Assembly: GCF_029937855.1 (NCBI RefSeq)
Contig: NZ_JAPYPC010000017.1
Span: 17,202 to 81,201, forward strand
Origin: Christiangramia sp.
GTDB taxonomy: Bacteria > Bacteroidota > Bacteroidia > Flavobacteriales > Flavobacteriaceae
Length of the DNA: 64,000 nt
Reading direction: 5' to 3'
Below, piece after piece: positions 1 to 64,000 of the stretch. A program made the translations under genes and the position numbers. Each line of letters opens with the position of its first letter. Position 1 is the stretch's first letter. The notes under the pieces are model-generated. The model was not told the DNA's origin, did no database searches, and worked only from the letters and a program-made list of their open reading frames with translations.

Positions 1-1
1 A

Positions 2-295
2 GAATGCGCTCTATACAGTATCGTTCAGCTTGAAAACCCGAAGACGGTTACCAAGTATATGAGCGAAATTGATTTCAGAAGTTCTGCACACCAGGGTGAT
101 ATCATTGAAATAGGTATAGAAGTTCTAAAGTTTGGAACGGCGTCGTTAACCTTAAAATGTGAAGTTCGGAATAAAATGACCAGAGAAAGCATCATCACGG
201 TAGATAAAATAGTAATGGTTGCTCTGGATGAAGCTGGAAAACCCAAGCCTCATGGTAAAACTGAAATCGAGTTCGTCAAAGACCGATTGAAATAA
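2..295 (+). CDS. acyl-CoA thioesterase, hotdog fold (3' part)
   Basis: The frame is open from the first bases to a TAA at 293-295, giving about 97 residues of the C-terminal part of a protein whose start lies outside the window. The pattern FRSSAHQGDIIEIG followed by a strand with LTLKCEVRNK and a final acidic/basic helix is that of the YciA/BACH-type hotdog acyl-CoA thioesterases, which hydrolyse acyl-CoA to free acid and CoA in the cytoplasm. The gene converges on the minus-strand MscS gene with only 4 bases between their stops. The internal ATG at 59 is not the true start, because homologous-looking sequence continues upstream of it. Family assignment is fairly confident; substrate is unknown. 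Confidence 0.75.
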   Translation, partial: ECALYSIVQLENPKTVTKYMSEIDFRSSAHQGDIIEIGIEVLKFGTASLTLKCEVRNKMTRESIITVDKIVMVALDEAGKPKPHGKTEIEFVKDRLK

Positions 296-299
296 GCTC

Positions 300-1220
300 T
301 TAACTTTTTTTAGCCGGAGATTCGGTATTAGGAGCAAGACGAACAGGAAATTCCTTTTCACCACCATACAGTTTGATTTCCTGAATATCTGCTGGCATAT
401 AATAACCATTGTCCTCTAATGCTTCTTTTACCGCTCTAACCACATTCCCTTTTGTTATGAGTGCCTGCATCCTGAAATCTGTAGTATCTACCCAAAAGAA
501 AACTTTTAGATTTACCGTGCTTGTTGCCAGTTCGTCTTCTATTACAAAATTTTGATGGTCTTTGTCTTCAATTACTGTAGGTTCCTTTCTCAAAGCTTGC
601 ATTACAGTTTTCTTCGCGCCATCTATATTGTCTTCATACGCGATACCAATAATAAAACTCCACCGAAAAAAGCCATCTTCAGTATAATTGGTAACAGGCT
701 CGGTAAGCACATCACTATTGGGAATATAAACATCTTTCCCATCAAAGGTTTTTAGCTTTGTATATCTAAATTCCAGCGCTTTTACCTTGCCAAAATTACT
801 TCCAATTTCTACTGTATCTTCCACATCAAAAGGCCTGTTAAATGCCAGAATGATCCCTGCAATAAAATTTTCACCAATATCTTTAAACGCAAATCCAAGC
901 ACTACCGCGCTAGCCCCAGCCGCAGTTAAAATTCCTGTAGCAATGCCTCCAAGACCTGCAGCGCGCAGTGCCAGCATAATTGCGGTAATAATTACAATAA
1001 ATCTGATCGCCTTGCCCAAAAATCGACTCATTAAAGGATCTGAAGTTCTGGCCGATATTCTTCTTTGAAAAAACTTACCCAACCAAATCCCCAATAAAAC
1101 CCCGAGAATTATAATTAGAAGTCCGATTCCTATCCCCGGAAGCTGATCTAACAAGTTGTAATAAAACTGATTAAAAGCTTCTGAAACAGTTTCAGTTTCA
1201 TCGGAACTAGGATTTTGCAT
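300..1220 (-). CDS. small-conductance mechanosensitive channel, MscS family
   Basis: A 306-residue membrane protein. An N-terminal membrane helix (about residues 28-50) is followed by a second one (about 70-90) and then by the Gly/Ala-rich pore helix typical of MscS TM3 (GILTAAGASAVVLGFAFKD, about 97-115). The MscS beta domain follows, with the conserved FNRPFDVEDTVEIG and VYIPNSDVL segments. Such channels open under membrane tension and release osmolytes on osmotic downshift. It is the last of four same-strand genes (3975 down to 300), which include a second, longer MscS paralogue. The C-terminal tail is short and charged. Family call is secure; conductance class is not visible from sequence. 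Confidence 0.92.
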   Translation of the reverse strand: MQNPSSDETETVSEAFNQFYYNLLDQLPGIGIGLLIIILGVLLGIWLGKFFQRRISARTSDPLMSRFLGKAIRFIVIITAIMLALRAAGLGGIATGILTAAGASAVVLGFAFKDIGENFIAGIILAFNRPFDVEDTVEIGSNFGKVKALEFRYTKLKTFDGKDVYIPNSDVLTEPVTNYTEDGFFRWSFIIGIAYEDNIDGAKKTVMQALRKEPTVIEDKDHQNFVIEDELATSTVNLKVFFWVDTTDFRMQALITKGNVVRAVKEALEDNGYYMPADIQEIKLYGGEKEFPVRLAPNTESPAKKS

Positions 1221-1280
1221 TTTATTGTTTTTCTTTTAAAAGTATAGGCTACCTGATGTTATCTCAAATACTCCTGCTAT

Positions 1281-2384
1281 TTATTGATTGCTGGATCCAT
1301 TCTGGCCTTTTTCGGAATTCTCTCTCTTTTCTTCAGCAATTTGCTTTTTAGCTGCTTTAATTACTTTTTCACTTGCAGGTTCTGGCTTTTGCTCTGCGCT
1401 AAGTTCTGGCTGAAGGTATAATTCCGCATAGAATGGAAAATGATCAGATTTTATATCACTACCAATTCCAATCTTTTCAACCCTAAACTCCTCAGAAACA
1501 AAAATATGGTCCAAAGACCATCGCATTATAAAACTGGTGACATCGAAAGTATTATAAAAGCTCCTTCCTTTTCTTACATCCAGAAGTTCTCCAATACTCT
1601 GGAACATACTGGTTGTATTAGACCAGGCTACATCATTAAAATCGCCTATTACCATCACAGGAATTTCAGCATCTCTGGCCATAAATGCTATTTTCATCAT
1701 TTCAGCATCCCTATCAGTAGAAGAAGGATTATGTTGTGGCATGGGCGGAGTGGGATGTATGGCATGCAGTTGCACCCAATCGCCGGATCGTAACTGGATT
1801 TGTGAATGAATGGATGGAATACTATCGTCTACCAAATATTTCACCTCTGCATTTTTTAATTTCAATTTGGAATACAGAAGCATTCCGTAGGTGTTATCCA
1901 GGGGGACTATTTTTTTATAAGGATAATTAGCTCCTATCCCTTCCTCAATGGCTAAATCCCAGTTTGTATCTGTTTCAGTAAAAATAGCGACATCGGGATT
2001 TAATTTTTTAATTTCCGCAATTAAAAGTGCCGTTTCTTTATTCTTTTGAAGTACGTTTGAAGTTAATAATTTTAAGCCGGTATTTTTATTCACTGTTTCA
2101 GTAGGCTTACCTACATCATAGGGGGCAAAAGGGGTATAGGGGTATATTTTTATGAATTGAAAAATAAAGCAGGCCACTAAAACTGTCATAAAAGTATAAT
2201 CTCTCCATGACCTGATCTCAAACCTGAAAAAATACACAGCAATGGCCGTAAGAGTTAAAAGCGTTAATTCTATATGAGGATAATCAAACATCCTGATCCA
2301 CCAAAAGTCGGCAGCAATAAGGGGAATTAAAGTGATTACAACTGCCAGGATACCGAAGCCCTGAAGAAAAGGTTTTAATTTCAT
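1281..2384 (-). CDS. membrane-anchored endonuclease/exonuclease/phosphatase family protein
   Basis: A 367-residue protein with three predicted N-terminal membrane helices (about residues 8-27, 36-52 and 63-80) and then an EEP (DNase I-like) domain. Catalytic signatures are visible: TETDTNWD carrying the metal-binding Glu, the HAIHP segment, VIGDFNDV, WSLDHIFV and a late SDH motif (KSDHFPF). The C-terminal 50 residues are Lys/Glu-rich and look disordered. This architecture (TM plus EEP) is common in Bacteroidota, where the substrate is usually unproven; it could be a nuclease or a phosphoester hydrolase acting outside the inner membrane. It lies between two MscS genes in the same direction, 22 bases after the upstream one. 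Confidence 0.85.
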   Translation of the reverse strand: MKLKPFLQGFGILAVVITLIPLIAADFWWIRMFDYPHIELTLLTLTAIAVYFFRFEIRSWRDYTFMTVLVACFIFQFIKIYPYTPFAPYDVGKPTETVNKNTGLKLLTSNVLQKNKETALLIAEIKKLNPDVAIFTETDTNWDLAIEEGIGANYPYKKIVPLDNTYGMLLYSKLKLKNAEVKYLVDDSIPSIHSQIQLRSGDWVQLHAIHPTPPMPQHNPSSTDRDAEMMKIAFMARDAEIPVMVIGDFNDVAWSNTTSMFQSIGELLDVRKGRSFYNTFDVTSFIMRWSLDHIFVSEEFRVEKIGIGSDIKSDHFPFYAELYLQPELSAEQKPEPASEKVIKAAKKQIAEEKRENSEKGQNGSSNQ

Positions 2385-2406
2385 AGGTGGATTGAGGAAT
2401 TAGGAG

Positions 2407-3687
2407 TTAAGTATTTTTTTCCAAAAAATCACGAATATCATCGCCAGATGGAGATTCAAACAATTTCAGATCAAAATAGGGGATAGCCGCTATAAGATGG
2501 TCAAAAATATCTGCTGAAATATACTCAAAATTTTCCCAGCGCTTGTCCCTGCTAAAACACAGTATTTCTAAAGGTATTCCATTTGCGGTAGGAGCAAGGT
2601 GCCTTACGATGATGTACATCTCTTTATGGATGGCAGAATGTTCATGCAAATAGGAGTCGGCATATTTTCTAAAAATACCAAGGTTGGTCTGGTTTCGTCC
2701 ATTGATCAAAAGACCCTTGTCAATATTATTGGCTTCATTGAATTTATCAATTTCTACCTGCCTGTTTTCAAGATATGGAGCAATAAGTTTGATTTTCTTA
2801 AGCTCATTTATTTTTTCCGGGCTAAGGAATTTTACAGAATTCTGCTTGATATAAACAGAACGTTTAATTCGTCTACCCGGCGATTCCTGCATTCCCCTCC
2901 AGTTCTGGAAAGAGTCTGAAATCAAACTATATGTAGGAATGGTAGTATAGGTATTGTCCCAATTTTGCACACGAACGGTAGCAAGGTTAATTTCGGTTAC
3001 GGTACCATCTGCTCCAAATTTTTCAAAAGAGATCCAGTCTCCAATTCTAACAATATCGTTCACTGAAACCTGGATGGAGGCTACTAAACCTAGAATAGTA
3101 TCTTTAAAAATCAATAGGATTACCGCAGATGCCGCACCTAAAGAAATAGCGAATCCAACTACAGATTTTCCTGTAATTTCAGAAAATATAAACATAAAAC
3201 CCACGATCCAGATAAAGATCATGATGATCTGGCTAAAACTTTCGAGGGGTTTATCATTGAATTCTTCCCGGGTCTTTAAATAATTTCTGGTAGATCTAAG
3301 GATGCTCCGAAAAATCCAGATCAACAGGATAATCACATAGATCTTCAAAACGAAGTGAAATACTCGTAAGGTTTCCGGAAAATCGGCAAAAATTAAAGGA
3401 AAGGTTTTATAGACCAATAGTATGGGCAAAAACCGGCCTACATATCGGGGAAAATTACTTTTGATAAGAAAATCGTCAAAAGTGGTCTTTGTTTTATTGG
3501 TAAAAAGCTTAAATCCTTCAATGATAAAATGCTTGATTATATAATTTATACCTATTACTAAGAGAGTAATCGCTAGAAGATTGATAAATAAATTTAGATA
3601 TTGAGCGATTACAGGATTCATCCCATAGTCAATAAATAATTCCTCAAAAAAGCAGATAAGGTCTATAAGTCCTTCTTCAATATCCAT
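2407..3687 (-). CDS. mechanosensitive channel, MscS family (YbdG-like, long form)
   Basis: A 426-residue MscS-family protein, longer than the paralogue at 300-1220. Several N-terminal membrane helices (about residues 22-45, 72-88, 98-120 and 150-170) precede the pore region FAISLGAASAVILLIFKDT and the beta domain with VNDIVRIGDWISFEKFGADG and TTIPTYSLISDSFQNW. The latter wording resembles E. coli YbdG (MscM), a channel-like protein that protects against mild hypo-osmotic shock. The C-terminal domain is extended (about residues 290-426). The gene starts 3 bases after the DUF3817 gene ends, so the two are likely co-transcribed. Confidence 0.9.
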   Translation of the reverse strand: MDIEEGLIDLICFFEELFIDYGMNPVIAQYLNLFINLLAITLLVIGINYIIKHFIIEGFKLFTNKTKTTFDDFLIKSNFPRYVGRFLPILLVYKTFPLIFADFPETLRVFHFVLKIYVIILLIWIFRSILRSTRNYLKTREEFNDKPLESFSQIIMIFIWIVGFMFIFSEITGKSVVGFAISLGAASAVILLIFKDTILGLVASIQVSVNDIVRIGDWISFEKFGADGTVTEINLATVRVQNWDNTYTTIPTYSLISDSFQNWRGMQESPGRRIKRSVYIKQNSVKFLSPEKINELKKIKLIAPYLENRQVEIDKFNEANNIDKGLLINGRNQTNLGIFRKYADSYLHEHSAIHKEMYIIVRHLAPTANGIPLEILCFSRDKRWENFEYISADIFDHLIAAIPYFDLKLFESPSGDDIRDFLEKNT

Positions 3688-3690
3688 GAA

Positions 3691-3975
3691 CTAAAGGTAT
3701 TTCTTTTCAACATAAAAAGGACCAAATGGCAGGACAGAGCAGCCCAGTATGATCCCTAATTCCTTTAAAGTCCAATTCATAGGCCTGAACAATAATATCC
3801 CGCCCAGCACATACGTGATAAAGAGTATTCCGTGCGCCATGCCTACCTGTTTGACCATTTCGGGCATTTCGAATAGATATTTTAATGGCATAGCGATAAA
3901 TAAGAGCAGGAGAAAGGAGATTCCCTCCAGAATGCTTATCCATTTAAAGACTTTGACCTGATTTTCCAGTGACAT
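3691..3975 (-). CDS. DUF3817 small integral membrane protein
   Basis: A 94-residue hydrophobic protein with three predicted membrane helices (about residues 13-33, 44-64 and 70-88). The pattern KWISILEGISFLLLLFIAMPLKY and the central GMAHGILFITYV match the DUF3817 family (YdzA type), whose function is not established. It is the first gene of the minus-strand run leading into the MscS gene at 3687, with only 3 bases between them. The region upstream to galE (3976-4119) must hold divergent promoters. An overlapping frame at 3707-3943 is a shadow of this gene. Confidence 0.8.
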   Translation of the reverse strand: MSLENQVKVFKWISILEGISFLLLLFIAMPLKYLFEMPEMVKQVGMAHGILFITYVLGGILLFRPMNWTLKELGIILGCSVLPFGPFYVEKKYL

Positions 3976-4119
3976 ACGTAATATTTAAACCTGCACAAAG
4001 ATAATTGAATAAATAGACATGAGCTTAAAGAGTAAAACCAGCTTTAGGAAGTTTTTTTTATGAAGATAGAACCTTTCCAGTTTATCAATTTTCTTAATTT
4101 GCAGGTGTAAAATAAATAT

Positions 4120-5169
4120 ATGAGCACTAAAAGAGTATTGGTCACGGGCGGACTTGGATTTATTGGTTCGCATACTGTGGTAGCCCTTCAAAATGAAGGT
4201 TTTGATGTTGTAATTATAGATAATCTTTCTAATTCGTCTATAGATGTTTTGGGAGGGATCACCCAGATAACAGGAAAAAACCCCGAATTTGAGAATATCG
4301 ATCTACGGGAAAAAGCCGCGGTAAAGAATTTTTTTGATAAGTATCCGGATATTGAAGATGTAATTCATTTTGCAGCCTCTAAAGCTGTAGGTGAAAGTGT
4401 GACCAATCCGCTTCTATATTACGAGAATAATATTTCTACCCTGGTTTATTTACTTCATGAGCTTAACAAAAAAGAAAATGCCCAATTTATCTTTAGTTCT
4501 TCCTGTACGGTATATGGCCAGGCAGATAGATTACCAATTACTGAGGATGCCCCGGTTAAAGAGGCGGAATCCCCTTACGGCAATACCAAACAGATTGGTG
4601 AGGAGATCATTAAAGATACCTGTAAAACCAATGCTAATTTTAAAGCAATCGCGTTAAGGTACTTTAACCCCATAGGAGCTCATCCTACTGCTGAAATAGG
4701 GGAATTACCTATAGGAACCCCTCAAAATTTAATTCCGTTTATAACACAAACAGCTATAGGGAAAAGAAAGGAGTTATCGGTTTTTGGAAATGATTATCCT
4801 ACTGAAGATGGCACCGCCATTAGAGATTATATACATGTAATGGATCTTGCCGAAGCTCATGTGTATGCTTTAAAGCGATTGATGAATGGAAAGGAACAAA
4901 AGAATTATGAAGTTTTCAATCTGGGTACCGGTAAGGGGAATTCGGTACTGGAAGTGATCAGGTCTTTTGAAAAAGTTTCCGGAGAAAAGTTACCATATAA
5001 AATTGTAGGTAGAAGGGAAGGGGATATTACTGCTGCTTTTGCAGATACCACAAAAGCTAATAAAGAACTTAATTGGAAAGCAGATAGAAGCCTCGACGAT
5101 GCTTTGGAAAGCGCCTGGAAATGGCAAAAAGTAGTTCAAAAGAAAGAGGAACAGGAAAATGAAAGTTGA
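4120..5169 (+). CDS. galE: UDP-glucose 4-epimerase
   Basis: A 349-residue extended-SDR protein. The N-terminal NAD-binding motif is GGLGFIGSH (residues 10-18). The catalytic Ser-Tyr-Lys set is visible as SSSCTVYGQ and YGNTK, and the ALRYFNPIGAHP and AIRDYIHVMDLAEAH segments are diagnostic for GalE rather than other sugar-nucleotide epimerases. It interconverts UDP-glucose and UDP-galactose in the cytoplasm, feeding galactose use and polysaccharide synthesis. Length matches the family. The gene stands alone, followed by a repeat copy (5200-5268) and a strong hairpin terminator (5331-5356). Confidence 0.95.
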   Translation: MSTKRVLVTGGLGFIGSHTVVALQNEGFDVVIIDNLSNSSIDVLGGITQITGKNPEFENIDLREKAAVKNFFDKYPDIEDVIHFAASKAVGESVTNPLLYYENNISTLVYLLHELNKKENAQFIFSSSCTVYGQADRLPITEDAPVKEAESPYGNTKQIGEEIIKDTCKTNANFKAIALRYFNPIGAHPTAEIGELPIGTPQNLIPFITQTAIGKRKELSVFGNDYPTEDGTAIRDYIHVMDLAEAHVYALKRLMNGKEQKNYEVFNLGTGKGNSVLEVIRSFEKVSGEKLPYKIVGRREGDITAAFADTTKANKELNWKADRSLDDALESAWKWQKVVQKKEEQENES

Positions 5170-5199
5170 TACTCCTTATAAAACATTAAAATTATTCAT

Positions 5200-5268
5200 T
5201 TGCTTTTAGAGAAAAGAAATTAAACCTGAACTTACTTAATTGATAAACAAAGGAAGTTTGATATGGTG
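5200..5268 (+). repeat. intergenic repeat, copy 1 (matches 20044-20113)
   Basis: This ~70-base stretch downstream of galE aligns nearly without gaps to 20044-20113. Shared blocks include CTTTTAGA-like, AACCTGAA, a TTAATT/TTAACT block, GATAAACAAAG versus GATCAACAAAG, and a final TTTGA. No ORF explains it in either copy. It could be a degenerate mobile-element remnant or a conserved regulatory RNA or leader. Confidence 0.5.
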
Positions 5269-5330
5269 TTTTTCAAAGAAAGTGAATTTGTAAAGCAGGA
5301 AAATTTTACCGGACACCACTGTATAAAATA

Positions 5331-5356
5331 AAAAGACCGGCAAATGCCGGTCTTTT
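5331..5356. terminator. bidirectional hairpin terminator between galE and the YqaE gene
   Basis: A perfect 11-bp stem AAAAGACCGGC / GCCGGTCTTTT closes a 4-base loop (AAAT), with A and T runs on either side. It sits between convergent galE (ends 5169) and the YqaE gene (ends 5375), so it can serve both. Confidence 0.85.
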
Positions 5357-5374
5357 TATTTTAGAATCAAATTC

Positions 5375-5533
5375 TTATCGTGATCCGTTTACCAGAAAAG
5401 CATGGATTACACCTGGAATCCAACCCAATGCCGTAAGCAATAAACTTATAAGAAAAGTTACTCCCAAACCGTGTTTCATAAATACTGCTAATGGCGGTAA
5501 TAAGATGTTCAGAATAATCGTTAGTATAGACAT
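5375..5533 (-). CDS. YqaE/Pmp3 family small membrane protein
   Basis: A 52-codon ORF. The protein begins MSILTIILNILLPPLAVFMK and ends LGWIPGVIHAFLVNGSR: two hydrophobic helices joined by a short Lys-His-Gly turn. The PP-A-V and G-W-I-P-G-I/V-I-H-A signatures are those of the YqaE/Pmp3 (UPF0057) family, small stress-associated inner-membrane proteins that affect membrane potential in yeast and plants. Length is typical. It is monocistronic, with the shared hairpin at 5331-5356 downstream and a 15-bp palindrome (5562-5576) 29 bases upstream of the start. Confidence 0.9.
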   Translation of the reverse strand: MSILTIILNILLPPLAVFMKHGLGVTFLISLLLTALGWIPGVIHAFLVNGSR

Positions 5534-5561
5534 AAATTTGGTTTTATTGGTTAATAGACCA

Positions 5562-5576
5562 TACGCATTTTGCGTA
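5562..5576. promoter_or_regulatory. 15-bp palindrome upstream of the YqaE gene
   Basis: TACGCA-TTT-TGCGTA is a perfect 6-bp inverted repeat with a 3-base centre, placed 29-43 bases upstream of the YqaE start codon. Its size and position suit a dimeric repressor site or a 5' leader hairpin. No regulator is identified. Confidence 0.4.
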
Positions 5577-5654
5577 ATTTAAATCCAAGATAAAACGATT
5601 AAAAAGCTAAACCTTAAACCTTATGAAAAGTTTAAAGATTTGTTTAGGAAAGCG

Positions 5655-6275
5655 TTAAACCATTTCGAAAATTACCAGAGCATATAAATAAAATCTTGCA
5701 TACCTGAGCAAGCCGAAGATCAAATAACTGGAAAAAGGAAACCTAATAATTCCAGCTGCTATACTGGTCATAGCAAATGGAATAGGAAGTAAGGCTCCCA
5801 CTATAATTAGAAAACCACCCCATTTTCTGGTATTTTTTATGTGCTTTGCCATTTTTGATTCCAGAGCTTTATGAACGGCAGGAATTTTAGTAATGCTAAC
5901 ACCTATCCAGTAAGAAACAACTCCTCCCAGGTAAGAAGCCGTAGCTAGAAAGGTTAAGAAAAGCATAGGGCTTGCAGATTTTCCAGCCCAGGCAATGAAC
6001 AACTCTGGCGGAATTAAACCCAGTAATGATTCAGAAAGAAAGAAAATACTCAGCACTTCAATTGGAGCATAGGTCTCAGTAATGGTAACCAGCATTTCTT
6101 CGATATCCAGAAGATATCGATCTATGGCCCATAATGCTCCCACAAACAATACAATGGGTATCACAGCCTTTTTGATACTCTTCCAAACAAAGGAATAAAA
6201 ACCTGTATAATTGTAGTATTGATGTAATAAGCGTATTCGCGACTTCTTTTTAGATTTCGCTTTTTCTTTCATCAA
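5655..6275 (-). CDS. VTT-domain (YqaA/DedA-like) membrane protein
   Basis: A 206-residue membrane protein with a basic N-terminus (KEKAKSKKKSRIR) and about five hydrophobic segments. The motif LLPIPFAMTSIAAGIIRFPF corresponds to the G-x-x-x-P-x-P-x(4)-T/S-x-x-A-G signature of VTT/DedA proteins, and the earlier IPPELFIAWAG segment is the matching first half-motif. These proteins are implicated in lipid scrambling and membrane homeostasis. The order and size fit the YqaA subgroup better than classical DedA. It is followed 54 bases later by nothing but the next minus-strand gene's stop side, so it may be transcribed on its own. Confidence 0.75.
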   Translation of the reverse strand: MMKEKAKSKKKSRIRLLHQYYNYTGFYSFVWKSIKKAVIPIVLFVGALWAIDRYLLDIEEMLVTITETYAPIEVLSIFFLSESLLGLIPPELFIAWAGKSASPMLFLTFLATASYLGGVVSYWIGVSITKIPAVHKALESKMAKHIKNTRKWGGFLIIVGALLPIPFAMTSIAAGIIRFPFSSYLIFGLLRYARFYLYALVIFEMV

Positions 6276-6329
6276 CTAATTTCTTTTATAGCATTTTCAG
6301 AAGAATTTCTGAAGGAAAATAGGGGGAGC

Positions 6330-6770
6330 TTAGTAGTCTTCCCCGGCATGTTCTTTTAATGCCTGTACATAATCACGAAGTTCCATTTCATTTACTTTGT
6401 TGGAATGTTCCGCCATTAGTGAAAGCAAATATTCCAAACTCTCCTGTCCAGTAACATCCTCGGTTTCTACAACTTCAGTATCTTCTTCTGCCTCTTCATC
6501 CAATTCCAAAGGTTCATCGTCTGGGATTGCTATTAAAAAGTCATCATTCTCATCGATATGTTCATAGGCCAACCTGGTCACTTTGGCAAGCAGCGGGATG
6601 TTCTCTTCTATTACAAGTTTTCTAAGTTCCTTTAGGTCTTCTACAATAGTATTTGTAATAATTCCATTGCGCATCAGGTCGCGCTGAATTTTGTTGAGTA
6701 ACTTCTGTGCTTTTATATTTTCCAAGGTATCGCTATTAAATAGGTCAGTACTGATTTTGTAAAAATTCAA
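6330..6770 (-). CDS. conserved-looking acidic hypothetical protein
   Basis: A 146-residue protein I do not recognise at family level. It starts MNFYKISTDLFNSDTLENIK, is predicted helical in its first 80 residues, contains a very acidic stretch around residues 85-110 (DDEPLELDEEAEEDTEVVE), and ends in a second helical segment. It has no signal peptide or membrane helix, so it is probably cytoplasmic. Codon use is like its neighbours and the frame is clean. The 130-base gap upstream, shared with the divergent SDR gene, is AT-rich and should hold its promoter. Confidence 0.7.
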   Translation of the reverse strand: MNFYKISTDLFNSDTLENIKAQKLLNKIQRDLMRNGIITNTIVEDLKELRKLVIEENIPLLAKVTRLAYEHIDENDDFLIAIPDDEPLELDEEAEEDTEVVETEDVTGQESLEYLLSLMAEHSNKVNEMELRDYVQALKEHAGEDY

Positions 6771-6941
6771 TTATTTACTGCTGAATTTTTTTCAGCAACA
6801 AAGTTAGTTTTTTTAAGATTCTATAAAAGTCTTTTCCCAGGTTTTATAAAGTATTTAACCTTTAAAATTAACAGAATCTTAGAGCTTTAAATTTCAGGGA
6901 CTTTGGCGTCTTTAGTAGCTTTAGATTTCAAAAAAAAAATT

Positions 6942-7652
6942 ATGTCCAAGAATAATAAAACAGCTCTTGTTACCGGAGGAAGTAAAGGTATAGGTTATGG
7001 TGTTGCAGAATCCTTATTAAAAATGGGATATAAAGTAGCGGTTACCAGTAGGTCATTATCCTCAGCAGAGGAAGCTGCCAAAAAATTATCCAATCATGGA
7101 GAAGCCTTAGGTTTGGAAGCTGATGTTAGAAATTTTGAGAGTCAGGAAAAAGCCGTAGAAAAGCTGCTCGAAAAATGGGGGCAACTGGATGTGTTAATTG
7201 CCAATGCGGGAATAGGAAATTTTGGATCTGTAGAAGATTTAACGATTGAGGATTGGAATGATACTATCGACACTAACCTGACCGGAGTATTTTACAGTAT
7301 TAAAGCAAGTGTAAACGCATTAAAAAAATCTGAGGGTTATATTATTACCATTTCCAGCCTTGCCGGTACCAACTTCTTTGCTGGTGGTGCTGCCTACAAC
7401 GCGAGTAAATTTGGGGTTACAGGCTTTACCCAGGCAGTAATGCTGGATTTAAGGGATAAAGGCGTAAAAGTTAGTACGATCATGCCTGGATCTGTGGCAA
7501 CCTATTTTAATGATCATCAACCTTCTGAAGCCGACGCCTGGAAGATACAGATCGAAGATATTGGGGAACTGGTAGGCGATCTTCTGAAAATGAATCCACG
7601 AACTTTGCCGAGTAAAATTGAAGTAAGACCTTCTAAACCACCAAAAAAATAA
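6942..7652 (+). CDS. short-chain dehydrogenase/reductase (SDR)
   Basis: A 236-residue classical SDR. The cofactor motif TGGSKGIG (residues 9-16) is followed by NAGIGNFG and the catalytic triad Ser (ISSLAG), Tyr and Lys (YNASK). It should oxidise or reduce an alcohol/ketone with NAD(P)H in the cytoplasm; substrate cannot be told. I place the start at the ATG at 6942, directly after a run of ten A residues. The frame can be read back to 6903, but those 13 extra residues fall outside the SDR fold. A hairpin at 7717-7740 follows. Confidence 0.9.
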   Translation: MSKNNKTALVTGGSKGIGYGVAESLLKMGYKVAVTSRSLSSAEEAAKKLSNHGEALGLEADVRNFESQEKAVEKLLEKWGQLDVLIANAGIGNFGSVEDLTIEDWNDTIDTNLTGVFYSIKASVNALKKSEGYIITISSLAGTNFFAGGAAYNASKFGVTGFTQAVMLDLRDKGVKVSTIMPGSVATYFNDHQPSEADAWKIQIEDIGELVGDLLKMNPRTLPSKIEVRPSKPPKK

Positions 7653-7716
7653 TCCTTAAAAAATAGATGCCTGTGCAACACCAGGTTTTCATTTATAGAT
7701 TTACTTAATTAAGAAT

Positions 7717-7740
7717 GGGATGTCGTTTTATTGACATCCC
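7717..7740. terminator. hairpin between convergent SDR and MDR genes
   Basis: Perfect 8-bp stem GGGATGTC / GACATCCC with an 8-base loop, followed on the plus strand by TGATCTTTTTAATT. It lies between the convergent stops at 7652 and 7753. Confidence 0.75.
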
Positions 7741-7752
7741 TGATCTTTTTAA

Positions 7753-8742
7753 TTATACTTTCACGAGCATTTTCCCTAAGTTTTTTCCATCAAAAATATC
7801 GATAAAAGCTTGTGGTGTTTTCTCGAAACCTTCTATAATCGTTTCATCGTATTTAAGTTTACCAGATTTTAACCAGCCGGCAAGCTCTGAAATTGCTTTT
7901 TCATACTCTTTCATATGATCCCTAATTAAAAAACCCTGCATCAATGCAGATTTCTTAATTAAAATACCTTCGGGTCGTGGGCCGGTAGGCGTTTCTGTCT
8001 TATTGTAGATAGAGATAGCGCCGCAATTAATTATTCTCGCAGCTTTATTGATATTCTGTAAAGCAGCATCTAAAATTTTACCACCCACATTATCAAAATA
8101 AACATCCACACCATCTGGACAGGCTTCTTCAATTGCTTTCTCCATATGAGCAGTGGTTTTATAATTAATGCCTGCATCGAAACCGAACTTTTCCTGGATA
8201 TGCTGAATCTTTTCATCACTCCCGGCAATCCCAATCACCCGGCAGCCTTTTATTTTTCCTATCTGGCCCACCACGCTACCTACGGCTCCGGCAGCTCCAG
8301 AAACAAGAAGCGTCTCTCCTTTATTTAAGTTCCCAATTTTATCCAGAGCAAGATAAGCGGTAAGTCCTGTTAATCCCAGCACTCCTAAATATGCTGAAAG
8401 AGGGGCAATTGAGGGATCTACTTTTCGAAGATTCTCTCCGCTATGGGATTGTTGTTTTTTCCAATCCAGCATTCCAATTACGTAATCTCCTTTTTTAAAT
8501 TCTTCATGATCGGAAAATGTTACTTCTGAAACAATCATAGATTCTACAGCCTCACCAACTTCAAAGGGTTCTATATATGATTCCTCATTTCGCATTCTTC
8601 CGCGCAAATAGGGATCTACCGAAATATATTTAGTCTCTAGAACGACTCTTTCATTTTTCGGGTCTTCAATTTCCTGTATTTCAAAATTCTCCAGGGAAGG
8701 TTTGCCTTTTGGCCGGGACTTTAATATGATCTGCTTGCTCAT
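7753..8742 (-). CDS. NADP-dependent medium-chain oxidoreductase (CurA/leukotriene-hydroxydehydrogenase type)
   Basis: A 329-residue zinc-independent MDR protein. Signatures are GLTGLTAYLAL, the nucleotide-binding VSGAAGAVGSVVGQ, and YFDNVGGKILD, typical of the enoyl/alkenal reductase branch (YncB/CurA, plant double-bond reductase) that reduces alpha,beta-unsaturated carbonyls with NADPH. No zinc-binding Cys set is present, as expected for this branch. I start it at the ATG at 8742 (MSKQIILKSRPKG). The longer frame to 8790 adds 16 residues unlike the family. It converges on the SDR gene; the intergenic region with FUSC (8743-8889) is a divergent promoter region. Confidence 0.9.
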   Translation of the reverse strand: MSKQIILKSRPKGKPSLENFEIQEIEDPKNERVVLETKYISVDPYLRGRMRNEESYIEPFEVGEAVESMIVSEVTFSDHEEFKKGDYVIGMLDWKKQQSHSGENLRKVDPSIAPLSAYLGVLGLTGLTAYLALDKIGNLNKGETLLVSGAAGAVGSVVGQIGKIKGCRVIGIAGSDEKIQHIQEKFGFDAGINYKTTAHMEKAIEEACPDGVDVYFDNVGGKILDAALQNINKAARIINCGAISIYNKTETPTGPRPEGILIKKSALMQGFLIRDHMKEYEKAISELAGWLKSGKLKYDETIIEGFEKTPQAFIDIFDGKNLGKMLVKV

Positions 8743-8889
8743 CGTGCTATGTTTTTTAATGAAATTAGATTGAAATATAAAAATCGACAAATTACAGATG
8801 CCAATTTCTCCTTAAATCTTGAAAAAAGACTGAATGCTATTATTTATTGAGGTTAAAGCTTTAATTTCAAGGCTTGAAATTTATACAAC

Positions 8890-11127
8890 TTGACCATCCC
8901 ATTCACCACATATCAAAATGATCTTATAAAGTTTTTTAGGAGTACCGATTTCTCTAAAGCTATAGTATTAACTGTTTCTATCGTGATTCCCATTATAATT
9001 TTTTCCAACATTGGAAATCTAGAAATAGGTATAAGCATTGCGATGGGATGTCTGCTTTCATCACCCAGTGATGTGCCAGGAAGTTTTAAGCATAAGGTAT
9101 ATGGAATCCTGGCAGCGGCATTCCTTGGAGCACTCTCTTATTTTTCGGCGGGTTATGCGGCCATTCTCGTATGGACGGTAATTCCTATGTTATTTATAAT
9201 GATCTTCAGCATCTCTTATTTATCTATATATGGATTTAGGGCATCCCTAGTGACTTTTGCAGGTTTGCTGGCTGTGGTGCTTAGTTTTGCCAATCTTTCC
9301 TCCGGAATAGAAATCTGGCAAAAATCAATTCTAATATTAGCTGGAGGAATTTGGTATTTGCTTATAAGTATTTCCTGGTATTTTATAAGTCCTCAAAGGG
9401 CTACGGAACAGCTTCTGGCAGAAACCATGGAAATCACAGCCGATTATCTCAGGCTAAGAATTAAGTTGCTTAGATCCAACCAGGAAGATCAGCAGCTGCA
9501 AAAAGAACTTTTTCAGCTTCAAACAGATTTGAATGAGCATCATGAAACATTGAGGGATATATTAATACGGAGTAGGAAAATTTCCGGAAGCTCAGGTTAT
9601 GAACGTAAGAGACTACTCATTTTTATAGACCTCGTAGACATGCTGGAACTGGCAATGGCGCACCCAATAGACTATGAGAAAATGCGTAAATCATTTAAAA
9701 ATGATGAGGAAACATTAAATATATTCGGAGATTTTACGCTTAAACTGGCAGATCAACTGGAAAAGATAGGTTTGGCTATGCATAAGCATACAGCGCTTCC
9801 GGAGAATAAAGTTCCTGAAAATTTTAAGAATCTAACACAAACCTTGAACAGGTTTAGGAGTAGGATAAACATTGAGGAGAAGCGTGAAGCGATGCTTTTA
9901 CTTAGAAACCTTTTTGATTATCAATCTAAACAGGTACAAAAAATCAATAATATAGACCGAATTTTAAGAAACCTGGAAAGCAAAAAGAACATCTTCTTTA
10001 AAGAAAAGGAAGTGCAAAAGTTCCTAACCCAACAGGATTATAGTATAAAAATCCTGCTAACGAACCTAAATTTCAGCTCTGCCATATTCAGACATTCTTT
10101 AAGGTTGGCTTTGGTTGTGGTAGTAGGTTATTTAATTGGAGATTATTTTTCAGTACAGAATTCATATTGGATCTTACTAACCGTTGTAGTAATCATGCGT
10201 CCAAATTATGGGCTTACGAAACAAAGAACAAGAAATAGGATCATTGGCACATTAATAGGAGGTGCTATCGCTATAGGAATTGTTTTTTTAACGCAGAATG
10301 CCATTGTATATGCGGTTCTTGGAATTTTATCTTTAACCCTTGCCTTTTCTTTAATTCAGCGAAATTATACTACCGCTGCGATCTTTATTACCTTAAGTAT
10401 CATTTTCATTTACGCCCTGCTTCAACCTGAAGTACTCAATGTAATTCAATTTAGAGTTATAGATACCCTCATCGGAGCCGGATTGGCAGCACTTGGAAAT
10501 CTTATACTATGGCCAAAATGGGAGTTTCAAGACATACACCATGTAATAGCATCTTCCATTAAAGCAAATCTTGAATATTTAGATGAAATTGATTCTTATT
10601 ACCATGCAAAAAAAGAACTACCCTTATCTTATAAGTTGGCCAGAAAAAAAGCTTTTATTGAAATGGGAAATTTAAGCGGTGCTTTTCAACGAATGACGCA
10701 GGAACCAAAATCCAAACAAAAAGAACTCACTGTACTTTATGAAATTGTAGGTTTAAATCATACATTCTTAACAGCATCTGCATCATTAGGAACCTATATA
10801 AGAACACATCCCACCACAAAGGCTTCTTCAGATTTTGAGGCTTATACCAAATCAATTTCTGTAAAGCTCCATAATTGTGTGAACATCCTTGAGTATAAAG
10901 AAATAGAGGAGAAGCCTGATGATCAGGTTTCGGAAGCCGGAAAATCCTTACATAAAAAATTTGACATCCTCGCCGAAGAAAGGGATACTGAGATTAAGGC
11001 TGGAAAGGAAAAAATAGATAAAGAGATGAGATTAAGGCTTCAGGAGGCTCATTTAGTAACGGGACAACTGGAATGGTTGTTGGATATTTCCCTGAAACTT
11101 AAGGATAATGTTCAAAAGCTAAGTTAA
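8890..11127 (+). CDS. FUSC family membrane protein (YccS/YhfK-like)
   Basis: A 745-residue protein with two hydrophobic blocks, each several membrane helices (about residues 20-165 and 400-545). They are separated by a long cytoplasmic helical region with coiled-coil character and followed by a soluble C-terminal tail. The second block holds SYWILLTVVVIMRPNYGLTKQRTRNRIIGT, the hallmark of the FUSC domain found in aromatic-acid exporters (AaeB) and in YccS. The start is probably the TTG at 8890, because an in-frame TGA lies at 8875 and no ATG precedes the first helix. It is followed 7 bases later by a DUF6155 gene, so the two are likely one transcript. Confidence 0.85.
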   Translation: MTIPFTTYQNDLIKFFRSTDFSKAIVLTVSIVIPIIIFSNIGNLEIGISIAMGCLLSSPSDVPGSFKHKVYGILAAAFLGALSYFSAGYAAILVWTVIPMLFIMIFSISYLSIYGFRASLVTFAGLLAVVLSFANLSSGIEIWQKSILILAGGIWYLLISISWYFISPQRATEQLLAETMEITADYLRLRIKLLRSNQEDQQLQKELFQLQTDLNEHHETLRDILIRSRKISGSSGYERKRLLIFIDLVDMLELAMAHPIDYEKMRKSFKNDEETLNIFGDFTLKLADQLEKIGLAMHKHTALPENKVPENFKNLTQTLNRFRSRINIEEKREAMLLLRNLFDYQSKQVQKINNIDRILRNLESKKNIFFKEKEVQKFLTQQDYSIKILLTNLNFSSAIFRHSLRLALVVVVGYLIGDYFSVQNSYWILLTVVVIMRPNYGLTKQRTRNRIIGTLIGGAIAIGIVFLTQNAIVYAVLGILSLTLAFSLIQRNYTTAAIFITLSIIFIYALLQPEVLNVIQFRVIDTLIGAGLAALGNLILWPKWEFQDIHHVIASSIKANLEYLDEIDSYYHAKKELPLSYKLARKKAFIEMGNLSGAFQRMTQEPKSKQKELTVLYEIVGLNHTFLTASASLGTYIRTHPTTKASSDFEAYTKSISVKLHNCVNILEYKEIEEKPDDQVSEAGKSLHKKFDILAEERDTEIKAGKEKIDKEMRLRLQEAHLVTGQLEWLLDISLKLKDNVQKLS

Positions 11128-11134
11128 TAGAAGC

Positions 11135-11647
11135 ATGAGTAAGAGGGCATTCAGGAAATATTTAAAAACATTGAAAAAAGAAGATTTAGAGGAGCAGTTG
11201 CTTGATCTTTATAATCGGTTTGATGATGTAAAGGTTTTTTACAATTTTGTTTTTAATCCAAATGAAGAAAAGCTGGTAAAGGAAGCGAAATTTAAAATTT
11301 CAAAAGAATATTTCCCACCGACTAACAGAAAGCCTAAAAAACGCAGATCTGTAGCACATAAACTGATTAAACATTTCCTGAAATTGGAAATGGAACCACA
11401 TGCTTTGGCAGATATCATGTTTTACAATATTGAAATAGCGCAAACCTTTTCAAATGACATAGAAAAAACAACAGAAGCCTTTGAAAAAAGTATGTTGAAA
11501 TCGTACGAGCAGGCAGCCGAATATGTTATTGTCAACGGAATAACATCTGAATTTTCTGCCAGGATCAATAAGATTGCCGAAGAAACCGAATCCCAAAATT
11601 GGTCCAACGCCTATCAATTTGATCGTGTAAGGGATCAGTTTTTATAG
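11135..11647 (+). CDS. DUF6155 family protein
   Basis: A 170-residue soluble, mostly helical protein rich in Lys and Glu. The N-terminus (SKRAFRKYLKTLKKEDLEEQ) and the KFKISKEYFPP segment match my memory of the DUF6155 family, which has no known function. It begins 7 bases after the FUSC stop, which suggests translational coupling and a shared role with that transporter. No signal peptide, membrane helix or catalytic motif is visible. Confidence 0.7.
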   Translation: MSKRAFRKYLKTLKKEDLEEQLLDLYNRFDDVKVFYNFVFNPNEEKLVKEAKFKISKEYFPPTNRKPKKRRSVAHKLIKHFLKLEMEPHALADIMFYNIEIAQTFSNDIEKTTEAFEKSMLKSYEQAAEYVIVNGITSEFSARINKIAEETESQNWSNAYQFDRVRDQFL

Positions 11648-11755
11648 ATATAAATTCATCTTTCTTAAGTTGGATTATTAGTATTCACTTCAATGAATTG
11701 CTTGTGTGATAGAAAGATTTTTGAATTTCTTTATTAAATCCATCTTATAATAAGC

Positions 11756-11786
11756 TTTCGGAGTTAATTGTAATTAAGTAAATTTG
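11756..11786 (+). promoter_or_regulatory. Bacteroidota-type promoter for cysE-cysM
   Basis: A -7 element TAAATTTG (11779-11786) perfectly matches TAnnTTTG and is preceded at the right 19-base spacing by TTTC (11756-11759), a near match to the -33 TTTG. The predicted start of transcription is about 14 bases upstream of the cysE ATG. Confidence 0.55.
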
Positions 11787-11806
11787 AAGTTGACTAATGC
11801 ACTGCT

Positions 11807-12598
11807 ATGGAGTTAGACAAAATTATTAAAGAGATTGAAGACCAAAAGTACCTTCCCAATCTCAATTTTAGTATCAAAGAAAAAACTGAAGCCTTTACTA
11901 AGAAGCTCTTTTATACCCTTTTTGATAAGCAAACTCCGGTTAAGGATAACCTTATGGAACTGGGTCTGGAATTTGAAGTTCTTGCAAAACTGGTTTGTTG
12001 GGAGCCAGGTTTGCCCTGCCAGGATATCTGGAAAGATTATCTAAACAAATTACCTGAAATCCTTAACAAATTGAACCTTGATGCCCAGGCAATAGCTAAA
12101 AATGATCCTGCGGCAAATTCAGTAGAAGAAGTTTATCTTTCTTATCCCGGCTTTTTTGCCATTGCTACCTATAGGCTAAGCCATGAATTTTACAAATTAG
12201 GTTTACCGCTGGTGCCAAGATTAATGACTGAATGCGCCCATAGCTTGACGGGAACAGATATAAATCCAGGCGCAAAAATTGGCAGATCATTTTTTATAGA
12301 TCACGCAACCGGTGTGGTCATTGGGGAAACCGCGGTGATAGATGATAATGTGAAAATTTACCAGGGTGTAACTTTAGGAGCACTTACGGTTAATAAAACC
12401 CTGAAGAATATAAAACGTCATCCCACCATTGAAAAAAATGTAACTATATATGCCAACGCTACCATTTTAGGTGGAGAAACGGTAATAGGAGAGAATAGTG
12501 TGATAGGTGGAAACGTGTGGCTTACTAAATCTGTTCCTAAAGATTCGATGGTTTCCCATACTCCACAAATTAATATTAAAAATAATTCTGATAAATGA
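11807..12598 (+). CDS. cysE: serine O-acetyltransferase
   Basis: A 263-residue enzyme that transfers acetyl from acetyl-CoA to L-serine, the committed step of cysteine synthesis. The N-terminal helical domain includes the conserved NDPAANS segment. The C-terminal left-handed beta-helix shows hexapeptide repeats, with [20 protein letters not shown] and [10 protein letters not shown] covering the active-site His and CoA groove. CysE usually reads DIHPGA where this protein has DINPGA; the catalytic DH in FFIDHATG is intact. Its last four bases overlap the start of cysM (ATGA), so both enzymes of the pathway are translationally coupled. Confidence 0.92.
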
Positions 12599-13482
12599 AG
12601 AATTCCATAATAGACCTGCTGGGAAATACGCCTTTGGTAAAATCCACACGGCTTGTGAACAACTCTGAAGTTGAGTTATATTTTAAGCTGGAAGGTCAGA
12701 ATCCAGGAGGAAGTGTAAAAGATCGGGCAGCTTATAATATGATTAAAAGTGCTTTGGATAGGGGTGATATTACAAAGGAAACAAAACTTATAGAAGCGAC
12801 CAGCGGAAATACGGGAATCGCCCTGGCGATGATCGCCGGTATTTTCGGTCTCGATATAGAATTGATAATGCCCGAAAATTCTACGGTGGAACGTGTACAA
12901 ACCATGAGGGCCTATGGTGCAAAAGTTATACTTACCAATGCCGATGATGGGATAGAAGGTTCCAGGGATTTTGCCGAAGACAAAATGAATACTGGAGATT
13001 ATTTTATGCTCAACCAGTTTGGTAACGATGATAACTGGAGGGCCCATTATAAAACTACAGGTCCGGAAATTTGGAACGATACGCATCATAAGATAACGCA
13101 CTTTGTTTCTTCTATGGGGACTACCGGAACTATTATGGGGACAAGTACCTATTTAAAAGAAAAGAATAGTGATATCCAGATTGTGGGGGTGCAACCTACA
13201 GATGATTCCAGGATTCCCGGGATTAGGAAATGGCCTGAAGCATATTTACCAAAGATTTTCAATCCTAAAAAAGTAGATAGGATATTAGAAGTAAGTGAGA
13301 AAGATGCTGTTCTTATGAGCCGAAGATTGGCCGAGGAAGAAGGGATTTTTGCAGGAATGAGTAGTGGTGGAGCTGCCGCAGCAGCTGTGAGATTATGTAA
13401 TGAGCTGGAAAGAGGCGTGGTAGTGAGTATAGTTTGTGATAGGGGAGATCGTTATCTTTCTTCAGATCTATTTGAGAAATAA
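12595..13482 (+). CDS. cysM: cysteine synthase (O-acetylserine sulfhydrylase, CysM type)
   Basis: A 295-residue PLP enzyme of fold type II that makes L-cysteine from O-acetylserine and sulfide (or thiosulfate). The PLP lysine lies in [14 protein letters not shown], the phosphate/substrate loop in [13 protein letters not shown], the glycine-rich loop in [10 protein letters not shown], and the C-terminal CysM-like ending in [14 protein letters not shown]. The absence of a CysK-style C-terminus and the length favour CysM. The start overlaps the cysE stop by 4 bases, so the pair is a two-gene operon. A 12-bp inverted repeat (13485/13572) begins right after the stop. Confidence 0.93.
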
Positions 13483-13484
13483 GA

Positions 13485-13583
13485 CTGCATAAATTTCAGT
13501 GTATTTTTGGTCTGAAAGATTTAATCTACATTCTAACCTTTTGATACTTATTAAAGTGTAGACATTTTCTAAAATTTATGCAG
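13485..13583. repeat. 99-bp segment bounded by a perfect 12-bp inverted repeat
   Basis: CTGCATAAATTT at 13485-13496 is matched exactly in inverted orientation by AAATTTATGCAG at 13572-13583, leaving 75 bases between. It fills the space between convergent cysM and the gene at 13600. It could be a long-loop terminator or a very small terminal-inverted-repeat element. Confidence 0.45.
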
Positions 13584-13599
13584 CCTTAAAAAATTTTCT

Positions 13600-14154
13600 C
13601 TAGTAATCTGTAGACGCTACTCCACTTATTGCTTTTCCAGGAATAATTTTCATTGTTGTTCGTTTCTTGCCTTTTTCAAGTTTAAAAGAATATTTCTCTT
13701 TATCTATTTGCTCTCCAAATCCTGAAGCAACATATTTGTTAGAAACCATAGTCCATCCCTGGAATTGAGAATAAACCTGATTTCTTACTTCATAAGGTAA
13801 TGGAATGTCTTTAAACCGTTGAAAGTTGCTAACTATTTCCCCATTGTCATTATAGGTGGCGGTGATGAATCCTTTAGAGCTTTTTGCGGTTACTATGACC
13901 CCCCCTTTGTCCAGACCCTGGGCTTCCAGGAATCTTGCAACGTCAAAATTCTTTTTCATAAACGAAATTGCATTGGAGTGGAATTGACTTGAAAATTTCT
14001 CTTTAACTTTTACGATTCCGTTGGCGTAATCTTCAAAAACAATTTCTGCGCTTGGATCAAAATTCAATCTGGTTTCTTCCAGTTGAATAACTTTTTGAGA
14101 ATAGGAGGTAAAAACCCATCCTACGACCAGAATTAATGTGATAAATTTTTTCAT
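13600..14154 (-). CDS. exported hypothetical protein
   Basis: A 184-residue protein I do not recognise. Residues 1-19 (MKKFITLILVVGWVFTSYSQ) form a clear Sec signal peptide with a Flavobacteria-style ending at Ser-Gln. The mature part is a mix of strands and helices with many Lys, and includes TAKSSKGFITATYNDNGEIVSNFQRFKDIPLP, suggesting a small periplasmic beta-rich protein, perhaps with a PepSY-like or beta-lactamase-inhibitor-like strand pattern (weak). No lipobox is seen. The gene stands alone, and the ~500-base region upstream contains no other gene. Confidence 0.7.
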   Translation of the reverse strand: MKKFITLILVVGWVFTSYSQKVIQLEETRLNFDPSAEIVFEDYANGIVKVKEKFSSQFHSNAISFMKKNFDVARFLEAQGLDKGGVIVTAKSSKGFITATYNDNGEIVSNFQRFKDIPLPYEVRNQVYSQFQGWTMVSNKYVASGFGEQIDKEKYSFKLEKGKKRTTMKIIPGKAISGVASTDY

Positions 14155-14502
14155 AATGTGATCTTTTAATTGATGAATAAATTTTGTGAGAAGCTAAAAT
14201 AAAACATAAAATATTGTTAATGAAATACTTAAGTAGCACAAAACTGTTATTTTTCACTAGTGTCCGATAAAATTTTAAAGAACGAATCTGAACCAGGTAT
14301 TTTCAATAATTCAAAGCACTTTATTAATATCTATATCCTCCTTTTACAAATTTAGGCATGGTAGGATCCTTTGAAAACAGAGTTTAAAACTTCTTTTGTT
14401 TATTAATTTGTTAAGTTCAAGTCTAATTTCTTATAGCAAAAAGCGAAGCACCCTAGTTTCTTAAACCGGACCTGAATAATTATTTTTTTCAATATTACAG
14501 AT
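14155..14502. other. gene-free stretch
   Basis: I find no coding frame here that resembles a protein. The region should contain the promoter of the 14154 gene on its left side. Around 14258-14275 the words ACTAGTGTCCGATAAAATT look like the end of a lost insertion sequence, but there is no second end or transposase, so this is only a suspicion. Confidence 0.4.
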
Positions 14503-14683
14503 CCCCCGACGGCTAAGGGTTCCTGCTTTACTATACCCTGGGAGAGGTCGGAATTGTTTTTTGGCAGTTCCAGGTGAGGGAAATAAAAATTTTAGTTTTT
14601 AGCCGGGAGGTAGGCCAAATTTATGGCGATAACTATCGGTACGCCGAAAACTTCTAAGACTTGCCTTTGAGAGAATCGGTATC
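14503..14683 (+). repeat. dispersed intergenic element, copy A
   Basis: Aligns over its full length to the reverse complement of 26603-26800 (copy B) and partly to 33728-33855 (copy C). Shared blocks are CCCCGACG, CCTGGGAGAGGTCGGAA versus CCTGGAAGAGGTTGGAA, AATAAAAATTTT, GATAACTATCGGTACGCCGAAA versus TATAACTATCGGAACGGCGAAA, and CTAAGACTTGCCT versus CTAAGGCTTGCCT. The right end extends into the last ten codons of the Crp-like gene, which ends at 14654. Confidence 0.75.
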
Positions 14684-15397
14684 AGGAAATTTTTTATCAT
14701 GTTTCTGCAATTCTTTCAGTAAAAGTGAAATATCCCGGATCTTAATCTGATTTCTTTGTAATGAGATAGATCCATTTTTCTTTAATTTCTGAAGATGTCT
14801 ATTTACCACGGCCCTTGTAGAACCTATTAAGTGGGCTAATTCTTTGTTGGGTAAGTCATTTATTAATTTTAACTGATTAGAGTTTTTATCCACATTGTCC
14901 ACTAACAGTTTTAAAAGACGGGTGGCAATATTAGCGAAAATTAATTGTGAAACATTTTCCTCCAGCATCCTCATCATCTTTGCTGAATAGGATAGAAAAT
15001 TTTTATAGTGAATTGGGTATTTGTTCAACCATAACCTTAATTGTTCCATCGGGATTGCTAAAACATAGATGTTATCCAGGCATTCATAATATACTTTGTG
15101 TTTGTCACCATCCAACAGGCAGAAAAGATCAAATACATCTGCTTTTTTGAGTAAAAAAAGGGTATGTTCTTTATGAGTAAGTTCATCCATATTATACATT
15201 TTTATCCTGCCGGAAATAATGATGAAAAAATGGAAAAGAAATTTTTGATGGTTTATAATGCAGGTGTTTTTAGGCCATTTTTCTTCATGAAAATGAATCA
15301 GTAGCTTCAGCCATTCTTCTTTGTCAAGATCAGCAAAAAGTTCGCAGTTGGAGAGCGTGCTATAATGTTTGGAATATAAATTTTCTGCTGAATTCAA
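14654..15397 (-). CDS. Crp/Fnr family transcriptional regulator
   Basis: A 247-residue regulator. Residues about 20-135 form a cyclic-nucleotide-binding-like jelly roll (IINHQKFLFHFFIIISGRIKMY, then LLKKADVFDLFCLLDGD). A long dimer helix (about 140-165) is followed by a winged helix-turn-helix (LPNKELAHLIGSTRAVVNRHLQKL, about 190-215). The Arg/Ser contacts of canonical CRP for cAMP are not clearly present, and no Fnr iron-sulfur Cys cluster is seen, so the ligand is unknown. The C-terminal residues TDSLKGKS are encoded inside repeat copy A. It is transcribed alone, with its promoter in 15398-15550. Confidence 0.85.
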   Translation of the reverse strand: MNSAENLYSKHYSTLSNCELFADLDKEEWLKLLIHFHEEKWPKNTCIINHQKFLFHFFIIISGRIKMYNMDELTHKEHTLFLLKKADVFDLFCLLDGDKHKVYYECLDNIYVLAIPMEQLRLWLNKYPIHYKNFLSYSAKMMRMLEENVSQLIFANIATRLLKLLVDNVDKNSNQLKLINDLPNKELAHLIGSTRAVVNRHLQKLKKNGSISLQRNQIKIRDISLLLKELQKHDKKFPDTDSLKGKS

Positions 15398-15549
15398 TTT
15401 ACCGGATTTTAAAGGATTAAAATTCCGGGGGATTTTAAAATGATTTTTTCACCTCTGAAAAAATTATCATCTTAAATAGGATAATGCTAATTTACGATAT
15501 TTTCAAAATAAACTTTGATTTATAAAGGCTTATAAACTGTAATATTTTT

Positions 15550-15579
15550 TTGAGTAATGCTTAAAATGGCTTATTTTTG
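15550..15579 (+). promoter_or_regulatory. Bacteroidota-type promoter of the helicase gene
   Basis: TTG (15550-15552), a 19-base spacer and TATTTTTG (15572-15579) give a textbook TTG-N19-TAnnTTTG promoter. Transcription should begin near 15586, downstream of the ATG at 15557. This decides the helicase start in favour of the ATG at 15605. Confidence 0.65.
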
Positions 15580-15604
15580 CAAAATTGCTTACTTAAAAAA
15601 ATCT

Positions 15605-17119
15605 ATGGCGTCAGAAACATTTGGTATTGAAAAGAAGAAAGTAGACAAGGAATTATATGATTACCAACAAAAGGATATAGATAAGATCTTTGGTGTTATT
15701 GAGGAACATCCTGAAAATTATAACCTTCTTTATCAGTTACCTACAGGTGGTGGAAAAACGGTGATCTTCTCTCAAATGACGAGGGAGTATATCCAAAGAA
15801 CAAATAAAAAAGTTTTAATACTAACGCATAGAATAGAACTATGTAAGCAGACTTCTAAAATGCTTTCCGGTTTTGGTGTGCGCAATAAAATCATTAACAG
15901 TAAGGTCAAGGAATTACCAGATCAGAATGATTATATGTGTTTTGTTGCCATGGTGGAAACCCTGAATAACAGGCTTAATGATGAAAAACTTGAAATTCAG
16001 GATATAGGATTGGTAATTATTGATGAAGCGCATTATAATTCATTCAGGAAATTATTTAAATTCTTCGAGAAATGTTTTATTCTTGGAGTTACTGCCACGC
16101 CATTAAGTTCCAATATCAAACTTCCTATGAAGGATAATTACAGGGAACTTATTGTAGGGGATTCTATATCCTCTCTTATAGAAAAAGGTTTTCTGGCAAG
16201 GGCGAATATATATAGCTACAATGTTGGATTAACCAACCTAAAAGTGGGAATGAACGGGGATTATACCGTGAAATCTTCAGAAGAATTATATTCCAACTAT
16301 AGTATGCAGGAAAAACTTCTTACTGCCTATTATGAAAGATCAAAAGGAAAAAAAACACTGATTTTTAACAACGGTATTAATACCTCCGTAGAGGTTTATT
16401 ATACTTTTAAAAATGCAGGTTTACCTATAAGACACCTGGATAATACCACTAGTAAACAGGATAGAAAGGATATATTAAAATGGTTTAAACATACTCCAGA
16501 CGCCATCGTAACTTCGGTAAGTATTTTAACCACTGGTTTTGATGAGCCTACGGTGGAAACGATCATTTTAAATCGAGCTACAAAGTCTCTAACCCTTTAT
16601 TTCCAGATGATAGGTCGTGGTTCCCGGGTTCTTAAAAACAAGGATGAGTTCAATGTTATAGACCTTGGGAATAATATGGCCAGATTTGGTCACTGGAGTA
16701 CGCCTGTAGACTGGAAACAGATATTTAGATCTCCAGATTTTTATTTTGAAAACCTATTAAGCGATGAAGATATTGAAAGGGATTTTCAATACCAGATGCC
16801 TCCTGAACTTCGCGAACAATTTTCTAAAACAGAGGATGTTACCTTCGATATAGAAGAAGCTTACGATGAAGTAATTAAGAAAGGATTAAAATCTAAAGCA
16901 GTTCTGGAGTGGTCTATGGAACAACATGTAAAAATGTGTGTTGAGAATAGTGAAGATGTTTTTGATGCAAGAATACTTGCCAAGGAACTAAAAGATGATA
17001 TCTCCTCTCGAATTAAACAATATTCTTATTGTATAAGTAAAAGCACCAAAAATTACCGCGACTGGCTTGAAGAGGATTATTCTCGAAAATTAAGGATGCA
17101 GATTAATAAAGAATTTTAG
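15605..17119 (+). CDS. superfamily 2 DEAD/DEAH-box helicase
   Basis: A 504-residue SF2 helicase. Motif I is LPTGGGKTVIFS, motif II is DEAH (IIDEAHYNS), motif III is GVTATPLSS and motif VI is QMIGRGSR; together they form the two RecA-like lobes (about residues 15-390). A ~115-residue helical C-terminal part follows, with no recognised domain. It resembles the UvrB/RecQ-neighbouring SSL2/RadD-like helicases that act on DNA or RNA repair intermediates. I use the ATG at 15605 because the -7 box lies downstream of the alternative ATG at 15557. Its stop shares 4 bases with the convergent DoxX-like gene. Confidence 0.88.
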   Translation: MASETFGIEKKKVDKELYDYQQKDIDKIFGVIEEHPENYNLLYQLPTGGGKTVIFSQMTREYIQRTNKKVLILTHRIELCKQTSKMLSGFGVRNKIINSKVKELPDQNDYMCFVAMVETLNNRLNDEKLEIQDIGLVIIDEAHYNSFRKLFKFFEKCFILGVTATPLSSNIKLPMKDNYRELIVGDSISSLIEKGFLARANIYSYNVGLTNLKVGMNGDYTVKSSEELYSNYSMQEKLLTAYYERSKGKKTLIFNNGINTSVEVYYTFKNAGLPIRHLDNTTSKQDRKDILKWFKHTPDAIVTSVSILTTGFDEPTVETIILNRATKSLTLYFQMIGRGSRVLKNKDEFNVIDLGNNMARFGHWSTPVDWKQIFRSPDFYFENLLSDEDIERDFQYQMPPELREQFSKTEDVTFDIEEAYDEVIKKGLKSKAVLEWSMEQHVKMCVENSEDVFDARILAKELKDDISSRIKQYSYCISKSTKNYRDWLEEDYSRKLRMQINKEF

Positions 17120-17604
17120 GATTCTGCATCTGAGGATTTAATTTTTTTATTGACGAATTCTCGTTCCCGAATATTTCCTCCTACTACTATGGCGGCTCCT
17201 ATTATTAATAAATTTTTAATAATGTACTGCCCTTCCATACTTAACTGAAGTGGAAATTCTTTGAAAGCAACTTCCGGAAGGATAAAAAGGGGGAGAAAAG
17301 TACCTGGAATTTGAAAAACTAATAAAAGTATTGCCAGTCTTACCAGCTTTCTAAAACAGAGAAGCAAACCTATAAGTACTTCCCATACACCTAATATAGG
17401 AATAAAGCTATCTGGATCAAACCAGAAAACGGTAGCCGTAATGATATCATTAGCGGGACTTGCTCCAACAATCTTTAAATAGCCAAACCATATAAAAATT
17501 AGTGCTAGGAAATATCTTAGAACAGGTTTCCCGTAGATGTACATCCACCGGGAAATTTTAAAATCAAGCTGGCTGAGTTTTGGTGGAATTGAATTTTTTT
17601 CCAT
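17116..17604 (-). CDS. DoxX/YkgB-like (DUF417) membrane protein
   Basis: A 162-residue inner-membrane protein with four predicted helices (about residues 28-46, 68-85, 88-110 and 128-145). The segments YFLALIFIWFGYLKIVGASP and ILGVWEVLIGLLLCFRK fit the DoxX-like/DUF417 (YkgB) family, whose roles are poorly defined but often linked to redox stress. The C-terminal tail is charged. It converges on the helicase gene with overlapping stops (TTAG at 17116-17119) and lies 34 bases upstream of the PBP1A stop region on the same strand, so it may be read from its own promoter. Confidence 0.7.
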   Translation of the reverse strand: MEKNSIPPKLSQLDFKISRWMYIYGKPVLRYFLALIFIWFGYLKIVGASPANDIITATVFWFDPDSFIPILGVWEVLIGLLLCFRKLVRLAILLLVFQIPGTFLPLFILPEVAFKEFPLQLSMEGQYIIKNLLIIGAAIVVGGNIREREFVNKKIKSSDAES

Positions 17605-17638
17605 AGCTGAACATCTTATTTAAAAATATAGTGGTGAA

Positions 17639-19933
17639 TCAGTTATCGTCTTTTTTACCAAATAAGCGTTTAAAAAAACCTTTCTTCTTTTCGTCTTTTT
17701 CCTGCCTGGTATTCCGCTCTTTTTTACCGGAAAATAATCTTTCAAAAAAATTATCCCTCTCCTGGGGTGGACATTCCATTAATTCGGCTAAATCTGAAGG
17801 TAATGGTTGAAATCTACTATCGGTGATATCATTAAATTCTGAATTTGAGTTCATTTTTTGCAAGAGTTTGGCGAATATGGGTAAAGCAGAATTCGCTCCC
17901 TGGCCTATACCTGTATTTCTAAAACCAATCCTGTGGTCATCTGCACCCACCCAGGTAACGGTAACTAATTCTGGCATAATACCTACAAACCAGCCATCTT
18001 TATTATTCTGAGTGGTTCCGGTTTTTCCAGCGATATCATTGGGAAGATTATACGTATATCGTAACCTGGAAGCAGTGCCTTCATTAACAGTTGCCTGCAT
18101 CATATTAAGCATGATTTTTCGAGTGTCTTCTGAAAATGCTTTAGTTTCAGATACTTCCGGTTTAAATTCAGCTAGCAGGTTTCCATTACCATCTTCGATC
18201 CTGGTAATATAGTAGGCTTTGGCATAATGTCCTTTATTCACAAAGCTGGTATATGCTGAAGTTAATTCTGCCAGGTTAAGAGAGGCAGTTCCTAAAGCGA
18301 TGGAGGGAACTGCAGGAAGATCAGAACTTATGCCCATTTTCCTCGCCTGTTCTATAACATTATTTATTCCGGTCTCCATTAATACCTTAACCGCAATAGT
18401 GTTCATAGACCGGCTCAAAGCAGTTTTTAGGTTATAATTCATATTGGGATCGTCTCCTTCCGAAGATGAATTGGAAGGTTTCCAGCCGTTCTCGTAAGTA
18501 ACTTCCCTAACCGAGAAGTAGGAGCATGGATCCATGCCGTTTTCCAGGGCAGCGGTATATACAAATGGTTTAAAAGTAGAACCTACCTGTCTTTTGCTCT
18601 GCGAAACATGGTCATATTTAAAAAACCTAAAATCTACTCCGCCAACCCAGGCCTGAACGGCACCATTCTTTGGATTTACTGCAAGCAATCCTGAATTTAG
18701 GAATTTCAAATAATGAGAAATACTATCAATAGGACTCACATTCTTAGTTTCCATCCCCTCGTACTCAAAAAGTTCAGTAGGATGTTTTTGCTCTAATTTT
18801 TTAAGGATTTCCTTTTCACTAAATCCTTCTTTCCGAAGATTTTGATAGCGTTCAGATCTCTTTATAGCATCATTTAAAATAGCAGTATTACGAATCCAGG
18901 GTGCATTATTACCATAAGACTTTTCGTGTTCTAATTGCAATTGAGCCATATGCTCTTTTGTTGCTTCTTCAGCCAACTGCTGCATTTCATAATTCAAAGT
19001 GGTGTGAACAATGAGTCCGTCACGATAAATATTGTATTTCTGTCCGTCTTTATTTTTTAGAGTGTCAAGAATCTTACTTACATCTTTTCGTATCTGCTCT
19101 CTAAAATATGGTGCAACTCCTTTATTGTTACTATAGCTTTTGTAGTCCAGGATCAGCGGTTGCATTTTTGCTTCCTGGGCCTCTTCGGTGGAGAGGTAAT
19201 TATACTTTGCCATTTGCATTAAAACCACATCACGTCTCAACCTACTTCGTTCCGGAAAGATCCTGGGGTTATAATAATGGCTTGCTTTGAGCATTCCTAC
19301 TAAAACAGCGGCTTCTTCCAGACTTAATTCAGAAGTATGTTTATTAAAGAATTTTAAGGAAGCGCTTTCTATTCCATAAGTATTATCGCTAAAAGGGACG
19401 GTATTAAAATAAAGTTGAATGATCTCATCTTTTGAATAAATGTCTTCAAGCCTTTTTGCAATTACTGCTTCCTGCATCTTATTTATTACAATGCCCAGCA
19501 TTCCAAAATCCCGGCGCCCATAGATGTTTTTAGCCAACTGCAGGGTAATAGTGCTTCCTCCACCGGCAGAATCATCCTGCAGTAAAATGGATTTAAAAAA
19601 TACCCGGAGCAGACTTCGATTATCTATTCCATCATGTTCATAAAATCTGGCATCTTCGGTTGCGATGAGCGCCTCGACAAGATAGGCTGGGAGCTGCTCA
19701 AAAGTTATAGGTTGCCTATCGAAAATATAAAATTTCCCAATTAGTTCTCCGTTCGAAGCAAGTACCTGGGTGGCTTTATTTTGTTTTAGTTCTGTAAGCT
19801 CTTTAGAAGTGGGGATCTTCCCCCACATTCCAAAATAGATACTCCCGAAGAATAAAAAGAATAGGGCGATTAAACTAACTACAATTATTAATGCCCATTT
19901 AAGTTTGGGATGTCTTTTAATTCTTGTTAACAT
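17639..19933 (-). CDS. bifunctional penicillin-binding protein 1A
   Basis: A 764-residue class A PBP that polymerises and cross-links peptidoglycan. After a basic N-terminus and one membrane anchor (about residues 14-34), the GT51 domain shows ATEDARFYEHDGID and GGSTITLQLAKNI. The transpeptidase domain shows the nucleophile motif STFK (in QVGSTFKPF), the SMN triad (SRSMNTIAV) and KTGT (AGKTGTTQN). The last ~40 residues are Lys/Arg-rich and probably disordered. I take the ATG at 19933 (MLTRIKRHPK). The frame extends to a TTG at 19963, but that adds ten residues atypical for the family. Transcription comes from the side of the small-peptide cassette, whose own hairpin (20252-20278) should separate them. 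Confidence 0.95.
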   Translation of the reverse strand: MLTRIKRHPKLKWALIIVVSLIALFFLFFGSIYFGMWGKIPTSKELTELKQNKATQVLASNGELIGKFYIFDRQPITFEQLPAYLVEALIATEDARFYEHDGIDNRSLLRVFFKSILLQDDSAGGGSTITLQLAKNIYGRRDFGMLGIVINKMQEAVIAKRLEDIYSKDEIIQLYFNTVPFSDNTYGIESASLKFFNKHTSELSLEEAAVLVGMLKASHYYNPRIFPERSRLRRDVVLMQMAKYNYLSTEEAQEAKMQPLILDYKSYSNNKGVAPYFREQIRKDVSKILDTLKNKDGQKYNIYRDGLIVHTTLNYEMQQLAEEATKEHMAQLQLEHEKSYGNNAPWIRNTAILNDAIKRSERYQNLRKEGFSEKEILKKLEQKHPTELFEYEGMETKNVSPIDSISHYLKFLNSGLLAVNPKNGAVQAWVGGVDFRFFKYDHVSQSKRQVGSTFKPFVYTAALENGMDPCSYFSVREVTYENGWKPSNSSSEGDDPNMNYNLKTALSRSMNTIAVKVLMETGINNVIEQARKMGISSDLPAVPSIALGTASLNLAELTSAYTSFVNKGHYAKAYYITRIEDGNGNLLAEFKPEVSETKAFSEDTRKIMLNMMQATVNEGTASRLRYTYNLPNDIAGKTGTTQNNKDGWFVGIMPELVTVTWVGADDHRIGFRNTGIGQGANSALPIFAKLLQKMNSNSEFNDITDSRFQPLPSDLAELMECPPQERDNFFERLFSGKKERNTRQEKDEKKKGFFKRLFGKKDDN

Positions 19934-20043
19934 TTGTTGGGTGTAAAGTCTGCAAATAAACAAATGTTTGACTCAGCTACTTAATTTTTAAGCAAATTTT
20001 AATGTTTTAAATCCCACATGTCCGGTTGAAGAAACTAGAATGC

Positions 20044-20113
20044 TTCGTTTTTAGATATAAGGAATAAGACCTGAAGTTAATTAACTGATCAACAAAGTAA
20101 ATTTGAAATTGTG
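20044..20113 (+). repeat. intergenic repeat, copy 2 (matches 5200-5268)
   Basis: Nearly ungapped match, by eye about three quarters identical, to the segment after galE. It ends with TAAATTTG, which would also score as a -7 promoter element on the plus strand, although no gene follows within reach. The rest of 19934-20251 contains no gene that I can support. Confidence 0.5.
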
Positions 20114-20251
20114 ATTTCAAACCATACCATCATTTCAAGAATTTGTAAAAGAGGGGTATAGATAAGTAATATATTTTCTGCTATTAAAAATACTGGGTTT
20201 AGGTTCGTTCTTAAAATTTAATTGTCCACCAGGGTTTTAAACCAATAATTA

Positions 20252-20278
20252 TAGCCGGTAAAAAAAATTTACCGGCTA
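20252..20278. terminator. hairpin downstream of the small-peptide cassette
   Basis: Perfect 11-bp stem TAGCCGGTAAA / TTTACCGGCTA with a 5-base A/T loop. It lies 93 bases past the last peptide stop in the direction of minus-strand transcription. The following bases are not strongly T-rich, so it may act as a weak terminator or an mRNA 3' stabiliser. A second near-palindrome (AGCTAAAAAGCTTTTCAGCT) follows at 20278-20297. Confidence 0.55.
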
Positions 20279-20370
20279 GCTAAAAAGCTTTTCAGCTCGT
20301 AGATCTTTGATGTAACAAAAGCATCTTCTCAAATTATCCTGATCGGGACATTCTAGATTTAATGGTCAAA

Positions 20371-20511
20371 TTAGGCGTAGGTTCTGCGGCTATACCAGTT
20401 AATATGGCCATGGCCGCAGGTATCCTTTAAGTTAAGAAATGGCCTGCGATGAGTTAAGCCTCCTTCTTTACTGGTTCCAAAATCCTGGATAATGCTGTCT
20501 AGCGATTTCAT
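20371..20511 (-). CDS. small peptide 3 of the cassette (46 aa)
   Basis: A 46-codon ORF starting at the ATG complementary to 20509-20511 and ending TAA at 20371-20373. The peptide begins MKSLDSIIQDFGTSKEGGLT, continues HRRPFLNLKDTCGHGH and ends INWYSRRTYA. The N-terminus looks like a short amphipathic leader followed by a GG doublet. The second half has one Cys, two His in a CGHGH motif, a Trp and an RR-[aromatic]-A ending that recalls the endings of the two upstream peptides. There is no signal peptide or membrane helix. I do not recognise the family; a ribosomally made and modified peptide precursor, a secreted signal or a small regulatory protein are all possible. It starts 29 bases after peptide 2 ends. 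Confidence 0.55.
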   Translation of the reverse strand: MKSLDSIIQDFGTSKEGGLTHRRPFLNLKDTCGHGHINWYSRRTYA

Positions 20512-20540
20512 GATGATAGTTTTTTGATGATTAATTTGAC

Positions 20541-20642
20541 TTAAGAAAATTTTCTTCGGTTCAAGAAGCTTAAATTTTTAGTACTGGCTTCAGTGCTCAT
20601 AAAGGATTTTCTGTTTTTGGTGTTTCTTACTAAAGTTGTCAT
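20541..20642 (-). CDS. small peptide 2 of the cassette (33 aa)
   Basis: A 33-codon ORF, paralogous to peptide 1. The protein begins MTTLVRNTKNRKSFMSTEAS and ends TKNLSFLNRRKFS. Residues shared with peptide 1 at the same positions include T-x-L, T-K-x-R-K-S-F-M-x-T-E-A and N-R-R-[KR]-F. It is very basic with no Cys. The two copies have kept identical length and reading frame while the nucleotides have diverged, which points to selection on the peptide. The start is preceded by TCATCAATCATTAAAATCATCAATT-like sequence shared with peptide 1. Function unknown. Confidence 0.6.
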   Translation of the reverse strand: MTTLVRNTKNRKSFMSTEASTKNLSFLNRRKFS

Positions 20643-20689
20643 AATTGATGATTTTAATGATTGATGAAATTGTACTTTTTCGGTAATAA

Positions 20690-20791
20690 CTATGCGAATC
20701 TTCTTCGGTTTGTATAGCTTATTCTTTCAGAATTTGCTTCCGTGTTCATAAACGATTTTCTGCTTTTGGTGTAACTTAATAATGTTCTCAT
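20690..20791 (-). CDS. small peptide 1 of the cassette (33 aa)
   Basis: A 33-codon ORF beginning MRTLLSYTKSRKSFMNTEAN and ending SERISYTNRRRFA. It is the promoter-proximal member of a 149-base tandem duplication with peptide 2 and lies about 33 bases downstream of an ECF-type promoter (20824-20851). Differences from peptide 2 fall mainly in the middle (residues 20-27), with the TK-x-RKSFM core and NRR-[KR]-F tail held. It has no signal sequence, membrane segment or known domain. It is too short for most gene callers. Confidence 0.6.
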   Translation of the reverse strand: MRTLLSYTKSRKSFMNTEANSERISYTNRRRFA

Positions 20792-20823
20792 GATTGATGA
20801 TTTTAATGATTGTTTCTACTAAA

Positions 20824-20851
20824 TAGACGATGAGAAACGAAAGGCGTTACA
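20824..20851 (-). promoter_or_regulatory. candidate ECF-sigma promoter for the small-peptide cassette
   Basis: Read on the minus strand, TGTAAC (20851-20846) and CGTCTA (20829-20824) are separated by 16 bases. This is the AAC (-35) and CGTC (-10) arrangement of extracytoplasmic-function sigma promoters, and unlike the housekeeping TTG/TAnnTTTG promoters elsewhere in the window. The predicted 5' leader to the first peptide is about 25-30 bases. Confidence 0.5.
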
Positions 20852-21001
20852 GTACTATGTAATAAAAGGTACTAATTTAACAATTCATTAACTAAATTCA
20901 TTTTCGGTGCTTATTATTAATTCCGGCAGGCATGAAAGTATTGTTAATCTTTTTGAAGCCCATATACATTAATGTAATTTTAGATACCTAAATATAAATT
21001 G

Positions 21002-21853
21002 ATGAATAAGTGGGCAATTGCTATTATCGTGTTTACTCTTATTTTGGCAGGAGTAGTGTATGCTATTTATGAAAAGAATGACTACGATTATGATGATGCC
21101 AAAAAATCTTATGAAATCGTGAACAAATGGGAATTACCCCTCGAACTGAATGAAATTTCAGGAATTCACTGGATGGGTAATGAACAGATTGCCTGTGTGC
21201 AGGATGAGGAAGGAATCATATTTATTTATGATTTGTCTGCTTCAAAAATTGTTAAACAATATAAGTTTGCTGAAAATGGGGATTATGAAGCCATGGCTTT
21301 TTTGAATAACGAATTTTGGATAGCAGAAAGTAACGGTAAACTTTTTAATATAAAAAGTCTTGATGGCACTGAAAAAGAGGCTGAAGTAACAGAACTCGAA
21401 TTTGAATATCGAAATAATATTGAAGGCCTTGCCGCAAATAAAGATGGTGATCTCTGGTTAGCTGTAAAGGAAAAAAACCTTGATAATAGTAGCGGTTATA
21501 GAGGAATCTATTCTTTTAATCCTGAGACTAAAATCCTTAATAGTGATCCTGTTGTTAAAATTCAATATGACGATCCTAAATTTGAGGTTTTAAAGACAAA
21601 AAATCCAAGAAAACTTATCCGGCCATCGGGACTTGCATTTTCTCCTTTAACAGGAGAATTGCATGTGCTGGATGCAGAATTTCAAAAAATCCTTATTATA
21701 AATGCAAGCGGGAAAATAAAAGAATTATACCTTTTAGATCCAGCTGAATTTGCGCAGCCAGAAGGCATATGTTTTAGTCCCACTGGCAGATTGTTTATTG
21801 CGAACGAGTCTCTTGGAGGACCGGCCAACATTACTGAAATTAAGATAAACTAG
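21002..21853 (+). CDS. SdiA-regulated domain protein, membrane-anchored beta-propeller
   Basis: A 283-residue protein with one N-terminal membrane anchor (IAIIVFTLILAGVVYAIY, about residues 5-22) and a beta-propeller-like body. The segments ELNEISGIHW, NNIEGLAANKDGDLWLAVKE and IRPSGLAFSPLTGELHVLDA match the SdiA-regulated family (YjiK type), which is related to phytase/esterase-like propellers; its biochemical role is unproven. I take the ATG at 21002 rather than the TTG at 20999. The stop overlaps that of the convergent dipeptidase gene by the palindromic tetramer CTAG (21850-21853). The divergent partner upstream is the small-peptide cassette. Confidence 0.8.
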   Translation: MNKWAIAIIVFTLILAGVVYAIYEKNDYDYDDAKKSYEIVNKWELPLELNEISGIHWMGNEQIACVQDEEGIIFIYDLSASKIVKQYKFAENGDYEAMAFLNNEFWIAESNGKLFNIKSLDGTEKEAEVTELEFEYRNNIEGLAANKDGDLWLAVKEKNLDNSSGYRGIYSFNPETKILNSDPVVKIQYDDPKFEVLKTKNPRKLIRPSGLAFSPLTGELHVLDAEFQKILIINASGKIKELYLLDPAEFAQPEGICFSPTGRLFIANESLGGPANITEIKIN

Positions 21854-23136
21854 GATTTCTGAATATTGTTCGCTACTGCCTGAACTTCGTCTAATACCCT
21901 TAGCAGGTTTTCGCCCCAGAGCTTTTTAATTTCTTTTCCGGTATATCCACGTTTTACAAGTTCCACAGTCACATTAAGTGTTTCAGAGGCATCATCCCAG
22001 CCTTCAATGCCACCACCCCCATCAAAATCTGAACTTATTCCCACGTGATCAATTCCTATTTTTTCTACCAGATAGTCTATATGGTCTACAAAATCTGAAA
22101 CATTTACAGGCTCCACTTCTTTTTTTAATTTATCTATATCAGATTGCGCTGCAGCTTCCACTAATTGTAATTGTTGATAATATCTCTTACGCTCATCTTT
22201 TGAAAATTCCCTCACCGTATCCCGGGGAAGAATTGAAATATTCATATCTGCAGCCTTATTTTCATAAATTTTACTGCTGGCTGCATCAAAAGCTTCATGC
22301 TTTTCTGAATTCAAATAGGAACTAAACGCGACCGTTTGAACCACTCCACCATGTATTTTGAACAATTCCAACAGCTCATCATCAAGATTTCTACTATGAT
22401 CACATAAGGCACGTGCCGAAGAGTGAGAAGCGATTAGCGGTGCTTTGGAAATTTCAAACATTTGTTTGATCGCTTCTTTGCTGGGATGGGATACATCTAT
22501 CATAATGCCGTATTTATTCATCTCCATTATGGCTTCTTTCCCCAATTCACTCAAGCCATTATGCAGCCAATCATCATTTTCTTCTCCGGTATTAGAATCG
22601 CTAAACTGGCTATGGCCATTATGTGAAAGTGACATATACCTGGCTCCGCGATCATAAAATTCTTTTATCCTATCAAGATCGGTCCCTATTGGATACGCAT
22701 TTTCCACACCTATCATGGCAACTTTTTTTCCCTGGCCTACTAATTTGCGAACTTCTTCAGAAGTTCTGGCTAATCCTATTTTATCAGGGGCTAATTCGTC
22801 GGTTAGGCGATGAATCGCTTCAAACTTACTTATGGCATTTTTATAAGCAGTTTTATAGCCTTCGTCGTTCAATTCTTCCTGCCCGGTATACACAATTAGC
22901 CAGGTTACATCTATCCCTCCCTTTTCCATTTTAAGGAGATTTACCTGTGTGTCCAGATCCATAGTATAATTTTTTTCTTCCGTGAAATTATCTACATTGA
23001 TATCGTTATGAGTATCAATGGTAATGGCTTCCTGATGAATCTTTTTTGCTCTTTTCAAAAGTTCCTGATCAGTTTTTTGCGCATGAAGGCTAATTAAACT
23101 TGAAAAAAACAGGAATAAACTTAGTTTTAGGTGCAT
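21850..23136 (-). CDS. membrane dipeptidase (peptidase family M19), exported
   Basis: A 428-residue zinc dipeptidase. Residues 1-19 are a signal peptide ending LHAQ. Metal and catalytic residues are visible in ITIDTHNDIN (His43, Asp45), IGVENAYPIG (Glu), IDVSHPS, IASHSSARALCDHSRN and GISSDFDGGG. Family members hydrolyse dipeptides, including those with a D- or dehydro C-terminal residue, in the periplasm or at the surface. It is transcribed divergently from the amidoligase operon (113-base gap) and converges on the SdiA-regulated gene. The pairing with ligases of the ATP-grasp and GCS2 families suggests, but does not prove, turnover of the same peptide product. Confidence 0.92.
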   Translation of the reverse strand: MHLKLSLFLFFSSLISLHAQKTDQELLKRAKKIHQEAITIDTHNDINVDNFTEEKNYTMDLDTQVNLLKMEKGGIDVTWLIVYTGQEELNDEGYKTAYKNAISKFEAIHRLTDELAPDKIGLARTSEEVRKLVGQGKKVAMIGVENAYPIGTDLDRIKEFYDRGARYMSLSHNGHSQFSDSNTGEENDDWLHNGLSELGKEAIMEMNKYGIMIDVSHPSKEAIKQMFEISKAPLIASHSSARALCDHSRNLDDELLELFKIHGGVVQTVAFSSYLNSEKHEAFDAASSKIYENKAADMNISILPRDTVREFSKDERKRYYQQLQLVEAAAQSDIDKLKKEVEPVNVSDFVDHIDYLVEKIGIDHVGISSDFDGGGGIEGWDDASETLNVTVELVKRGYTGKEIKKLWGENLLRVLDEVQAVANNIQKS

Positions 23137-23200
23137 GAAAATTTGATTATCATTTAAGAGCCTGAATTTAAGAATTTATATTAAGCTATACTTAAATTCT

Positions 23201-23230
23201 AAAATCGGATTCGATTTTAATATACATTTG
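23201..23230 (+). promoter_or_regulatory. promoter and operator-like palindrome of the amidoligase operon
   Basis: A perfect -7 element TACATTTG (23223-23230) lies 21 bases upstream of the ATG at 23251. Immediately before it is AAAATCG-GATT-CGATTTT (23201-23218), a perfect 7-bp inverted repeat in the -33/-15 region where a repressor would block RNA polymerase. No strong -33 TTG is seen, which fits an activator- or repressor-controlled promoter. Confidence 0.5.
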
Positions 23231-23250
23231 ACCAAATATTATCCTCCTTA

Positions 23251-24705
23251 ATGAATAAATATATTGTAGTAAATCAGCCGGAGACCTGGACGTTTGCCTC
23301 TGAACATGTTCAGATAATTTCGTCTAAAGATTATCTGACAAATCCAGAATTTTCAAAATTGAAAAAGGCGCGGATATTTAACCTTTGCAAGGATTATTCA
23401 TATCAGTCTAAAGGATATTATGTTTCACTTTTAGCGGAAGCCAGGGGTCATCTTGCTATTCCTAACATAAAGAACCTGGTAGATCTTGCTGAACCTAAAT
23501 TGGTTAAGATCGTTTCTGAAGAATTTGATGATCTTATTCAGCAGTCATTTAAAAGTATAAAATCCCAGGAATTCACCTTAAGTATTTATTTTGGGCAGAA
23601 TGTAGCTGCAAAATATAAAGAATTGAGTGCCATGTTCTTCAGGCATTTTCAAATTCCTTTTTTACGTGTGAAATTCAATTTTACCACACGATGGAATATT
23701 AAAAATATTAAGGCTATTTCAGAAGCTGAAATTCCGGAAGACCATAAAGAAAGTATGCTGGTCTTTGCAGAACAATATTTTGCAAAAAAAAGGTATGATA
23801 CCCCAAGGACGAACGTAACAGAATATGATCTTGCAATATTGGTTCAACCTAATGACGTTGCTCCGCCCAGTAATCCCAAAGCACTGAAAAAGTTTATGGA
23901 AATAGGAGAAAAACTCGGATTTTATACAGAAATTCTAGCGCCAAAAGACTTGTCTAAGCTGTCTGCTTTTGATGCCCTTTTGATACGACAGAGCACAGAG
24001 GTTAACAATGAAGCCTATGCTTTTGCTCGAAAAGCACAACAGGAAGATATCGCTATTGTAGACTATCCAGACGCTATATTAAAATGTTGTAATAAAGTTT
24101 TTATGGCGGAAGCCCTGGAAAATGCCAAAATATCCACTCCAAAGACGGTAATTGTGCATAGAGATAATGTTAATTCTGTTCTGGAAATTACCAAATTGCC
24201 GGTAGTTTTAAAATCTCCCGATTCCACTTTTTCTTTTGGCGTGAAAAAGGCGAGCACAGAAGAAGAATTTAATGAACTGGTTTCCACTATGCTGAAAAAA
24301 TCTGAGCTAGTGATTGCCCAGGAGTTTTCTCCTTCAGATTATGATTGGAGAATCGGGGTGTTGGATGGAAAAGCTTTTTATGCCTGTAGATATTATATGG
24401 CTAAGGGACACTGGCAGATTTATAACTGGGATGCTAAAGTAAAAGATGACCAGGATGGAAATGCAGATTGTTTACCTATTGAAGAAGTACCTGAACAAAT
24501 TTTAAAGATTGCCATAAAATCCGCCAGGCTTATGGGTAAAGGCCTCTACGGAATAGATATAAAAGAGGTGAATGGTAAAGCCCTGGTGATAGAAATTAAT
24601 GACAACCCCAATATAGACGGAGGGGTAGAAGACGGATATTATGGGGATCAGGTTTATATAGATATCCTTTTAGCATTGAAAAACCGAATTGAAAATAAAA
24701 TATAA
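23251..24705 (+). CDS. RimK-like ATP-grasp ligase with N-terminal RLAN domain
   Basis: A 484-residue protein. Residues about 1-155 match the RimK-like ATP-grasp N-terminal (RLAN) domain (early KARIFNLCKDYSYQSKGYYVS). A pre-ATP-grasp region follows (ILVQPNDVAPPSNPKAL) and then the ATP-grasp fold (about 285-480) with VVLKSPDSTFSFGV and the Mg-binding EINDNPNIDGGVEDG (about 448-462). Such enzymes form amide bonds by activating a carboxylate as acyl-phosphate, often adding amino acids to peptides or proteins. It is first in a three-gene operon: its TAA shares one base with the next ATG. Acceptor and donor are unknown. Confidence 0.9.
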   Translation: MNKYIVVNQPETWTFASEHVQIISSKDYLTNPEFSKLKKARIFNLCKDYSYQSKGYYVSLLAEARGHLAIPNIKNLVDLAEPKLVKIVSEEFDDLIQQSFKSIKSQEFTLSIYFGQNVAAKYKELSAMFFRHFQIPFLRVKFNFTTRWNIKNIKAISEAEIPEDHKESMLVFAEQYFAKKRYDTPRTNVTEYDLAILVQPNDVAPPSNPKALKKFMEIGEKLGFYTEILAPKDLSKLSAFDALLIRQSTEVNNEAYAFARKAQQEDIAIVDYPDAILKCCNKVFMAEALENAKISTPKTVIVHRDNVNSVLEITKLPVVLKSPDSTFSFGVKKASTEEEFNELVSTMLKKSELVIAQEFSPSDYDWRIGVLDGKAFYACRYYMAKGHWQIYNWDAKVKDDQDGNADCLPIEEVPEQILKIAIKSARLMGKGLYGIDIKEVNGKALVIEINDNPNIDGGVEDGYYGDQVYIDILLALKNRIENKI

Positions 24706-25925
24706 TGGCATATCATCTTTTTGAAGTAGTTGGAATTGAACTGGAATATATGCTGGTTAAAAAATCTAATCTTAAGGTTAATCCCATTGTAGACCAACTT
24801 TTTATTGCGAAGAACGGCGCAATTACTTCAGATATCGAAAATGGTAAAATAGAATGGAGTAATGAACTCGTGGCTCATGTAGTGGAAATGAAAACCAATG
24901 GCCCCACAGAAGATATTTCTAACCTTGATAGCCTTTTTCATGACAACATTCAGGAAATGAATCAGTATTTAGAAGAATTCGATTCCTGCCTTTTACCAAC
25001 AGCGGCCCATCCCTTAATGGATCCAAATACGGAGACCCATTTGTGGGAACATGATTATAATGAAATGTATACACTATACAACAAGATATTTAAATGCAAA
25101 GGCCATGGTTGGAGCAATGTGCAAAGTATGCATATAAACCTTCCTTTTTTTGATGATACAGAGTTCGAAAAACTTCACGCAGCGGTAAGGATTTTATTGC
25201 CAATAATCCCCGGTCTTTCTGCCAGCTCACCTGTTCTGGACGGAAAATTTACAGAATTTAAAGATACCCGGATGCATTATTATAAAAGCAATCAAAAGGA
25301 AATCCCGCATATGACGGGAAAAGTAATTCCAGAGCAGGTATTTAATAAAGCAGATTATAAAGAAATAATTTTCAACCCGATTATCAAGGCAATAAAGCCT
25401 TATGATACGGAAAACATTCTGGATCATCATTTTCTAAATTCTCGTGGAGCCATTTCCAGATTTGACCGGAATGCCATTGAAATAAGGGTGATAGATGTCC
25501 AGGAGAACCCTTCTGCAGATATTGCCATTGCTGCTTTGATTATAGAAGTGCTGAAGTTACTGGTAAGCGAAGAATTAGTTTCTCTTGAAGATCAAAAATC
25601 CTGGCACGAAGATGATCTTTTTCTAATCTTTGATGAAGTGATCCAGTACGCGGAAAATACTCTCATCACCGATAGAAAATATTTGGCCATATTCGATCTT
25701 CAAAAAGATACCGATGTAAAAAAGATATGGAAAAAACTGTATGCTAAAGTAGGAGAGAAATTAACTGAAGAACAACAAAAGCATATTGAATTCATCCTTC
25801 AGAATGGTAGTCTTTCTACACGTATTTTGAAGGCCTTGAGAAATGATTTCACAGTGGAAAATATTCATAAAATATATTTTAAACTTGCCCAGTGCTTACG
25901 AGAAAATAGAATGTTCCGCCCATGA
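24705..25925 (+). CDS. GCS2-family carboxylate-amine ligase (glutamate-cysteine-ligase-like)
   Basis: A 406-residue protein of the GCS2 (YbdK/plant gamma-glutamylcysteine synthetase) superfamily. The N-terminus reads VVGIELEYMLV, with the Glu pair that binds metal/ATP, followed by NELVAHVVEMKTNGP, a HPLMDP segment and NVQSMHINLPF. The C-terminal part holds FDRNAIEIRVIDVQENPSADIA. The family couples Glu (or another acid) to an amine using ATP. It begins one base inside the preceding stop and overlaps the next gene by 4 bases. Two independent amide-forming ligases in one operon suggest stepwise building of a small peptide or peptide tag. Confidence 0.85.
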   Translation: MAYHLFEVVGIELEYMLVKKSNLKVNPIVDQLFIAKNGAITSDIENGKIEWSNELVAHVVEMKTNGPTEDISNLDSLFHDNIQEMNQYLEEFDSCLLPTAAHPLMDPNTETHLWEHDYNEMYTLYNKIFKCKGHGWSNVQSMHINLPFFDDTEFEKLHAAVRILLPIIPGLSASSPVLDGKFTEFKDTRMHYYKSNQKEIPHMTGKVIPEQVFNKADYKEIIFNPIIKAIKPYDTENILDHHFLNSRGAISRFDRNAIEIRVIDVQENPSADIAIAALIIEVLKLLVSEELVSLEDQKSWHEDDLFLIFDEVIQYAENTLITDRKYLAIFDLQKDTDVKKIWKKLYAKVGEKLTEEQQKHIEFILQNGSLSTRILKALRNDFTVENIHKIYFKLAQCLRENRMFRP

Positions 25926-26617
25926 AGCTTGTCTTAACCTGTGAGCATGCATTTCCCGATATTCCTGAAAAATATCAGTATTTGTTTATGCAGGAAGCTG
26001 AAATACTTGAGACCCATGAGGCCTACGATACCGGAGCATTCGATTTATTTAATCACTTAAAAGTACTGGCAGATTATAGCAAATATCAAAAGATTGGCAG
26101 GTTATTAATTGAAACCAACAGGTCTGAACATCATCAAAAACTTTTCTCCCGATATTCTGAACACTTACCAGAGCAGGATAGAAATATGCTTTTACAATCT
26201 TTTTACAGACCCTATCGTGATGAAATTATAAAAAAGATTGAAGCTTTTATTCAGAATGGAAATTCTGTTTTACATATATCTGTACATACATTTACTCCAA
26301 TATTAAACGATATAGAAAGAAATTGTGATATTGGATTTTTATATGATCCTAAGCGAAAGGCAGAAAAGAAATTTTGTAGAAAATGGAAACGATCAATATT
26401 AACGGAGAATCAGGATTTAAAGATTCGGTACAATTACCCGTATTTGGGAACCGCAGATGGATTTACAACAACACTTAGAAAGATTTTTCTGAAAAATTAT
26501 TTAGGAATAGAGATAGAAGTGAATCAAAAATTGGTAAGTAGAAACGAGCTGGATGCTCATATCAGGAGCTTGGTTGTAGAATCATTAAAAAAAATTATTG
26601 AAACCGACTATGCCTGA
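25922..26617 (+). CDS. N-formylglutamate amidohydrolase family protein
   Basis: A 231-residue hydrolase. Signatures are LTCEHAFPDIP at the N-terminus (Cys7-Glu8-His9 region), IETNRSEHHQKLFSRYSEHL, a central HISVHTFTP and YPYLGTADGFTTTLRK. The named activity removes formate from N-formylglutamate in histidine degradation, but no hut genes are nearby, so here it more likely cleaves an amide made or protected by the two upstream ligases. It overlaps the GCS2 gene by ATGA. Its last codons (ETDYA-stop) lie within the boundary of repeat copy B. Confidence 0.85.
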   Translation: MKLVLTCEHAFPDIPEKYQYLFMQEAEILETHEAYDTGAFDLFNHLKVLADYSKYQKIGRLLIETNRSEHHQKLFSRYSEHLPEQDRNMLLQSFYRPYRDEIIKKIEAFIQNGNSVLHISVHTFTPILNDIERNCDIGFLYDPKRKAEKKFCRKWKRSILTENQDLKIRYNYPYLGTADGFTTTLRKIFLKNYLGIEIEVNQKLVSRNELDAHIRSLVVESLKKIIETDYA

Positions 26618-26800
26618 GGCAAGCCTTAGGAGTATTTCGCCGTTCCGATAGTTATAGGTATAATTGTGACCTCCCCCAGCCATAAATCGAAATTTTTTAT
26701 TGCCTCTCATCCGGATCTGGTAAAAAGTAGTTCCAACCTCTTCCAGGGAAGAGTTGAAGCGGAAATCCCGAGGCAGAGTCGTCGGGGAATTTATAAGATT
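26603..26800 (-). repeat. dispersed intergenic element, copy B
   Basis: In reverse complement it aligns end to end with copy A (14503-14683). Its two ends, ACCGACTATGCCTGAGGCA and the complement of CCCCGACGACTCTGCCTCGG, are themselves related, giving rough terminal inverted repeats. The left end begins inside the last codons of the amidohydrolase gene. Confidence 0.75.
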
Positions 26801-26875
26801 AAAGAATTTGATTAGGAAACCTTTATAGCTCCATAGCTAAGCCTTTATGGAAGCTTTTTTTTCTAATTTAAAAAA

Positions 26876-26911
26876 GCCACTAATTCTCAGATTTTCTGGC
26901 GAATTAGTGGC
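26876..26911 (-). terminator. intrinsic terminator of the OsmC gene
   Basis: Perfect 11-bp stem GCCACTAATTC / GAATTAGTGGC with a 14-base loop. In the minus direction it is followed by TTTTTT. It lies 28 bases past the OsmC stop. Confidence 0.85.
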
Positions 26912-26938
26912 TTCTCTTTCCAGGAGGTGATGCAATAT

Positions 26939-27349
26939 TTATTTTAAATCATATTCCAGCGTGATTTCAGCTTTCAATAATTTGGACAATGGGCAATTCT
27001 CTTTAGCTTTATTTGCAATTTTTTCAAATTGATCTTTATCTATTCCAGGCACTTCAGCATTTAAGATTAAATGAGACTTTTTGATTTCCCCATCCTCAAA
27101 AGTGATTTCTGAAGTAGTTTCTACTTTATCTGGTTCAAATCCATCTTCTGTTAAGAAGGCTGAAAGTTGCATGCTAAAGCATCCGGCATGAGCTGCTCCT
27201 ACAAGTTCTTCAGGATTAGTTCCGTTCCCATTTTCAAAACGGGTTTTAAATGAATATTGTGCATCTTTTAGAACCCCGCTTTCAAGGCTTACAGTTCCTT
27301 TTCCTTCTTTTAATGAGCCTTTCCATACGGCCGATCCTTTTCTTTTCAT
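26939..27349 (-). CDS. osmC: OsmC family peroxiredoxin-like protein
   Basis: A 136-residue protein with the two redox-active cysteines in the right contexts: Cys57 in [13 protein letters not shown] and Cys119 in [10 protein letters not shown]. The length and the [15 protein letters not shown]-terminus match OsmC, a thiol peroxidase that reduces organic hydroperoxides in the cytoplasm during osmotic or oxidative stress. It is monocistronic with its own terminator. Confidence 0.93.
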
Positions 27350-27448
27350 AATCTAATTTTTATTGATTTCTCCCTAAATTAAGCAGCAATGCCTGAAATA
27401 GAAAAGAATTATAAAAATCTTAACCATAATAAGAGTCTACTATAAATG

Positions 27449-27479
27449 AAAAAGCCTGAAAGTTTATTTTCAGGCTTTT
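27449..27479. terminator. hairpin downstream of the FKBP gene
   Basis: AAAAAGCCTGAAA / TTTTCAGGCTTTT stem with a 5-base loop, 24 bases past the FKBP stop on the minus strand and flanked by A and T runs. Confidence 0.8.
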
Positions 27480-27503
27480 AAATATTCTTAAGAAAAGTGG
27501 TAA

Positions 27504-27935
27504 TTACTTAATCTCCACAACTTCTAGATCGAAAACTAGATCTTTTCCTGCTAATGGATGATTGGCATCTACTACGATACTCTCATCTTTAATTTCTGTC
27601 ACTACCAGATTGATCTCACGACCGTCAGGACCTTTAGACACAAGTGGCATACCAACTTCTGGCTTAAGCTCTTCCGGCAATTGACTTTTTTCAACTTCCT
27701 GGATTAATTCGGCTTTTGGTTCTCCATAAGCTTCTTCCTTTGGTATGTTGATCGTCTTTTTCTCCTTCACTTCCATACCGATAAGGCCTTGTTCAAAACC
27801 AGGAATAAGTTGACCCTGTCCCAGAGTGAATTCTATTGGTTCTCCTCGTTCTACTGAACTATCGAAAACCTGCCCGTCTTCTAACTTCCCTGTGTAATGT
27901 ACCTTAACGGCGTCATTTTGCTTTACTTGACTCAT
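27504..27935 (-). CDS. FKBP-type peptidyl-prolyl isomerase, SlyD-like
   Basis: A 143-residue protein. It opens with VKVHYTGKLEDGQVFDSS and FTLGQGQLIPGFEQGLIGM, the FKBP core, then has an insert-in-flap segment (about residues 70-120) as in SlyD. It lacks the His/Cys-rich metal tail of enterobacterial SlyD. It catalyses cis-trans isomerisation at proline and acts as a folding helper in the cytoplasm. No signal peptide. The upstream 200 bases separate it from the divergent Gfo/Idh/MocA gene. Confidence 0.92.
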   Translation of the reverse strand: MSQVKQNDAVKVHYTGKLEDGQVFDSSVERGEPIEFTLGQGQLIPGFEQGLIGMEVKEKKTINIPKEEAYGEPKAELIQEVEKSQLPEELKPEVGMPLVSKGPDGREINLVVTEIKDESIVVDANHPLAGKDLVFDLEVVEIK

Positions 27936-28134
27936 AAAAAGTATTTTTTCAATTTTAAATTTGGCTACGAACTAATTTTCAGCCATTTATTGGCATGTCG
28001 TGCAAGTACCCTGCCGAATGACAAATAACCCGACAGAATAACCGATCATGACGCAAATTGTCATAATTTCATTAAATTGGGTGACGGTTCATATGAATAA
28101 AACCTTAAAATGATCAAACTAATTAATTTAGAAT

Positions 28135-29598
28135 ATGAGTAAAACAAAGAAAATCAGCAGCTTAAATTCCAGAAGGGATTTTATGAAAAAATCAGCTATC
28201 GCCGCAAGCGGGTTTATGATTGTACCCCGCCATGTGTTAGGGGGCCCCGGTTTTACAGCTCCCAGCGATAAATTGTTGATTGCAGGAATAGGAGTGGGAG
28301 GTAAAGGGCAATCAGACCTTCTTAGTTTTTACGAAAGCGGAAAAGCTGAAATTGCTTTTTTATGTGATGTAGATGATCGTAGGGCGGCAGTTTCGAGGGA
28401 GCGTTTTCCCAAAGCCAAATACTATAAAGATTACAGAGAGTTGTTTGATAAAGAATCGAAAAACTTTGATGCTGTTAGTGTTTCCACTCCAGATCATAAC
28501 CATGCAGTACAAACAATGGCCGCAATGGAAAGGGGAAAACATGTGTATGTGCAAAAACCTTTAACCCACGATATTTATGAAGCCAGAAAATTAACTGAAG
28601 CTGCTGAAAAATATAAAGTCGTTACACAAATGGGCAATCAGGGAGCTTCTGGTGATGGAGTACGGAAAATGAAAGAATGGTATGATGCAGGATTAATAGG
28701 TGATGTGGAAGAAGTATATGTGTGGACCAATCGTCCGGTGTGGCCACAGGGAATTTCATGGCCACAAACCTCTTCTACTGTTCCTACTGAACTGGACTGG
28801 AAACTATGGCTGGGAACAGCACCTTATAAAGAATATGTCGACGGTCTCGTTCCATTCAACTGGCGTGGCTGGTGGGATTATGGTACCGGTGCTTTGGGCG
28901 ATATGGGCTGTCATCTAATAGAACCACCATTTAGCGTATTAGGTCTTAAATATCCAAAAGATGTGGAATGTAGCGTTGGGAGTGTTTATGTAGATGAATT
29001 CCAACGAGGATATTTTCCAGAAAGTTGCCCTCCATCAAGTCATGTGATCATGAGTTTTGATAATCCTAAGGCAGCTTCAAAAGATATTAAATTACACTGG
29101 ATGGACGGTGGAATAAAGCCAATGCGTCCTGAAGAACTGGGGCCTGAAGAAACTTTTGGTGATGGAGGTAATGGAGCTCTCATCATAGGTTCCAAAGGAA
29201 AAATGATGTGTGGAACGTATGGATTGAATCCGCGACTACTTCCTACATCTAAAACCGAGGAGGTAAATGTGCCTCAAAAATATGAGAGAGTAAAAGGCGG
29301 AATGGACGGTCATTATGCACAGTGGGTAGAGGCAGCTATAGCAGGTTATGGGAAGAAAGATCTTAGTTCCCCGTTTGAGATTGCAGGACCTCTTACTGAA
29401 TCATTATTAATTGCCAATTTAGCGATTAGAGGTTATGATATTCAAAAAAACCGCAAAGATGAGAAAGGCAATGATCAAATTTATTATCCTGGAAGGGATA
29501 TTAAAATGATCTGGGATGCAGAAAATATGAAAGTGACCAATTTTGATGATGTGAATCAATTTGTAAAACGAGAATATCCGGAAGGATTTACTTTATAG
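28135..29598 (+). CDS. Gfo/Idh/MocA family oxidoreductase with Tat signal
   Basis: A 487-residue NAD(P)-dependent oxidoreductase with a twin-arginine signal (SRRDFMKKSAIAASGFMIVP, about residues 12-31). The Rossmann motif is IAGIGVGGKGQSDL, followed by CDVDDRRAA and the EKP-like element, here VYVQKPLTHDIYEAR, with Lys in the catalytic position. Bacteroidota encode many such exported enzymes, thought to act on sugars or inositols in the periplasm. The substrate is not predictable. A 3D-domain lipoprotein gene follows 6 bases later, so the two likely form an operon. Confidence 0.9.
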   Translation: MSKTKKISSLNSRRDFMKKSAIAASGFMIVPRHVLGGPGFTAPSDKLLIAGIGVGGKGQSDLLSFYESGKAEIAFLCDVDDRRAAVSRERFPKAKYYKDYRELFDKESKNFDAVSVSTPDHNHAVQTMAAMERGKHVYVQKPLTHDIYEARKLTEAAEKYKVVTQMGNQGASGDGVRKMKEWYDAGLIGDVEEVYVWTNRPVWPQGISWPQTSSTVPTELDWKLWLGTAPYKEYVDGLVPFNWRGWWDYGTGALGDMGCHLIEPPFSVLGLKYPKDVECSVGSVYVDEFQRGYFPESCPPSSHVIMSFDNPKAASKDIKLHWMDGGIKPMRPEELGPEETFGDGGNGALIIGSKGKMMCGTYGLNPRLLPTSKTEEVNVPQKYERVKGGMDGHYAQWVEAAIAGYGKKDLSSPFEIAGPLTESLLIANLAIRGYDIQKNRKDEKGNDQIYYPGRDIKMIWDAENMKVTNFDDVNQFVKREYPEGFTL

Positions 29599-29604
29599 TC
29601 TTTT

Positions 29605-30045
29605 ATGATATACCAGCTTCATCCAGTACTACTTCTAAAAATTGGAGTTTTTTGTGTTATGATGATGCTGGTTATTTCCTGTAAACAATTTAATTCTAAT
29701 GAAGAAGAAGAAGTAGACTGGGATACCATTTGTGTCACTGCTACCGCTTATAATTCATTAGGATATCAAACAGAAGGTGATCCCCAGATAACAGCCTGGG
29801 GAGACACCTTAACTCCCGGCATGAATGCCATTGCAGTATCCAGGGACCTTTTGAAACTGGGGCTGGATTATAACGAGAAAGTGAAAATTGAAGGATTTGA
29901 CAGCGTTTTTCTGGTGAAAGACAAAATGCACTATCGCTGGCGTAATCGTATCGATATCTATATGGGAGAAAATGCGCAGAAGGCAAAAAAATTTGGGCGG
30001 AAGAAGCTAAATATTGCTTTCATTTTTCAAAAGGACTCTCTGTAA
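29605..30045 (+). CDS. 3D-domain lipoprotein
   Basis: A 146-residue protein with a lipoprotein signal (MMMLVISC, Cys about residue 26) and a double-psi barrel 3D (Asp-Asp-Asp) domain. The conserved pieces are VTATAYNS, AWGDTLTPGMNAIAVS, VFLVKDKMHYRW and NRIDIYMG; the three acidic positions are in GD, KDKM and RIDIY. The domain is found in MltA-type lytic transglycosylases and in small 3D proteins, so a cell-wall role at the outer membrane is plausible. It follows the Gfo/Idh/MocA gene by 6 bases. Confidence 0.85.
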   Translation: MIYQLHPVLLLKIGVFCVMMMLVISCKQFNSNEEEEVDWDTICVTATAYNSLGYQTEGDPQITAWGDTLTPGMNAIAVSRDLLKLGLDYNEKVKIEGFDSVFLVKDKMHYRWRNRIDIYMGENAQKAKKFGRKKLNIAFIFQKDSL

Positions 30046-30098
30046 GGTTTAGGCTTTAAAATATCTTTATTTTATATTCGAAGTTTAAAAAACCATCC

Positions 30099-31172
30099 AT
30101 GCTATTTTCCCAAAGAATTTTAATTCTCATAATTACACTTTTATATTTTTCCCAGGCTCAATCCCAGGAATCAGATTCCCTTGCAATCAATAAAAAACTG
30201 GTAATAGGAATAACCGAAACTCCACCTTTTGTAGAAAAGCGTCCGCAGGGGTATTCTGGTTTAAGTATCGCTTCCTGGAAAATGGTAAACGAACAGCTTC
30301 AGTTAGCCTATGAGTATAAAGAATATGATGATCTAAGCAGTTTGCTGAAGGGGATTGAGAATGGAGAAGTAGACCTGAGTGTTAATCCTATCACGGTTAC
30401 CGATAATCGTATGACTCGAATGGATTTTTCTCAACCTTATTTTATTTCGCATACCAGTGTGGCCAAAAGAAAAGAGTCAGAATTTTTGAAACATATCAAA
30501 AATTTTTTTAGCTGGGATTTTTTTTCTGTTGTAGCATTATTGTTACTGGTCATTTTTATTTTCGGAATCCTGGTTTGGTTCTTTGAAAGAAAAAAGAATC
30601 AGGAAGAATTTGGAGGGAACTTTAAAGGCATTATGCAGGGATTTTGGTGGAGTGCGGTAACGATGACAACCGTTGGATATGGCGATAAATCACCAAGGAC
30701 TACCGGTGGTAGGATCATTGGCCTTATCTGGATGTTTATGGCTGTAATTATTATTTCAAGTTTTACGGCCGGAATTGCTTCTTCTTTAACAGTAAAAAGT
30801 ATTAATGAAGAGATCACTAGTATTCAGGATTTGGAAAGATTTGAAGTAACCACGGTTAAAAGCTCAAGTTCTCATGAATTACTAAATCTTTATAATATTG
30901 AAAGCAAGCTTGTAAATAGTGGAACTGAAGGATTAAAGGCTGTTCTTGATGAAAAATCTACCCTTTTCGTTTATGATGAACCCATTTTAAAATATGAGAT
31001 AGAAAGGGGTGAACTTTCAGATGATCTTGAAGTTTTAGGACAGAGTCTTAAAAAAGATTATTATAGTTATGCTTTTCCAAAGGACTCACAATTACTTCGA
31101 GTTATTAATCCTGTGTTGATTCGAACCCTGAAGAGCATGGAATGGGCTACCTTAATAAAGGATTATAATTAA
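30099..31172 (+). CDS. glutamate-receptor-like (GluR0-type) ligand-gated potassium channel
   Basis: A 357-residue protein with a signal peptide (about residues 1-22) and a periplasmic solute-binding domain split by a channel: lobe 1 at about 33-125, membrane helix 1 at 141-162, pore loop with the selectivity filter TVGYGD at 191-196, membrane helix 2 at about 205-225, then lobe 2 to the C-terminus. This is the order of the prokaryotic ionotropic glutamate receptor GluR0, and the filter is that of K+ channels. Ligand binding is expected to open K+ flux across the inner membrane. The binding lobes (GITETPPFVEKRPQGYSGLSI) resemble amino-acid-binding proteins; the ligand is unknown. It is followed by a small membrane-protein gene at 31368. 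Confidence 0.88.
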   Translation: MLFSQRILILIITLLYFSQAQSQESDSLAINKKLVIGITETPPFVEKRPQGYSGLSIASWKMVNEQLQLAYEYKEYDDLSSLLKGIENGEVDLSVNPITVTDNRMTRMDFSQPYFISHTSVAKRKESEFLKHIKNFFSWDFFSVVALLLLVIFIFGILVWFFERKKNQEEFGGNFKGIMQGFWWSAVTMTTVGYGDKSPRTTGGRIIGLIWMFMAVIIISSFTAGIASSLTVKSINEEITSIQDLERFEVTTVKSSSSHELLNLYNIESKLVNSGTEGLKAVLDEKSTLFVYDEPILKYEIERGELSDDLEVLGQSLKKDYYSYAFPKDSQLLRVINPVLIRTLKSMEWATLIKDYN

Positions 31173-31235
31173 TTGTTCTGAATAGCTTCGTTTCTCTGAT
31201 TAATTATAACTTGAAATTTAGAAATGTCCCTCTCC

Positions 31236-31298
31236 AATACATTTCTTGAAACCGACTATCTCTGTGGCAAAGCCGTCGGAGAAATTTGTAAGATTACT
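31236..31298 (-). repeat. dispersed intergenic element, copy D (core-deleted)
   Basis: Contains only the two ends of copy B joined together: GAAACCGACTAT with CTCTGTGGCA, then GCCGTCGGAGAAATTTGTAAGATTA, lacking the ~150-base centre. The CCGAC and GTCGG ends can pair. This looks like an internally deleted derivative. Confidence 0.55.
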
Positions 31299-31367
31299 AA
31301 AAATAAGAATTTTTTAAATATTTGATTTTTAGTATATTGTAAAACCTGTATTATTAACTAACCACCA

Positions 31368-31526
31368 ATGTTTCTTCAGAATAAATCAAAGCCCGATAAG
31401 AAATTGAATCCCGAGTTCTATTTTAAAGCTGCAAGATGTATTACCAAAACAATTTATATTGTCATCGCAATTATTATTTTTATAACCGGAATAGCTTTGA
31501 CCGGAGTGTATTATGAATACTGGTAG
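31368..31526 (+). CDS. small single-pass membrane protein (52 aa)
   Basis: A 52-codon ORF. It starts MFLQNKSKPDKKLNPEFYFK, is basic for the first 29 residues, then has one strong membrane helix (IYIVIAIIIFITGIALTGV) and ends YYEYW. It fits a type II-oriented bitopic protein. I do not know a family. It is the only gene between the K+ channel gene and the convergent ACT-like gene (1 base between its stop and that gene's stop region), so an auxiliary role at the membrane is possible. Confidence 0.55.
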   Translation: MFLQNKSKPDKKLNPEFYFKAARCITKTIYIVIAIIIFITGIALTGVYYEYW

Positions 31527-31527
31527 A

Positions 31528-32172
31528 TCATTGTTTGATCTCATTCATTAATAAAAATGCTTTGTTCACATATTCTTTTTCCAGAAAGAGAGCGAAATAG
31601 TTTGAAGTCGAGATCATTTCAAAAACCGGTATTCCTTCATAAGCCAGTAACTTAAAAATATAGAAATATAATCCCACACTTTGGGAACTATTTTTAGGCA
31701 ATTCTATGGTAATGGAAGAAAGTTCTTCTTTAATAGAAACACGCACTTCATTTCTAAAGCATTTTTCAACCAGATCTGTTAAAGATGAGGAAACCAGAAT
31801 ATTACTTTCCTGGTAATTGCTGGAATAATTAAGATATACCCCGGTTTGATCTTTAACAGCATCCATCAGCCGAATCTTATTGGCAATGATCGTTTTCGAG
31901 TTAAGAAAAGTATATTCTGTAATCCCCGAGCGCACTATAATATCCCCCAATTCTCGAAGGCTCTGCATATTTACCTTAGTTCTGCTGGGAGCATAACGTC
32001 TAAGAGCCATAATTATACTACCCTGTTTAACCGGTTTTCTCATTTCTTTTTCTACCTGTTGCTGGATATCTGCCGCAAGTCCGCTGAAGTTTACAATATC
32101 ACGCGCAATGGCATCGTCCAGGAAAGGCTGGTGCCTAATAATATCGTGTACACAGGTGGTAATAGTTTTCAT
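31528..32172 (-). CDS. ACT-like domain protein divergent from aspartokinase
   Basis: A 214-residue soluble protein. The N-terminal third is helical (MKTITTCVHDIIRHQPFLDDAIA, with a helix-turn-helix-like piece around AADIQQQVEKEMRKPVKQGSIIMALRR), and the C-terminal half (about 110-214) shows the beta-alpha-beta rhythm of ACT domains, with VGLYFYIFKLLAYEGIPVFEMISTSNYFALFLE. ACT domains bind amino acids, and aspartokinase itself carries them. The divergent arrangement with an overlapping promoter region suggests a lysine/threonine-responsive regulator, but DNA binding is not shown. I do not know a named family. Confidence 0.65.
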   Translation of the reverse strand: MKTITTCVHDIIRHQPFLDDAIARDIVNFSGLAADIQQQVEKEMRKPVKQGSIIMALRRYAPSRTKVNMQSLRELGDIIVRSGITEYTFLNSKTIIANKIRLMDAVKDQTGVYLNYSSNYQESNILVSSSLTDLVEKCFRNEVRVSIKEELSSITIELPKNSSQSVGLYFYIFKLLAYEGIPVFEMISTSNYFALFLEKEYVNKAFLLMNEIKQ

Positions 32173-32195
32173 TGTTAATTATTGAACATTTTGTA

Positions 32196-32203
32196 CAAAT
32201 GTA
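32196..32203 (-). promoter_or_regulatory. -7 promoter element of the ACT-like gene
   Basis: TACATTTG on the minus strand, 23 bases upstream of the ATG at 32172, perfectly fits TAnnTTTG. On the plus strand the aspartokinase gene has the looser TAATTTTTG ending at 32226, so the two promoters are back to back. Confidence 0.45.
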
Positions 32204-32272
32204 TATAAAATGAAACATAATTTTTGCGCCACTTTCTTTTAATAATATCTATGCAGCCTGAATTTACTGAAT

Positions 32273-33610
32273 ATGAAAGTTTTAAAATTTGGAGGAACTT
32301 CTGTTGGTTCTGCAGCAAGTATTAGAAATGTAAAGAATATTATTTCTGAGGTTTCAGGAAATAAGCTGCTTGTACTTTCGGCTATGTCGGGAGTTACCAA
32401 CGAACTGGTAAGCCTATCTGAAATGCTTAGAAATAGAAAGTTAGAGGAGCTTCCAGATAGAATTGAAATTTTACGACTTAAACATTATGACCTTATAGAT
32501 GAATTGATTGCTGAAGCCTCATATAATCTTTCTATTAAGAAGAATATTGCTTTGCAAATCGATGATCTTATGGCCATTTGCAAAAAAGAGTGGAGCAAAG
32601 AAGTGGATGCAAAAATCATAACCACTGGGGAGCGACTACTTACTTCTATATTCAGTGCTTATTTAAATTTTGAATCGGTTGAGAATACATTGCTTGATGC
32701 ACGTGATTTTATGCATATAAGCAACCTGGAAAACCCGGATACTGGCCTGGTGGGGGAATTATTCAATGAAAGTCTTAAGAAAGCTAAAGAAAGTTCTATT
32801 GTGATCACCCAGGGTTTTGTTAGGCTTGATGCTGAAAGAAAATTAAGCACCCTTAAAAGGGGAGGTAGTGATTATACCGCCACAATACTGGGTGCAGCTA
32901 TAAGGGCTACTCAAATTCAGATTTGGACAGATATAAACGGCTTACATAATAACGACCCGAGATTCGTAGAAAATACGCATCCTGTTTCTCAATTAAGTTT
33001 TGAAGAGGCTGCGGAATTGGCCTATTTTGGAGCTAAAATCCTGCATCCACAAACTATTTCCCCAGTAATTGGGAAAAACATACCGGTTTATCTTAAGAAT
33101 ACCTTTACTCCAGGTGCGACGGGAACCTGTATTAGTGCCATAGCTGAAAAAAAAGGTCTTAAGGCTATCTCTGCGAAGGATGAAATTACTGCCATTAAGA
33201 TCAAATCCAACCGAATGCTGATGGCGCATGGTTTTCTAAAAAAAATATTTGAGGTTTTTGATACTTATGAAACATCCATTGATATGATCACGACCTCGGA
33301 GATCGCAATTTCGTTAACCATTGACGATACTTCAAATCTTGACCTTATCCTTGCTGAATTAGATCACTATGGAGAAATAAGTGTAGATACAAACCATTCT
33401 ATAATTTGTGTGGTAGGAGAAGGGCTTATTGAGGATCGTGGAAGTTCAAGGATCTTTGAAATCCTTCAGGATGTCCCTGTCAGGATGATTTCTTATGGAG
33501 GAAGTAATAATAATATTTCACTCTTGGTAGATACCAGGAATAAAATCGAAGTTCTGCAAAAACTGAATGAAAAGCTTTTTGTACATCAACTTAATTCTGT
33601 TAACAGTTAG
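32273..33610 (+). CDS. aspartate kinase, monofunctional
   Basis: A 445-residue enzyme that phosphorylates L-aspartate, the entry to lysine, threonine and methionine synthesis and to diaminopimelate. The N-terminal KFGGTSVGS is the catalytic/ATP lysine motif. TTGERLLTS and LKRGGSDYTATI follow in the kinase domain, and two ACT regulatory domains fill about residues 305-445. There is no homoserine dehydrogenase fusion. It is divergent from the ACT-like gene and ends in a strong terminator at 33650-33686. Confidence 0.93.
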   Translation: MKVLKFGGTSVGSAASIRNVKNIISEVSGNKLLVLSAMSGVTNELVSLSEMLRNRKLEELPDRIEILRLKHYDLIDELIAEASYNLSIKKNIALQIDDLMAICKKEWSKEVDAKIITTGERLLTSIFSAYLNFESVENTLLDARDFMHISNLENPDTGLVGELFNESLKKAKESSIVITQGFVRLDAERKLSTLKRGGSDYTATILGAAIRATQIQIWTDINGLHNNDPRFVENTHPVSQLSFEEAAELAYFGAKILHPQTISPVIGKNIPVYLKNTFTPGATGTCISAIAEKKGLKAISAKDEITAIKIKSNRMLMAHGFLKKIFEVFDTYETSIDMITTSEIAISLTIDDTSNLDLILAELDHYGEISVDTNHSIICVVGEGLIEDRGSSRIFEILQDVPVRMISYGGSNNNISLLVDTRNKIEVLQKLNEKLFVHQLNSVNS

Positions 33611-33649
33611 TTTTGTTTAGAGTTTGAGCAACTGTTTTTTTGTGTAGTG

Positions 33650-33686
33650 AAAACCGCCGGATGCTAATGCAGATGGCGGTTTTTTA
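33650..33686 (+). terminator. intrinsic terminator of the aspartokinase gene
   Basis: Stem AAAACCGCC / GGCGGTTTT with a 16-base inner loop that can pair further, followed by TTTTTT. It lies 40 bases after the stop. Confidence 0.85.
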
Positions 33687-33727
33687 TTGTAAATTCTTCG
33701 ATATTTTCACATCGGAGTTTCATTTTT

Positions 33728-33855
33728 CACCTCTCCCTCGGGAGAGGTCAGAAGTGCTTTTTCGCAGTTCGGGGTGAGGGGAGAATAAAAAATTTCAGGT
33801 GTTTAGTAGAAAGATCAAATTAAATCGGTGAGATAAGTCTCAGACTTGCCTTGAC
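33728..33855 (+). repeat. dispersed intergenic element, copy C
   Basis: Shares with copies A and B the blocks CCTCGGGAGAGGTCAGAAGTGCTTTTTCGCAGTTC, GGTGAGGGGAGAATAAAAAATTTCAGG and the terminal CAGACTTGCCTTGA (each given in pieces). The middle part with ACTATCGG is lost or diverged. It lies directly beside the 3' end of the glycosyltransferase gene (33868). Confidence 0.65.
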
Positions 33856-33867
33856 TTTAATTGATTT

Positions 33868-35109
33868 TTAGAAATTTATACTTCTATTCTTTTCTTCAAT
33901 AAATTTCGACATAAAATAAGTGCTTCTATGCAAATGGTGTTTTAACATCATTCCTGTAAAATTTTCTAATCGATGCGATCTTATATTCTTGTGAATTTTC
34001 TTTAATCTGTTTCTGAAGGAGTTTAAGTGTTCTTCTTTATTAAAACGTTGATTGATGATCTCAAAACCCAGGTTTTGCTTCGCTTTCCATAGATCTTCAG
34101 AAGAATAAAGTTTAACAGCCTGCTCTATAAAATCATCTTCGGTATGCACTATAAAACCATTCCATTCAAAATTTCCGGGGATTCCTTCAGCTCCTACAGC
34201 AGTAGTAACAGATGCAGTTCCGTTTTGCATGGCCTCTACAAGTTTTCCTTTTAAACCCGCACCAAACAGAATAGGAGCGAGGCAAATTTTGGCATTTCTC
34301 ATCACCTCCGCGGAATCTTTTACCCAACCATTTACAATAAAACCCTCTTTTGGATTATGTAGGTTTAGTACTTTTTGCGAAGGATAAGCTCCGTAAACCT
34401 GCATTTTTGCATCCGGAAGTTTTTTTCTTATTTCCGGCCAAATCTTTTCCTTCAGGTGTAAAACCGCCTTCCAGTTTGGTTCATGTAGAAAGTTTCCAAT
34501 GCTTATAAAGTCTTTTCTATCTTCAAAAAGAGGGAGGTTTTTAATATCTCTTTCGGTAATCTTCTTCAGAAGAAAGGGTAAGTATAAAAGAATTCTTTCT
34601 GAAACCTGAAATTTGCCAGTAAGTAATTCTAATTCTTTTTCAGAAATAATCAAACTAAGATCACATCTATACATCGCCGAGATTTCCCTTTTAGCAAGAT
34701 CTGAATCCATATAGATATCCTCTGCATCTTTTTTTTCCTTACATCCACGCTGACGTGCATTTCTTAGAAAATGAAGGTCTTCTGTATCCAGGATTTTTAT
34801 AGCTTCAGGACAAATTTCATCGACTCTCCAGCCAAATTGTTCTTCCATCATAAACCTGTCAAACAAAACCACTTCTGGCATTAATTCTTTCAGAAAAACA
34901 TCAAAATCAGGATCGTTTAATTTGATCTTTTCCGTTTTAATTTCATGCTTGGTTAAATCTGCCTTATTATTGGTTTCACGTGCGGTAGTGGCGAAGGTAA
35001 TTTGGTAATCTTCATTTTTGAAGAAGTCCAGTAATTGCATCATTCTTGTTCCTGCAGCCGAAGACTTCGGTTCAGGCCAGACGTAACCAATCACGAGCAA
35101 TTTAGGCAT
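33868..35109 (-). CDS. glycosyltransferase, GT-B fold (GT4-like)
   Basis: A 413-residue protein. It starts LLVIGYVWPEPKSSAAGTR, the sugar-acceptor lobe with the glycine-rich loop, and the donor lobe shows ISIGNFLHEPNWKAVL, VYGAYPSQKVL, NGWVKDSAEVMRNAKICLAP and GAGLKGKLVEAMQNGTASVTTAVGAEGI, the GT4 EX7E-like region. It probably transfers a nucleotide sugar onto a surface polysaccharide or lipid. It is single, with no polysaccharide cluster near by. Part of the linker (NARQRGCKEKKDAEDIYMDS) is unusual for GT4. The acceptor is unknown. Confidence 0.85.
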   Translation of the reverse strand: MPKLLVIGYVWPEPKSSAAGTRMMQLLDFFKNEDYQITFATTARETNNKADLTKHEIKTEKIKLNDPDFDVFLKELMPEVVLFDRFMMEEQFGWRVDEICPEAIKILDTEDLHFLRNARQRGCKEKKDAEDIYMDSDLAKREISAMYRCDLSLIISEKELELLTGKFQVSERILLYLPFLLKKITERDIKNLPLFEDRKDFISIGNFLHEPNWKAVLHLKEKIWPEIRKKLPDAKMQVYGAYPSQKVLNLHNPKEGFIVNGWVKDSAEVMRNAKICLAPILFGAGLKGKLVEAMQNGTASVTTAVGAEGIPGNFEWNGFIVHTEDDFIEQAVKLYSSEDLWKAKQNLGFEIINQRFNKEEHLNSFRNRLKKIHKNIRSHRLENFTGMMLKHHLHRSTYFMSKFIEEKNRSINF

Positions 35110-35312
35110 TTACTTTTTTTCAAAAATAACATTTTATAACTGCCCCGAAAGCCAAATAGGAGTCTTAATAGTATGCATTAAAGCTGCGATCTAATTTTTG
35201 CGCTATAAGGATACTTTTTTATGAATTTCTTTCTGAAATATTTATGACTGTAATTTTGGCCGAAACCATGCATTTAAATATTATTCCATAAATTATAAAT
35301 AAAATCAAGCTT

Positions 35313-35813
35313 ATGAGCAGGGGATTTGTAAAAGAAGAAGACCAGGAAGAACCGGTATTAATACCACCCAGAACGGCCATACCGGAAGGAGTGACCAATT
35401 ACGTTACCCCGAACGGACTTGCTGAACTAAAACAGGAATTGAAGGATCTTGAATTTAAGAGAGCACATGTAGAAGCTGAAAATGATACGGAAAAAAGAAG
35501 ATCTCAAAGTTTGATCGACGGGAAAATAAACCTATTGGCAGAAAGACTTCAAACTGCAAGATTACTGGATCCAAAAGACCAGGCAAAAGATGAAGTTAGA
35601 TTTGGAGCCCTGGTGAAACTAAAAAATGAAACCTCCGGACAATTGCAGGAATTCCAAATCGTAGGAGTGGATGAAGCTGATATTAAAAAGAAGAAGATTG
35701 CTTTTGTAGCACCAATTGCCAAGGCGGTAACCGGCAAGAAACTAGGAGAGCAAATTAATTTTAAACTGGGAAATGAGATAAGAAAACTGAAAGTTCTAAA
35801 AATCACTTATTGA
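35313..35813 (+). CDS. GreA/GreB-family transcription elongation factor
   Basis: A 166-residue protein. Its middle (NYVTPNGLAELKQELKDLEFKRAHVEAENDTEK, in pieces) has the coiled-coil hairpin spacing of Gre factors, and the C-terminal half (VRFGALVKLKNETSGQLQEFQIVGVDEADI and VTGKKLGEQINFKLG) is the FKBP-like Gre C-domain. Gre proteins insert their coiled coil into the secondary channel of RNA polymerase to rescue backtracked complexes. A 30-residue acidic N-terminal extension precedes the core. The stop overlaps the convergent usher gene by 7 bases. Confidence 0.85.
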   Translation: MSRGFVKEEDQEEPVLIPPRTAIPEGVTNYVTPNGLAELKQELKDLEFKRAHVEAENDTEKRRSQSLIDGKINLLAERLQTARLLDPKDQAKDEVRFGALVKLKNETSGQLQEFQIVGVDEADIKKKKIAFVAPIAKAVTGKKLGEQINFKLGNEIRKLKVLKITY

Positions 35814-38371
35814 TTCTTCTGAAGGATAAACTCCAGATCGTCCACGATATCACCATATTTATTTATTTCAATGTCAAATGGTTGCGCTTCTGAACTATGA
35901 AGCTTAATTTTTTCAAGTTGCTGCTCATCAATCTTAGCGGTATAACTTCCTGTAGCCAGTCCTAAATAACTAAAATATCCGTCACCTTCGGTGAGTACAG
36001 AAGCAACTTTTTCAGAATTTTCTTTAAAGATATTAATCAGGATTCTTCCCTGACCCCGGGTTTTACCTTCATTCTTTAAAAACACGTATCCCGATACTTC
36101 TCCCATAACCCTTACTGGAATATAAATAGCTTTATACTGGTTTGGAACTGTCTCTACGGCGATATTGCGATTTTCGATCTTCCAGGCAATATTGTCCAGA
36201 CTATTTTCGTCTATTTGAAGTAATGTTTTTACATAAGGTTGAAGGTCATTTAATCTAAGGATAGTTTTGTCCTGATTATAGGTCACAAGTGCCGGATTGG
36301 ATTTTAGCTCTATCCCGGGAACTCCTTCTTCCATAGGATCCATTTTTCCATTTTCATTAAGATCCAGGAAAGGAATTAGCGTAATGCCTCCACGCGCAAC
36401 TCCCGGCCGGTTTGAAACACCCACAAAACCTGTATGATCATCCCATCTTAAACTTCCCCGGGCAGCTTGTATATGAGAAGAATTTTGGTTACCAATGCGG
36501 GAGGTGGTAGATGCTTGTGCAAAATTGAAGGTATATCTTAATCCAACTTCAAAAGTGTGGGCATTCCGCAGAAAGTTATTTTCATACGAGAAATTTACGA
36601 AGCCTCTTTCAAAAATTACACGTTCTAATTCCAGATTCAAATTTCTTACCGAATTTTCTGAAATATCATATTGTACCTGAGGTGAAAATAGAAACTGGTA
36701 TGGTAATCTATAAGTCTGGGAAAGTGAAGTATAAATAGTGGGGTCGTCCAGCCTGGCGTTATATATGGCATAGGTCGTAAGGTTTGTGCTAATCCCAAAT
36801 AAGGCCCCGGATAATAAGAACTGGGCTGTGGTAAATTCAGTATTTGGAAGAAGTATTTGATTCAGGCTAAATCTGGTATAGGCTGTAAATGCATTGGTTC
36901 TAATAGGAGCGGAAAAACGAAATTCCCGTTCTTCCAGATAATTATAATTAATCGCGGTTTGATCTTCATGATATTTTATATAATTGAGGTCAAACTGCAT
37001 ATTGGAAGGAGTCCTGTAACTCAACAATCCTTCACCTTTTACACCGTAGGTATATTCTCCGGAAAATAATAAATTAGAGGCCAGCCTTATGGAAGTGTTC
37101 AGGAAAGGCATTACTTCTCCGCTGGTTATTTCTGAAAGATATTCTACCCCTCCACCTATGGTAATAGTGTTGGAGAGTCCGTAATTTAAATTAAAACGGG
37201 AGAATTTCTGATTATCCCCATCTTCCACCACACCGGCACTTAAAGTATACTGCAACTCTTTTTCGGGAACAAAATTATAAGGAATGTTGATCATACGGTT
37301 TTCAGAAAGTTCTTCTCCATAAGGTCCATAGAACCTAAGGTCGACATTGGTGTTTCCGTACATTAAGGGAACTTCAAAAGAATAAAAACCTGAAGCATCT
37401 GCCTTAACAAAATCAACCAGCACATTGTTCACGTACAATTCTACCGTCCACCTTGGCTGAGTATAATCATTTAAAATATAGGTGCCATAAGAGCGTCTGT
37501 TTTGCAAAGGGGCATTGGTAAGCTGAATTCCTACCACCGGAGCAAAAAGGGAGGAGGTAGCACCGCTAAAAATCTTTCCCGCGGTGACCTGTTTAAAAAT
37601 CCTGTTTTCGTTATTTACGTATTTCCATTGATAGAACTGGTTCCTACTGGTAAAGGGAACCCGATTGGAATAATTCAGTAAAATATTGGTCTCTCCGCCG
37701 GCCAACATAGTGCCAAGACCTAAATTAAACCTGTTATCTTCAGGACCATTTGTTTGTTGAGTAGTGGTAATTCCCCAGTCTAAAATTCCTCCTTTAAAGA
37801 AGGGATATTTTCGCTCAATCACTGTATCGGGTTCTACAATTCCTTTTATTTTGTTGAGATTACTACGGGCTTTTTCCCTGCGCTTCTCTATAAAAATTGG
37901 CAGATCTATGTCTGTATCAAACTTTATAGCGAGTTCCCTAAAATTAAAATTTGTATTTAAATTGAAAACTTTACCAAAAAGTTCGGAGCGTAGATAGAAA
38001 GAGGTTGGGGTCTTAATATAATCTTTGCTGGTTAAGGGGATTGATTGCTCCTTAAATGTTATAATGGAAGCCTGAAGATCTATTTTATAAATCGATTCAG
38101 GATTTAAGATATACCCTGAAATTATCCCGGTTTCAGGATCTGTTTCATTTTTAAGGCTAAAATGATCAAAAAGGGCTGAAAAAGAAATATAAGACTGTTC
38201 GTCTTTAATTGCAATCGGAATTTCCAGTGTACCGATTCTGGGAGAGCTAAGTTCCACCACAAGCTCGTCGTATTCGGGAAACTCCTGGGCAAATATTAAT
38301 TCATTACTGAGAAGGACAGGGATACTTATTAGTAACTGAAAAAAGAATTTGTTAAGCTTAACAGAATTCAT
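35807..38371 (-). CDS. outer-membrane usher-like protein of a chaperone-usher-type pilus
   Basis: An 854-residue protein with a signal peptide (residues about 1-27, ending FAQ). It then has an N-terminal domain, a long run of alternating beta strands (about 190-640) consistent with a large barrel, and a C-terminal part with a dockerin-like DLNENGKMDPMEEGVPGIEL loop and a CarboxypepD-type fold (VMGEVSGYVFLKNEGKTRGQ). The middle PFTSRNQFYQWKYVNNENRIF and the plug-like PLMYGNTNVDLRFYGPYGEEL resemble CS1/alpha-type ushers (TcfC/CooC). The gene is last in the pilus operon, 8 bases after a DUF4402 gene. Usher function is inferred from context and fold. Confidence 0.75.
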   Translation of the reverse strand: MNSVKLNKFFFQLLISIPVLLSNELIFAQEFPEYDELVVELSSPRIGTLEIPIAIKDEQSYISFSALFDHFSLKNETDPETGIISGYILNPESIYKIDLQASIITFKEQSIPLTSKDYIKTPTSFYLRSELFGKVFNLNTNFNFRELAIKFDTDIDLPIFIEKRREKARSNLNKIKGIVEPDTVIERKYPFFKGGILDWGITTTQQTNGPEDNRFNLGLGTMLAGGETNILLNYSNRVPFTSRNQFYQWKYVNNENRIFKQVTAGKIFSGATSSLFAPVVGIQLTNAPLQNRRSYGTYILNDYTQPRWTVELYVNNVLVDFVKADASGFYSFEVPLMYGNTNVDLRFYGPYGEELSENRMINIPYNFVPEKELQYTLSAGVVEDGDNQKFSRFNLNYGLSNTITIGGGVEYLSEITSGEVMPFLNTSIRLASNLLFSGEYTYGVKGEGLLSYRTPSNMQFDLNYIKYHEDQTAINYNYLEEREFRFSAPIRTNAFTAYTRFSLNQILLPNTEFTTAQFLLSGALFGISTNLTTYAIYNARLDDPTIYTSLSQTYRLPYQFLFSPQVQYDISENSVRNLNLELERVIFERGFVNFSYENNFLRNAHTFEVGLRYTFNFAQASTTSRIGNQNSSHIQAARGSLRWDDHTGFVGVSNRPGVARGGITLIPFLDLNENGKMDPMEEGVPGIELKSNPALVTYNQDKTILRLNDLQPYVKTLLQIDENSLDNIAWKIENRNIAVETVPNQYKAIYIPVRVMGEVSGYVFLKNEGKTRGQGRILINIFKENSEKVASVLTEGDGYFSYLGLATGSYTAKIDEQQLEKIKLHSSEAQPFDIEINKYGDIVDDLEFILQKNQ

Positions 38372-38379
38372 GCAGTTGA

Positions 38380-38892
38380 TTATTCCTGAATAAAAGTGAT
38401 GGTAAAAGATCCGTTGTACTCTCCGGGGCCGTTTGCAGAAATTGCACCTAAATTAAGTGTTCCACCAATATATACAGGAGTCGGCGTTTGGGAGTTTGAA
38501 TTGGTAACAAAAGTTTTTCCCGTGCTATAACTATCTATTTTAAGTTCTATGGTCTGGCCACTGGTACCTGTAAGGGTAAAAGACGGACTATGGGCAATAT
38601 TAATTAACGTCCCCGGGTTTGCGTACACATCAAACAGTGCAGGAGAAACTGTGGCTCCTGTGGTAAGCAAGACAACATCTCCAGTCCAGGTCCTGGTTCC
38701 GTTGGAGTCTACACTAACCGTCCCAAGAGAATTTCCAACTGCAAAAGCCCCAAAATTTAAAAATTGTACGGTACTAACCTCTACTTCAATAGGCACTGGA
38801 GGATTCTCCTGAGCTGTAAGCTTCTCTACTGATTGCACAAATAGTGTAAGAAGCAGAATAAAAACAATCCTAGAATTCTTCATTTTTATCAT
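38380..38892 (-). CDS. DUF4402 pilin-like subunit (operon-distal)
   Basis: A 170-residue exported protein with a signal peptide (ending SVEKLTAQE region) and a DUF4402-type beta-sandwich: VEVSTVQFLNFGAFAVGNSLGTVSVDSNG, then a GDVVLLTTG block and a C-terminal FTITFIQE strand instead of the VTVSY ending of the other copies. The start ATG overlaps the adhesin's TGA (ATGA, 38889-38892), so translation is coupled. Its divergence and position between the large adhesin and the usher suggest a tip or adaptor subunit. The alternative ATG at 38883 also leaves the signal peptide intact. Confidence 0.8.
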   Translation of the reverse strand: MIKMKNSRIVFILLLTLFVQSVEKLTAQENPPVPIEVEVSTVQFLNFGAFAVGNSLGTVSVDSNGTRTWTGDVVLLTTGATVSPALFDVYANPGTLINIAHSPSFTLTGTSGQTIELKIDSYSTGKTFVTNSNSQTPTPVYIGGTLNLGAISANGPGEYNGSFTITFIQE

Positions 38893-41561
38893 TTTCTCAC
38901 AATTATTTTTTTTGAAAACTGACGCTTATCGGAAATAAAAGTCACCAGGTAAATTCCCGTACTCCTGATTTCAGTGAAATTAACTTCTTCGTTTCTTCTT
39001 ACTTTGCGAAGTTGAAGTAACTGACCGTGTATAGTGCTAATCCTTAAAATTCCCGATTCCTCTTCTTTCAAATTCATTCTAACTATCACTTCCCCTGTAT
39101 TATTCTTTATACTGAAAGGATCATTAAATAGAGTAGGGGAATCCACAAATTTTGCCGATGAAAAAGAGAGATAAAACCTATCCTCATGTTTTCCTTTTTC
39201 AAGGTTCAGACTATAATTTTCTTCCTTTAAATTAACCGAAACCCTCCTGTGCTTGTCTATTAGAAATAGATCAGTATCAAAATTTTCAATATCTTCAGGT
39301 TTTATAATTAGCTGGCCAGATCTTTTAGTTTTAATACCTAATGGAAGTCTGAAATTATTTGTTGTTTCCTGCTCTGAAAGACCGTTGATCGAGGATTCTT
39401 TTCCATCAGCTGTAATAGAATAAAAATTTGGCAGATCAATATTCGAGTTATATAATTTTAAAGCATCTTTATTTCTTTCAAATTTCCAGGAAGCAGCCCT
39501 GTCTAAATAAATCACTAATGGATCGGAAATTTTTTCATCCTGAAATCCAGCTGAAATCCTTACGAGCGGTCTATTTAAGGGTTCTTCCTGTTCTTTATAA
39601 AATTCCTGAGAAAAGTCATTTACCCGAACGCTATTATTCATCCTTAAAACAGAATTTGTAGTGCCGTCACTGGCATGCACAAAAAATCCCTGCATGGAAG
39701 AGATAATACTCCCGGAACTACCAGAGCTGGTAATATCTGCAACATATGAGGTGTAGGCACCTCCATAAATATCTGACGCATCAGCCTTGAAAAAATATGC
39801 TGCACCATCAATATTGGTGGATAAACCAGGTACTTTATTCCAATCTATCGGTGAAGGATAAGGATTCGAAACAAGATGAAAACCTTTGGTAAATGTTCCA
39901 TGGGTGGTGTTCAAACTACGGGAAACATCACCGTTGTTAATATTACCTTCTATGTCTATCGTTACCGCTCCTCCAATATCACCAAAATTAAAGGCATAAC
40001 CTTCCATAACATTCATTGGAGCCGTGGCTGCTGTATAAGCTTCCCAGCCTGAAAGATCATTTCCATCACTATCCTGCCTGGATTCATTATAATTGTAAAC
40101 AGCGGGAAAAGTTGAATTTAAATCTATATAAGAGGAAAAATCCCCCACTGTAGTATTACTAAAAGGGGAGCCAATATATTTATATCCAAAAGCAGGATCT
40201 ATATACCGTTGCATCCTCACTCTTCCTATGATTTCTCCGGTGCCTGAACCATCGATCAAAGCTGTTTGTGAAGCATCAGAAATCAGGGTGAAATTATTAT
40301 TGTTAGAAAAATTTCCGTTGGATAATTTTAACCATCCTCTTAGATTTATTGAGGTGTTGGATGTTACTCCGGCAGCATTGTCTATTTCCAAATTTAAAAC
40401 TCCACCATTTACAAATAAACCTGAATCCAAGATTTGATTTACTGTTCCTTTTAATGCCAGAGTACCGGCGGTGGCATCTATTTTTCCCTGCCCCGAAATA
40501 GCACCATATACTTGCAGTCTATTTCCTGAAATTTTTAAAATTGTCCCCGATTGAATATCTAAATTGTTCGCCATTGCTGCAGCACCAGAACTAATCAACG
40601 GATAATTTGTAAGACCTGAAGGGATCTTTACATTGGAGCTAGTGTTGGGAATTACACTGCATAACCAGTTCCCGGGATCATTCCAATTCGAGCCTATAGC
40701 TCCGGTCCAGTCAAACACGGTTTCAACCAATAAAGCGGCAGGTTTGGAAATGGCGACTTTACAACCTGCACCTTCCTCTGATGCCCTTACCTTGACTCTG
40801 TATAAATTACCAGACATTTCATCAGTAACATTATTAAGGTTTAATTCCTTGGAGTTAGAACCTATAAGATCTGCGAAGAAATCGCTATTTGGAGTTTTTA
40901 CCTGCCATTGATAGGTTATAGCTTTTGTGGTGGTTGTTTCAGTATTGAATATTGCATCAGCTCCTGGACAGGAAGTTTGATCCTCAGGATCTTTTAAACT
41001 AAAACAAGATAGTTTTTCTGTTATTTCAGGAGGAAAACTTTCAAAATTATTATCATAATTTTCTTCGGTTCCGTATTCACATTCAGTATCATTAACTCCC
41101 GTAGTGTCCCCTTTGTAATCTTCACAGCTGGAAAAGTCAGCCTCCCAGCCATCTACTTCTCCAAAAATATACACATTCCCGTTCTCAATATCTATATTTG
41201 TCTGGGTGGATTCAGTAGGTTGGGTAAAATCGCCCTGAATTATTAGATAAGAAGAGACAGAAATATCAACTTTATTAGAACCAATAAAATTTCCATAGAT
41301 AATTACCACTGCTGAACTTCCCATTGTAAACTGAGATTTGTTCCCACTCATGAGTAAATCGCCGTGTACTATAAGGGTTCCATTAACGATAAGATGACTC
41401 GCATTATCGTTAAGGATAACATTGGCATATTCTTCAGTTTCACCTTCTGCAATAGTATAGGTAGTAGATATCGTGATATCTTCCTGTGCGGTTAAATTGT
41501 AAACTACCCCCAGAATGCTGAAAATCGTAAAAAGTAAGTTTTTATTTAGTCCCGTTAGCAT
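38889..41561 (-). CDS. large cell-surface adhesin-like protein with T9SS sorting domain
   Basis: An 890-residue protein with a signal peptide (about residues 1-25, ending TAQ). It has N-terminal filamentous strand repeats (TLIVHGDLLMSGNKSQFTM), Ig/PKD-like regions with paired Cys (FSSCEDYKGDTTGVNDTECE, SCPGADAIF), a middle lectin-like stretch and a C-terminal ~80-residue type A sorting domain (ILRISTIHGQLLQLRKVR, then STGIYLVTFISDKRQFSKKIIVRK, in pieces). The C-terminal domain marks it for the type IX machine and surface attachment. It sits 3 bases from the chaperone gene and overlaps the DUF4402 gene. It is likely the adhesive or structural partner of the pilus. Confidence 0.85.
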   Translation of the reverse strand: MLTGLNKNLLFTIFSILGVVYNLTAQEDITISTTYTIAEGETEEYANVILNDNASHLIVNGTLIVHGDLLMSGNKSQFTMGSSAVVIIYGNFIGSNKVDISVSSYLIIQGDFTQPTESTQTNIDIENGNVYIFGEVDGWEADFSSCEDYKGDTTGVNDTECEYGTEENYDNNFESFPPEITEKLSCFSLKDPEDQTSCPGADAIFNTETTTTKAITYQWQVKTPNSDFFADLIGSNSKELNLNNVTDEMSGNLYRVKVRASEEGAGCKVAISKPAALLVETVFDWTGAIGSNWNDPGNWLCSVIPNTSSNVKIPSGLTNYPLISSGAAAMANNLDIQSGTILKISGNRLQVYGAISGQGKIDATAGTLALKGTVNQILDSGLFVNGGVLNLEIDNAAGVTSNTSINLRGWLKLSNGNFSNNNNFTLISDASQTALIDGSGTGEIIGRVRMQRYIDPAFGYKYIGSPFSNTTVGDFSSYIDLNSTFPAVYNYNESRQDSDGNDLSGWEAYTAATAPMNVMEGYAFNFGDIGGAVTIDIEGNINNGDVSRSLNTTHGTFTKGFHLVSNPYPSPIDWNKVPGLSTNIDGAAYFFKADASDIYGGAYTSYVADITSSGSSGSIISSMQGFFVHASDGTTNSVLRMNNSVRVNDFSQEFYKEQEEPLNRPLVRISAGFQDEKISDPLVIYLDRAASWKFERNKDALKLYNSNIDLPNFYSITADGKESSINGLSEQETTNNFRLPLGIKTKRSGQLIIKPEDIENFDTDLFLIDKHRRVSVNLKEENYSLNLEKGKHEDRFYLSFSSAKFVDSPTLFNDPFSIKNNTGEVIVRMNLKEEESGILRISTIHGQLLQLRKVRRNEEVNFTEIRSTGIYLVTFISDKRQFSKKIIVRK

Positions 41562-41564
41562 TAA

Positions 41565-42392
41565 CTAATCCAGTTGGTATATGGTTGTTGTATACACTTC
41601 TCCTAAATCAGATTCATAGCTTATCTCGAGGCTGCCCTGGCTAAGATCAATTTCTTCGGTGTTTTGTAAAACAAATGAAAAATCACGTTTTTCATTGGGA
41701 GTATATACCGCGATTCCTTTAACACTGCCAATAGTTATTGGAGCAACATTTTCAGAAATATAATTGACAAAAATATTTCCATATACAGACATATTGCCTT
41801 TTCTATTAATTGAAATGGAAAGTGTAGGTTTGTTAGACAAATCCAGAGAAACATTATTTAATTCGATTTCAGTGGTAGAGGCTCCTTTACGAATAATTAC
41901 CGGGATACTTATACCAAATACTGTTTTGATGTTTATTGAAATATTTTCATCAGAATCAGTAGATTGTTCACTTCCAAGGGCTGTTTGTTTTTCTACCGCC
42001 CTAAAATATAAGTGAGATCTATATTCGCCATTTTGAAGATTTCCGCTTCTGGTGATTTGTAACTTCAAGGTTTGGGCTTCATTTGGTGCTAAAGAAACCC
42101 TTCTAGGATAATACCTTAAAAATTCATCGGCAAACTTTTGACTTTCCTCAGGTTCAGTAATCTGTTCAAAACTTCCATCTTCTTTCATTTTATACTGAAT
42201 AAATGAAATAGCATAGGTAGCTGAATCACTTCCGGTATTTACAAGATTTACTTCCTGTGAGCGTTCAGGTCCATCAAAAACAATTCTTTTAGGCATGATC
42301 ATAAGATCACCCTGCGCGAAAATGTTTCCCTGAAAACAAATAAAAATAATTAGGCTAAGTAGGAAAATATTTTTTCTTATCATGGGGAACAA
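41565..42392 (-). CDS. PapD-like pilus chaperone
   Basis: A 275-residue exported protein. The signal peptide ends FAQ (about residue 27). Two Ig-like domains follow, with MPKRIVFDGPERSQEVNLVNTG (strand A1/B region), the conserved YYPRRVSLAPNEAQTLKLQIT (the F1-G1 region with basic residues that anchor subunit C-termini) and YRSHLYFRAVE. This is the arrangement of fimbrial periplasmic chaperones. It lies 16 bases after pilin C and just before the adhesin, in the operon. The first ATG (42392) and the ATG at 42383 are both possible starts. Confidence 0.82.
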   Translation of the reverse strand: MFPMIRKNIFLLSLIIFICFQGNIFAQGDLMIMPKRIVFDGPERSQEVNLVNTGSDSATYAISFIQYKMKEDGSFEQITEPEESQKFADEFLRYYPRRVSLAPNEAQTLKLQITRSGNLQNGEYRSHLYFRAVEKQTALGSEQSTDSDENISINIKTVFGISIPVIIRKGASTTEIELNNVSLDLSNKPTLSISINRKGNMSVYGNIFVNYISENVAPITIGSVKGIAVYTPNEKRDFSFVLQNTEEIDLSQGSLEISYESDLGEVYTTTIYQLD

Positions 42393-42408
42393 TATGGTTA
42401 GAATGAGG

Positions 42409-42906
42409 CTAATTATAACTTACGGTAACATTGAAGCCCGAGGCATTTGTATAAAATCCAGCAGCCTGATCAGCCTCCAGATTAAGGGTTGCTCCAATCT
42501 TAAGAATGTCTATTTCTTCACCGCTAACTTCAGGAAGTACAGTGAAATCATCTATCAATAAAAATTGATTGGGATTATTTTCATTAAAAAGCTTAAAATT
42601 TTCGGGAAAAGTGATGGCATAATTATAACTGCCATGTTTTACTACTGCTTCGGCCGCACTTACCTGGCCGGAACTGGCGGGTGCCAGTTGTAAACCAAAA
42701 GTAGTCCTGATTCCTTCGGGCGATAAAATAAGCCTTCCGGGATTATATCCACTTATTACATTTCCAAAATGGAGATCCACACTTTTTGTAATCTGAATAG
42801 GCTCTACCACCACCGCTGTACTATTCACAGAGGTTGAAGCTGAAATTTGAGCCGAGGTAAATTCAACAAAAAAGATCGCAACGAATATTAGAAGTAAGCT
42901 TTTCAT
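42409..42906 (-). CDS. DUF4402 pilin-like subunit C
   Basis: A 165-residue exported protein with a signal peptide ending TSAQ. It has the DUF4402 pattern VVVEPIQITKSVDLHFGNVIS, then SPEGIRTTF, a middle AAEAVVKHGSYNYAITFP block and a C-terminal ASGFNVTVSYN strand. It is 16 bases upstream of the chaperone gene. It resembles the two upstream copies at 43480 and 44191 more than the operon-distal one. Probably a minor or alternate fibre subunit. A hairpin at 42938-42972 precedes it. Confidence 0.8.
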   Translation of the reverse strand: MKSLLLIFVAIFFVEFTSAQISASTSVNSTAVVVEPIQITKSVDLHFGNVISGYNPGRLILSPEGIRTTFGLQLAPASSGQVSAAEAVVKHGSYNYAITFPENFKLFNENNPNQFLLIDDFTVLPEVSGEEIDILKIGATLNLEADQAAGFYTNASGFNVTVSYN

Positions 42907-42937
42907 TTACAGTAGAATAAGTTGAACATATCAAATT

Positions 42938-42972
42938 CTAAAAGCGCCGCCATTACTTGACGGCGCTTTTAG
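42938..42972 (-). terminator. attenuating hairpin between pilin B and pilin C
   Basis: Perfect 12-bp stem CTAAAAGCGCCG / CGGCGCTTTTAG with an 11-base loop lies 16 bases after the pilin B stop. Placed inside the cluster, it would terminate much of the transcription or stabilise the upstream message, giving an excess of pilin B over the chaperone, adhesin and usher. Confidence 0.7.
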
Positions 42973-42988
42973 ATTTATATTTATAATC

Positions 42989-43480
42989 TTATTCGTAGGA
43001 TACAGTAACCGTAACTTTACCTGTATAAATCCCAACTGCCTGTGTGGAAGGAACTGTTAATCTACCTCCAACTTTAAACGAAGATGCAGTATTTCCACTT
43101 GCATTGATATTTGTGGTTAATTGATCTAAGGTCATTGTAGATCCACCAGTTTCCTCAGGGGCGTCTGTAACAGCAACTGTTACCCCATAAGTAGCATCAG
43201 CATCTTTTGAAACTGTAAATACCGGTAACCCAAAAGTAGATAGGGAAGTGATCTCCATATCAGTTGCAGAGAAATTTCTACTATCATCAGCCGGATTAAT
43301 CGTTACAATACCAGAACCGGTTTCAGGAGTTGTAAATGAACCAAAGTCGAGTTTGCCACTGGATGTTATGGAGATTGGTTTAACAATTTCAGCATTTACA
43401 TCAGCAGTGCCGTCAACTGAAGTTTGGGCAAATGAATTTCCTGTTACAGCAAGTAAGGCAATTAAAATAATTTTTTTCAT
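42989..43480 (-). CDS. DUF4402 pilin-like subunit B (probable major subunit)
   Basis: A 163-residue exported protein (from the ATG at 43480; a start at 43495 adds five residues). Signal peptide ends NSFAQ. The DUF4402 body includes VDGTADVNAEIVKPISITSSG and SSFKVGGRLTVPST, and the C-terminus ends GKVTVTVSYE. It has its own hairpin directly downstream and a 190-base region upstream, so it is transcribed from a promoter of its own or with strong attenuation, as expected for the most abundant subunit. Confidence 0.8.
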   Translation of the reverse strand: MKKIILIALLAVTGNSFAQTSVDGTADVNAEIVKPISITSSGKLDFGSFTTPETGSGIVTINPADDSRNFSATDMEITSLSTFGLPVFTVSKDADATYGVTVAVTDAPEETGGSTMTLDQLTTNINASGNTASSFKVGGRLTVPSTQAVGIYTGKVTVTVSYE

Positions 43481-43684
43481 GTTGGTAGGTTTCATAGATT
43501 TTGTTAGCGATGGTAAAGATGGGCTTGTGTGATTGACTTCACCAAAACTTTTCGCTGAGAGGTTATTAATAATCGTTAAAATGCGAGAAGTTGTCGATAA
43601 CTTGTATTGAAATATGCTAAGACCTGAAAATCTGAAAAAAAGATCCCAGAAAATAAATGAAGGTGAATACTTACAAGTCTTAAT

Positions 43685-44191
43685 TCAATTATAACTCACC
43701 ATGATTTCAATGGGAGAAGACGAGGTATAAATCCCTGGTTTTTGTCCTGGGTCAATCTCGAGGGTAGCGCCCACGCTAATAATTTGAGAATCTGTATTTA
43801 AAGTGGAAGAAAGCGAACTTGCTGTAAAATCTTTAATTATAATTCTATCTGAACCATTTCTCATGCTAAAAGAGCCTCTGGGAACATTGATATTATACGA
43901 ATACCCATTTTGTCCTTTCACTTCAAATTCGGCTGCTGAAACATTCGTTGCATTAGCCAGGCTTACATTCCCGTTAATGCTTCGAGTGTGATCGGGATTT
44001 AAAATTACAGAACCCCCCATACCAGCATCGATACTTGCAAAATTCATATTTGAAGTAGTTTTTAGAGAAATAGGTTCAATTATATTTACCGAGGCTGTAA
44101 AAGATGCAGAAGCACTATGCTGCCCAATTCCTTTTGTAGCGATCAAAAGGAACAGAGAACTTATGAGAATATGTTTGATGAAATCCTGCAT
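43685..44191 (-). CDS. DUF4402 pilin-like subunit A
   Basis: A 168-residue exported protein. The signal peptide ends GIGQ (about residue 24), and the body has SASFTASVNIIEPISLKTTSN, SVILNPDHTRSINGNVSL, a variable middle and a C-terminal PIEIMVSYN. It is the first gene of the cluster; the ~190-base gap to pilin B holds no gene. The four DUF4402 members in this locus share a length of 163-170 residues but have diverged in sequence, so they are probably specialised subunits. Confidence 0.8.
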   Translation of the reverse strand: MQDFIKHILISSLFLLIATKGIGQHSASASFTASVNIIEPISLKTTSNMNFASIDAGMGGSVILNPDHTRSINGNVSLANATNVSAAEFEVKGQNGYSYNINVPRGSFSMRNGSDRIIIKDFTASSLSSTLNTDSQIISVGATLEIDPGQKPGIYTSSSPIEIMVSYN

Positions 44192-44398
44192 AAACTAAAA
44201 GTAAACAATTCTATTTAATTTAAACCGATGAAAAACAAAAAAAAACGATAAAATGCATTTTCCCTTAAATATTTCATTGAATCACAATTCCTACGGTGTT
44301 AAAATTTAATAGGAACGAAAGAGACATCATACATAAAATCTTCTTAAGCAATTGGTTTCAATTTCTTTTTCTAATTTAGACACAAATCTTATTATCTC

Positions 44399-44821
44399 AT
44401 GAAGAATACCTATCAAACAATTTTAAATTTAAGAAATGTAGATCTGGGACTATTGATTTTTAGAATAGCTATTGCATCTCTTATGCTTACTCATGGCTTT
44501 CCTAAGTTAATGGATTTCTTCGGTTCAGATGAAATAAAATTTGGAGACCCCATTGGATTGGGAGAGCAGTTATCTTTTAGTCTGGCCGTCTTTGCTGAGT
44601 TTGTGTGTGCCCTCTTTATTTTATTTGGCTTTTTAACCAGATTTGCAGCTATTCCTATTATAATTACAATGGCTGTAGCGGCTCTCATAGTACATATGCC
44701 TGACGGTTTTGGAAGACAGGAACTGCCATTATTATATATGTTTGGTTTTATTCTTCTTGCCTTTACCGGCGCGGGGAAATATTCTGTGGATTATTTACTT
44801 CAGAATAAAAAGAAGCTTTGA
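44399..44821 (+). CDS. DoxX family membrane protein
   Basis: A 140-residue protein with four membrane helices. DLGLLIFRIAIASLMLTHGFPKLMDF and EFVCALFILFGFLTRFAAIPIIITMAVA are typical of DoxX. Members are linked to redox control and to thiol/sulfide metabolism in membranes. Its TGA overlaps the TTG start of the next gene (TTGA, 44818-44821), so it is cotranslated with the gluconate genes, an unusual partner. Confidence 0.85.
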   Translation: MKNTYQTILNLRNVDLGLLIFRIAIASLMLTHGFPKLMDFFGSDEIKFGDPIGLGEQLSFSLAVFAEFVCALFILFGFLTRFAAIPIIITMAVAALIVHMPDGFGRQELPLLYMFGFILLAFTGAGKYSVDYLLQNKKKL

Positions 44822-46713
44822 GTACAGTCTATATTTTGATGGGTGTAGCCGGGGTTGGTAAGACCACCTTAGGAAAAATGCTGGCAAAGGAACTGTCCTT
44901 ATCTTTTTACGATGCAGATGATTTCCATTCTCAATTAAATAAAAATAAGATGAAAGCCGGAACTCCCCTGGATGATAATGATAGGGAATCCTGGTTGAAC
45001 TCCTTATCCATTGCCATTAAAAAGTGGGGTGATTCAAATGGAGCAGTGCTTGCCTGTTCAGCTTTAAAAGAAAAATACAGAAAAATATTATCCCGTAATG
45101 ATGCTGTGAAAATTGAGTGGATCTATTTATATGAAGATTATGAAACAATTGCAAAAAGAATTCAGCAAAGAAAACTTCATTTTTTTGATCCTCTTTTATT
45201 AAAATCACAATTTGAAATTCTCGAACCACCAACTTATGGAATCACTGTGAAAGTTGAGGCCAATCCAGAGAAATCATTAAAAGAAATTTTGGAAAAGATA
45301 AAAAGACCAGAAATTGGATTGATAGGCCTTGGTGTTATGGGACAGAGTCTTGCCCTTAATATTGCAGGGAAGGGATATCCCGTTTCAGTATACAACCGGC
45401 AGGCGGGTGAAAAAGAAAAGAATATCGCCCAATTATTCGCTAAATCTCACGCCCATAGATTTCAAATTCCGGCTTATGATGATCTGAAAAAGTTCATTCT
45501 AGGGCTGGAAACTCCACGAAATATTTTGATGATGGTGAAGGCGGGTTTTGCAGTTGATGCTGTTATAGAAGATGTCTTAGCCTTTCTTGAGCCTGGAGAT
45601 CTTATAATGGATGGGGGAAACTCCCATTTTAAAGATACCGAAAGAAGAGCAGAGGCATTAAAAAGTAAAGGAATTAAATATTTAGGAGTAGGAATTTCCG
45701 GAGGGGAAGAGGGCGCTTTAAATGGCCCTTCTATTATGCCAGGAGGGGTTGAAAGCGCATATAACAGAGTGAAACCTGTTCTTGAAGCGATCTCTGCCCG
45801 GGATAAACATGGCGAGCCCTGCTGTGCTTATATAGGTTCGGGAACCTCGGGACATTATGTGAAAATGGTCCACAACGGGATCGAATACGGCGAGATGCAA
45901 CTTATCGCTGAATTTTATTATTTCATGAGATTCTTTCAGCAGAGATCTCCTGAAGATATTTCGGAAATTTTCTCCGAATGGAATGATTCAGAAAGAAGTT
46001 ATTTACTGGGAATAACTTATCATATCTTGAAAAAGAAAGAGGCTAACGAGCCTATTATTGATAAAATTCTGGATGTAGCCGGGCAAAAAGGCACTGGCGG
46101 GTGGACTACCAGTTCCGCTCTTGAGTTAGGAGTATCTCTGGATACAATAACTGCTTCGGTAATGGCAAGAAATATTTCCGGGCTTAAAGCTCAAAAAGAA
46201 AAAGCAAAAGATCTTTACAAAGGATTGAATTCAAACAGCGTAGATATTTCCCTGAAAAACCTTTTTGCGGCCTATAAAGCAGCTTCAATAATAAATCACT
46301 CAATTGGCTTTGAATTATTGCGAATAGCTTCCAAAGAATACAAATGGAATTTGAATCTATCAGAAATTGCCCGCCTCTGGACCAATGGCTGCATCATAAG
46401 ATCGTCCTTTATGGAAGAACTTGTGGAAATATTTGGATCTGAAAATGAAGATCATTTGTTACTGCATCCTAGAGTAATAGATCATTTGAATATGCGAAAA
46501 CTCCAATTTATTAATACCGTGGCAGAAATTCAGAAAGCAGGTTGCCCCATGCAGGTTAGTTCAGCGGCTTTGAATTATTTTCTAAATTTTATTAGAGGAA
46601 ATACTTCAGCAAATATAATACAGGCGCAGAGGGATTATTTTGGGGCTCATACTTATGAAAGGACGGACAAACCAAGAAGAAATTTTTTTCATACAAACTG
46701 GAATATTAAGTAA
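44818..46713 (+). CDS. gluconokinase / 6-phosphogluconate dehydrogenase fusion
   Basis: A 631-residue fusion. The N-terminal domain (1-~160) is a gluconokinase with the P-loop GVAGVGKTTLGK, the DADDFHS acidic pair and the LACSALKEKYRK lid. Residues about 165-631 are a decarboxylating 6-phosphogluconate dehydrogenase with GLIGLGVMGQSLALNI, the GNSHFKDTERRAEAL loop, the ISGGEEGALNGPSIMPGG motif and HNGIEYGEMQLI. It would convert gluconate to 6-phosphogluconate and then to ribulose-5-phosphate, with NADPH, in one polypeptide. TTG start; its last base is the first base of the permease gene start region. The domain join, not the activities, is the notable feature. Confidence 0.9.
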   Translation: MSTVYILMGVAGVGKTTLGKMLAKELSLSFYDADDFHSQLNKNKMKAGTPLDDNDRESWLNSLSIAIKKWGDSNGAVLACSALKEKYRKILSRNDAVKIEWIYLYEDYETIAKRIQQRKLHFFDPLLLKSQFEILEPPTYGITVKVEANPEKSLKEILEKIKRPEIGLIGLGVMGQSLALNIAGKGYPVSVYNRQAGEKEKNIAQLFAKSHAHRFQIPAYDDLKKFILGLETPRNILMMVKAGFAVDAVIEDVLAFLEPGDLIMDGGNSHFKDTERRAEALKSKGIKYLGVGISGGEEGALNGPSIMPGGVESAYNRVKPVLEAISARDKHGEPCCAYIGSGTSGHYVKMVHNGIEYGEMQLIAEFYYFMRFFQQRSPEDISEIFSEWNDSERSYLLGITYHILKKKEANEPIIDKILDVAGQKGTGGWTTSSALELGVSLDTITASVMARNISGLKAQKEKAKDLYKGLNSNSVDISLKNLFAAYKAASIINHSIGFELLRIASKEYKWNLNLSEIARLWTNGCIIRSSFMEELVEIFGSENEDHLLLHPRVIDHLNMRKLQFINTVAEIQKAGCPMQVSSAALNYFLNFIRGNTSANIIQAQRDYFGAHTYERTDKPRRNFFHTNWNIK

Positions 46714-48059
46714 TGGATTTACAGATTTTATTTGCTGTTCTGGCTGGTATTGCCATCCTTTTATTTCTAATATTAAAGCTAAAGATCCAGGCATTTCTCG
46801 CCTTGCTTATTGTTTGCATTTTGGTAGGAGTATTTGCCGGTTTACCTGCAACAGATATTATTGCTACCATGCAGGAAGGTATGGGGAGTACCCTGGGATT
46901 TGTCGCCACAGTTGTGGGTCTGGGAGCCTTATTTGGTGGAATCCTGGAACAATCTGGCGGAGCGAAGAACCTGGCGAGATATCTTCTGGAAAAGACGGGT
47001 GAAAAGCGTTCACCCTGGGCGATGATGTTTACAGGTTTTATCGTTGCGATACCAGTTTTTTTTGATGTTGCTTTTATAATCCTGGTGCCCATCACTTATG
47101 CTTTGAGTAAGAAAACAGGCAGATCTTTACTATTATACGCACTTCCTTTACTTGCAGGTTTAACGATCACACATGCTTTTATTCCACCAACCCCAGGACC
47201 CATAGCCGTAGCAGATATCCTGGGAGCCGAACTTGGCTGGGTGATCTTATTTGGAATGCTAACCGGTATACCTGTAGCTGTGATCAGCGGACCTGTCTTT
47301 GCAAAATATATATCAAAAAAGATATTTATAAAGCCTTTGGAAATAGTTGATTCAACTAACTTTAATCAAAAAGAGCTGCCTTCCCCGGCTTTGATTTGCA
47401 CTATTATATTTGTCCCTATTTTTTTGATAGTAAGCAATACGGTTTTAAATAGCCCTTTTATTCCTGAAAACTCCATCCCTTCAAAACTTCTTTATGGAAT
47501 AAATCTATTAGGGCACCCGTTTTCAGCCTTAATAATCGCAAACCTGCTTGCCTGGTATTTTATTGGGATTAGAAGGGGAATGGGAAAACAATTTTTGAAT
47601 AAAACAGCGTTAAAATCTTTTGAGGCAGCTGGGATCATTATTTTGTTGACGGGAGCTGGCGGTGCTTTTAAACAAATACTTATCAGGACAGGAGCAGGAG
47701 AGATGATTGCCCAATCACTAAATGGAACTTTCTTCAACCCCCTCGTATTTGGATTTACTGTGGCATTAATTGTAAGGCTTCTTCAGGGCTCAGCTACGGT
47801 TGCAATGATCACTGCTGCAGGAATTACAGCTCCAGTGCTTACATCTACCTTAATATCTCCCGCCGAAACTTCCCTTGTGGTGATCGCTATCGCTGCTGGT
47901 GCTTCGGGTTTCTCCCATGTTAATGATAGCGGTTTTTGGCTCGTTGGTAAATATTTAGGATTAACCGAAAAACAAACCTTCAAAACCTGGACCGTAATGA
48001 CAGGAATGATCGCTATCCTGGGTTTGCTCGTAAGCTCCATTATTTACTACCTTATATAA
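46713..48059 (+). CDS. GntP family gluconate permease
   Basis: A 448-residue inner-membrane transporter with about 12-14 helices. The signatures GLPATDIIATMQEGMGSTLGFVATVVGLGALFGGILEQSGGA, the middle AFIPPTPGPIAVADILG and the late GFSHVNDSGFWLVGKYLGL match GntP/GntT H+:gluconate symporters (pieces). It starts on the last base of the fused kinase/dehydrogenase gene, so uptake and use of gluconate are encoded in one transcript. The downstream hairpin at 48063-48082 points in the direction of the opposing gene. Confidence 0.9.
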   Translation: MDLQILFAVLAGIAILLFLILKLKIQAFLALLIVCILVGVFAGLPATDIIATMQEGMGSTLGFVATVVGLGALFGGILEQSGGAKNLARYLLEKTGEKRSPWAMMFTGFIVAIPVFFDVAFIILVPITYALSKKTGRSLLLYALPLLAGLTITHAFIPPTPGPIAVADILGAELGWVILFGMLTGIPVAVISGPVFAKYISKKIFIKPLEIVDSTNFNQKELPSPALICTIIFVPIFLIVSNTVLNSPFIPENSIPSKLLYGINLLGHPFSALIIANLLAWYFIGIRRGMGKQFLNKTALKSFEAAGIIILLTGAGGAFKQILIRTGAGEMIAQSLNGTFFNPLVFGFTVALIVRLLQGSATVAMITAAGITAPVLTSTLISPAETSLVVIAIAAGASGFSHVNDSGFWLVGKYLGLTEKQTFKTWTVMTGMIAILGLLVSSIIYYLI

Positions 48060-48062
48060 AAA

Positions 48063-48082
48063 AACCGCTGTAAACAGCGGTT
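48063..48082 (-). terminator. terminator of the 48089 gene
   Basis: Stem AACCGCTGT / ACAGCGGTT with a 2-4 base loop. On the minus strand it is followed by TTTTTTTATAT. It lies just past the stop of the 48089-48415 gene and also bounds gntP. Confidence 0.75.
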
Positions 48083-48088
48083 GAAAAA

Positions 48089-48415
48089 TTATATCTTTTC
48101 GTCAGATTTTGGATGATCGGTAGATTTTTTATGATCTGGTCTGGCAGCTTTTTTATTGTATTGCCAGTTTTGTTCATCTGGTAATCTTCCTTCCTTATTC
48201 GGGAGATCTGAATTACTCGCTGGAATGTCTAGATCTTTTCCTGTGAAATCTACCTCTCTTTCGCGATCTAAATCCTTATCCTGCCCTTTGTTCATGCTCC
48301 GGCCTTTAGCATTTAAAGCCTGTTCATCTTCTTTAGTGACTTCAGGATTATAAGACATATCCTTAGGTTTAGACTTTTTTGCTTCTTCTTGTGGTCTTTT
48401 TACTTCTTTCTTCAT
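48089..48415 (-). CDS. hydrophilic hypothetical protein (108 aa)
   Basis: A 108-residue protein that I do not recognise. It is extremely charged, starts MKKEVKRPQEEAKKSKPKDM and contains NPEVTKEDEQALNAKGRSMNKG. It is rich in Lys, Asp, Glu and Pro, has no hydrophobic core and is probably disordered. Codon use is like its neighbours. It has its own terminator downstream (48063-48082). Stress-related hydrophilin-like roles are possible but not shown. Confidence 0.6.
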   Translation of the reverse strand: MKKEVKRPQEEAKKSKPKDMSYNPEVTKEDEQALNAKGRSMNKGQDKDLDREREVDFTGKDLDIPASNSDLPNKEGRLPDEQNWQYNKKAARPDHKKSTDHPKSDEKI

Positions 48416-48511
48416 AATCTGTCAATTTTTGTTCTTTTAAATTTAAAGAATAAGCCAGGGAAAATTCATAATAGCCGGTTAAATTCAAGTTAAACCTAGA
48501 GATAAAAAAAA

Positions 48512-48530
48512 GGAAAGCATTGTGCTTTCC
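48512..48530 (-). terminator. terminator of the OmpA-like gene
   Basis: Stem GGAAAGCA / TGCTTTCC with a 3-base loop, followed in the minus direction by TTTTTTTT. It lies 30 bases past the OmpA stop. Confidence 0.85.
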
Positions 48531-48559
48531 TTTCTAATATCCTGAAGAAGAATGGTAAA

Positions 48560-49405
48560 TTATTGCTTCGCAACCGCTGCATCACCTTCTAACATTGCAA
48601 AGAATTTATCAAGATTAGGAATAATCACAATTCTTGTTCTACGGTTTTTGGCCATATTATCTTTGTTTGTGTTTTCAACAAGTGGCTGATAACTGCTTCT
48701 TCCCGCTGCAATCAGTTTAGATGGCTCTACGTTATATTTGTCCTGTAACAACCTAACAATTGAAGTAGCTCGTCTCACACTTAGATCCCAGTTATCTTGT
48801 AAATAAGATTCTTTAACCATTGTTCTGTCATCTGTATGACCTTCAATCATAACCTCCATGGCTGGTTCACTATTAATCACTTCCGCAAGTTTTTTAAGTA
48901 ATGGTTGAGCTTCCTTGGTTACTCTATAGCTACCACTTCCAAATAAAAGCTTGTCTGAAACATTGATCATTACCACAGTTTCATCTACGCTAATATCAAT
49001 ATCGTCCTCGTCTGCTCCTTCAGAGATGTTTTGCTTAAGATTATAAGAAACAGCAAGATTTATAGAATCTTCAAGGGTTTTAGCTCCTTTTACTTTTTCC
49101 GGATCGATTTTGGAAATCGTATTTCGCATCTTGTCTTTAGTATTTTTAGACATTACGGTTAAATCATTCATTTCCATCATTCCCTCATTTTCTGTTCTAA
49201 GGGAATTTATTTTTGCATTATAATCAGCAACCCTTTCTTCGATCCTAGCATATTTTTCTTCAATTTCTTCTTTTTCGACGCGTGTTTTTTGTAAAGTACT
49301 TCGGGTATCATTTAACTCGCCCTCAAGCGCAACGTATTTTTTCTTAGAAACACATGAGGTTAGCATGGTTGCTGCTAAAACGCTTACAGTTATTACTCTT
49401 TTCAT
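48560..49405 (-). CDS. OmpA-family peptidoglycan-associated lipoprotein
   Basis: A 281-residue lipoprotein: MKRVITVSVLAATMLTSC gives the lipobox (Cys18). A coiled-coil stretch (about residues 30-80, ELNDTRSTLQKTRVEKEEIEEK in pieces) is followed by an OmpA C-terminal domain with MIEGHTDDRTM, NWDLSVRRATSIVRLLQD and AAGRSSYQPLVENTN. These bind diaminopimelate in peptidoglycan and link the outer membrane to the cell wall. It is monocistronic with a strong terminator. A conserved Bacteroidota arrangement; the final VAKQ tail is short. Confidence 0.9.
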   Translation of the reverse strand: MKRVITVSVLAATMLTSCVSKKKYVALEGELNDTRSTLQKTRVEKEEIEEKYARIEERVADYNAKINSLRTENEGMMEMNDLTVMSKNTKDKMRNTISKIDPEKVKGAKTLEDSINLAVSYNLKQNISEGADEDDIDISVDETVVMINVSDKLLFGSGSYRVTKEAQPLLKKLAEVINSEPAMEVMIEGHTDDRTMVKESYLQDNWDLSVRRATSIVRLLQDKYNVEPSKLIAAGRSSYQPLVENTNKDNMAKNRRTRIVIIPNLDKFFAMLEGDAAVAKQ

Positions 49406-49792
49406 AAATAGATTTTTAAATTTAATTGATTATTTAGTTTTATTAATCGATCGTATAAGGCGAGAATAGTGCCAACCTGTTAAAATCCTACTTAAGTAAT
49501 TAGAATAAGATAAACTCGAAAAATCCTGTAAGTAATTGATTTTATTGAGTTTGACCTGAATATGTCTGCCAATATGATATTCAGGATTTAGTGTTTCTTT
49601 AAAAATATCTTCAAAAGCTGAATTTCTAATTAGTGTAGAAAAATGCTTTAATTGTGTAAATTTTCTCCACAATATGGAGCAATTTAAACTTGATAAAAGA
49701 CTATATAGAATTCTAGCAAACCTCCACTTTAACACAAGTTTACCAGAAATTAAGATACTATAGTTTCGGAATAATGACTCTAAACGATAACT
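49406..49792. other. gene-free divergent promoter region of OmpA-like and tamB
   Basis: AT-rich, with several short repeated words (AAGTAATT, TTTTATT). A 101-codon frame at 49430-49735 lacks any protein-like pattern. The TAGTTTCG at 49761-49768 is a one-mismatch -7 element suitable for tamB, whose TTG start is 25 bases downstream. Confidence 0.45.
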
Positions 49793-52700
49793 TTGAAATT
49801 CTTTAAAATCAAGTCTTTGACCAAAACCAAAAGAAATTTTTTTAAGATCTTAAAAATTTTGGGGAAAATATTCCTTGGAATCCTTATTTTTCTTCTACTA
49901 GTGGTATTATTTATTCGAAGTCCGTGGGGCCAAAATATCATCAAGGATAAATTTATAGCTTCTATAGAAAAGAAAACAGGAGCCAAAATAGAACTTGAAA
50001 AACTGTTCATTCAATTTAATGGGAATATTCAAATAGACCAGCTTTATATTGAAGATCCCCAGGGAGATACCATCGTTTATTCTCAAAGTATTTCTGCGAA
50101 TATTCCCATCTTGCCCATTATTCAAGGGAATGGTTTTAGTCTGGATGCTTTGGACGCCAATAACCTGAAAGCAAAAATTATTCGAAAGGATTCTATTAAC
50201 GGGTTCAATTATGAATTCTTAATGAAAGCCTTTGCAAGTGATTCCACACAAACCACTACGCCAGCAGATACTTCGGCCGCACCAATGGACATACATATTG
50301 GGGATATTAACCTGGAAAACTTCGATGTTGTTTATAAAGATGAGGTTTCGGGTATAGACTCTAAGGTTAAATTTGAGGCCCTGCAGCTCAAATTTACGGA
50401 AACAGATCTGGAAAATATGGTTTTCAAAGTTAATGATGCTATCCTAACCAATGCAGATATTGCTTACGATCAAACCCAACCTTTTCCCGAAAGTGATACC
50501 GAGCCGCCACCAATGCCGCTTATTGAAATAGAAAACCTGCAGTTTACAAATGTGCAGGGAAGCTATAATTCTGTCCCGGATTCCTTATTCACCAATTTCC
50601 AGATCTCAGATTTTAATATTGAAGAGGCAAATTTGAATCTGAAAAACAATACAATAAAAAGCAAATCTATCGGACTTTCCCATTCTGAAATAGCCCTGAG
50701 AATGAAACAGGAAACTCAGGAAGCTTCATCCATAGAACAAGCTCAGGAATCTTCTCCATTTGAATGGCCAGAGTGGAACGTAGATATTGCAAAGATAGAT
50801 CTTAATGAAAATGCTTTTGCTTACACGGTAAATAATGCAGAAGTAGAAAAAGGAGAGTTCAATCCGAATGCTATTCGCCTTGACAGTCTTTTTTTCCAGG
50901 CTCAGGACATATTTTATAAGAAAGGGAATGCTACTGCAGAAATTGATAAACTACAGTTTAATGAAGGCTCCGGAATAGCTCTAAACGAATTTAATATCGC
51001 TGCCAATGTAAGTAACGAACAGATGGAGTTTACCAATCTCCACCTTGCACTTAACAATAATCGCGCATCGGGTAATTTCAATGTTACCTATAGCAGTTTA
51101 AACGATTTTATAGAAAATCCGGGCAATGGAAACTTAAACTTAAATCTTGACCATGTTTATTTAAACCTTCAGGATATTTATAGTTTTCAGCCTGATCTTA
51201 AGAATAATGAATATGTAAAAGCACTGGCAACATCACCAATTCGTGGAAGTTTAAACGCTTCGGGAAAATTAGATAATTTGAATCTTCAGTCCCTTAACCT
51301 GAGGTGGAGCAATACCCAGATAAATGGAAGGGGCTTTATAACCAACCTTCAGGATTCTGATAACCTCAGATTTAATTTGCCAAATGTCAGAATGAGTTCA
51401 GGGAGAAGCGATCTAGTTAAATTTGTAAAGGAAGAAGATTTAGGGGTGAAATTACCTCAAAGTGTTTCGCTACAAGGAAGTTTTTCTGGCAGCACCAGTG
51501 AAATCCAGACAAATTCAAAGCTTATTACCTCAGAAGGAAGCCTGGATATTGATGGGGATTTTGAAATTGGTGATCAAATTGTTTTTGATGCTGAAATTCA
51601 GGGAGATAGTATTGCCCTGGGCAATTTATTACAGAATGAAGCTTTAGGGGAAATTCAGCTGAATATTTCAGCTTCAGGAAAAGGTAGTAATGTTAATGAT
51701 ATCAATGCGAATTTAGATACCAGAATTTCATCGTTCACTTATAATAATTACGAATTTAGGGATATCGAGATTACAGGAGAACTGGAAAACGGGCAGGGCC
51801 CGGTGAACCTCATTTACCAGGATGAAAATCTTGAAATGGAAGCACAAACCCGGATAAAATTAGATTCTGTATCACCGCGATTCGATTTTACTGTTTATAT
51901 GGATGGCGCAGATCTTGGAGCCATAGGAATTACCCAAAAAGAGATCAAAACTGGATTTACACTCGAAGGTTGGTATGAAGGGAATTCCAGTGCTTACGAA
52001 GTACAGGCTGAGATAATAGACGGGGTAGCAGTTTACAATAACAAAACATATTTACTGGGAAGTTTCAATGCCTCTGCGTTTATAAAGGATGATACGACTT
52101 CAGTGAAGATTGATAACAGAATGATCGATCTGGATATGCAGTCAAATGCCAGTCCTTTAGCTTTTTCTGCAGCTATCAACAGGCATTTTAAGAGGTATAT
52201 TACAGAAAATTATCAGGAAGATTCCATAACGAATCCTGTAAAACTTAATCTTAATGCCAGAATAAGTCAGGCGCCAATCCTCAACGAAGTATTTCTGGTA
52301 AACCTGGAAGAAATGGACACTATTAATATAGATGTAGATTTCAATGAAGAAGCCCGGGAAATGGATGCAATGGTATCTGTTCCTTATATAAACATTTTTA
52401 GCAGCCAGATAGATAGTTTGAAGATTGATATGCAATCAGATCCTCAGGATTTGCAGTTTAATTTTGGTTTTAATGAGCTAAATACGGGGCCCCTTGCGAT
52501 AAAGAAAACACTGCTGCAGGGTGAAGTATTAAATAGAAAATTAAATCTTGATTTTTCTTCCCTGCATGAAGATCAACAGCTGGTGCATGTAAAATCTGAA
52601 TTAAATTTCCAGGGTGATACTCTTAAATTTCATGTAGATTCCGAGGATTTGATCCTAAATAAAAACCCCTGGAATATTGCTGAGGGAAATCAGATAAGTT

Positions 52701-54826
52701 TTGCCGAAGCCTATTTGGATTTTGAAAATTTCAGGCTGTTTAGAAATAACCAGGAAATGCTATTAAGCAATAACAAACCTGGTGTGGAAAAAGAACATCT
52801 AAGCCTCGATTTTAAAAATTTTAAACTGGCTGCCTTATTAAATTATTTAAATCCAGAAGAACAGTTAGCTACTGGTCAACTTAACGGGAATATCGTGTAT
52901 GAAGAGCCATTCGGGGAGACCGGTATTTTGGCTGATATGTCTATAAACCAGTTTGAAGTATTGAATGTTGATCTTAATACGCTGACTTTGAAAGGTTCCT
53001 CTAACGGATTTAGTAATTATGATTTTGAAATGGCGCTGAAAGGAGGCGAAGTAGACCTGGATCTAACCGGAACCTACACGGCCGCAGAACCCTCAGCAAA
53101 ACTGGATATGAACCTGGACATCAATGAAGTTATGATGTCTGCTCTGGAAGGCTTCTCCCAGGGAGAAATAACGAACGGAAGTGGTAGCTTTTCCGGTAAT
53201 TTCAGTTTGAATGGGACTCTGCTAGAGCCACAATATGAAGGAAATCTTAATTTTAACGATGCTAAATTCAACGTGGCCATGTTGAATGCAGATTTTACTC
53301 TTCCCAACGAGAAGTTGAATTTAGACAACGAGGCTGTCTATTTTGATAATTTTAATATCAATGATGCCAATAATAATTCTGTTGTTGTTAACGGAAAAAT
53401 TACTACAGAGAATTTTTTAAATCCAGGCTTTGATCTGGATGTTCAGGCAGAAGATTTCAGACTTTTAAATTCCACCGAGGAAGATAATGACCTGTTTTAC
53501 GGAAGTGCTGTCGTAGATGTGGATGCGCAAATTTCTGGTGATCTCAACCTTCCTAAGGTAAACATGAATATGGATGTTAAAGAAAGCACCAATTTTACTT
53601 ATGTAGTTCCGGAAACAGAGTTACAGGTGAAAGAAAGGGATGGAGTAGTTATTTTTGTAAATAAAGAAAACCCAGACGATATCCTGTCCCAAACTGAAGA
53701 AGAATCTTATGTGGTATCGGGTTATGATATTTTTACCAGGCTCTCGGTTAATGAAGGTGCCACTTTTAATATTATTATTAATGAGGAAACCGGAGACAAA
53801 TTTCAGGTTCAGGGTGAAGGAGACCTTTTGCTGAATATGTATCCAAATGGCCGTATAGCCTTAACAGGAATCTATGAAATTAATGATGGCTTTTATGAAA
53901 TGAGCCTTTACAACCTGGTGAAAAGAAGGTTCGATATTGCTGACGGCTCCCGCGTTTCCTGGGCTGGCGATCCATTTGATGCTCAGCTTGATGTGCGGGC
54001 TATTTACAGAGTTGAAACTTCAGCTTCGGCTCTAATGGCTTCTCAAACTTCCGGATTGGACAGCGGTAATCAGAATAGATATCGCCAGGAACTGCCTTTC
54101 CTGGTATATCTTAATATAGACGGTGACCTCACAGAGCCTAAAATTACTTTTGGCTTGGATATGCCTGAAGAACAACAGGGGATAGCAGGTGGTGAAATTT
54201 TCGGCCGGGTACAGCAACTTAATAACCAGGAACAGGAACTAAATAAACAGGTTTTTTCTTTATTAGTCTTAAACCGATTCTTTCCTGAATCTGGCAGTGA
54301 TGGAAGTAGTGGTGGAACCCTTGCAGTAGCTAGAGATAACCTGAATTCAGCTTTATCTGATCAATTAAATATGCTTTCTGGTAAAATCCTGGGAGAAAGC
54401 GGCGTGCAACTTAATTTTAATGTAGACAGCTTTACAGATTATCAGGGGGAAAACCCGGAGGAGAGGACACAACTTGGTATAAATGCCCAGAAAGCATTCC
54501 TGGAAGATCGATTGATAGTTGAAGTTGGTAGTGATGTAGATATTCAGGGAGGAAATCAGCAGGGTCAGGCTTCGAGCCCATTAATTGGCAATGTAAGTAT
54601 ATCTTATTTACTCGATGAAAATGGTGTTTGGCGTTTAAAGGGCTTCAGTAGAAGTCAGTATGAGAATGTCATAGACGGGCAACTGGTGGTAAGTGGAATT
54701 GCCCTAATATTTACCAAGGAATTTAATAAATTCAAGAATATGTTTGAGAAGGCCGTGATGGAGAATGTTAAAAATGAGGAGGATAAGAAACCTGAAAAAG
54801 AAGAAACCACTACAGATGAAAATTAG
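49793..54826 (+). CDS. tamB: TamB-like inner-membrane transport/assembly protein
   Basis: A 1677-residue protein. It has an N-terminal signal anchor (about residues 22-42), then a very long stretch of beta-strand-rich AsmA/TamB-type repeats (for example VYLNLQDIYSFQPDLKN) forming a groove-like bridge, and the DUF490 C-terminal domain with GIYEINDGFYEMSLYNLVKRRFDIADGS and RRFDIADGSRVSWAGDPFDAQLDV. TamB spans the periplasm and works with an outer-membrane Omp85 partner, here TamL, in outer-membrane protein or lipid transfer. TTG start at 49793. The stop overlaps tamL by 11 bases. Confidence 0.9.
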   Translation: MKFFKIKSLTKTKRNFFKILKILGKIFLGILIFLLLVVLFIRSPWGQNIIKDKFIASIEKKTGAKIELEKLFIQFNGNIQIDQLYIEDPQGDTIVYSQSISANIPILPIIQGNGFSLDALDANNLKAKIIRKDSINGFNYEFLMKAFASDSTQTTTPADTSAAPMDIHIGDINLENFDVVYKDEVSGIDSKVKFEALQLKFTETDLENMVFKVNDAILTNADIAYDQTQPFPESDTEPPPMPLIEIENLQFTNVQGSYNSVPDSLFTNFQISDFNIEEANLNLKNNTIKSKSIGLSHSEIALRMKQETQEASSIEQAQESSPFEWPEWNVDIAKIDLNENAFAYTVNNAEVEKGEFNPNAIRLDSLFFQAQDIFYKKGNATAEIDKLQFNEGSGIALNEFNIAANVSNEQMEFTNLHLALNNNRASGNFNVTYSSLNDFIENPGNGNLNLNLDHVYLNLQDIYSFQPDLKNNEYVKALATSPIRGSLNASGKLDNLNLQSLNLRWSNTQINGRGFITNLQDSDNLRFNLPNVRMSSGRSDLVKFVKEEDLGVKLPQSVSLQGSFSGSTSEIQTNSKLITSEGSLDIDGDFEIGDQIVFDAEIQGDSIALGNLLQNEALGEIQLNISASGKGSNVNDINANLDTRISSFTYNNYEFRDIEITGELENGQGPVNLIYQDENLEMEAQTRIKLDSVSPRFDFTVYMDGADLGAIGITQKEIKTGFTLEGWYEGNSSAYEVQAEIIDGVAVYNNKTYLLGSFNASAFIKDDTTSVKIDNRMIDLDMQSNASPLAFSAAINRHFKRYITENYQEDSITNPVKLNLNARISQAPILNEVFLVNLEEMDTINIDVDFNEEAREMDAMVSVPYINIFSSQIDSLKIDMQSDPQDLQFNFGFNELNTGPLAIKKTLLQGEVLNRKLNLDFSSLHEDQQLVHVKSELNFQGDTLKFHVDSEDLILNKNPWNIAEGNQISFAEAYLDFENFRLFRNNQEMLLSNNKPGVEKEHLSLDFKNFKLAALLNYLNPEEQLATGQLNGNIVYEEPFGETGILADMSINQFEVLNVDLNTLTLKGSSNGFSNYDFEMALKGGEVDLDLTGTYTAAEPSAKLDMNLDINEVMMSALEGFSQGEITNGSGSFSGNFSLNGTLLEPQYEGNLNFNDAKFNVAMLNADFTLPNEKLNLDNEAVYFDNFNINDANNNSVVVNGKITTENFLNPGFDLDVQAEDFRLLNSTEEDNDLFYGSAVVDVDAQISGDLNLPKVNMNMDVKESTNFTYVVPETELQVKERDGVVIFVNKENPDDILSQTEEESYVVSGYDIFTRLSVNEGATFNIIINEETGDKFQVQGEGDLLLNMYPNGRIALTGIYEINDGFYEMSLYNLVKRRFDIADGSRVSWAGDPFDAQLDVRAIYRVETSASALMASQTSGLDSGNQNRYRQELPFLVYLNIDGDLTEPKITFGLDMPEEQQGIAGGEIFGRVQQLNNQEQELNKQVFSLLVLNRFFPESGSDGSSGGTLAVARDNLNSALSDQLNMLSGKILGESGVQLNFNVDSFTDYQGENPEERTQLGINAQKAFLEDRLIVEVGSDVDIQGGNQQGQASSPLIGNVSISYLLDENGVWRLKGFSRSQYENVIDGQLVVSGIALIFTKEFNKFKNMFEKAVMENVKNEEDKKPEKEETTTDEN

Positions 54827-57170
54827 GTATTCAGCCATATTATTTATAATTGTTGGTCTTTTCCAGGCCTGTAGTGTGGAAAAATTCATCCCGGAAGACG
54901 AATTTCTGTATACCGGCGCCGATATAACTATAGAATCAGATACTACAATTGCTGATAAAACACAGCTAAAGACAGAATTGACTAACGTATTAAGACCAAA
55001 ACCAAATAGTAAAATTCTGGGGATGCGTCCTGGGTTATATTTTCATTATAAATCCCAAAGAGAAAAACCTGGATTCATTAATAAGTTCCTAAATAAGAAA
55101 TTAGGAGAAGAACCGGTATATCTTTCAGATGTTGATTTAATAAATACAGAAGATTTACTTTTAAACCGACTGGAGAACAGGGGTTTTTTCTATAGTAGGA
55201 TTAGTTCAGATTCACAAGAAAACGAGGAGTCAAAAACAGCTTCTGTTTCTTACGAGCTTACAGTACCAAATCCTTACATCATGGAGACTTATCAGTTAGA
55301 TACAGATAGCTTACTTGTGTACAGGGATATCAAAAAGAATCTTGATAATACTCTATTGGAACCGAATATGCGTTTTGATTTACCCAAATTGAAGCTAGAA
55401 CGGGAACGCATAGACCTCGATCTCAAAAAGAAAGGCTATTATAACTTTAATCCCGGCTTTCTTATTTTTGAAGCTGATACAAACCAATACGATCAAAAGA
55501 AATTTGATCTTTTCTTAAGGCTAAAAAAAGATGTCCCTTCAAAATCGGTTATTCCTTATCAAATTTCAAACGTAAACGTGTATGCAAATTATAACGTAGA
55601 TGAAGATTCCTTAACAAGGAACTACAAAAGATATGAGGATAAAAATTATTTTCAGGATGAGCTCATTTTTAAACCGAAGTACCTCGATCCCTATATTTTA
55701 ATTGAAACTGGGGATACTTATGATCCTGTAAAATCAAGAAATACCAGTAGACGTTTAGGCTCTATTGGCTCTTATAAGTTTGTGAATATCAGATACGACG
55801 AGGTAGACACACTGGCTACAGACAGTATAGGATTATTGGAAGCAAATATATTTTTATCTCCTCTTAAAAAAAGAGCAATAAGGGCAGAATTACAGGCTGT
55901 CACGAAATCCAATAGTTTTGCAGGGCCACATTTAGCACTTTCATTCCTGAATAGAAATTTATTTAAAGGAGGAGAGAGTCTTAAAATATCAGCCAATTTA
56001 GGTTATGAATTTCAAATGGGGTCCGGAGGAAACCTTCCTGGCAGTAACTCATTACAACTAGGTCTTACCAATGATCTAATTATTCCAAGATTATTATTTC
56101 CAGTGAAATTCAGTAAAAACTTCTTTAAATACGATATACCAAAAACCAAGATTAGCCTTGGGGGCGATTACCTAAGGAGAAGTCAATTATTTACACTGGC
56201 ATCATTATCTACAACTTTTGGTTATTTATGGAATGCCAATAGATATGTTTCGCATGAGTTCAATCCTATAAGCCTTAATTATGTAAGCCTCACCGATGTT
56301 ACGCCGGAATTTCAAGATATTCTTGATAAGAATCCGTTCTTAGAAAGCAGTTTTGATCAGGAATTTATATCCGGTCTTACGTATTCTTTTATTTATAATG
56401 GCCTTATAGATGGGAATAAAACCAATGCATTTTTCCTGAATACCAACGTAGATATTGCCGGTAATTCCATGAGTTTAATAGGCAAAGAAGCTGATGATTC
56501 AGATAAGAAAGAAGTTTTTGGTTTGGAATACGCACAATACGCCAAGCTGGATATAGATCTAAGATATCATCTAAGATTGGGGAATCAACATGTGGTTGCT
56601 ACACGATTGTTTGCTGGTTATGGTCACCCATATGGCAATTCAGATGTAATGCCTTTCAGTAAGCAATATTTTTCCGGAGGACCTTATAGTGTAAGGGCCT
56701 TTAGAACCCGATCTTTGGGCCCGGGAACTTTTAACCCGGCAGAACCAGATCAAATTCCAGATGAAGAGAGTAACCAGGAAAATCCAGATGATCCAAATGA
56801 TGAAATCGAAAATGTGGGTTTTCGGGATCAAACGGGAAATATTCGTTTTGAGGCCAATGCTGAATATAGATTTCCTATCGTTACCTATCTAAATGGGGCA
56901 TTTTTTATTGATGCCGGGAATGTCTGGACATCAGATGCCCAGCCGGAAACTACAAACTTAACAGGAGATGGTTCTGGTAAATTTGAATCAGACTTTCTAA
57001 ACGAACTGGGAATTGGTGCCGGTGCCGGTTTAAGAATAGATATACAGAGTTTTGTAATACGCTTTGATCTGGCTTTCCCAATGCACGACCCACGAAAGCC
57101 AATAGGTGAACGATGGGTAAACGACTTTGGCAGTCCCGTATTTAATTTTGCTATCGGCTACCCTTTTTAA
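54816..57170 (+). CDS. TamL, lipoprotein-type Omp85/TamA family protein
   Basis: A 784-residue outer-membrane protein. The start is the ATG at 54816, because MKIRYSAILFIIVGLFQAC gives a lipoprotein signal with the lipobox FQAC at Cys19; the longer frame to 54765 lies inside tamB. POTRA-like domains fill about residues 35-370, followed by the bacterial surface-antigen barrel (about 390-784) with RAELQAVTKSNSFAGPHLALSF, GGPYSVRAFRTRSLGPG and the C-terminal NFAIGYPF. TamL is the Bacteroidota counterpart of TamA. It overlaps tamB by 11 bases and shares its stop tetramer with upp. Confidence 0.9.
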   Translation: MKIRYSAILFIIVGLFQACSVEKFIPEDEFLYTGADITIESDTTIADKTQLKTELTNVLRPKPNSKILGMRPGLYFHYKSQREKPGFINKFLNKKLGEEPVYLSDVDLINTEDLLLNRLENRGFFYSRISSDSQENEESKTASVSYELTVPNPYIMETYQLDTDSLLVYRDIKKNLDNTLLEPNMRFDLPKLKLERERIDLDLKKKGYYNFNPGFLIFEADTNQYDQKKFDLFLRLKKDVPSKSVIPYQISNVNVYANYNVDEDSLTRNYKRYEDKNYFQDELIFKPKYLDPYILIETGDTYDPVKSRNTSRRLGSIGSYKFVNIRYDEVDTLATDSIGLLEANIFLSPLKKRAIRAELQAVTKSNSFAGPHLALSFLNRNLFKGGESLKISANLGYEFQMGSGGNLPGSNSLQLGLTNDLIIPRLLFPVKFSKNFFKYDIPKTKISLGGDYLRRSQLFTLASLSTTFGYLWNANRYVSHEFNPISLNYVSLTDVTPEFQDILDKNPFLESSFDQEFISGLTYSFIYNGLIDGNKTNAFFLNTNVDIAGNSMSLIGKEADDSDKKEVFGLEYAQYAKLDIDLRYHLRLGNQHVVATRLFAGYGHPYGNSDVMPFSKQYFSGGPYSVRAFRTRSLGPGTFNPAEPDQIPDEESNQENPDDPNDEIENVGFRDQTGNIRFEANAEYRFPIVTYLNGAFFIDAGNVWTSDAQPETTNLTGDGSGKFESDFLNELGIGAGAGLRIDIQSFVIRFDLAFPMHDPRKPIGERWVNDFGSPVFNFAIGYPF

Positions 57171-57826
57171 TGTTGAAGTTTATTTCCGTAGCAAAGATCT
57201 CCAGCATCACCTAAACCGGGAACTATATATCCGTTTTCATCCAAATCATCGTCGATGCTGGCAATCCATAATTTCGAATTCTTCGGAAATTGAGACTGTA
57301 AATAATTTACACCTTCTTTAGAGCCTATTACCGAAACCAGGTGGATTTTTTCCGGTTGCCCCATAGGCTCTAATGCTTTCAATACATTGCTGAAAGATCT
57401 TCCTGTAGCTAACATAGGGTCGGCTAAAATTAATGTCTTACCAGTTAAAGACGGTGAAGCAAGGTATTCTACCAGGATCTCAAATTTCTCATCATTATTA
57501 GGATGATGTCTGTATGCTGAAATAAAAGAGTTTTCGGCATCATCAAAATAATTTAAAATACCCTGGTGGAGCTGTAAACCAGCCCTAAGAATAGAACATA
57601 TCACCAATTCATTTTTAGGATTAGGAACCATGGAAATACCGAGGGGCGTTTCAATTTCTTTAGTTTCATATTCCAGTTCCTTACTTAATTCATAAGCCAT
57701 GATCTCACCAAGCCTTTCAATATTTCTTCTGAACCGCATCCTGTCAGGTTGAATAGCAGTATCTCTTAACTGAGCTATAAATTTGTTAGCTACAGAATTA
57801 GTTTTAAGAATTTCCTCCACTTCCAT
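57167..57826 (-). CDS. upp: uracil phosphoribosyltransferase
   Basis: A 219-residue PRTase that makes UMP from uracil and PRPP in pyrimidine salvage. The PRPP loop is LILADPMLATGRSFSNVLKAL; upstream are CSILRAGLQLHQGIL and the uracil-binding C-terminus GYIVPGLGDAGDLCYG. Length and motifs match upp. It converges on tamL with a palindromic TTAA stop overlap (57167-57170). Confidence 0.93.
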   Translation of the reverse strand: MEVEEILKTNSVANKFIAQLRDTAIQPDRMRFRRNIERLGEIMAYELSKELEYETKEIETPLGISMVPNPKNELVICSILRAGLQLHQGILNYFDDAENSFISAYRHHPNNDEKFEILVEYLASPSLTGKTLILADPMLATGRSFSNVLKALEPMGQPEKIHLVSVIGSKEGVNYLQSQFPKNSKLWIASIDDDLDENGYIVPGLGDAGDLCYGNKLQH

Positions 57827-57983
57827 GGTTAAGCTGAATAAGATTTTCTTATCAAACTTAAGATTTTTAATTGCAATTCAGAAGCTCGAAAAATTCTTTT
57901 ACCATTGATGCACAAATCATTCTCCTGAATATTTTAAAAATAAAGCTGTAAATTTATATACTAAGTTTCTAACAATTAGAATT

Positions 57984-58364
57984 ATGCTAAAACATTCAAA
58001 AGCATTTACTACCTATTCAACCGGTAATATGGATACCGCCAAAGATTTTTATGAAGAAATTCTTGGTTTAAATACGCATAAGAACAACATGGGTCTATTA
58101 GAATTACAGCTAAACAATTGTTCGGTATTAATATATCCCAAAAAAGACCATCAACCGGCGGCTTATACTGTACTTAATTTTTATGTTGCTAATATTCAGG
58201 AAATGGTTGAATTACTAAATAAAAAAGGGGTGGAATTTGAAAAATTTGAAGGTAGTCTTAAAACTGACTCACAAGGAATACATAGGGGAGAGGTAGGGCC
58301 GGCTATGGCCTGGTTTAAAGATCCTTCAGGTAATATATTATCGCTAATTCAGAATGAAGAATAG
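57984..58364 (+). CDS. VOC (glyoxalase/bleomycin-resistance) family protein
   Basis: A 126-residue single-domain VOC protein. TTYSTGNMDTAKDFYEEILGLN opens the beta-alpha-beta-beta-beta module, and GPAMAWFKDPSGNILSLIQNE is the C-terminal metal-side motif. Members include dioxygenases, isomerases and antibiotic-binding proteins. The usual metal His/Glu set is only partly clear, so I cannot name a reaction. It is 6 bases upstream of an NTF2-like gene, so the two are cotranscribed. Confidence 0.85.
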   Translation: MLKHSKAFTTYSTGNMDTAKDFYEEILGLNTHKNNMGLLELQLNNCSVLIYPKKDHQPAAYTVLNFYVANIQEMVELLNKKGVEFEKFEGSLKTDSQGIHRGEVGPAMAWFKDPSGNILSLIQNEE

Positions 58365-58370
58365 TAAATT

Positions 58371-58733
58371 ATGAAAGAGAGGGAGAAACTATTAAGAAAA
58401 TTGAATAATGCTTTTGCAGAATGTGATGTAAACTTTCTTGCCAAAAGTGTTATAGATGAAATTCAATGGGAAATTGTAGGAGAAAAAACTATTTCAGGTC
58501 GGCAGGAATTTGAAAAAGCCCTGGAACGAATGAAAGTAGGGGGTGCTATGGACATTAAGGTTCGAAATTTACTTATACATGAGGAACAAGCAGTGGTTGA
58601 AGGAATAGTTGAGTTTAATGTAGAACCCGGTAAAAAAAGAAAATATGCATTTTGTGACATATACTTGTTTTCAGAATCAGGTAATAAGGTAAAAGAACTT
58701 AGAACCTACGTTACCCAGATAAAGAAAGCATGA
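58371..58733 (+). CDS. NTF2-like (SnoaL-type) protein
   Basis: A 120-residue protein with a cone-shaped NTF2/SnoaL-like pattern: KLNNAFAECDVNFLAKSVIDEIQWEIVGEKTISGRQEFEKAL, then a strand-rich end (VVEGIVEFNVEPGKKRKYAFCDIYLF, in pieces). Such folds bind small hydrophobic molecules or act as isomerases. It follows the VOC gene by 6 bases. No signal peptide. Function unknown. Confidence 0.75.
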   Translation: MKEREKLLRKLNNAFAECDVNFLAKSVIDEIQWEIVGEKTISGRQEFEKALERMKVGGAMDIKVRNLLIHEEQAVVEGIVEFNVEPGKKRKYAFCDIYLFSESGNKVKELRTYVTQIKKA

Positions 58734-58734
58734 T

Positions 58735-58905
58735 AAATTTTTGTTTGTCCGTAAAGTTTCCTAAATCAAAAAAATGACGTCATTCTGAACTTGTTTCAGA
58801 ATCTCATTTTGATGTAAATCAATCCTATATTGAGATCCTGAAATGAATTCAGGGTGACTAAAGAATCTTATAGGACAGAAAACGGACAGACAATAAATTT
58901 TCATT
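58735..58905. repeat. nested inverted-repeat element (REP/MITE-like)
   Basis: Inner hairpin: GTCATTCTGAACTTGTTTCAG at 58779-58799 and CCTGAAATGAATTCAGGGTGAC ending at 58858 are inverted repeats. Outer arms: TTTTTGTTTGTCCGT (about 58738-58752) and ACGGACAGACAATAAAT (about 58884-58900) pair approximately, so the whole ~170 bases form two nested stems. The inner words TTCTGAAC...TTCAGAATCTC / GAGATCCTGAA...GGGTGAC are common in intergenic repeats of Bacteroidota. Confidence 0.6.
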
Positions 58906-58955
58906 CTAAAATAGAAGGTTTGAAAATTCATCAAATCTTATTTAAAATTTGGCTG

Positions 58956-58963
58956 TATTTTTG
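58956..58963 (+). promoter_or_regulatory. -7 promoter element of the 58998 gene
   Basis: TATTTTTG matches TAnnTTTG. It lies 35 bases upstream of the ATG; no clear -33 TTG is seen at the 19-base distance. Confidence 0.35.
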
Positions 58964-58997
58964 ATAAATACTAAGTGATAATTTAAGATGAAACCTA

Positions 58998-59615
58998 ATG
59001 CGTTCGAAATTCCTTTTTATAATTCTTTTCTGCACAAGCCTTTCAGCTTTTGCACAAATTGAAATCCCTCGTACCACTACCGGACCGATAATTAAAGCTG
59101 AAGAATCAAAATCAACCGGATTTCCTATTTTAAAAAGGGAAGAAACCGAAACCGAAAGCAGATTTTTAAAAGATAAACCAAAAGCGATCGATCTAAGGGA
59201 AAATCCTAAAGGTTTAATGACAGAAGCCGATGCTGTTAAAAAGCGATGGGCAGAAGATAATGAAGTTAAAGAAGAATATAGAATGGATCAAAGCCTGGGG
59301 AATGTAGTGACCCAGGGAAGATTTGTAGAAATTTATTGCAGGGACCACCAATATATAGATGGGGATAAAGTTCAGATATTTGTAAATGGTGAATTAGTTG
59401 CAGAGAGTGTTAGGTTAACTGCTGGTTTTACACCGATCCTGGCAACCTTGCAGGATGGTTTTAATAGTATTGAATTTGTTGCTTTGAACCAGGGAAGTTC
59501 GGGACCCAATACTGCAGAATTACGTGTGCTTAGTGAGAAAGGTGAACAACTTGCCGTAAAGGAATGGAATCTTTTAACAGGAGCTAAAGCAGAATTAATA
59601 GTTGTAAAAAATTAG
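58998..59615 (+). CDS. exported hypothetical protein (205 aa)
   Basis: A 205-residue protein that I do not recognise. The signal peptide (MRSKFLFIILFCTSLSAFAQ) ends in the Bacteroidota-style FAQ. The mature part begins with a Pro/Thr-rich spacer (PRTTTGPIIKAEESKSTGFPI), a charged helix, then a beta-rich domain (GRFVEIYCRDHQYIDGDKVQIFVNGELV in pieces), like Ig-type periplasmic domains. The GDKVQIFVNG pattern is typical of such folds. It is upstream of the universal stress protein gene by 110 bases. Confidence 0.7.
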   Translation: MRSKFLFIILFCTSLSAFAQIEIPRTTTGPIIKAEESKSTGFPILKREETETESRFLKDKPKAIDLRENPKGLMTEADAVKKRWAEDNEVKEEYRMDQSLGNVVTQGRFVEIYCRDHQYIDGDKVQIFVNGELVAESVRLTAGFTPILATLQDGFNSIEFVALNQGSSGPNTAELRVLSEKGEQLAVKEWNLLTGAKAELIVVKN

Positions 59616-59725
59616 AGATTATAGGTTTTAGAAAGATAGCCGGTATTTTTATCGACTTTTTTATTCCTGGGCTCTCAGAACGATTTTGTATAACTTAGAG
59701 GAGCTAAACGATAATTTTATAAAGT

Positions 59726-60187
59726 ATGAAAAAGGTACTTATAGGGATAGATTATAATCCTAATTCTGAAAAGGTGGTGCGCAGAGGATATGAACTTGCC
59801 AAAAAACTTGGAGCTGAAGTCTGCCTGATTCATGTGTTGGCTGATGTTAGTTATTATGGAGCTAATTATCCCAGTTTTATGGGGTATGAAGGCTATAATG
59901 AAATGGCTGTAGACCTAAACGTTATTTCTGAATTACGTGAAGTCGCTAAAGATTATGTAAAAACAGCTGCGGAACATCTAAATGATCCTACTGTTACCAC
60001 CCATATGGCTGAAGGGCCAACTTCCTCGGCAATTCTTGATTATGCTGATAAGTGGAATGCAGATATGATTGTTTTAGGAACTCATAGCCATTCTGTACTG
60101 GAAAAGGTTTTGATGGGAACTACAGCAAGCCATATTCTTGAAAAGACGAAAATACCTGTTTATTTAATTCCGGTAAAAGAAAACTAA
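59726..60187 (+). CDS. universal stress protein (UspA family, ATP-binding)
   Basis: A 153-residue UspA-type protein. The N-terminal MKKVLIGIDYNPNSEKVVRRG is the Rossmann-like start, and the C-terminal GTHSHSVLEKVLMGTTAS supplies the G-2x-G-9x-G(S/T) ATP-binding motif, so it is of the ATP-binding class. An inserted loop with YYGANYPSFMGYEGYNE lies about residues 45-60. Members act in stress adaptation. Single gene. Confidence 0.9.
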   Translation: MKKVLIGIDYNPNSEKVVRRGYELAKKLGAEVCLIHVLADVSYYGANYPSFMGYEGYNEMAVDLNVISELREVAKDYVKTAAEHLNDPTVTTHMAEGPTSSAILDYADKWNADMIVLGTHSHSVLEKVLMGTTASHILEKTKIPVYLIPVKEN

Positions 60188-60302
60188 TGATATCATTCCC
60201 TGATTTTATTCGTCTATTTCTTAGAAATTCCAAATATTTTTGTGCAAGAGGAAAAGATGATACTAAACCAGCTATTATAAGAATTATTCTATTTCATAAA
60301 AA

Positions 60303-61309
60303 TTAAAATATTACCACGTTTTTACCAATAGATTTACCAGACTCCTGAAGTTTATGTACTTCCCTAAGTGTTTCTGAACTTAAACCTTGAAAGGTTCTAT
60401 TTAGGGTTGACTGAATCTTTTTCTCTTTCACCAAATCTGAGACTCTATTTAGAATTTTATGCTGCGCCAGCATATCTTCGGTTTGGAACATACTTCTGGT
60501 GAACATGAGCTCCCAGTGAAAACTTACACTTTTCTCTTTTAATGAATTTAGGTCTACTTTTTCAGTGTTATTTACCACACAACAAATTCCACCTTGTGGC
60601 GCAATAAGTTCAGTCATTGCCTTCCAGTGTCCTCAAGTATCTGCAAAATTGAGAATATAATTTACTTTCTCGCCCTCTTCCATATTCTCTATTAAATCAT
60701 GATGATTTACCACTCTATCTGCTCCCATTTTCATACACCAGTTAGTTGTGGCATCCCGTGAAGCGGTAGCAATAACCTGAAATTCTGTGAGCTGCTTTAA
60801 TAGCTGGATAGCCATGGAACCTACACCACCAGCACCGCCAATTACCAGTATTTTCTTATCTTTTCCTTCATGTTCACAGATTCTTAATCTGTCAAATAGA
60901 GACTCCCAGGCTGTTAAAGAGGTGAGGGGAAGGGCAGCTGCTTCTTCCCAATTTAAATTTTCTGGTTTATTTCCCACAATCCGTTCATCTACCAGTTGAA
61001 ATTCTGCATAGCTTCCGGGACGGGTAATATCTCCTGAATAAAATACTTCATCTCCAACCTTAAATAATTCAGTATTTTCTCCAACCGCTTCCACAATTCC
61101 TGAAGCATCCCATCCAATGATTTTTGGTTCATCCAATTCAGAATCTTTTGCCGCACTTTGTCTAACTTTATAATCTACCGGGTTTACAGAGATTGCTTTT
61201 ATCTTAATAAGCAGATCCTTTTTTCCTGGTTTTGGTTTTTCGGTCTTAAAATCTATAAAACTATTCTCTTTCTCAATGGGAAGTGATCTTTTAAATCAAC
61301 TGCTTTCAT
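60303..61309 (-). pseudogene. zinc-type alcohol dehydrogenase-like gene with frameshift and stop
   Basis: The protein would be about 335 residues (MDR fold). The frame at 61136-60633 reads DEPKIIGWDASGIVEAVGEN, AALPLTSLTAWESLFDRL and GGAGGVGSMAIQLLKQL. At 60633-60635 it meets an in-frame TGA (NFADT-stop-GHWKAM) and continues without shift at 60617-60303 (APQGGICCVVNNTEK). At the 5' end the true start ATG at 61309 is out of frame: the first codons run into a TAG, and PIEKENSFIDFKTEKPKP continues in the main frame, so one base has been lost or gained near 61290. The gene is likely inactive. Confidence 0.85.
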
Positions 61310-61438
61310 TTTTTCTTTTCAAGATACTTTTCCGAGTTTAGAGAGTCATTTTAATACATCATAAAATTTTGCTAAATTCCTGTAACTATTTCTGCATCAG
61401 TCATCAGTAGTTAAACTTGTTGATGAATTATATAAACT

Positions 61439-62291
61439 CTGAAAATAGGATTTATCGCTCTGGGTATTATGAGAAGCCGATGGCGAACAATTTATTAAAA
61501 GCAGGCTACGATCCTAAAGTAGTATATAACACAACAAAAGAAAAGGCTGCGGAGCTTTTAAAGAATGGAGCTGAGTGGGCAAAATCTCCTTCGGAAGTTG
61601 GGAAAGAGATTGATATTCTTTTCTCTATGCTGGAAAAACCCGGCGTGGTTGAAAAGCTGCCTACAGGAGAAGAAGGCTTTTAAAATTCCATTAAAAAGGA
61701 TTCTTTATGGATAGATTCCAGCACCGTCAATCCATCCTTTATCGAATAGAGACAAAAACTGGCTTCAGAAAAAGAATAGGATTTCTGAATGCGCCCGTGA
61801 CTGGGTCTAACCAGACCGCAGAGGTAGCGCAACTACTGTTTTTAGTAGGTATTTTGAATGTCTAAGGAACTGTTTCTTTGTATAGGTAAAGATGCCATTC
61901 ATATTGGTGCTGCCGGTGCAGATTCAGCTATGAAAATTAGGATCAATCAAATGTTAGGAAAAAGTATGCTGGCTTTTTCTGAAAGCCTCAGTTTGGGGAT
62001 TAGCCTGGGGATCGATAAAAGAACAGGAATGGATATATTATTAAAAACTCCGGTAACTGCTCCCGTATTAGATATATTTAGATCTCGCATAGAAAATGAT
62101 GAATACGAGCCAAATTTCCCGCTAAAACATCTTCAAAAAGATCTACATTTATTTATTGAAACAGCTTATGAACTGGAGCAGTCAAATCCTCTAACCTACA
62201 CAGCGGAAGAAGGGTATGGTTTGGCAAACCGCAAAAATATAGGGATTTAGATTTTACGACTATATTTAAATATTTGCATGAAAAGGAATAA
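61439..62291 (+). pseudogene. beta-hydroxyacid dehydrogenase (HIBADH-like) gene, multiply broken
   Basis: Fragments of one protein lie in order across frames: KIGFIALGIM (frame from 61439, with CTG where ATG is expected), a 1-base shift near 61475, then MANNLLKAGYDPKVVYNTTK up to a TAA at 61681-61683, further stops after NPSFIE and KLASEKE, another shift into IGFLNAPVTGSN, and the C-terminal domain 61858-62250 (SMLAFSESLSLGISLGIDKR). A final shift restores LDFTTIFKYLHEKE ending at 62291. At least six lesions are visible, so it is clearly a pseudogene. The intact family is 3-hydroxyisobutyrate/2-hydroxy-3-oxopropionate dehydrogenase-like. Confidence 0.9.
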
Positions 62292-62494
62292 TTTTATGAA
62301 GTCAGCGCTTTAAATCTTTTATTATCGGATTCCTATGCCTATCTTTACCAAAATTTTGATGCAGGCTGAAATCAGCCATTGCTCTCTCTGAATTAAACCT
62401 TCAAAAGATAATCTTACACATTAAATTTTTCTGGTATTCGTTTAGTTGGTTCAAAGCATTGAAATTAACACGAATATTAATTAAATTATAGTGA

Positions 62495-62953
62495 ATGGCA
62501 AGATCCGGACAAACCCAAAACAAAAGAGAAAAAGAAAAAAAGAAGCTTAAGAAACGTAAAGAAAAAGAAGCCAAGCGTTTAGAGAGAAAAGAAAATTCAA
62601 ACAAAGGTGGATCATTTGAAGATATGATCGCTTATGTTGATGCCGATGGAAACCTTACCGATACTCCCCCAGATCCCACTCAGAAAGTAGAAGTAGAGGC
62701 TGAAGATATTGAAATTGCTGTACCTAAGAAAGAAGACAGGGAGTATGATGAGCCTGAAACAGATACAGAAGGTAAAGTTTCATTTTTTGATCACTCTAAA
62801 GGTTTCGGATTCATTATAGGGAAAACAACCGGTGAAAAATATTTTGTTCATGTGAGTGGGCTTATAGATGAAATAGACGAGAATGATAAAGTAAGCTTTG
62901 AGCTGGAGCAGGGAATGAAAGGTCTTAACGCCGTAAGGGTTAAGAAAATATAA
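62495..62953 (+). CDS. cold-shock-domain protein with basic N-terminal tail
   Basis: A 152-residue protein. The first ~40 residues are almost entirely Lys/Arg/Glu (KREKEKKKLKKRKEKEAKRLERK, in pieces) and predicted helical or disordered. An acidic linker (VEVEAEDIEIAVPKKEDREYDEPE, in pieces) follows, and then a C-terminal cold-shock domain with RNP1 (SKGFGFI) and RNP2 (YFVHVS). Such proteins bind single-stranded RNA/DNA and act as RNA chaperones. The extended basic tail is a common Flavobacteriia variant. Confidence 0.85.
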   Translation: MARSGQTQNKREKEKKKLKKRKEKEAKRLERKENSNKGGSFEDMIAYVDADGNLTDTPPDPTQKVEVEAEDIEIAVPKKEDREYDEPETDTEGKVSFFDHSKGFGFIIGKTTGEKYFVHVSGLIDEIDENDKVSFELEQGMKGLNAVRVKKI

Positions 62954-63039
62954 GTAGTTCTGGAATAGGTAATTACCTGTTTTAATCAAAAAAAATCATC
63001 CTGAATCGTAAATTATTGAAAATTAATAGATTATTATAA

Positions 63040-63068
63040 TGTACAGTAAATATTTAAGTGTACATTTG
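63040..63068 (+). promoter_or_regulatory. promoter with overlapping palindromic operator for the desaturase
   Basis: TACATTTG (63061-63068) is a perfect -7 element. The palindrome TGTACA-N13-TGTACA (63040-63064), with inner TAAATATTTA, overlaps it, so a dimeric repressor bound there would exclude RNA polymerase. Such architecture is common for lipid-synthesis genes controlled by TetR- or FadR-type proteins. Confidence 0.55.
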
Positions 63069-63155
63069 CGATGTTAAAATAGTTTAGTATTCTTCACTTA
63101 GGTAAATCCTTTCAGGATATTTAAAGTTTTGTTCACTTCAGTATTTCGACAATAA

Positions 63156-64000
63156 ATAAATAGTACCAGTATCAATAATCCACAATTTGCCCAACGTAGG
63201 GCCTCAGAATTTTCCAAGACTTTAAGGAGTCGGGTAAATTTCTATTTCAAAACCAATAATATTAGTAAACATGCCAATACAAGCATGATTCTTAAAACGG
63301 TTTTGATGTTGCTCGTTTTTATTTTTCCGTTAATAATTATCAATACAGGAATCGTTTCCAGCGTCTGGCTTTTGTTTACGCTTTATATTATTAGTGGATT
63401 TGGCATGGCAGGAATAGGAATGGGAATTATGCATGATGCTATTCATAATTCTTACTCAAAAAACCAGAAGGTTAATCAATATCTCGGCTATACCTTGAAT
63501 CTAATTGGAGCCAACGCAAGTATATGGAGAATTCAGCATAATGTTCTTCATCATACCTTCACCAATATAGAAGAGGCTGATGATGATATTAATCCTCCCT
63601 TTTTTTTAAGATTTACCCCACATACCAAAAGACACGGTATTCATAAATTTCAACATATCTATTCATGGTTTTTCTACGGACTTTCAACGGTTTCATGGGT
63701 TACTGCGAAAGATTTTGTTAGGATGGCACGTTTTAAGAAAATGGGATTTTTTAAAGGAGGAAAAGCCTTCCGTAAAGAATTATCGGAAGTAATAGGCTGG
63801 AAAGCAATTTCTTTTACCTTTGTTTTAATTCTACCCATGATCATGTCTCCACAGTCATGGTGGGTGGTTTTACTTGCATTTGTGAGTATGCATTTCGTGA
63901 CGGGATTAATGATCACAACAGTATTTCAGCTAGCTCATATTGTTCCAACCACAGAATACCCTTTACCCAATAGAGAAGGAGTTGTAAAAGGGGATTGGGC
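63156..64000 (+). CDS. fatty acid (acyl-CoA) desaturase, partial; start codon appears lost
   Basis: The frame is open from after a TAA at 63153 to the window end. Sequence from about residue 20 (EFSKTLRSRVNFYFKTNNISK) matches the N-terminal region of Bacteroidota acyl-CoA desaturases, upstream of the first ATG at 63285. Histidine boxes HDAIHNS and HNVLHHT are in order, with membrane helices around residues 45-80 and later; the third box is beyond the window. No ATG, GTG or TTG occurs in the frame between 63156 and 63285. ATA at 63156 (ATA AAT AGT ACC) sits exactly where a start is expected, so ATG may have mutated to ATA. The enzyme inserts double bonds into acyl chains in the membrane. Confidence 0.8.
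   Translation, partial: MNSTSINNPQFAQRRASEFSKTLRSRVNFYFKTNNISKHANTSMILKTVLMLLVFIFPLIIINTGIVSSVWLLFTLYIISGFGMAGIGMGIMHDAIHNSYSKNQKVNQYLGYTLNLIGANASIWRIQHNVLHHTFTNIEEADDDINPPFFLRFTPHTKRHGIHKFQHIYSWFFYGLSTVSWVTAKDFVRMARFKKMGFFKGGKAFRKELSEVIGWKAISFTFVLILPMIMSPQSWWVVLLAFVSMHFVTGLMITTVFQLAHIVPTTEYPLPNREGVVKGDW

Follow-up and report, generated by a model that had tools for sequence, protein, structure and literature searches.

Close together on the minus strand of the window, by which we mean the whole 64,000-nucleotide stretch of Christiangramia sp. DNA that was analysed, are three ORFs with lengths of 33, 33 and 46 codons, and the question that they raise is whether they are genes and, if so, when they would be expressed and what their products would do. 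A preliminary description had reported ORFs of these sizes, and all three are present (Table 1). It also held that normal gene calling finds nothing here. This is partly true: relatives of the third peptide, which we call B-type, are deposited as hypothetical proteins for several Christiangramia genomes, and any descriptive name carried by the 34 B-type proteins related at E <= 0.01 is "hypothetical" or "uncharacterized" protein. The first two ORFs encode peptides that we call A-type and are underlain by a direct repeat of 116 nt with 80% identity and a spacing of 149 nt, consistent with the 149-bp tandem duplication previously proposed as their origin. On its upstream side, the cassette is flanked by an SdiA-regulated/phytase-like gene (20999-21853, plus strand) and also by an M19 dipeptidase gene, and downstream of it lies a PBP1A-like gene with transglycosylase and transpeptidase domains (Pfam). 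A stem loop before the latter gene would terminate the cassette transcript; we found two such terminator-like stem loops in the scanned stretch, compared with a shuffle mean of 0.5. An Rfam scan of the whole window yielded no match at the gathering threshold.

Table 1. Features of the peptide cassette, in coordinates of the window
Feature	Position	Strand	Remarks
Two GTTAA boxes	20877..20892	-	upstream of operator, by eye
Operator-like element AGTACCTTTTATTACATAGTAC, AGTAC-N12-AGTAC	20852..20873	-	one base from GTAAC box
ECF-type promoter GTAAC-N16-CGTCTA	20824..20850	-	GTAAC 20850-20846, CGTC 20829-20826
ORF 1, A-type peptide, 33 aa	20690..20791	-	genus relatives have the same length and TKxRKSFMNTEA ... 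RRRFA
ORF 2, A-type peptide, 33 aa	20541..20642	-	tandem copy of ORF 1
ORF 3, B-type peptide, 46 aa	20371..20511	-	HRRPFLN ... W/Y..RR.Y; amphipathic N-terminal segment
Terminator-like stem loop, 11 pairs	20252..20278	-	between cassette and PBP1A-like gene

Judged by their conservation, the three small ORFs are real genes. When the genus Christiangramia was searched with peptide 3, we observed matches in 24 of 24 genomes (E <= 1), 23 of them at E <= 2e-6. The weakest match (E 0.012) falls in a Christiangramia genome that is 67% complete, and under the loose cut-off 14 of the 24 genomes have two to five matches, of which some are weak. Named homologues also come from Salegentibacter and Gillisia, and the Christiangramia sequences are partly labelled Gramella. 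The genus loci that we fetched usually encode one to four A-type peptides (33 aa) plus one to three B-type peptides (44 aa), and B-type peptides alone were seen at some of them. The A-type peptides follow the pattern MTTLVSNTKSRKSFMNTEAN...RRRFA, and the B-type peptides follow ...IIQDFG..KEGGLTHRRPFLNLK...WY.RR.YA.

The peptides are under purifying selection, with silent sites favoured and a median pN/pS of about 0.5. The A-type genus set (25 sequences, 300 pairs) has a median of 0.49 and values below 1 in 99.3% of pairs, and the B-type genus set (23 sequences) has a median of 0.47 and values below 1 in 253 of 253 pairs; because the pairs are non-independent and many are saturated, these figures are indications, not estimates. 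Between ORF 1 and ORF 2 themselves, the differences at codon positions 1, 2 and 3 number 7, 8 and 11 (34 codons including the stop; pN 0.215, pS 0.405), a third-position bias that is weak for a single pair. Selection on protein, as the preliminary description had suggested, is supported by the genus-wide pN/pS values and weakly by the third-position bias between the two copies. Chance ORFs were also considered and are ruled out by the genus-wide matches, the motif-bearing ORFs behind promoters and the pN/pS values below 1.

A peptide family had been proposed for this locus, with two paralogues and a separate third peptide. The family stands and the separation does not: by profile comparison, the A-type and B-type peptides, together with 28-aa and 37-aa types, are one conserved family, arrayed in tandem. 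The comparison of the B and A profiles gives a score of 36.0, which is reached by 0 of 60 column-shuffled controls, and profile links join all pairs of the four types except A/37-aa, for which the direct match is not significant. With bridging rows removed, five of the six profile pairs beat all 60 column shuffles, and the score of the sixth, A/37-aa, is reached by 9 of 60. The first comparison of the A-type and 28-aa profiles had one row in common, and its result held without that row and two bridging rows. Outside the genus, relatives of 28 aa and 37 aa are likewise arrayed; they follow the patterns MRTLNSNQ...WNSKRRYR and MKASITKTATESKTGQYFSSFRNSKRVQWAQYRNYNR, respectively, with W and R residues that are invariant or near-invariant. 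The core of the family is C-terminal and consists of an aromatic residue, then basic residues, then a last aromatic residue. Among Pfam and NCBIfam models, no family fits the 23 B-type and 24 A-type peptides searched, nor do these peptides match PspA, PspC, toastrack or LiaI-LiaF-TM. Membership of a known family is therefore rejected, the only matches being weak and each involving no more than one or two members (best E 0.028). When 5.8 billion proteins were searched by words with a 42-aa peptide type from other genera, just one relative came up. The literature searched, which mostly excludes subscription journals, holds no description of the peptides, and their motif strings are likewise unmatched there.

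The promoter region provides an independent way of locating members. The exact composite CATAGTACTGTAACR-N15-CGTCT occurs in at least 117 stretches in GTDB species genomes. Eighty listed loci, chosen by this promoter alone, carry 26 genus labels, for example Winogradskyella, Maribacter, Aequorivita, Aquimarina, Algibacter and Arenibacter, and a motif-bearing small ORF lies within 800 nt at 70 of the 80, compared with 35 of 1374 control windows. A family peptide missed by the motif rule was seen by eye at five more (L189, L209, L210, L225 and L255), the available stretch stops within 112 nt of the promoter at two (L188 and L216), and no family peptide lies near the promoter at three (L201, L204 and L246). 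In a sample of the phylum, the exact composite is present in 4 of 296 genomes, all within the same family (4 of 30, versus 0 of 266 outside it). Of 199 family genomes searched with a profile of the 37-aa type, 25 match at E <= 0.001, probably spuriously in three cases, and 8 to 10 matches at several separate loci were found in each of G032, G025 and G080. Profile A1 gave 27 matches at E <= 0.05 in 299 family genomes, of which 5 are below 1e-4 and most others are noise-like; the distant members among them were chosen by eye. In some genera (L160, L167 and L159) the arrayed peptides have 23 to 28 residues and the copies are nearly identical, indicating recent duplication or gene conversion.

An ECF-like promoter had been noted upstream of the cassette, and it is well conserved: of the 24 genus genomes, 23 have GTAAC-N16-CGTCT ahead of the array, with a spacer of 16 in 22 of them and 17 in one. 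The stretch read from genome G161 (L027) has no such promoter. We observed the same association among 27 peptides found by protein profile (30 listed loci minus three without a central peptide), since GTAAC-N15-17-CGTC lies within 900 nt upstream in 18 of them, compared with 0 of 600 mononucleotide shuffles. The pair is absent by pattern upstream of the other nine; when the upstream regions of these loci were reread, one (L330) was seen to have the operator described below and a one-base variant of the ECF pair, and nothing clear was found at the other eight. A putative ECF sigma factor would read the cassette promoter. This genome has 18 Sigma70_r4_2 matches, but a convincing copy of the promoter was seen at none of its ECF genes, where the best scores are 6.2 and 4.1, versus a minimum of 13.1 and a median of 37.1 for cassette-type sites. 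Taken alone, the ECF motif gives five matches in a scan of the own genome, compared with two for the control. Two further occurrences were observed: GTAAC-N16-CGTCTTTTATATAG before a 74-aa ORF with a hydrophobic N-terminus (L068:1250-1474, minus strand, same genome), downstream of a sucC-like gene named by eye, and GTAAC-N16-CGTCT before a stand-alone 112-aa DUF4870 protein (L067:1566-1904, plus strand), the motif alone being weakly above control.

The preliminary description missed a second element, the AGTAC operator-like element, which links the cassette to a PadR-PspC operon. Of the 23 genus promoters, 13 carry an exact AGTAC in each half of the element; in the remaining 10 the half next to the promoter is retained and the distal half reads GGTAC or ACTAC. 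PadR-PspC operons have AGTACT-like palindromes ahead of them, a relationship that we checked here by pattern search and Pfam. The pattern AGTACYNTKYWWWRCATARTAC, derived from both kinds of site (cassette-type and PadR-operon-type), has exactly two matches in this genome, one at the cassette and the other at a DUF4870-PadR-PspC operon, and its control has none. After the second site, the operon order is a short ORF, DUF4870, PadR, PspC with toast-rack and LiaI-LiaF-TM, and a DUF2807 protein. Pfam identified PadR, PspC, toast-rack, LiaI-LiaF-TM, DUF4870 and DUF2807 in the operon of this genome, the one genome to which the Pfam identity of PadR applies, with HAAS below cut-off. At L099, the first ORF of the DUF4870-PadR-PspC operon (near 1300-1440, minus strand) has about 41 codons and a hydrophobic C-terminal stretch, and it comes after the operator and a TATATTTG box.

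Across the family, AGTACYNTKYWWWRCATARTAC matches 179 of 397 genomes, with 0 for the backward-read control among the matches listed. By eye, a DUF4870-like gene, a PadR-like gene or both come next at 24 of the 30 loci listed for this pattern, in most cases with a box of the type TAnnTTTG, and at the remaining 6 an ECF box and tiny ORFs follow. The operator is also found upstream of 11 of the 27 profile-found peptides, compared with 7 of 600 shuffles. From these sites, a PadR-type repressor is predicted to bind the AGTAC element, and the cassette promoter is likely to be under a PadR-type repressor too. PadR control is not general in the family, however, given that the operator precedes only 11 of 27 peptides and the ECF box is missing from nine. 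The ECF pair, at 18 of 27, therefore characterises the family more broadly than the operator, which goes with a part of it. By eye, GTTAA boxes stand ahead of many sites in each of the two operator classes, a hint of some upstream element or of a third regulator.

The peptides themselves are predicted to be translated as small, mostly cationic products. Mean net charge runs from +4.0 (B-type) to +6.6 (37-aa type), cysteines are few, and neither a signal peptide nor a hydrophobic membrane span was seen by eye. The N-terminal segment of the B-type peptides is amphipathic as a helix (mean z 2.18, with 96% of 23 peptides above 1), and the 37-aa tail has a weak amphipathic bias (z 0.84). No such bias is present in the A-type peptides (-0.8 to -0.9), the 28-aa tail or the C-terminal part of the B-type peptides. 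We therefore rejected an amphipathic cationic helix as a general feature, since it fails for the A-type peptides and the 28-aa and B-type tails, and membrane binding by A-type peptides is weakened because they have no amphipathic bias. AlphaFold2 returned short helices of low confidence (pLDDT 59.3 and 67.8) and no stable fold. Such helices would suit peptides that fold upon binding, and they prove nothing.

We also surveyed up to two ORFs of at least 100 aa on each side of the 80 listed loci, which gave 268 ORFs in 38 recurring families plus 99 singletons; Pfam typing covered representatives of 20 of the 24 most frequent families, the rarer families and the singletons being untyped. The commonest neighbour is an uncharacterised protein without a Pfam match, present at 20 of the 80 loci and mostly divergent. 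One example is L253:159-917 (minus strand), and similar-looking genes were seen by eye after operator sites in L170 and L175. Next comes ExbD at 11 loci, followed by MFS-like, EamA and elongation-factor-G-like genes at 6 each, HSP20 at 5, universal stress protein and PCMT methyltransferase at 4 each, and aldo/keto reductase and helicase. No modification or export gene general to the arrays is present among the neighbours typed at these loci. Because the neighbours vary, the arrays seem to be stand-alone units in varying places.

The explanation that we favour, and to which we give about an even chance, is that the cassette encodes three family peptides that would be made under envelope stress, through the ECF promoter and the likely PadR control, and would act within the cell, at the inner membrane or on its stress sensors. 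The shared operator class and the ECF promoter suggest a two-input output of envelope-stress signalling. A membrane disturbance would remove PadR from the operator and activate the sigma factor, so that the array would fire only with both signals present. A tandem arrangement would increase the dose. The cationic tail and aromatic residues may then attach to the heads of anionic lipids or to a partner close to the membrane, for example PspC-toastrack, with the B-type peptides anchored via their amphipathic N-terminal segment. We infer both the binding partners and the site of action, and with moderate confidence we place the binding at the inner membrane or close to it, which is the reading closest to the regulon.

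Given that the operator class is common to the cassette and the PadR-PspC operon, the peptides could instead be feedback regulators that bind PadR, the PspC/HAAS sensor or an anti-sigma factor and so tune the same stress circuit. Their small size and lack of enzyme-like features agree with this. Tandem copies and up to 10 profile matches per genome at separate loci, however, suggest dose and not a fine regulator, and no array was seen in the four PadR operons that we read (L101, L102, L104 and L105), so that we regard feedback as unlikely, if still a serious candidate. The same operator class, in pointing toward a membrane-stress unit, argues against a role in which the tails, rich in Arg/Lys and aromatic residues, attach to ribosomes or RNA and damp translation under stress. 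The high net charge, the constant W and R residues of the 28-aa and 37-aa types and the elongation-factor-G-like gene near some of the listed arrays would fit such a role, but no further translation gene recurs among the typed neighbour families, and we think it distinctly improbable.

The preliminary description had proposed secreted, modified or regulatory peptides, and the first two of these would include RiPPs, bacteriocins and pheromones. The arrays do resemble tandem precursors with conserved ends and variable middles, and MFS and EamA transporters and PCMT each lie near a few of them. None of these genes is general, however, and the commonest neighbours are the uncharacterised protein and ExbD; nor was a signal peptide seen by eye. 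Two features of peptide 3 noted there are not conserved: the GG, which would be a leader cleavage site, varies among relatives (GG, GN, AN, GD and others), and none of the other 22 aligned B-type sequences, including one with 86% identity, has CGHGH. Secretion or modification is accordingly very improbable. We give even less credence to a functional transcript, a small RNA or leader in which the ORFs would be incidental. While the stretch upstream of the array is strongly conserved, as such a transcript might lead one to expect, the frames and ends of the peptides are kept across genera despite diverged DNA, and the pN/pS values, the terminator-like hairpin ahead of the next gene and the empty Rfam scan likewise speak for the peptides.

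The favoured explanation, envelope-stress peptides acting at the inner membrane or its sensors, can be compared with known systems. PspC/toastrack/PadR units are phage-shock-type membrane-stress systems (PMC11237479), and the likeness to those of the HAAS-PadR kind is that the operator class of the cassette also stands before such an operon in its own genome. The cassette peptides match none of the PSP components described. Nor do the peptides accompany PspA, since PspA passes its cut-off in 9 of the 24 genomes of the genus and this genome gave no match, whereas peptide 3 matches all 24. The Listeria operon sigC-lstR brings together a PadR repressor and an ECF-like sigma factor (PMC6624303), and its two-input logic is likely the same as that of the cassette, with a PadR-type repressor and an ECF-type sigma factor. 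The output there is a RodA/FtsW homologue and the regulators lie inside the operon, whereas the cassette has a tiny-peptide array as its output and its regulators are predicted elsewhere (PMC6624303). The ECF-type regulon SM6 of Flavobacterium psychrophilum includes T9SS parts, Band-7 proteins and an ECF/anti-sigma pair (PMC9723704); unlike the cassette, it comes with no mention of such peptides or of an AGTAC operator in the available portion of its description (PMC9723704). Stress-induced small membrane proteins such as YohP are typically shorter than 50 aa and go up in unfavourable conditions (PMC12719787); they are membrane proteins, which sets them apart from the cassette peptides, in which no hydrophobic span was seen by eye.

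A broader reading, which we offer tentatively as a possibility and not as a probability, is that the cassette represents an undescribed kind of effector with which the Flavobacteriaceae would answer membrane stress in place of a PspA scaffold. Cationic peptides of 23 to 46 residues, made from tandem arrays under the two keys of PadR and an ECF sigma factor, might coat the membrane on its inner side, B-type peptides serving to anchor the layer and A-type peptides to fill it.

All examined Christiangramia genomes contain the family, which extends to many further genera, most of them marine, and is largely unannotated because its members have only 23 to 46 residues. Since the promoter signature is recognisable, members of the regulon can be enumerated computationally and then examined in strains that grow in culture. 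If the favoured explanation is true, the PspC/toastrack/PadR systems of Bacteroidota would gain a concrete, conserved output beyond their own operon, and the arrays would provide natural tandem micro-genes in which to study the selection and multiplication of tiny proteins.
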